21,273 bases of DNA from a virus: IMG/VR virus record IMGVR_UViG_3300043427_000834, positions 1-21,273 of that record; one strand, 5' to 3'. The notes below the pieces were generated by a model. The model was not told the DNA's origin, ran no database searches, and saw only the letters and a program-made list of their open reading frames with translations. Positions 1-21,273 of this stretch are shown here, one piece after another; positions within the stretch are counted from its first letter, which is position 1; each line of letters begins with the position of its first letter. The position numbers and the translations under genes were made by a program.

Positions 1-2129
1 GTGATCGTGGTCGTGCCGGCGGTGGCGGCCGGCTGCACTGTGATGGTGCCGCTGGTCGCGCCTGGCAGCGCCACCGAGCTGATGCCCGTCAGTGCTTGGT
101 TGGCCGATGCTCGGTTCAGCGCCACCGAGGTGGTGCCAACGAACAGGTTGCTGTTGCCCAGCACGCCGGTGGGCACGGTGCCGCTGAGTTGACCGGCTGG
201 CAGGTTGGTCAGCGATGCGCCAGAGCCGCTGAAGGTCGTCGCGGTGATCGTGCCGGCAGAAAAATTGCCCGACCCATCGCGAGCAACGATCGCTAAAGCA
301 GTGTTGGCACTGTCGGCCGTGGTGGCCGAGTTCGCCACCTTGCCAGCGGTTGAAATAGTGGCCAGCTTGGTATCAACAATCGCAGCGCTGGCGTTGATGT
401 CGGCGTTGACAATCGCGCCGGAGAGCACCACGGTGCCCGTTGCATCCGGCAGGGTGATGGTCCGGTCTGCTGTTGGGTCCACTACGGCCAGCGTGGTTTC
501 GCTGGCGTTGGGCGTAATGCCTTCAAATGTCAGGCTTCCAGTAGCACCGATTTCAAGGTTGCCGGTGATGGTGCCGCCGCTATTGGCCAGCTTCTCGTCT
601 TCAAGCTCCTGCAACGCCGTTTGAACGTTAGTTGCTGCAATGTTCCCGTAAGGGGTAAAGCTGATGTTGCTGGCCAGCTGGCCAGCAATGCCGTTGGATA
701 CATCTACAAGCTCCCACGCATTGCCATTGGACACAATCATGTCCGGCGGCGCCAGCGCCACGGCCGGGGCTGGCGCCGTGCCGGTGCCGCTGTCAGAGAC
801 AACAAGGTAATAGCGCAAGTTGTTATTTGACGAAGCCGGCAGCGCAGAGCCAATAACCAAACCTGCAGCCGTGCCAGCGGCCGTAAGCGATTTGACCTGA
901 TTCAGTGCAGCGTTGTAGGTGCCGGCGTAAATCAATTCGCCAGCCGTGATGGTGATCGGCTGCCAAGCTGCGCCGTCGTATAAGTACAAATCGCCGTTCA
1001 AAGCGTCGAAAAAATACTGACCTTGAAAGTCAGGCGACGGGAACGTGACAACGCCAGCAGTCGATCCAGAGCCACCGAACTTGACGGTCGAGGCATTGGC
1101 CAGTTTGACGCCGGTGATCGTGTTGGTCCCAATCCTTCCAATGTCCAGCGTGCCGCTCGTCAGCTTGGTTGCTGGCAGGTCGGGAACATCCGTGTCCAGC
1201 AAGCTGCTGGTGCCGGTGATGTGACCTTGGGCGTCGTAACTGACCTTGCTGGACGTGCCGGGTGCGATGGCGTTGGAGTGATTCAGCACACCATCGACGG
1301 CTACGCCAAGTCCACTGCCGGGTCGCACGCCACCGATGGCGCCACCCGTCGCTACGGGCAGGTCTGCTGCGGTGATGTCGCGACCGGCGGTGATCAAACC
1401 CTTGTTGCTGTACTGCACCACTCGGTAGGTGGCGCTGTTGGCCGTGATGTCGTTGTCAATCTCAAGCGTGGCCCCGTCCATGCGGAGGCCTTCGCCGTTG
1501 ACGATCACGCCACCTTTGGCTGACGTGGTAGGTGTCGGGAGGTCGGTGCCGATAATGTTGCGATAACCGACGGCGCCGCCCGAGCTAGCTGGACCACCCA
1601 AAAACTGTCCAGCGGCGGCGGTGTTGTCGAGTGACGTAGCGATCGTCACCGCATCGTTGCTGGTGGTCACCGTGACATTGATGATGCCGGAACCGCTGCC
1701 GTTGACAACGTTGATTGATCCAGCAGCCTTGATTGACCGCCAGACGCTGCCATCCCAGCAATAGACCTTCAGGTCGTCGGTATCGAGCGCCAGTTGTCCG
1801 GTAAAGGCGCCTGTCGCAGGCAGCGTCGTGACCAGATCGACGGTGGATTCGTTGCCCAGCTTCGCGGCTGTGACGGCATCATCTGCCAGCTGCGTGGTGC
1901 CAACGGCGCCGTTCACCAGCGCCGTGCCGGCCACCTGCTGGGAGCCAAACAGGATCTTGGCGCCAGGGATCGTGGCGTCAGCAATCAGGGTGGTGGCGTT
2001 GCCGACCAGATCGGTTACGGTGATCTTCTTGGTTTCGCTTGCCGAGACATCGACAACCGGCAGAAGGTCGCCTGCGGACAGGTTGGAGCCGGCGAGAGCA
2101 GCGAGTTCACTAATCCTCAGATCTGCCAT
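1..2129 (-). CDS. Tail fibre / appendage protein, C-terminus beyond the window
   Basis: This frame is open from an ATG at 2129 to the window edge, giving 709 visible residues and no stop. The N-terminus MADLRISELAAL, followed by GDLLPVVDVSASETKKITV near residues 20-37, resembles a start I recall from cyanobacterial phage fibres; it probably anchors the fibre to the tail tip. Two short motifs with a tyrosine/tryptophan pattern, LKVYCWDGSVW (about 120-130) and LYLYDGAAW (about 381-389), are typical of phage appendage modules. Later parts (NVQTALQELEDEKL near 501, GGTITGNLEIG near 518, TFSGSGASLTNLPAGQLSGT near 632) are classic low-complexity, beta-rich fibre shaft. The start is 14 nt after the previous stop, with GAGG four bases before the ATG. 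Composition is dominated by Gly, Ala, Thr, Ser and Val. The receptor-binding tip is presumably in the missing C-terminus. The receptor cannot be inferred. Confidence 0.88.
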   Translation of the reverse strand, partial: MADLRISELAALAGSNLSAGDLLPVVDVSASETKKITVTDLVGNATTLIADATIPGAKILFGSQQVAGTALVNGAVGTTQLADDAVTAAKLGNESTVDLVTTLPATGAFTGQLALDTDDLKVYCWDGSVWRSIKAAGSINVVNGSGSGIINVTVTTSNDAVTIATSLDNTAAAGQFLGGPASSGGAVGYRNIIGTDLPTPTTSAKGGVIVNGEGLRMDGATLEIDNDITANSATYRVVQYSNKGLITAGRDITAADLPVATGGAIGGVRPGSGLGVAVDGVLNHSNAIAPGTSSKVSYDAQGHITGTSSLLDTDVPDLPATKLTSGTLDIGRIGTNTITGVKLANASTVKFGGSGSTAGVVTFPSPDFQGQYFFDALNGDLYLYDGAAWQPITITAGELIYAGTYNAALNQVKSLTAAGTAAGLVIGSALPASSNNNLRYYLVVSDSGTGTAPAPAVALAPPDMIVSNGNAWELVDVSNGIAGQLASNISFTPYGNIAATNVQTALQELEDEKLANSGGTITGNLEIGATGSLTFEGITPNASETTLAVVDPTADRTITLPDATGTVVLSGAIVNADINASAAIVDTKLATISTAGKVANSATTADSANTALAIVARDGSGNFSAGTITATTFSGSGASLTNLPAGQLSGTVPTGVLGNSNLFVGTTSVALNRASANQALTGISSVALPGATSGTITVQPAATAGTTTI

Positions 2130-2143
2130 GGCACCTCAGCGGT

Positions 2144-3037
2144 CTAGTTAGCCTCTTGAAGCAGGCTAGCAGTTACGTCCTGGTCCAGCCTGATTTCACC
2201 TTCGTCTTCCTGCAGGATCTTCTCCTGAGGCGTTGTCTGCGTCAGCAGCCGGATCGGCCCGGTAGTGACAAACTCAGCCGTCATCTCCACAATGGTGCCA
2301 GGGGCAAACTGCACCGCTGACGCCGTAAGCACACCGTCAATCTCGTACCAAATCTGATCGTCGCTGGCGGCCACCTCACCGCTGGGATTATAGGAATCCG
2401 TTTTGAGGTAGAGCCGAGCGGAAAACTCGGAGCCGACTTCGGTTCTAGTGGCCAGCTGCAGCAGGTAGTGCGGCGTTTCGTAGCCGCCGCCGCCGCAGCA
2501 GTCCTTGTAATCCCATTGGCACCCGATGCGCCCAGAGCCGGACAGCAAGCTGCTCCACTGGCTGCGAAACTGCTCAGACAGCCCGGTGATGTCAACTGTC
2601 TCGCGACTGGTGTTCAGCTCATAGCCCGTGATGGCACCCAAAATCCGCGGGATTGCGTTGGCGACCACGACGCGGATCGGGATGTCCGCAACGATCGTGT
2701 CCAAAGCAATAGCGCTTGCGGTCTCGCCGCTCAACGCATCGCCAAAGGTCGAGTACAGCCGAATCCCTCCCAGCTCATCGACATGCACGAACCATTTGCC
2801 ATTGGACTGCTTGGCCCCGCTGCTCCATCCGGTTTCATCAACAAACTCCAACACCGCGCCATTGGTGCTGGTGATCTCGATTTGGTCGCCGGTGATCAGA
2901 AAACCCGTCTCAAAGTCGAAGCTGAACCGCTTGCGAGAAACGTTCACGTCAGAGGCGTTGACCACTGACTCCTTGGCGCCTTCAGTGGATTTCCGCTGAA
3001 GGGCAACCTGTCCAAAAGTGCCGAGATAGACCGCCAT
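2144..3037 (-). CDS. Tail-tip-associated protein, possibly tail-tube-like (297 aa)
   Basis: This is a conserved-looking phage tail protein of unproven function. Residues about 37-115 form a beta-rich half (FSFDFETGFLITGDQIEIT, then KWFVHVDELGGIRLY). The second half holds GYELNTSRETVDITGLSEQF (139-158) and LLSGSGRIGCQW (164-175), which echo the T/S-E-x-V-D-x-T-x-L ... SGSG pattern of tail-tube folds. All three cysteines are clustered (C173, C180, C181), with a histidine at 190. The ATG overlaps the previous stop by one base (TGATG), which indicates translational coupling. Its place between two tail genes and a fibre suggests a tail-tip or fibre-adaptor role. I recall similar proteins in cyanobacterial phages and prophages but cannot name a family. 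The structural role is fairly safe; the tube-like fold is inference. Confidence 0.72.
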   Translation of the reverse strand: MAVYLGTFGQVALQRKSTEGAKESVVNASDVNVSRKRFSFDFETGFLITGDQIEITSTNGAVLEFVDETGWSSGAKQSNGKWFVHVDELGGIRLYSTFGDALSGETASAIALDTIVADIPIRVVVANAIPRILGAITGYELNTSRETVDITGLSEQFRSQWSSLLSGSGRIGCQWDYKDCCGGGGYETPHYLLQLATRTEVGSEFSARLYLKTDSYNPSGEVAASDDQIWYEIDGVLTASAVQFAPGTIVEMTAEFVTTGPIRLLTQTTPQEKILQEDEGEIRLDQDVTASLLQEAN

Positions 3038-3468
3038 CAGACCGTCGCCGTTGTTAGGGCTCCAGTTGCCTGGAAGCCGATCTGTGCCGAAATCACCTCG
3101 CCGACTGCTGCCCCGAATGTCGCGCTGGTGATGTACGCCGTAAGGGTCACGTCGCTGCTGGTGTTGCCGTCCAATAAGCGCAGGGTGAGCGTCACCGCGT
3201 CACTGGTGGTTACGCCCGCCGTGCCAGTGCGCACCAGCTTGCGAAGCAACGTACTGGCGTCGTTGGTGCCGTCCGTGTCCTTGTAATAGATCAGACTGGC
3301 GGAGCCGTTAAAGCTTTGGATGCCGGGCGTGAAGCTGCGCACCGCTTCGCCGAGGCTGGTCGTCTCAAGCAGCTCAAGGTCAGCCTGCAGCGACCAGCTG
3401 GTCACCTTCACCAGCACATCACTGCCGAGGAGCAGCTGGCCGTCGCGTCCTGTGTAAGCCTTAGCCAT
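3037..3468 (-). CDS. Tail-tube-like protein (143 aa)
   Basis: The protein opens AKAYTGRDGQLLLGSDVLVK, then WSLQADLELLETTSLGEAVR and GIQSFNGSASLIYYKDTDG. The order beta-strand, ELLETTSLG, then SFNGSASLIYY is what tail tube proteins of siphophages show (strand-rich, a T-x-L-G turn, then a small strand rich in Ser and Tyr). It is not the main tube protein, which lies nearer the tail genes at 11914-13077. A copy placed after the tip protein J may form a short collar or ring at the tail tip or bind the fibre. The start is very well supported: AAGGAGG sits eight bases before the ATG. The stop overlaps the next ATG by one base. No signal peptide, membrane segment or cysteine is present. The tube-like assignment is by pattern only. 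Confidence 0.72.
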   Translation of the reverse strand: MAKAYTGRDGQLLLGSDVLVKVTSWSLQADLELLETTSLGEAVRSFTPGIQSFNGSASLIYYKDTDGTNDASTLLRKLVRTGTAGVTTSDAVTLTLRLLDGNTSSDVTLTAYITSATFGAAVGEVISAQIGFQATGALTTATV

Positions 3469-3491
3469 GTGTCAGCCCTCCTTCAGGCAGT

Positions 3492-3866
3492 CTAGAGAAC
3501 ACCAACCAGCTTCACCGCAACGCTGCTTATGCCGGGCCGAACGTTGGTCACGCTTGGCGGACCCTCGTAACGCCAACCATTGCCGGTCGGCACGTCGATC
3601 GCGTCACTGTTGCCGGCCCAACCCGCACGGATTATCGAAGGCAGCGTAAAGGTCAGGTATGTGCCCTTGGTTTCGTCGTAGTGATCGAGGAACTGCTCAG
3701 CTTGGGCGTCGGTAATGTTGTCAAAATTCAACGTCAGCGTCATTCCGGTGCGGCGACTGCCGTACAGGATGCGAGCCTCAACGCCTGACTGCGCCTTATA
3801 GGTGCGCACGGGATAGTTGCCGCCGTCGTAAGCGCGAGAGGTGGGTTGCAGGCTTGGGAACGGCAT
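3492..3866 (-). CDS. Minor tail protein, lambda gpM-like (124 aa)
   Basis: The sequence MPFPSLQPTSRAYDGGNYPV, then GVEARILYGSRRTGMTLTL, FDNITDAQAEQFLDHYDETK and GTYLTFTLP follows the layout of lambda gpM and related minor tail proteins (PF05939-like): a short N-terminal strand, G-x-E-x-R-x-x-x-G, a long strand, an acidic helix that ends in a turn, and an aromatic final strand. Such proteins form the distal ring between the tail tube and the tip hub. In lambda the gene lies before L, K and J; here it follows J. The ATG lies three bases after J's stop, with GAGGG seven bases upstream inside the end of J. The length matches gpM (about 110 aa). Family membership is inferred from pattern, with no alignment behind it. 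Confidence 0.72.
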   Translation of the reverse strand: MPFPSLQPTSRAYDGGNYPVRTYKAQSGVEARILYGSRRTGMTLTLNFDNITDAQAEQFLDHYDETKGTYLTFTLPSIIRAGWAGNSDAIDVPTGNGWRYEGPPSVTNVRPGISSVAVKLVGVL

Positions 3867-3869
3867 CGG

Positions 3870-6800
3870 TTAGCCCTCGGTCAGGAAGCTGCCACCTGAC
3901 ACTAGATCCAGCGCGATCAGGCTGCTGTCCGCAGTGGTGCAGGGGAACTCGGTGGCGGCAATCTCAACCATCCCTTCTTCGTTGAGCGTCAGTTGCTCAA
4001 TCATATAGACGTTGTTTGAGGTCGAGACGTTGCTGATCGTAAACAGCGCGTTCCAAAGGTCGGATTCGATTGCTTTGCCGCCAGCCACGGTCAGCGTCGC
4101 AGTTCGAGTTTCAACGTCGGTTTGACGCCAATAAGTGATCGTGTAGTTGCCATCGGCCAGCTCGGTTGCGGAGGTAATGACACCACTTGCATCAATCACG
4201 CCATTGTTGGCCGCCGAATAGGGGCTGGCTTGAGTCGCCACCTTGATGTAGTCGCCAGGCGCGAGGTTGAGGCCGTAAGGCGTCGTCTGGAACCTGACGC
4301 TGTGGGTGACACGCCGGCGGATTGATAGGAAATACTTGGCGACCAGCAGCGCGTGCTCGCGGCTGGTGCAATATTGCGTCATGTCGAAGTTCTCAATCGA
4401 GTGCTGGTTGGAGTTTGCTTCGGCCCAACGCACTACCAGCGTTTGCTCTTCAGGAAGCTGGTTACGCCGCTCTCGCCGGAAGCGCATCACCGCCTGAAAG
4501 TCTTTACGCTCCTCCGCCGCCAAATATTCAACACGGAAGCTGCCTTCAATGATGTTGCCTGAAGTGAACAGCTGCTTGATCTCCACAGGGTTGGTCGAAA
4601 TCGAGCCGCTGCTATTGGCAGGCACCGCCGGCACCAGGCTGAACTTGCCATCGGCGATGACGAAATTGCACAGGAAGAACGGCGCCGTGTCAGAGATGAA
4701 CTGCCGCAGGTTGGTGGGTTGATCAATGGCGCCATCAAAGAACAGCTTGTTCTGCTTCAAGAACTGCGCCGTGGCGGGGAAATCTTCGGTTTTGATCAGG
4801 CTTGGCGAAACCACTGCTCCTGCGCCTGCTACTTTATCTGTGAGCAGAAAATACACCAGATCTGTAAACTTGTTACTCGGGCCGATGAGGCCAGTGGCCC
4901 CCGGTTCAAACTTTTTGACTGAAATGCCATTTGCAAGCCAGACGCGCATCTGGTCGAGGCTGGTGAAGTTGCGCGAGGCCTTAAGCGATAATCCGCAGAG
5001 CGTCAGCTGCTCGTAGCGCGGAACGTCGTCGTTGGCGACCATTTCATTGACGTAAACAATCTCGTGCTCGGGCGAGCTTTCGTTCGATTTCTGCATGAGT
5101 GAGCCATACAGGCTGATGTCCGCTACTTGGCTGTGCTCCTCAAACGCACGTTCAGCCAAGTAGCCAGGCGGTAGAACCACGTTTTGAAGTGACATAACGC
5201 GCAGCCGGACGCCGACACTGCTGTCAGGTTGGTAAAACGGGTTAGATTGACTGGCGACGCGAGTGTGATCCATCGTTGCACCAACGGCCCACGTTCCGTA
5301 AGTAGCAAGCTGATCAACACTAAACGAAATTGACCAATTCTTAGTTTGAGTGGGGAAGTTTGTCAGCACTTCCGTTGTGGTGGCAATAACCCTACCACTG
5401 ACAATAATGCGGGCCGTGCCGCCGGTTGTGCTGGTGACGATAAAAGTGGTCGTTGCCGTGTAGCCAATGCTGTAATTCATTGCACTGCCCAGCAGTTCGT
5501 ACGCATAGGCAGAAGAGCGTCCAACTGGTTGGCCAGCTGAAGTCGAGGTGACATTCATGCGAAGGCCGCATGTTGTCAATCCGTAGGGCTGCGCTCGCGG
5601 ATTACCTGCGGTAACCGGAATGATGTAATCAAAGTTTTGCCCGGTGCTGAAACCTCCAGTGCTACTGACAACTTTTAAGCTTTGCAGGTTCCATCCAAGC
5701 TGGTTTGGAAAATATGGGTGGCTTGACGAAAATGTGACGTTTGCAATGCCAGTAAATTCGATCTCGACGTTTACTGTTGCGCTAAGCGAGACAACCCGCC
5801 TAACTGTCTTTGTCTGATTAAGTGTCGTTGCATTGCCGAACAGCTCCCAAAGTGTCGCAACGGCTCGACCTTCTAATACCGCATCCGGTAGCCACGCGAT
5901 AAAACTTACAGAAGCGGCTCTAGCGGTGGTGCCCTCTACGTCAGGAAAGTATTTCTCAATCGCCAGCGCAAGTGGAATGGACGATTGAGTCGAGCCGTCA
6001 TTGAACTCGGCATTTGTCAACATTTCAGCATTAAAACGCAGTCCTTTTACGGCAACATATTGACCCAGAGAATATAGATCAAATGTGCCGTAAGGAGTTG
6101 CATAGCTTCCCGCCAGCGAACTGCCCTGTTTGGCGTCGAGCCTCCAAAATACAGCATCGTCTAGATCATGGCGCGTGATGTCAGCGCCACTTTTGGGGAT
6201 CATCCGGAACTCATACTGCTGCTGATTTGGGTGTTTAATTCGGATAAAATTAAACTGATCCTGCGGGGTTTCGCCAGTAACGCAAAACTGCTCGCCAATC
6301 GGAACCCAAGCATATTCAGCGCCGTTGTTATCTGTGCCAGCTGGTCGTAGCCACATTGTCCAACAAGATGTGCGCTTCATGTAGAGCGTCATTGTGCCGC
6401 TCAGTATTGATACGCGCTTGCTTTCTGATTTGATTAGATCGCTTGGACTTGGCAGGGATGAAAAGTTGCATAGTCCGCTTACACGCTGCCAAACTTGGCT
6501 CTTGAGCCCAATTTCGGTTACGTCGCACGGCCTGGTATTGCGTACCACGCCAAACGAGACACGAGTCACAGGGTAGAAACCTGCGCCCGAGTTAAAACCA
6601 AGTCCATTGTTTGCGTTTGTCGTTCCGCCGTCATCGCTATAAACGCCACGGGTCAGCATTTGTTCGCTGATCAATCCAATTTGTCGTGCTGGACCGCTCG
6701 CTGGCACTTCAATGCACTTAAGGGTTATTTCCTGCCGCAAGTCTTGCTTCCAGATGGGGATTCGCCGAGCACTTACCAGCCACACGGTCCGACCAATCAT

Positions 6801-8018
6801 GACCGTTTCACCGATTTGCAGCATGTCATCAGCTGCTCGACGGTTTGATTCTGTTTCTGAGTTAATGTCATCAACTTGGACGTTCTTAAAATCAGGGCTT
6901 AAGTAGTAAAGATCTCGCCGCAAGGCGCCAGGCGCAATGGTGTAGACAGCAAAATCACCTACTGCGACCGATCTTGCTTCAGTGGGAGCAGTTGGTGTGT
7001 AGCCATTAAGCGTGGTAAGGCCCATGAATCGGCCATAGTTGCGACCAATTCCTTTTTGGCCAGCATTTCGGATTGAATTGCGGCCATCTTTAGTAGTGGC
7101 GTCAAATCCATAATCACCGGAAATCTTAATCCTGTCCGCCAGCAGCGCGGAGCCAGGATCGTCATCCTGATCTGGCAAGTTTGGGATGGCGATTGTGCGC
7201 CAGTTGACGCGATAATTTGTGCCATTGGGGATGGCAGAATACACGCCAAATTGGGTGTTTGCCGCTAAAGAGTACGCATTGCAAAATCCTGTATCAAGAA
7301 GAGCATTGCGAGTGGGACACAGAAAGATGTCATCGTTATTTTCTACGTCACCGGAGGAGCCACCCCCCCGCGTGCCATAAGTCAAATTCGAGGCCCTGAT
7401 TCTAAAAAAGCGGTTGCTGTTGCCTTTCCAGTAAAACGCAAAATCGTGCTGATAGATTGCGTCCAGTGCAGTATTGCCAAGAAAAATGCCGTTAAGATCC
7501 GGCCATCTAATGCCTTCATCCAGGCCTTGCTCGCCCACAATCAAAAGCAGCTTCACGGCTTGCTGCGAACCCAGAGAGAAGGCGCGTGACCACACCAAGC
7601 GAGGGGCGGCCAAGATTCCGCCGGTGGCGCCGGTGTACTGCCCAAAAATAATCGGGATTGGATCGCCGTAATTGGCCAGATCCGCCTGCGTGTCAAAACC
7701 GCTGGTGGAGCTGAAGCGTTCGGCGCCGGTGCGGTTAGCTAGCCGACGCTCTCTGGTCCGGCCGGGGTCTTTGGGCTTCGGTGTCAGCAGGTAGGACACC
7801 GCTGAGGTGGCCAACCCGACTGCAAGGCTGATCAGCACGGGAACAACGAAGCCGGCCTGGACCTCAGGAATGTGCTCGTAACCCGCCGGCCGCACACGGC
7901 TCCGCCACTCCGCTTCCTGCGCAAACCGGCGATACTCCTCCTCCGTGCAGCCGATCAGTTCAATGATCTGCCTCTCGAACGGAAGCAAAGGCAGTCTGTG
8001 AGTGCGGCCGGTAAACAC
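3870..8018 (-). CDS. Tail tip / host-specificity protein, lambda gpJ-like
   Basis: The central tip protein forms the hub that contacts the host and closes the tail tube. The N-terminal part has LPLLPFERQIIELIG and EEEYRRFAQEAEWRSRVRPA, then a hydrophobic segment GFVVPVLISLAVGLATSAVS (about residues 56-75), which resembles the I/J junction of lambda-type tails. NYGDPIPIIFGQ (near 117) is the classic start of the gpJ tip domain. The C-terminal third (EYLAAEERKDFQAVMRFRRE, then APGDYIKVATQ) matches the hub domain of putative phage tail proteins (PF13550-like). I prefer the GTG at 8018, which has AAAGGG seven bases upstream and gives 1382 aa. An ATG at 8069 would give 1399 aa but overlaps the upstream gene by 115 bp. 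The middle (about 5200-7450) is clearly less GC-rich than its flanks. No enzyme domain was recognised. Confidence 0.88.
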   Translation of the reverse strand: MFTGRTHRLPLLPFERQIIELIGCTEEEYRRFAQEAEWRSRVRPAGYEHIPEVQAGFVVPVLISLAVGLATSAVSYLLTPKPKDPGRTRERRLANRTGAERFSSTSGFDTQADLANYGDPIPIIFGQYTGATGGILAAPRLVWSRAFSLGSQQAVKLLLIVGEQGLDEGIRWPDLNGIFLGNTALDAIYQHDFAFYWKGNSNRFFRIRASNLTYGTRGGGSSGDVENNDDIFLCPTRNALLDTGFCNAYSLAANTQFGVYSAIPNGTNYRVNWRTIAIPNLPDQDDDPGSALLADRIKISGDYGFDATTKDGRNSIRNAGQKGIGRNYGRFMGLTTLNGYTPTAPTEARSVAVGDFAVYTIAPGALRRDLYYLSPDFKNVQVDDINSETESNRRAADDMLQIGETVMIGRTVWLVSARRIPIWKQDLRQEITLKCIEVPASGPARQIGLISEQMLTRGVYSDDGGTTNANNGLGFNSGAGFYPVTRVSFGVVRNTRPCDVTEIGLKSQVWQRVSGLCNFSSLPSPSDLIKSESKRVSILSGTMTLYMKRTSCWTMWLRPAGTDNNGAEYAWVPIGEQFCVTGETPQDQFNFIRIKHPNQQQYEFRMIPKSGADITRHDLDDAVFWRLDAKQGSSLAGSYATPYGTFDLYSLGQYVAVKGLRFNAEMLTNAEFNDGSTQSSIPLALAIEKYFPDVEGTTARAASVSFIAWLPDAVLEGRAVATLWELFGNATTLNQTKTVRRVVSLSATVNVEIEFTGIANVTFSSSHPYFPNQLGWNLQSLKVVSSTGGFSTGQNFDYIIPVTAGNPRAQPYGLTTCGLRMNVTSTSAGQPVGRSSAYAYELLGSAMNYSIGYTATTTFIVTSTTGGTARIIVSGRVIATTTEVLTNFPTQTKNWSISFSVDQLATYGTWAVGATMDHTRVASQSNPFYQPDSSVGVRLRVMSLQNVVLPPGYLAERAFEEHSQVADISLYGSLMQKSNESSPEHEIVYVNEMVANDDVPRYEQLTLCGLSLKASRNFTSLDQMRVWLANGISVKKFEPGATGLIGPSNKFTDLVYFLLTDKVAGAGAVVSPSLIKTEDFPATAQFLKQNKLFFDGAIDQPTNLRQFISDTAPFFLCNFVIADGKFSLVPAVPANSSGSISTNPVEIKQLFTSGNIIEGSFRVEYLAAEERKDFQAVMRFRRERRNQLPEEQTLVVRWAEANSNQHSIENFDMTQYCTSREHALLVAKYFLSIRRRVTHSVRFQTTPYGLNLAPGDYIKVATQASPYSAANNGVIDASGVITSATELADGNYTITYWRQTDVETRTATLTVAGGKAIESDLWNALFTISNVSTSNNVYMIEQLTLNEEGMVEIAATEFPCTTADSSLIALDLVSGGSFLTEG

Positions 8019-8332
8019 CAGTTCACCCTTTCGGTCTGACGGTTGATGTAGAGGATCCCGCGCTGCCATGTCACCGCAAATGCTTTGGTGTCCTGCCTGA
8101 GCAGCAGCACATCGCCATCATAGGCTGGTTGTTCCACCCGTTTACCCCACGCCAACAGATCGCGAGCGATTAGACGCCACGATGCGTCGTACCACTCCGG
8201 CCTGAACGCCGGCGTTGGAATCTGGCATCGCCGGAGCACCTCGTAAACCAGATGGATGCAGTCGATCTCACCGCCAGTGCCGTCAGCTCCTAGTCGATAA
8301 CGCAATCCAATCAGATCAACGCAATCGGACAT
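7955..8332 (-). CDS. NlpC/P60-like tail-tip protein, lambda gpK-like (125 aa)
   Basis: GLRYRLGADGTGGEIDCIHL contains the D-C-x-x-L signature of NlpC/P60 peptidases, with the nucleophile cysteine at residue 25. This family includes the C-terminal domain of lambda gpK, a tail-tip protein placed between L and I/J and thought to cut or bind peptidoglycan during injection. The gene order here (L-like, this gene, J-like) agrees. The usual second catalytic motif (H-V-x-x) is not present: the matching stretch reads AFAVTWQRGILYINR, with alanine where histidine is expected. An active peptidase is therefore uncertain. The start lies 17 bp inside the L-like gene, and the last 64 bp (or 115 bp) overlap the J gene. 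The domain seen in full gpK before the NlpC part is absent. Confidence 0.75.
   Translation of the reverse strand: MSDCVDLIGLRYRLGADGTGGEIDCIHLVYEVLRRCQIPTPAFRPEWYDASWRLIARDLLAWGKRVEQPAYDGDVLLLRQDTKAFAVTWQRGILYINRQTERVNWCLPAALTDCLCFRSRGRSLN
8016..8031 (-). promoter_or_regulatory. Ribosome-binding site and preferred GTG start of the J-like gene
   Basis: AAAGGG at 8031-8026 lies seven bases before the GTG at 8018-8016. The competing ATG at 8069 has only GGTG three bases upstream, and would lengthen the overlap with the NlpC-like gene from 64 to 115 bases. The conserved-looking part of the protein begins just after the GTG. This decides the start used here, but the ATG remains possible. Confidence 0.55.
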
Positions 8333-8783
8333 TCGATGTCACTGGCAGCGCCCCCACCAGCGCTTGCGTCAAGCGCCGCAGCGGCACATCGGATCCCACC
8401 GCATCGAGCACGGTGTTGAGGGACAGGCTCAGGCTTGTCTCGTCCCAGTCGCCGCCGGCAACCTGGCCAACGTACTGGTGCATCTTCTCGCCGGCGTCCG
8501 GGTTGTCAGGATTGAGCGCCATCACAAACACCGTGCCAATCCACCGGTCTCTGACCGCCTCCAGCGCCCAATTGCGGCTCAGCTCATTGTTGGGCAGAAG
8601 CACCGTTGCCTCGGTGTTGTCGCCGGTGCGGTTGATAGTGATCCCCGAAAACCCAAATGGCAGGAATGTGTACGTGCTGCTTTCAAACGTTGCCGACTGG
8701 CCAATGTGAAAGTTTTGGAACCGATAGACGGTGCTGCCTGATGGCGTACTGAACGTCAGGTAATTGCCGACTGCAAGTTCCAT
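8316..8783 (-). CDS. Tail-tip minor protein, lambda gpL-like position (155 aa)
   Basis: The protein has YRFQNFHIGQSATFESSTYT, then FLPFGFSGITINRTGDNTEA and LLPNNELSRNWALEAVRDRW. The arrangement (a measured substance/voltage-type F-x-x-F strand, then G-x-x-x-N-R-T-G-D-N-x-E-A-T, then P-N-N-E) is what I associate with DUF1833/gpL-type proteins at the distal tail. In lambda, gpL caps the tube and carries cysteines for an iron-sulfur cluster. No cysteine is present here and the protein is shorter than gpL, so it would represent only the N-terminal domain. Its ATG overlaps the tape-measure stop by one base (TGATG). Its position between tape measure and K-like gene supports the role more strongly than the sequence does. 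Confidence 0.68.
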   Translation of the reverse strand: MELAVGNYLTFSTPSGSTVYRFQNFHIGQSATFESSTYTFLPFGFSGITINRTGDNTEATVLLPNNELSRNWALEAVRDRWIGTVFVMALNPDNPDAGEKMHQYVGQVAGGDWDETSLSLSLNTVLDAVGSDVPLRRLTQALVGALPVTSNVRLR

Positions 8784-11212
8784 CAGACCCCCACCCTCCG
8801 CCGCGTTGCTGGCGACTGTTGCAACCTGCGCAGCGTCAGCTGTTGGCCGCGTTGTGCGCCTTCAGCGGCAGCTTGCTGCATTCCTTGGCGGAACTGATCA
8901 GCGGTGACGTACTCGACATCGTTAATTCGCTCGACCGTGTAGCGCACGTCAATTGATGTAGTGCCAACGGCCATCGCTCCAGTCGCGCCGCCCTCGCCAT
9001 CGGCCGCCATAGTGCCTGTGGCACCCATCGGCCTGTAGCGGTTGAGAGCCTCAGTGCGCTGCTTCATCTTCACCGGTATGCTCCGGCCATCTGGCAGGGG
9101 CACATAAGCTTCAGGGCCGCGCTCCCCGTAGATCGCCATCTCAGGCGAGCGGGCAATGCCGCCCTGCGCGTAACGCCGCATCGGCACCACGTTGCTGGGC
9201 ATCACGCCGCCGGTGGCAAACTTCAGCGGCGCTGCGCTAGTGGAACCAGTGGCGCCACCTGTGGCAGCGAACCCAAGGTTGAGACCAGGAAAGATTCCAC
9301 CGATTGCCTTGAAGATCGCAAACTTGATCAGCATCGCGCTGAGATCCTTGAGCACCGATGCAGCAAACTCCTTAAAAGCCGCCTTGCCCGTTGAGGCAAA
9401 ATCAACAATTGCGTTGGTCAGGCCGTCGATGCCGTTTGTGGCGATGCTGGCCAGGTTAGCGCCAAGGTTCAGGGCTGAGTCTGATGCCTGCTTAAAGCCT
9501 TCCTTGAACTGCGTGCCAAAGCTCTTGTTGCTCTCCTCTTGCTTCTTGACCGCTGCATCCAGCGCGCCAGCGCGCTCGCGTAGGAGCCGAATTTGCTCAG
9601 CCAGCGCCGGGTTGGTTTGCGCCAAGATGTCCAGCTGCAAGAGGTTGACCTCCGCGTTCAACTTCTCCAGCTCGGTCAGCTCGGTCTTGCCGCGTGTGAC
9701 CTCGGCAATTTTGGCGTCGTACTCCTCCAGCTTGGGAAGCAGGTCGATCAAGCCTTGGGTGTATTGCTTGTCAATCAGTCCCTCGGCAGCTGCAAATCCT
9801 TGATCAATCAAATCCGCAAACGGCTTGATGTCGAGCGTGCCGCCGGCCGCTGCAACTTCGCGGTTTAGTTCCACCACGGTCTTGGTCAGATCTTTGACCC
9901 GCCGCTCGTTTTCAGTGAGGGCGTCACTGCGCTCGATGAACAGTTGCTCAGTTGGGCTGGCGCCAACGCCAACTGTTGCCACCCTTGCATCCTCAACACT
10001 TCTGCGCAGTTGCTCCTGCAGCTCGATCGCTTTCTGCGTCAGATCATTGCGACGCTCGGCAAGGCGCTGCTGCTCATCTGCTGCACGCTTTGCATCCGAT
10101 GCTGCTTTGCGTGCAGCAGCAGCGGCACGATCATCGGCGGCAGATGTGTCCAGCTCCATGCCGCGGCCACCCATGCGGCGCCCGGTGCCGGGAGATGCGG
10201 AATCGGTCCAGAGTTTGCCAATCTGCTCAAAGTCGCGCTTTGCCTGCTCTAGGCCAGCGCCAACCCCTTGGCTGATCGCTCTACCTGCGCCTGCAAAATC
10301 ACCTTTCAACGCTTTGCCGACAGCATCAACGCTGTAGACAACAGCCTTAATCAGCTGATCCACCAACTTGATAGTGGCGTAGATCACGGTGGCGATGCTG
10401 CGGATGCCAAACTTGATCACCTCAAACAGCGCCGTCCAATCCTGCTTGGTGTCGAACAGATCCGAAAACACCTCAAGGATCGACTGCAGTGCCGGCAACA
10501 GCGCATCGGTCAGCTCCAACCCGAAGCCCTGCGTCTTGATGTCCAGCTCGGTAATTGTGTCGTTGAACTTGTCAGACCTAGCAGCAAAGTCCTCGCCCAC
10601 TTTGTAGGTGAACTTTTCCATCGCCGCCGCGCCTTCGTTCAGCAGCGGGATCAGATCTGCGCCGGATTTGCCAAACAACGCAACCGCCGCGGCCGCCTTC
10701 TGCGCACCGTCCGGCATGTCAGCAAAGCGATCAGCGATCTGCTTCAGCGCTTTGTCGGCTGGCACCACCTGGCCGTTGGCGTCTTTGACATCCACACCGA
10801 GACGCTTGAAATTGCTGGCCAGCGCTGCATTGCCCTCGGCCGCCTTGACTAGGTTCACGTTGAGCTTGTTCAGCCCCTTGCCCAGCGTGGCCATGTCCAC
10901 GTCGGCCAGCTTGGCTGCGTTGCCGATGCCGATCAGCGCTTTGGCTGCAATGCCGGTTTTTGCCTGCAGGTTGAACAGCTCATCACCGGCGTCGATCGAC
11001 TTCTTCACGACAGCCGTCAGCCCGGCCACGATGGCGCTGCCGGCGATCGCTGCACCGAAGCCAGCCACCGCGCCCTTCAGGCTGTTGAAGCCCATCGCGG
11101 CATTCTTGGCCTGGCCCTGCAGGCCCCGCATGGAGTTGCCCAGCCGGCGAATTGCCTCCTCACCGGAAACTGCCGCCTTGATCTTGAGCAGCGCGTCCAT
11201 GTTCATCGCCAT
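8783..11212 (-). CDS. Tail length tape measure protein, lambda gpH-type (809 aa)
   Basis: This long, alpha-helical protein sets tail length and is ejected with the DNA. FGFGAAIAGS-type hydrophobic segments near residues 46-68 (GAVAGFGAAIAGSAIVAGLT) and VALFGKSGADLIPLLNEG are standard for siphophage tape measures. Residues about 356-407 form a charged, alanine-rich coiled coil (DDRAAAAARKAASDAKRAAD, then QRLAERRNDLTQKAIELQEQ). The C-terminal domain of the lambda family (PF09718-like) is recognisable at TGKAAFKEFAASVLKDLSAM (about 607), followed by the signature MAIYGERGPEAYVPLPDGRS (about 691). The start has GAGG eight bases upstream and follows the chaperone stop by one base. It is the longest gene after J, as usual, and lies directly after the G/T chaperones. 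Confidence 0.95.
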   Translation of the reverse strand: MAMNMDALLKIKAAVSGEEAIRRLGNSMRGLQGQAKNAAMGFNSLKGAVAGFGAAIAGSAIVAGLTAVVKKSIDAGDELFNLQAKTGIAAKALIGIGNAAKLADVDMATLGKGLNKLNVNLVKAAEGNAALASNFKRLGVDVKDANGQVVPADKALKQIADRFADMPDGAQKAAAAVALFGKSGADLIPLLNEGAAAMEKFTYKVGEDFAARSDKFNDTITELDIKTQGFGLELTDALLPALQSILEVFSDLFDTKQDWTALFEVIKFGIRSIATVIYATIKLVDQLIKAVVYSVDAVGKALKGDFAGAGRAISQGVGAGLEQAKRDFEQIGKLWTDSASPGTGRRMGGRGMELDTSAADDRAAAAARKAASDAKRAADEQQRLAERRNDLTQKAIELQEQLRRSVEDARVATVGVGASPTEQLFIERSDALTENERRVKDLTKTVVELNREVAAAGGTLDIKPFADLIDQGFAAAEGLIDKQYTQGLIDLLPKLEEYDAKIAEVTRGKTELTELEKLNAEVNLLQLDILAQTNPALAEQIRLLRERAGALDAAVKKQEESNKSFGTQFKEGFKQASDSALNLGANLASIATNGIDGLTNAIVDFASTGKAAFKEFAASVLKDLSAMLIKFAIFKAIGGIFPGLNLGFAATGGATGSTSAAPLKFATGGVMPSNVVPMRRYAQGGIARSPEMAIYGERGPEAYVPLPDGRSIPVKMKQRTEALNRYRPMGATGTMAADGEGGATGAMAVGTTSIDVRYTVERINDVEYVTADQFRQGMQQAAAEGAQRGQQLTLRRLQQSPATRRRVGV
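11043..11050. other. HIP1 octamer GCGATCGC
   Basis: The palindrome GCGATCGC lies in the tape-measure gene. HIP1 is enriched in many cyanobacterial genomes. One copy alone means little; see the two copies in the portal gene. Confidence 0.45.
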
Positions 11213-11213
11213 G

Positions 11214-11540
11214 TCAGTCGCCTCGGCTGTTAATGACCATCAACGCTGCTGCCTCCATGGTCTGCAGATCCTCCAGCAGCGCGCGCGGGTCTTCCACTGC
11301 GTACATCTTAAAGAGCCAAGCCACTGCGCCATAGTCCAAGCCCAGCACGCCGTTCATCGTGGTGCGCCATTGCGTCTGGCAGCGCAGGAACATCTCGACC
11401 GCCGGCCAGTTCTCCTCCCACACCTCAAAGTGTTGCACCGCAAGTTCAGGCTCCGGCATCTGCACACCGAAAGCCTTGAGCGCTTCTGCCGTGTCGTCTT
11501 TGACATCGCCGCCGGCCCAATGCTCGGCGGCCTCTGTCAG
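11214..11540 (-). CDS. Tail assembly chaperone gpT part, made by -1 frameshift from gpG (DUF1799-like)
   Basis: This frame is open from just past the gpG stop. Read from the frameshift it begins LTEAAEHWAGGDVKDDTAEA, then continues ALKAFGVQMPEPELAVQHFE, VWEENWPAVEMFLRCQTQWR and GVLGLDYGAVAWLF. The W-x-E-N-W-x-A-V-x-x-F ... T-Q-W-R ... G-L-D-Y pattern is that of the DUF1799 family (the T part of G/T chaperones). Slipping at 11546-11540 fuses this 108-residue part to gpG, giving about 227 residues. T binds the tube protein while the G part coats the tape measure. No good independent start was found: a GTG at 11465 and an ATG at 11459 exist, and AAGG lies eight bases before the GTG, so independent starts cannot be excluded. 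The frameshift model is preferred because the region between gpG and this start is open and conserved in lambda-type tails. Confidence 0.85.
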   Translation of the reverse strand: MTEAAEHWAGGDVKDDTAEALKAFGVQMPEPELAVQHFEVWEENWPAVEMFLRCQTQWRTTMNGVLGLDYGAVAWLFKMYAVEDPRALLEDLQTMEAAALMVINSRGD

Positions 11541-11546
11541 TTTTTT
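11508..11546 (-). promoter_or_regulatory. Programmed -1 ribosomal frameshift site (slippery heptamer plus stem-loop)
   Basis: The coding strand reads A AAA AAC (11546-11540) in the correct zero-frame phase of gpG, ending one base before its TGA. Slipping back one base continues without a stop into the T frame. After an 8-nt spacer (11539-11532) follow complementary arms GCCGCC (11531-11526) and GGCGGC (11513-11508) with a 12-nt loop. Heptamer, spacer and stem match the established elements of -1 frameshifting. Phages of the lambda tail type use this to make G and G-T in a set ratio. Efficiency is unknown. Confidence 0.92.
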
Positions 11547-11896
11547 CTCTTGGCTCCCTTGATGCTGTCCATATAGGCCTTCAGCACCGCTACCGCGAGG
11601 AATGGCACCTCCAACAGCTGCTCCAGCGCCTTTTGGCTAAACGGGATCTCCTTGCCGTTGTCATCGCTGACACCGGACCATCCGACCAGTACATCGGCCG
11701 CAATCTCGGTGATGCGATCCAGCTCGCCTAGATCTTCCAGCCGGCCCAGCTCGGCCACCATCGGGCCGATCTTGCTTTGTGGCAGTCGCTTAAACTCGCC
11801 ATCAAACGTCTGGCGCTCATGCCGACCACCATCGACGGGAACGTCGAAGGTGACCGGCCAGCTGTAGGTGTCGGACTGCTTGAGAACAAACGACAT
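11537..11896 (-). CDS. Tail assembly chaperone gpG-like (119 aa)
   Basis: The protein reads SFVLKQSDTYSWPVTFDVPV, then FKRLPQSKIGPMVAELGRLE, TEIAADVLVGWSGVSDDNGK and QLLEVPFLAVAVLKAYMDSI. An N-terminal strand pair is followed by a helical half with the W-x-G-V-x-D signature of phage tail assembly chaperones (GTA TAC / lambda gpG-like). It coats the tape measure protein during tail assembly and is not in the virion. The last codons are the frameshift site, so a fraction of ribosomes adds the T part. AAGGA lies about eight bases before the ATG. It follows the tube gene after 17 bases and precedes the tape measure, the standard order. Family assignment rests on pattern, position and the shift site together. 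Confidence 0.9.
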   Translation of the reverse strand: MSFVLKQSDTYSWPVTFDVPVDGGRHERQTFDGEFKRLPQSKIGPMVAELGRLEDLGELDRITEIAADVLVGWSGVSDDNGKEIPFSQKALEQLLEVPFLAVAVLKAYMDSIKGAKRKN

Positions 11897-11913
11897 GCAG
11901 GAGTTCCTTGCGA

Positions 11914-13077
11914 TCAGGTGAAGGTTAGGACGACTTCATCGTTTCCGGCAGAAGTCGGGATGGCGACGTAGGGAAGGGTCAGCATCTGGATCCCGTCCTG
12001 ATCGCTATAGGACGGGTTGCTGATGTCCGCTTTCGGAGCGGTCAGCGTCACCCGGTTGCCAGCAGTAGTGCCATGCAAGAAGCTGACCTTGCCGTTGGTG
12101 TCGCTGTTAGCGGCGGTGAAATAGTCCTTTTGCGCAATGGTCGGTGCCTCAATGACGCACTCACCAGCTGGTGCTCGGTTGGTGATGATGATGCTCTTGG
12201 TGCAGCCGACCAGCTCGCGGTAGACGGTCTCGTTGGCAATGTTGAAGGACAGGGACTGGAGGCAGCCGCTGTAGTCGAGGAAGCTGAACGCCGAAGCGTT
12301 GCCGGCCTTGAAGATCTGCGGCGTGGCTTGGGCGGTGTAGGTGACCGCCGGAGCAGCGGTGTCGGTCGGGGCGTTGTAGATGCCGACCATCTCAAAGGTG
12401 ATCGTCGGGATTTCGCCCACAGTGGCGTTGAGGCTCCAGGTGCCACGGCAGCCGGTCATCTTGTGCAGCACATCGCCGCCGACGTAAACGTAGATGGTGG
12501 CGCTGTCAAAGGCGCTGCTGACGGGCTTATAGCCGACGTTGGCGGCGATGCTGTAGCCGCTTGATGCACCAGGCACGAACGTGGTGGTGCTGGCCTGCAC
12601 GGTCGCCACCTTGGTGGTGCCGTCGTAGTCGGTGATCACGCCGACGTGACCGTTGCCGGTGCCAGAGGTGATGCTGACGATCATCCCGTTGTAGATGTCG
12701 TCGGTGGCGCTGGCGCCTGCTGCAAGAGTGATCGAGTTGGCAGCTCCAGCTTGCGCGCTGCCGGTGATCGCCGCGGCGGTAGTGGTCTCAGCCATGCCGC
12801 AAGCCTTCAGCAGGCTGCCGAAGCGGGGAGCAGTGGCGCCTGTGCCGGAGCCGGCCATTTCCACTTCAAAGCTCAGGCTGACCCGCGCCTGCGCCAGCAG
12901 CTGGTCGCTGTTGCCAAGGTACGGCCGGATCAGGTCGCGGCTCACTACATCAGCCTCGATCGGCGTGACGGTGAGGTTGCGAATCAGGATGGCGTCAGTG
13001 CCGTCAGGCAGTGCGTCGGTTGCGTACTGAGCCTCGGTTTTTGCGAGGATCGCGGTTCTGCGGGTTAGGAGCGGCAT
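11914..13077 (-). CDS. Major tail tube protein, with an inserted domain (387 aa)
   Basis: The order terminator, tube, chaperones, tape measure is fixed in lambda-type tails and this gene fills the tube slot. Residues about 30-75 (AILIRNLTVTPIEADVVSRD, then RVSLSFEVEMAGSGTG) and the second half (about 185-300, with TWSLNATVGEIPTITFEMVG) carry the strand-rich tail-tube pattern. Between them, at about 102-179, is a self-contained module ending YNGMIVSITSGTGNGHVGVI, TDYDGTTKVATV and SSGYSIA. I recognise this as a domain that decorates phage structural proteins. The tube would then bear a surface domain on each subunit. GAGG lies about nine bases before the ATG, which overlaps the upstream small gene by 74 bases. 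The protein is longer than a plain tube protein (often 150-250 aa), consistent with the insert. Confidence 0.85.
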   Translation of the reverse strand: MPLLTRRTAILAKTEAQYATDALPDGTDAILIRNLTVTPIEADVVSRDLIRPYLGNSDQLLAQARVSLSFEVEMAGSGTGATAPRFGSLLKACGMAETTTAAAITGSAQAGAANSITLAAGASATDDIYNGMIVSITSGTGNGHVGVITDYDGTTKVATVQASTTTFVPGASSGYSIAANVGYKPVSSAFDSATIYVYVGGDVLHKMTGCRGTWSLNATVGEIPTITFEMVGIYNAPTDTAAPAVTYTAQATPQIFKAGNASAFSFLDYSGCLQSLSFNIANETVYRELVGCTKSIIITNRAPAGECVIEAPTIAQKDYFTAANSDTNGKVSFLHGTTAGNRVTLTAPKADISNPSYSDQDGIQMLTLPYVAIPTSAGNDEVVLTFT

Positions 13078-13216
13078 TGTCGTCTACCTCAGGGCTTGGG
13101 GCTGGGGTTGGAGCCGGCTCCGATTGCTCGGTAATGAGCTTGCGCTTGCCGGTGGTCGGGTCGAGAAGGTACGAGCCCCCCCGTCCTTGGTTTTCATCCA
13201 CCATCGTAGCCATCAT
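13004..13216 (-). CDS. Small proline-rich phage protein upstream of the tail tube (70 aa)
   Basis: No family was recognised with confidence. An N-terminal half (GRGGSYLLDPTTGKRKLI) with a G-G-S-Y-L-x-D-P-x-T-G motif is followed by a disordered, proline/aspartate-rich segment (PAPTPAPSPEVDD) and a basic tail (RKNRGSVRNRRTA). The G-G-S-Y...D-P-x-T-G motif resembles small proteins often placed before phage tail tube genes, as I recall. The ATG overlaps the terminator stop by four bases (ATGA). Its last 74 bases overlap the tube gene in another frame. A run of seven G lies in the G-G-S region. Possible roles (assembly factor, chaperone for the tube, or short virion peptide) cannot be separated. 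Coding is supported by coupling and motif. Confidence 0.62.
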   Translation of the reverse strand: MMATMVDENQGRGGSYLLDPTTGKRKLITEQSEPAPTPAPSPEVDDNAAPNPQNRDPRKNRGSVRNRRTA

Positions 13217-13641
13217 GCTGTTGCGAGGTTAGCGTTAGCGGTGCGATAGCGGATCAGATAGTCGCAGCTGATCACGCCAGCGGGTTGGTCTGCATCAACC
13301 ATCTCAAAACCTACGCTTTGCGGCCGGATGTCCATCGCCACGCCCCCGAGCGTGAGGTCCGCCATCAGCTTGGCGTGCATGTCTTCAACGATCGGATCTG
13401 CTAGCTGGTCGGGCACCGTGCCGCGCACGATCACCGCAACGCGCACCGTCAGGCTCCAGTCCAGTGTGGGCAGGCTGGTGTTCTGCTCGGCCGTGTCATT
13501 GATCGGCTCGATCACAATCGCCGGGCTCTCGGCCCGCGCCATCGGCTCCACCCGGCTGCGATAGATCCGCGTGCCAACGCCGCTGGTATTGGTCAGCGCC
13601 GTGCGGATTGCGGTCAGGATGGTTTCGCGGCGTGTCGTCAT
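13213..13641 (-). CDS. Tail terminator protein, lambda gpU-like (142 aa)
   Basis: The sequence TTRRETILTAIRTALTNTSG, then IYRSRVEPMARAESPAIVIE, WSLTVRVAVIVRG and ADLTLGGVAMDIRPQSVGFE shows the tail-terminator pattern: a first helix, a R-x-R-x-x-P segment, central strands and a helix D-x-x-x-D-x-M-H-x-x-L-M. In lambda, gpU forms a ring at the top of the tail that stops polymerisation and joins head and tail. Here the gene lies directly before the tail tube gene, as in lambda. It is preceded by a 54-base gap after the appendage block, in which I saw no hairpin or promoter. No clear Shine-Dalgarno is visible before the ATG, unlike most neighbours. The stop overlaps the next start by four bases. 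Confidence 0.8.
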   Translation of the reverse strand: MTTRRETILTAIRTALTNTSGVGTRIYRSRVEPMARAESPAIVIEPINDTAEQNTSLPTLDWSLTVRVAVIVRGTVPDQLADPIVEDMHAKLMADLTLGGVAMDIRPQSVGFEMVDADQPAGVISCDYLIRYRTANANLATA

Positions 13642-13695
13642 GGCGTCAGAGTAGCGGGATCGGTGTTTTCAGGCTCGGGCAATCGCGGGACTTTC

Positions 13696-15387
13696 CTAGA
13701 AGATGAAGACCACACGCCGCCGGCCGCCGCCGCCGGCCTTGGCCAAGCTCACAGCGTTGCCGGTCAGGGTGAAGATGCCGGTCGTTGCTTCTAGCGCATC
13801 AGTGCCCGCCAGTCCTGCCAGGTTGCCCGTCAGCGTGAACTCGCCACGCGCACCGAGCAGGCTTCGCGCGGCCGTCAGTGCTGCCGGGTTACCCGTCAGC
13901 AGGAACTCCCCGCGCGCGCCCAGCACGGCCTTGCTGGCCGCCAGCGTGGCCGCCTGGCCGGTCAGCGTGAACAGGCCCCGATCGACGCTAAACAGCCTGC
14001 TGCGGCTCAGCGTTGCGCCGTTGCTGGCCAGCGTGAACGTGCCTACCAGCGGCGTCAGCTCATCGGCTGCGGCCTTGGTCAGCGTGGCCGCGTTGCCGGT
14101 GAAGGTGAACGCGCCGGTGCCGCCAGCCAAGGCGTAGCCACGCTCCAGCTCGACCGTGTTGCCGACCAGCGTGAACGCGCCCGTGCCGCCGTCGAGCTTG
14201 ACGTTGTGGGCCAAGCTGGCCTGCTGGCCGGTCAGCGTGAACTGGCCTGTCTCGCCAGCTAATGCACTGCCACGCTTCAGTGTGGCCGCATTACCCGTGA
14301 AGCTGAAACTGCCGGCTGTCGCATCAAGCTGATCGGTGTCAGCCAGGGTTACCGCGTTACCCGTCAGCGTGAACTGCCCCCGGTCGGCAGTGATCGCATA
14401 GCCCTGCGTCAGGCTTGCTTGATTTCCCGTCAGGCTGAAAACACCGACAACAGGCAGCAGCTCCTTTGCTGCGGCTTTGGTGAAGGTGGCATCGTTGCCC
14501 GTCAAGCTGAAGCTGCCAGTGGCGCCCTCGATGCGGACGTTGTGGCGCGCATCGGCGTCATTGCCGGTGAGCGTGAACGCGCCCGTGCCGCCGTCAATTA
14601 CTGCGTTGCGGCGCAAATCTGCAGCGTTGCCGGCAAGGTTGAACGCGCCAACCGCCGGTTCAAGAATCTTTGGACTGACGATCGTCAGGTCCGCTGGATT
14701 ACCCGTCAGCGTGAAGGTGCCGACGATCGGCGTCTCGGTGCGCGGCACCAGCTCGCGGATGGCGAGATAGACCGCTGCAACGTCATCCGAAGAGGCGTTA
14801 AAGCCAACTAAGCGGGCACCTTGGCCCGCCGTGTTCTCCCGGACCATCGAGCAAGCAAAGTTGCCGAGGTCAATGTTGGTTAGCTGCGTGCTGCCGGTGT
14901 CTGCGCCAGCTGGCGCAGCACCGCCGTAGTAAGTCGCGGCGTAGCGCAAGCTGTTAACGCCAACACTGCCGTCGTCAATCGAACGACGGCTAAGGACTTG
15001 GTTTTCTTGGTCAACTCGGATGCCGGCCCAGGTCGTGTCTGTTGCGGCGGTAACTGTCGCCGCCGACGCATACATCACCGTGGCGTTATTGGTCCGGTTG
15101 ACCGCAATTGTTTGGTTTCCGGTCGCAAGACCAGAGCCCAGAAAAAACATGTCTGTTCTTCCCGGCTCTGTTGTTGCGTCAATAGCGACAGCGCCCGCAA
15201 CGCGGGTCAGGCCTGTGCCGCCATAGGTGACGCTGGTGACGGTATTTGTTGCGCTGATCGTGTGAACAAAGACCACCACGCCTTGCGGCGTGCCAGTCTG
15301 CGTGTGCGTCCAACTGAACGCTGCCTGGTTGGTTGAACCTGTTGTCCCGGTATGAGACTCCGAGGCAGCACTATGGGCGACAGCCAC
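13696..15387 (-). CDS. Appendage protein with 15 GxFxLTGN repeats (563 aa)
   Basis: The N-terminal domain (about 1-216: SVTYGGTGLTRVAGAVAIDA, then AATVTAATDTTWAGI) has a beta-rich pattern with V-x-x-V-x-Y-G-G-x-x-L-T-x-V that is common in surface and phage structural proteins. Residues 217-550 are 15 tandem repeats of 22-24 residues with the core G-x-F-x-L-T-G-N-x-A-x-L, e.g. GAFTLTGNDADAR and GQFTLTGNAVTLA. The C-terminus is GGGGRRRVVFIF. The repeats likely form a long, thin beta-rich shaft or solenoid on the virion; no catalytic residues are visible. The start is GTG with GGAGG seven bases upstream. It lies between the connector and the terminator, in an appendage block. I cannot name a family. 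Repeat number may vary between relatives. Confidence 0.82.
   Translation of the reverse strand: MAVAHSAASESHTGTTGSTNQAAFSWTHTQTGTPQGVVVFVHTISATNTVTSVTYGGTGLTRVAGAVAIDATTEPGRTDMFFLGSGLATGNQTIAVNRTNNATVMYASAATVTAATDTTWAGIRVDQENQVLSRRSIDDGSVGVNSLRYAATYYGGAAPAGADTGSTQLTNIDLGNFACSMVRENTAGQGARLVGFNASSDDVAAVYLAIRELVPRTETPIVGTFTLTGNPADLTIVSPKILEPAVGAFNLAGNAADLRRNAVIDGGTGAFTLTGNDADARHNVRIEGATGSFSLTGNDATFTKAAAKELLPVVGVFSLTGNQASLTQGYAITADRGQFTLTGNAVTLADTDQLDATAGSFSFTGNAATLKRGSALAGETGQFTLTGQQASLAHNVKLDGGTGAFTLVGNTVELERGYALAGGTGAFTFTGNAATLTKAAADELTPLVGTFTLASNGATLSRSRLFSVDRGLFTLTGQAATLAASKAVLGARGEFLLTGNPAALTAARSLLGARGEFTLTGNLAGLAGTDALEATTGIFTLTGNAVSLAKAGGGGRRRVVFIF
13738..14739 (-). repeat. Fifteen tandem coding repeats (about 66-72 bp each)
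   Basis: Within the repeat protein, units of 22-24 codons follow each other from residue 217 to 550. The best kept part encodes F-T-L-T-G-N, usually TTC-ACG-CTG-ACC-GGC-AAC with changes at third positions. Units differ at many bases, so this is an old or selected array, not a recent expansion. Units 13 and 14 share LGARGEF and are the most alike. This is a protein repeat and does not form a CRISPR array. Confidence 0.9.
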
Positions 15388-15409
15388 CGTCCCGCCTCCG
15401 CGTCAGTTA

Positions 15410-15829
15410 TCAGGCCAGGGTCAGGATGCCAGCAGCGTCCCAGGTGATCGTGAAGGTTTCGCCGTTCTGCAGGTCAACCGCAGCGCCGTAGTCGTACCAA
15501 CCGATCAATTCGTCGTTGGTGGCCGTGTCGTTGTAGAGCACGACATAGCGGAACGTCGGCACCGTGCCGGTGGCGGTGAGCACCAGATCGTTGGCGTCCA
15601 GCTTGTAGCTGCCGCTGGTCTGCGCCGAGGTGACGCCCGCTAGGTTGCGGCCGGTCGTGGTGCCGTTCTGGATGTTGGTGTAGCTGATCTGGGTGATGTT
15701 GCTCAGCTGGGTGTTGGTGTTCACCGGCAGCGTGTTGGTCAGCGCCACCGTCAGCGTGTCGGAGCCGAGGTTGTGGACCTTCTCGGCCAGCGCCTCGACG
15801 AAGGAGTGGAACTTGTTGAAGGTCGCCAT
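15410..15829 (-). CDS. Phage virion structural protein (139 aa)
   Basis: The protein starts TFNKFHSFVEALAEKVHNLG, SDTLTVALTNTLPVNTNTQL, then QISYTNIQNGTTTGRNLAGV and TFRYVVLYNDTATNDELIGW. The pattern F-V-x-x-L-A-x-x-V-H-N-L-x-S-D-T-L-x-V-A-L-T-N-T-x-P and R-Y-V-V-L-Y-N-D-T is one I recall from many phage structural clusters; the function is unproven. It is probably a beta-sandwich decoration or appendage protein. AGGAG lies 11 bases before the ATG. The gene is 38 bases after the Mtd_N-type gene and 22 bases before the repeat gene, so the three look like one block. No transmembrane segment, signal peptide or enzyme motif is seen. Confidence 0.78.
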   Translation of the reverse strand: MATFNKFHSFVEALAEKVHNLGSDTLTVALTNTLPVNTNTQLSNITQISYTNIQNGTTTGRNLAGVTSAQTSGSYKLDANDLVLTATGTVPTFRYVVLYNDTATNDELIGWYDYGAAVDLQNGETFTITWDAAGILTLA

Positions 15830-15867
15830 GAGACGATCGGCTCCTGTGCTATGGGTTCAGTTTAGGG

Positions 15868-16986
15868 TCAGAACGCAACGGACAAGTTGAACTCGTCCAC
15901 CGTGCCGCTGACTGCTGTGATCTTCACCCACACCCAGCGGTCAGCGGGAATGGGCTGGTTCTGCACCGTGGCGGTGTCGCCAATGGTGGTGTTGGTCACG
16001 GTGTCGTTGACGGTGGCCAACGTGCCAGCTGTGGTGCGGTCGCTGGCATAGCGCAGCTCGTAGGTTACCGAGCCGCCGGAGACCAGCGCCACCACGCTGG
16101 TGATCGTGGTCTCGCGGCTGGTGCGGAACAGAGTGAAGCTGTCGTTTGCCACCGGTCCCGCGATCGTGATGCTGCGCGGCGCTGAGCCGTTTACGGGTGG
16201 CAGATGCTGCCAGCGGTTGGCTGCATCCACCCAGGTCAATACGTCGCCATCGCCAGCGTCGGATGTTTCAACGTCGTGGCAGTCCTTCAGGAACTGGCCG
16301 GTCGCCGCCCGCACGAAGATGATGCCGTTGTTGGCCGATGTGATCACCGCCGCCACCGGCAGTTTCAGGTTCGGCCCATCCGGCTCGGTCGTGACAAAGC
16401 CGCCAGGGTTGGCCGGGTCGCAGTAAAGGATTGAGTCCACCGGGAAGGCGGTGGTGTCGATGCCGCGCACCTTGCCAAACGCGGTCACGAAACCGCTGCT
16501 GCCTGATGCCACCGTCTCGGTCATCACGCCGAGAAACACATGCCCAGGCAGCGTGCCGTTGGCGATCATCGGCGCCACCTTCAGGTGGCCGCTTGCGCCA
16601 TTGGTGCCGACGTACATCACGCCGGTGCCTTCGGTAATCGTGCCGGCCGTGTCGTTGTAGACCAAGAACGCGGTTTCCTGCCCTACCTGCAGCACTGTCC
16701 CGCCGCCCTTGGCAACGTCCAGCGTCTGCTCATCCTCGTTCCAGGCCAGTTCGCCAGCCGTGTCCGCATTGCCGCCGGTGGTCAGCAGTTGGATCGACTG
16801 CAGGATCGGGTTGCGGTTGAGCGGCGCATACTCCAGCGCGCTCCATGCGCTGCTGCCATTTCCAATCTTTGCCTGCTTGGTGTCGCTCTCGTAGCCGACT
16901 TCACCGGCCGCCAGCACCGGGTTGGCGGCCGTCCAGTTGGCGGCCGTGTCACGCCTGAGCTTGATCCGCTGCCGCGTCGTGGCCAT
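15868..16986 (-). CDS. Appendage protein with Mtd_N-type N-terminus (372 aa)
   Basis: IKLRRDTAANWTAANPVLAA, followed by GEVGYESDTKQAKIGNGSSA (residues about 8-47), is the short N-terminal module of Mtd-type and many other tail-fibre proteins (Mtd_N, PF18454-like), which links the protein to the virion. The middle (about 90-235) contains VYNDTAGTITEGTGVMYVGT and GHVFLGVMTETVASGSSGFV, a beta-rich domain met in phage structural proteins. GDVLTWVDAANRWQHLPPVN (about 248-267) is an appendage motif. The C-terminal domain (about 272-372) is strand-rich. Despite the name, no C-type lectin variable domain is visible. GGAGG lies six bases before the ATG, inside the end of the connector gene, and stop and start overlap by one base (TAATG). 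The expected role is a head-tail junction fibre or decoration. Confidence 0.85.
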   Translation of the reverse strand: MATTRQRIKLRRDTAANWTAANPVLAAGEVGYESDTKQAKIGNGSSAWSALEYAPLNRNPILQSIQLLTTGGNADTAGELAWNEDEQTLDVAKGGGTVLQVGQETAFLVYNDTAGTITEGTGVMYVGTNGASGHLKVAPMIANGTLPGHVFLGVMTETVASGSSGFVTAFGKVRGIDTTAFPVDSILYCDPANPGGFVTTEPDGPNLKLPVAAVITSANNGIIFVRAATGQFLKDCHDVETSDAGDGDVLTWVDAANRWQHLPPVNGSAPRSITIAGPVANDSFTLFRTSRETTITSVVALVSGGSVTYELRYASDRTTAGTLATVNDTVTNTTIGDTATVQNQPIPADRWVWVKITAVSGTVDEFNLSVAF

Positions 16987-17417
16987 TAGGCGCCTCCGCC
17001 GTCAATCTCGTTGGTGTCCACCCATTCTGTGCCGTCGTAAATCAGCGCATCACCCTGCTGCGCGCTCGTGATGTTCACGTCGGTCAGATCCTGTAAGCCG
17101 AACGTCCGTGGATTCTGGCCCGGTGCGCTGCTCTCCGGCGCCAAGCGCATTAGCGCAATCTCAACAAACGCCCCGTCATCCAACTTGCGCACCTCGCGCA
17201 CCGAATAGTTGACCCCATCCACCGTGATGGCCGCGCCATACAGCAACCCACCAAAGTCCGACGCCCGTGCCGTCAGCGTGTAGTCGCTGCTTAGCACCAT
17301 GTCGCCCGCGAGCACCTGCGTCGGCATGTCGAGGATGCCCAATGCAGAAACGGCGCCAGCTGTGCAGCTGACGCCGAAGTCATCGAGGAACAGATTCAGA
17401 TCCTCGGTGAAAGCCAT
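16986..17417 (-). CDS. Head-tail connector, FII-like, with C-terminal appendage motif (143 aa)
   Basis: The first 95 or so residues (AFTEDLNLFLDDFGVSCTAG, then LGILDMPTQVLAGDMVLSSD and VDGVNYSVREVRKLDDGAFV) match the head-tail attachment family of lambda gpFII (PF05354-like): an N-terminal helix, G-I-L-D-x-P, strands and a Y-x-V-R-E hairpin. FII joins the finished head to the tail. About 40 residues are added: LQDLTDVNITSAQQGDALIY, then DGTEWVD. This L-x-D-L-x-D-V ... G-D-x-L-x-Y-D-G-x-x-W pattern is a tail-fibre motif not expected in FII (lambda FII is 117 aa). It may display a surface loop or dock the Mtd_N-type protein encoded immediately next. Both gene borders overlap by one base. Confidence 0.8.
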   Translation of the reverse strand: MAFTEDLNLFLDDFGVSCTAGAVSALGILDMPTQVLAGDMVLSSDYTLTARASDFGGLLYGAAITVDGVNYSVREVRKLDDGAFVEIALMRLAPESSAPGQNPRTFGLQDLTDVNITSAQQGDALIYDGTEWVDTNEIDGGGA

Positions 17418-17794
17418 CAGCCGTACTTCTTGAGGCCGTAGCCGAAGCAGGTGACAGCGCTGGAAGCGGTGCCGGTTTCAGCGGTGCAGCTCAGGCGCAC
17501 ATAGCGCTTCAGCTCATCGCGGTTCAGGGTCTTGACCTGCTTGGCTGCAGTGTTGGCGATGGCGGTGAAGCCGCCGCCGGTCACTGCGGTGTAGGTCACG
17601 TTGTCGTCCGACTCTTCCAGACGAAAGGTCAGATCAGCGCCAGCGCCAGCAGCAGTGCCGGACAGAATCACCTGAATGTCGCCGTCGTACTCAAGCAAGT
17701 CGACGCCGGTCTGGTCGCCGGTGCCGGTGATGGTGGTGGTAGCCAGCAGCGTGAAGTGCTGCAGCTTCTCAAGGGTTTGCTGGAAGATCGCCAT
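17417..17794 (-). CDS. Head-associated structural protein, possible decoration protein (125 aa)
   Basis: FTLLATTTITGTGDQTGVDL, then DGDIQVILSGTAAGAGADLT, RLEESDDNVTYTAVTGGGFT and ELKRYVRLSCTAETGTASSA form a beta-sandwich-like pattern (Q-T-G-V-D ... G-x-I-x-V-x-L-S ... L-x-x-S-D-D-N-x-x-Y ... R-Y-V-R-L). I recall this fold from small proteins next to the capsid gene in many siphophages, where it may stabilise the capsid surface. The evidence is pattern and position only. AAGGTGA lies about six bases before the ATG, inside the end of the previous small gene, with which it overlaps by 26 bases. The stop overlaps the FII-like start by one base. It could alternatively be a connector or adaptor protein. 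Confidence 0.72.
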   Translation of the reverse strand: MAIFQQTLEKLQHFTLLATTTITGTGDQTGVDLLEYDGDIQVILSGTAAGAGADLTFRLEESDDNVTYTAVTGGGFTAIANTAAKQVKTLNRDELKRYVRLSCTAETGTASSAVTCFGYGLKKYG

Positions 17795-17996
17795 TTTGGG
17801 TCACCTTGGTGCGGGGTTTGCGTTTGGGAGCCTCCACAGGCTCAGGCAGGACGACAGGCGCTGCAGGCTCGGAAACCTCCACTGCTTTGCCCATGCCAAC
17901 CAGCAGGCGACCATCAGCATCAGATGCCGTGATCGTGTCGCCAGCCCTGACGAGCTGACCGCCTGCCATCGTGTCCTTCAGAATCTGAATCTTCAT
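17769..17996 (-). CDS. Small head-region phage protein (75 aa)
   Basis: MKIQILKDTMAGGQLVRAGD, then ITASDADGRLLVGMGKAVEV shows a short beta-rich domain (K-I-x-I-L-K ... G-x-x-x-x-A-G-D-x-I-x-x-S-D-A-D-G-R-x-L-x-x-x-G-K-A) that recurs beside capsid genes of tailed phages. After residue 45 the sequence turns into a proline- and lysine-rich tail (EPVEAPKRKPRTKVTQN). The position corresponds to lambda FI, a DNA-packaging helper, but I see no specific match and do not claim that role. The ATG is not preceded by a recognisable Shine-Dalgarno; a hairpin and T-run lie just before it, so translation may depend on low-level or read-through transcript. The end overlaps the next gene by 26 bases. Confidence 0.7.
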   Translation of the reverse strand: MKIQILKDTMAGGQLVRAGDTITASDADGRLLVGMGKAVEVSEPAAPVVLPEPVEAPKRKPRTKVTQNGDLPANP

Positions 17997-18001
17997 TGGG
18001 T

Positions 18002-18025
18002 AAAAGGGCGGCCGTTAGACCGCCC
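18002..18025 (-). terminator. Hairpin with T-run after the capsid gene (partial terminator or processing site)
   Basis: On the coding strand, arms GGGCGG (18025-18020) and CCGCCC (18011-18006) enclose an 8-nt loop and are followed at once by TTTTA. It fills the 42-base gap after the capsid stop. The T-run is short, so termination is likely incomplete; the downstream head genes must be transcribed, and no promoter was seen between. It could lower expression after the abundant capsid message or act as an RNA end. Confidence 0.6.
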
Positions 18026-18038
18026 CGTCTCATTCAGA

Positions 18039-19832
18039 TCAGAGAGTGTTGTTGCCGCGGCAGAAGCTCTCGGGATGACGGACTGCGAAGTCCACATCCT
18101 GCAGAGCCACCACCCGCACGGTGCCGCTGGTGCTGTGGGTGTAAGGATCCACGGTCAGATCCAGACCAGACCACATGCCCATGATCAGCTGGCTCCACAC
18201 GGCGAAGAAGATGTCGCCGCTGAGCACTTGGTTGCTCACCGTGGCGCCGTAACCGTTGACGGTGCCGCCAGGCTCAAACAGGTAGGCGCCGGTATCGGTG
18301 CCCTTGTCCTTGGTCTTCAGAGCGCCGCGCATGGAGGCGTTCATCAGGTAAGCCATGGCGCCGATGTCGGCGTTGTCGGCAGCGATCTTGCTTTCCATGC
18401 TCACCACCTCGGCGTAGGTGGGAGTGGCAGCACCGAAGTCTTCGGTGTTGATGCCGCTGGTCAGCTTGATGCCGAGGGGCTGGTTGCTGTTGCCCAGGCC
18501 GTAGAGGCCCACGCGGTCGATCTCCAGCGCCAGCACGGTGGCGAGATCCTGGCGGATCATCTGCTCCACGTCGATGCTGGACTGCAGCATCAGGCGACGG
18601 CTGTAGTCGGTGAAAGCGCCGACCGTCTTAGGTGACATGTTCACCTGGTCAACCGTCTGGTTGCTCTCGGTCGGAGCGCCGGACTCAGCCACCCAATAGG
18701 CAGTGGCGGCGCCGGTCTGACGGGGGATTGCCACGTTGCCGGACAGGCCGGACAGCGAGGTGACGCCCAGCCCAGCAAGAGCAGAGCGGTTGCGCAGCAG
18801 CTCGATGAACGAACCGGGGCGGAAGTCAACGCCGACCAGATCACCAGCAGCGGAGGCAGTGCCCACCACCAGATCGCGGCGCAGCACCTCGTTGGGCACC
18901 ATGATGCCCTGAGCGGTCTTGCCAGCCTTGGCGGCAGCAGCTTCAGAGCACTCGCGCTCAAAGGAAGCGGCTTCCCACAGCTTGCGATCTTGGGGGTTGG
19001 CCAGTGCGTTGATAGCGCGCTGGAAGGAAAACTCGCGGGTCTCCTTGGCGGTCAGGCCGATGTCGGCAGCCTTCTCGGAGACGGGCTCAACCTTGGCGCC
19101 CAGCTTGTCGAGGACAGCAGCGCGGGCCTCGTCGAGGCTGCGGCCACCTTCGATCAGCTGGCGGCCGAGATCAGCCATGCCGTGCTTTTCAGTCAGGGCG
19201 GAAATGCCGGAGATGCGGGAGCGCTCAGCTTTGGCAGCTTCAGCAGCCGCTTCAGCCCGCACCGCCGAAAGATCAGGGGTGTTTTCCATCGGAACCTCGG
19301 GTTCTGTTTCGGGGGTTGGTGATGCGGCTGGAGCCGCAGGTTGAACGTCGAGAGCACGCCCGACGCCGACCGTTGGGTCTGCAGGTATGCTAACCACGCT
19401 CACTTCGTAGGGACTCCAGCTGGTCGCTACGAAGTCATCGCCGCGTTGCTCCATGTCGTTGATGGCATAGCCAAACGACACATTGCGCAGCACGCCATCT
19501 TTCACATCAGCCAACACCTCTTGGGCGAAGGCATTGCGAGAGAAGCGGACGTTGACATAGCCGCGCTTGCTCTTGTCATCGAGCCAGGCACGCTCCACCA
19601 CGCCGACCACCTTGTTGGGGTCGTGGTTGAACAACACCGGGGCGGAATCGTTCAGGCGGGAGAGATCAGCAGCGCCGCGTTCATGGCTGAGCACTTCGTT
19701 GCCGAAGTAGCGCGCCACCGCAAACTCGCTCGAGAAGGGAAACTCGATGCTGCGCTCGTCATCGCTGACCTGGAAATCAGCAACCTCAGAGCGCTTCAGC
19801 AGCTGGCCTTCTAGGTCACGCGATAGATCCAT
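18039..19832 (-). CDS. Prohead protease fused to major capsid protein, HK97 type (597 aa)
   Basis: The first 165 residues are an HK97-type prohead protease (U35-like): VLFNHDPNKVVGVVERAWLD with His70, VLRNVSFGYAIND with Ser119 and PYEVSVVSIPADP with Glu143 are the expected active-site segments. Residues 182-290 form a charged helical region (SAVRAEAAAEAAKAERSRIS), the place of a delta/scaffold domain. Residues about 290-597 are the capsid fold, with AKAGKTAQGIMVPNEVLRRD, ATAYWVAESGAPTESNQTVD and GLYGLGNSNQPLGIKLTSGI. The protease cuts the scaffold region, and the capsid protein builds the head. The ATG at 19832 is preferred; it overlaps the portal stop by 17 bases. ATGs at 19859 and 19910 are alternatives. 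An internal ATG at 19289 could give a protease-free capsid of 416 aa. Confidence 0.93.
   Translation of the reverse strand: MDLSRDLEGQLLKRSEVADFQVSDDERSIEFPFSSEFAVARYFGNEVLSHERGAADLSRLNDSAPVLFNHDPNKVVGVVERAWLDDKSKRGYVNVRFSRNAFAQEVLADVKDGVLRNVSFGYAINDMEQRGDDFVATSWSPYEVSVVSIPADPTVGVGRALDVQPAAPAASPTPETEPEVPMENTPDLSAVRAEAAAEAAKAERSRISGISALTEKHGMADLGRQLIEGGRSLDEARAAVLDKLGAKVEPVSEKAADIGLTAKETREFSFQRAINALANPQDRKLWEAASFERECSEAAAAKAGKTAQGIMVPNEVLRRDLVVGTASAAGDLVGVDFRPGSFIELLRNRSALAGLGVTSLSGLSGNVAIPRQTGAATAYWVAESGAPTESNQTVDQVNMSPKTVGAFTDYSRRLMLQSSIDVEQMIRQDLATVLALEIDRVGLYGLGNSNQPLGIKLTSGINTEDFGAATPTYAEVVSMESKIAADNADIGAMAYLMNASMRGALKTKDKGTDTGAYLFEPGGTVNGYGATVSNQVLSGDIFFAVWSQLIMGMWSGLDLTVDPYTHSTSGTVRVVALQDVDFAVRHPESFCRGNNTL
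19287..19298 (-). promoter_or_regulatory. Internal ribosome-binding site and ATG for a separate capsid protein
   Basis: Inside the protease-capsid frame, GAGG (19298-19295) precedes an in-frame ATG (19289) by five bases, exactly at the border of the protease and the scaffold/capsid half (sequence PMENTPDLSAV). Starting here gives a 416-residue product with scaffold and capsid and no protease. A nested start of this kind is established for lambda C/Nu3. Use in this phage is inference. Confidence 0.6.
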
Positions 19833-21273
19833 CGGGGGTATCCACGTTGTCTTCCACATTATCGGGCGTCTTAGGTGCAGCAGCAGCCGGTGGGGCTGGC
19901 GCCGGGTCACTGGCCGGGTCGGTGTCGAACTTCAACTCCAGGTCGTTGGCGGCATCCAGCTCCATCCGCCGCGCCTGCATCATCTCCTCAAGGTCGCCGC
20001 CTTGCTCGGCCACCACTTCGCCCAGCGTCTTGAAGCCGCAGCGCACCGCTTCCTTGTAGGCCTCGACTTCCTTGCCGGGGTCCACCCATGCCCAACCGCG
20101 TGGCATCCAATGAACCGCCTTGTAGCGATCGGCCTGCAGTTCGTAGCTGGCCAGCGGCAGCGCACCACTGAGTACTGCCATGTCCAGCCACACCTCAAAC
20201 ACCCGCTGGTGCAGGTTCTCGATCAGCCAGCTCTGCAACACCCGCCAATGGTCGCGGTCTTCCAGCAGCGACAGCCGGCTTGATGAATAGTTGGTCTGGC
20301 TGAAATCGCGGCTCACCGTCTCGTAGCTGCAGCCAATGCCGGCAGCCATGGCCCGCAGCATCGCCCGCACGAACGGCTCAAACTGACCATCCGGCGCGTC
20401 CAGTTGCGGAACTGTCACACTCTCGCCCGGCGCCAGGTACTTGAACACGCCCGGCTCAAAGTTGCTGACCCGTTCGCCCTCGATCACCTCGTCGCCCATC
20501 AGCTCGCCCTCAGGGCTGGTGATGAAGCCCATCAGCGCCGATGCTGCCCGCGCCCGCACGATCTCCGCCTGCTCGTAGCCCTGCAGGTGGTGCAGCCGCT
20601 GGATTGCTGAAGCAAACCACGTCACGCCCCTGGTCTGCCCTGGCCGGTCAACCCGATAAAGGTGGATCACCTCATCGGCCGGCACCCGCTTGTGGCGCTG
20701 CGTGCTGATCTGTTGGTTGCTGAACTGATAGTCGCCCGGGTGGTACGCCAGGAAGTGATAAGCCACCGGCCGGCCCCAGGTGTCCACCTCCACGCCCATC
20801 CTGATCTCGTTGCCCTGCTGGCTGCGGCCGTTCAGCCCATCGTCAAGCAGGTCGGCCTCTAGCACCTCCAGCGCCAGCGGCACCGCTGAGCCACCGAACG
20901 GCTGCTTCACCAGCCGCACGAACACCTCACCCGACTCCGCCACGCTCCTGATCGCCAGCGCCTCAATGTCATGCCATGTCAGCTTGCCCGCCGTGTGGCA
21001 GTGCTGCGCCTTGGTCCACCGCTTCCACGCCGCCTCGATCTGGTCGTTGACGGTCTTGTCCAGCCGCCCGCCGCGTTGCATCCGCACTTGCGCCTGGAAC
21101 GGGATGCCCTGGCCCACCACGTTGGCCGCGATCGCCCGCAACGTTTGCCGCGCGTAGTCGTTGTCCCGGCACAGCTGCCGTACGCGATCGCGCAACTTCT
21201 GCGCCGAGCCGTACACCTCGCTGTCGGCGCTGGTGTTGCCCGTCACCCAGTCGGCCGTCAGCCGGCTGAACTT
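19816..21273 (-). CDS. Portal protein, lambda gpB-type, N-terminus beyond the window
   Basis: The frame is open to the right edge, giving 485 visible residues starting KFSRLTADWVTGNTSADSEV; about 40-60 N-terminal residues are likely missing. A GTG at 21246 lies inside this conserved part and is not considered the start. Segments typical of lambda-type portals are LRDRVRQLCRDNDYARQTLR, AANVVGQGIPFQAQVR, SGEVFVRLVKQ, VIHLYRVDRPGQTRGVTWFA, FSQTNYSSSRLSLLEDRDHW and WMPRGWAWVDPGKEVEAYKE. Twelve copies form the vertex ring through which DNA is packaged and released. The C-terminus has a proline/alanine-rich tail (DPAPAPPAAAAPKTP). It overlaps the protease-capsid frame by 17 bases. The gene is upstream of the protease in all lambda-like maps, which agrees. 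Confidence 0.95.
   Translation of the reverse strand, partial: KFSRLTADWVTGNTSADSEVYGSAQKLRDRVRQLCRDNDYARQTLRAIAANVVGQGIPFQAQVRMQRGGRLDKTVNDQIEAAWKRWTKAQHCHTAGKLTWHDIEALAIRSVAESGEVFVRLVKQPFGGSAVPLALEVLEADLLDDGLNGRSQQGNEIRMGVEVDTWGRPVAYHFLAYHPGDYQFSNQQISTQRHKRVPADEVIHLYRVDRPGQTRGVTWFASAIQRLHHLQGYEQAEIVRARAASALMGFITSPEGELMGDEVIEGERVSNFEPGVFKYLAPGESVTVPQLDAPDGQFEPFVRAMLRAMAAGIGCSYETVSRDFSQTNYSSSRLSLLEDRDHWRVLQSWLIENLHQRVFEVWLDMAVLSGALPLASYELQADRYKAVHWMPRGWAWVDPGKEVEAYKEAVRCGFKTLGEVVAEQGGDLEEMMQARRMELDAANDLELKFDTDPASDPAPAPPAAAAPKTPDNVEDNVDTPDGSIA
21128..21135. other. HIP1 octamer GCGATCGC
   Basis: This second copy lies in the portal gene, 56 bases from the third. It is consistent with, but does not prove, a cyanobacterial host. 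Confidence 0.45.
21184..21191. other. HIP1 octamer GCGATCGC
   Basis: This is the third copy, also in the portal gene. Three copies in 21 kb exceed a rough chance expectation of under one at this base composition; the excess is modest. Confidence 0.45.

Follow-up and report, generated by a model that had tools for sequence, protein, structure and literature searches.

The window analysed here is the whole of a 21,273-base virus record, whose minus strand carries a head-to-tail gene block. Between the tail tube and tape measure genes of this block two reading frames overlap, and the question raised by the locus is whether they encode two unrelated proteins, as a simple gene call has it, or are joined during translation. 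Comparison with relatives makes it very probable that translation from a single start codon yields both tail assembly chaperones, through programmed −1 ribosomal frameshifting at A AAA AAC.

Organization of the G/T locus

The features of the locus are as follows, with the evidence for each.

11914–13077, minus strand: tail tube protein gene (Phage_tube_2), upstream neighbour of G; profile match.
11537–11896, minus strand: G, zero-frame tail assembly chaperone, 119 aa, Phage_TAC_4-like; Pfam PF08748.
11554–11560, minus strand: Shine-Dalgarno (SD)-like AAGGGAG, containing GGAG, 7 nt 5' of the heptamer; synonymous constraint in close relatives.
11540–11546, minus strand: slippery heptamer A AAA AAC, immediately before the TGA of G; phase and conservation.
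11532–11539, minus strand: spacer TGACAGAG, 8 nt, including the G stop TGA; sequence and folding.
11508–11531, minus strand: putative stem-loop stimulator of 7 bp, a bulged A, 2 bp and a 5-nt loop; folding, covariation and structure peak.
11463–11465, minus strand: GTG used by a simple gene call as the T start; not kept as a start in relatives.
11214–11540, minus strand: T, −1-frame extension, DUF1799, 108 aa counted from heptamer to stop; PF08809.
8783–11212, minus strand: tape measure protein gene, downstream neighbour of T; family matches.

G starts at ATG 11896 and ends at TGA 11539–11537. The −1 frame is free of stops from 11636 to the TGA at 11216–11214, and a slip at the heptamer gives a 227-residue G-T product; the preliminary description had claimed such an open frame and fusion, and both were confirmed by translation of the reading frames. 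Between the heptamer and GTG 11465 the T frame has no ATG, GTG or TTG, and for this reason a simple gene call splits G from T and leaves 11466–11536 empty, as had also been claimed. The phage lambda G/GT pair comprises two overlapping frames between the tail tube and tape measure genes, an XXXYYYZ heptamer near the end of the first frame and a −1 extension (PMC5009743). The same overlapping-frame layout, heptamer placement and −1 extension are found here, with G and T lying between the tail tube gene (13077–11914) and the tape measure gene (11212–8783), and an in-phase XXXYYYZ near the G end with T in the −1 frame.

Three other products of the minus strand were noted. A 563-aa protein with many ~22-aa repeats, GxFTLTGNxAxL (66-nt direct repeats), is encoded at 13696–15387 between the tail terminator and fibre genes, and it had no family match above cut-off. 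The protein encoded at 15868–16986 contains an Mtd_N (major tropism determinant N-terminal) domain, and an mtd gene is annotated in the corresponding block of phage S-CBS1. A prohead protease (Peptidase_S78) and the major capsid protein occupy a single 623-aa reading frame at 18039–19910.

Protein families and structure models

G matches Phage_TAC_4 (PF08748) at 21.5 bits (cut-off 21.1), and 34 of the 45 aligned G relatives match this family at E ≤ 0.01, the best at 8.4e-44. T matches DUF1799 (PF08809) at 67.6 bits (cut-off 26). The PHROG 17368 profile of 213 positions matches T at its positions 120–210, which fits a fused G-T form. An NCBIfam search gave no match for G or T, and a PDB sequence search with the two proteins gave nothing significant. 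AlphaFold (AF2) models were obtained with pLDDT of 89 for G and 87 for T, and the T model has a high-confidence helix at residues 2–10, directly at the junction. Foldseek searches of the PDB with either model identified nothing significant. A second look at the Foldseek candidates for G placed the HK97 chaperone 2ob9 (Z score of 3.1 only, rmsd of 4.8 over 77 residues) and YqbN 3klu (Z score of 3.1 only, rmsd of 6.6 over 90 residues) among the top three. In a viral library the G model matched Gp15 of phage eiAU at 5e-5 and, lower down, proteins named tape measure chaperone.

The slippery heptamer and its conservation

The 3' end of G reads GCC AAG AGA AAA AAC TGA. The preliminary description had the heptamer correctly in phase but placed it one base before the stop, whereas it abuts TGA directly (codons AGA AAA AAC TGA), with zero bases between. 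The bare heptamer alone means nothing, because AAAAAAC occurs twice in the window against 1.4 expected. In-phase XXXYYYZ of any kind occurs 10 times at ~6000 codon positions; the expectation for in-phase A AAA AAC is 2.4e-5 per codon, and the one here falls on the final two G codons, at the point where T starts. A chance occurrence is ruled out by this phase and by conservation.

The 80 IMG/VR relatives of T, 64–79% identical to it, align from residue 1, which is the codon directly behind the heptamer. AAAAAAC is kept in 79 of these 80 close relatives, and the remaining one (L066) has AAAAAGC. The nearest cultured relatives infect Synechococcus. Two close relatives on contigs of 3.3 and 3.9 kb (L082 and L083) are binned as Burkholderiales and Rhodobacteraceae genomes, respectively; these are probably misplaced viral contigs and hence carry no evidence on the host.

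Wider searches yielded 406 loci, mostly on metagenomic contigs, that reduce to 317 distinct G/T (DUF1799) junction contexts. An automated count gave 233 A AAA AAC and 66 G GGA AAC, every one of them at a distance of 0 or 3 nt from the stop of G. There was also a single A AAA AAA, and in the remaining 17 junctions no heptamer was detected. Five of these 17 are contig-end artefacts in which the heptamer is visible on direct inspection (L074, L174, L176, L179 and L186), and their inclusion brings the standard heptamer to 304 of the 317 distinct junctions. Seven others have the tetramer A_AAG (L203, L204 and L241–L245), which is shifty in E. coli (PMC5009743). Only five junctions depart: L066 has A AAA AGC, L305 a run of eight A's, L226 and L229 runs of five, and L346 an unrelated region upstream. 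These five look damaged or different. In L226 and L229, both T1-like phage records, the five A's at about position 1001 put T in the +1 (or −2) frame relative to G, through either homopolymer sequencing errors or a different frameshift; L305 has eight A's at its slip site, also at about position 1001, where its relatives have six. The standard heptamer is also present in the Synechococcus phages S-CBS1, S-LBS1 and S-CBS3, in coliphage T1 and in Edwardsiella phage eiAU. The alignment check named in the preliminary description, with relatives that lose the heptamer while retaining both frames as its refuting outcome, thus strongly supports the frameshift.

The kind of constraint acting on the heptamer was read from 78 diverse junctions, dereplicated at 75% identity. 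The codon before A AAA AAC is AGA, GAA, CGA, GCA, GTA, ATA, ACA or CAA and that before G GGA AAC is CTG, CGG, TTG or CAG, so that Arg, Glu, Ala, Val, Ile, Thr, Gln or Leu is encoded, and the third base is always the one needed by the heptamer (A in 65, G in 13). As judged from these alignments, it is the nucleotides and not the residues that are conserved at the slip site. The heptamer is therefore conserved beyond protein constraint, as expected of a lambda-type junction, its wobble base being fixed while the residues vary. Asn119 is the sole invariant G residue among 45 diverse proteins. The stop follows the heptamer directly in 68 of the 78 junctions, and one codon intervenes in the other 10.

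Synonymous variation was compared among 47 dereplicated close relatives. The ratio of synonymous differences to expectation is 0.23 in the slip codons, 0.52 in the SD-like codons and 0.36 in the stem, against backgrounds of 0.75 in G and 0.87 in T, all constraint counts and ratios in this comparison being raw values not corrected for phylogeny. Ala4 of T is encoded by GCC in 46 of the 47, while GCC makes up 32% of Ala codons.

Putative stimulatory elements flanking the heptamer

The 8-nt spacer proposed previously was found as described (11539–11532), followed by a stem of 9 bp (7 bp, a one-base bulge and 2 bp), of which the 6 bp claimed before are the outer part. The stem and its flanks (11536–11492) fold at −21.0 kcal/mol with a z score of −3.82, and none of 200 shuffles is as low. 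The expectation that relatives keep the stem is borne out by a position-specific structure peak across the set of 78 diverse relatives. The mean folding z score is −1.78 for the first 40 nt past the heptamer, and other windows range from −0.7 to +0.3; the peak lies exactly at 0 to +40 nt past the heptamer (paired Wilcoxon p of 1.3e-9 against control windows). The hairpin sequences vary between lineages, and therefore position and pairing are kept rather than sequence. In a gapless group alignment standard pairs fill 88.9% of the cells of the 9-bp stem, and four pairs are changed on both sides, a number reached in 5 of 500 shuffles. RNAalifold preferred a shifted 5-bp register on the same alignment. 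The covariation support from this gapless alignment by itself is modest, suggestive of the stem but not decisive. An extra outer helix, TGACA/TGTCA, appears in the long fold of the window; it was rejected, as it is missing by eye in many relatives.

The SD-like AAGGGAG upstream of the heptamer had been overlooked in the preliminary description and, on the codon usage of close relatives, is a probable upstream stimulator of slippage. Gly114 is encoded by GGA or GGG in 47 of 47 dereplicated relatives, although GGA and GGG together account for ~20% of Gly codons. By the criteria of Sharma et al. (PMC4066793), in which an SD-like motif lies 6–17 nt before the second heptamer base, the element fits the SD part of a dnaX-like triple signal (SD, heptamer and hairpin), with GGAG 8 nt before that base. 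Among the 78 diverse relatives an SD-like motif precedes the heptamer in 38%, against 8–36% at other offsets, and the element is strongly kept only in the close group of the window itself. Synonymous variation is also low just 5' of it, in G codons 106–112 (11581–11561, minus strand; ratio 0.33–0.37), with Ser as AGC in 46 of 47 and Ile as ATC in 39 of 39. The known signals do not fully account for this, which perhaps reflects a further upstream element.

Alternative explanations

T may instead be a separate gene, translationally coupled to G from GTG 11465 or ATG 11459, with the heptamer incidental. An AAGG lies 8 nt upstream of GTG 11465, and in the published annotations of S-CBS1, S-CBS3, S-LBS1 and T1 the T gene stands on its own and begins at an internal codon. 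However, ATG, GTG or TTG is found at T codon 26 in at most 28% of the dereplicated relatives and at codon 28 in 49%, and the first possible starts are scattered from T codon 6 to 51 such that no start position is kept. Protein homology and coding constraint extend back to the heptamer: over T codons 13–25 pN/pS is 0.30 in the T frame as compared with 1.08 and 2.04 in the two alternative frames, even though these codons have no conserved start codon ahead of them. A separate T also leaves the conserved heptamer and stem unexplained, and we consider it very unlikely. CTG 11540 was discarded as a T start, as the codon is CTA in L068 and L078. Even less credible is that RNA polymerase slippage on the A run joins the frames at transcription. 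Six A's stand in a row at the junction, and seven in 15 of the 78 relatives, but the run is short, since transcriptional slippage usually needs about nine A's or more. In the G GGA AAC relatives (13 of 78) the run shrinks to three A's, and neither the phase nor the place of the stop changes. An SD-like element and a stem at ribosomal spacing are not needed for slippage of the polymerase. Readthrough of the stop codon was rejected as well, the zero frame past TGA being irregular in length among relatives and often closing at once.

A different tRNA step within the same frameshift has greater merit, yet on balance is unlikely. Slippage would take place with AAC in the P site and a slow stop codon in the A site, making the stop part of the signal. 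The stop-abutting layout, immediate in 68 of 78 junctions and one codon removed in 10, leaves room for such a role, and slip-to-stop distances in annotated phages are typically far longer, with means of 26 or 36 nt (PMC10885494). Against this, stop identity 3' of the heptamer varies among TGA, TAA and TAG, a sense codon intervenes in ten relatives, and the lack of a gap could mean no more than that G has the shortest tail it can have. Moreover, both the X and Y triplets are kept, as tandem slippage needs and single-tRNA slippage does not.

Proposed frameshifting mechanism

The analysis documents the anatomy of the locus, its conservation, constraint acting on heptamer and stimulators, and a coding constraint on T that begins at the junction. 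That ribosomes slip by −1 at A AAA AAC, how often and at which tRNA step they do so, and what G and G-T contribute to tail assembly are inferred. Most ribosomes would terminate at the TGA that immediately follows the heptamer, yielding the 119-aa G. Some, a minority, would be held up by the stem-loop 8 nt downstream and, probably with help from the upstream AAGGGAG, would slip back by one base as the Lys and Asn tRNAs re-pair with AAA AAA; reading on through T, they would yield the 227-aa G-T with the junction KRKN-LTEA. The junction given previously, IKGAKRKK/LTEAAEHW, does not agree with tandem slippage, which predicts KRKN-LTEAAEHW with Asn inserted before or during the slip; a KRKK junction would require the P-site lysine tRNA to slip by itself, ahead of AAC decoding. 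The tryptic junction peptide predicted for tandem slippage is NLTEAAEHWAGGDVK. By analogy with lambda, many copies of G and few of G-T would coat the tape measure protein, and subunits of the tail tube would be brought in through the T portion, neither protein being expected in the virion.

Several observations count against a frameshift. In E. coli A AAA AAC shifts far less readily than A AAA AAG (PMC5009743), the relatives L066, L305, L226, L229 and L346 depart from the motif, the stem covariation taken alone is modest, and the constraint statistics are uncorrected for phylogeny.

Comparison with known systems

Lambda slips on G GGA AAG, whereas the window has A AAA AAC abutting the stop, a strong stem-loop and an SD-like element, and its G and T belong to Phage_TAC_4 and DUF1799, a further difference from lambda. 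The earlier assignment to the lambda G/GT type is nonetheless supported by anatomy, gene order, these two families and conservation. The closest cultured relatives, S-CBS1, S-LBS1 and S-CBS3, share the gene order and the A AAA AAC heptamer with the window and have a stem in the matching position. Their G proteins are 29–46% and their T proteins 39–47% identical to those of the window, and they are annotated as two proteins without a join. In E. coli dnaX, as here, an SD-like AGGGAG is followed by A AAA AAx and a stem-loop. The spacing is not identical: AGGGAG lies 10 nt upstream of A AAA AAG in dnaX and 7 nt upstream of A AAA AAC here, 3 nt shorter. Frameshifting in dnaX yields the shorter product and here would yield the longer one.

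Motifs identical to those of the window and its relatives, abutting the stop, have already been predicted in phages Loki and KL1. Acinetobacter phage Loki gp12/gp13 (PMC5313236), with IME_AB3, is a close known system from a siphophage of another host, predicted without a survey of relatives. In Burkholderia phage KL1 gp18/gp19, GGGAAAC stands immediately 5' of TGA with a predicted stem-loop in the next 35 bases (PMC3483164); KL1 differs from the window in its G GGA AAC as opposed to A AAA AAC, its host and an extra gene before the tape measure gene. A frameshift was reported at the G/T position of Edwardsiella phage eiAU (PMC3025963), and HK97-like chaperone junctions gave 6–7% in a reporter (PMC3711429).

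Implications for DUF1799 chaperones

Frameshifting of the lambda G/GT type is an established kind, known from lambda and many others (PMC5009743), with conserved G-T frameshifts across long-tailed dsDNA phages, and the window is a well-supported added member. No paper linking DUF1799 with frameshifting was found in the literature searched, where a family-wide DUF1799 rule seems not to be stated. We tentatively suggest, while regarding it as rather doubtful, that all DUF1799 chaperones of cyanobacterial and proteobacterial phages share a stop-abutting X XXA AAC-stop (X being A or G), in which shifting may be kept infrequent by the weak AAC together with the stop next to it, and the stop itself may take part in the slip.

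The frameshift would settle the two-gene annotation in cyanophages and T1-like phages, where databases split the pair into unrelated proteins. It provides a simple rule, X XXA AAC at 0 or 3 nt before the G stop, which is true for ~96% of the 317 distinct DUF1799 junctions. These junctions also form a natural series for asking why these phages favour AAC as the slip codon when AAG is far more slippery, and whether the neighbouring stop plays a part.
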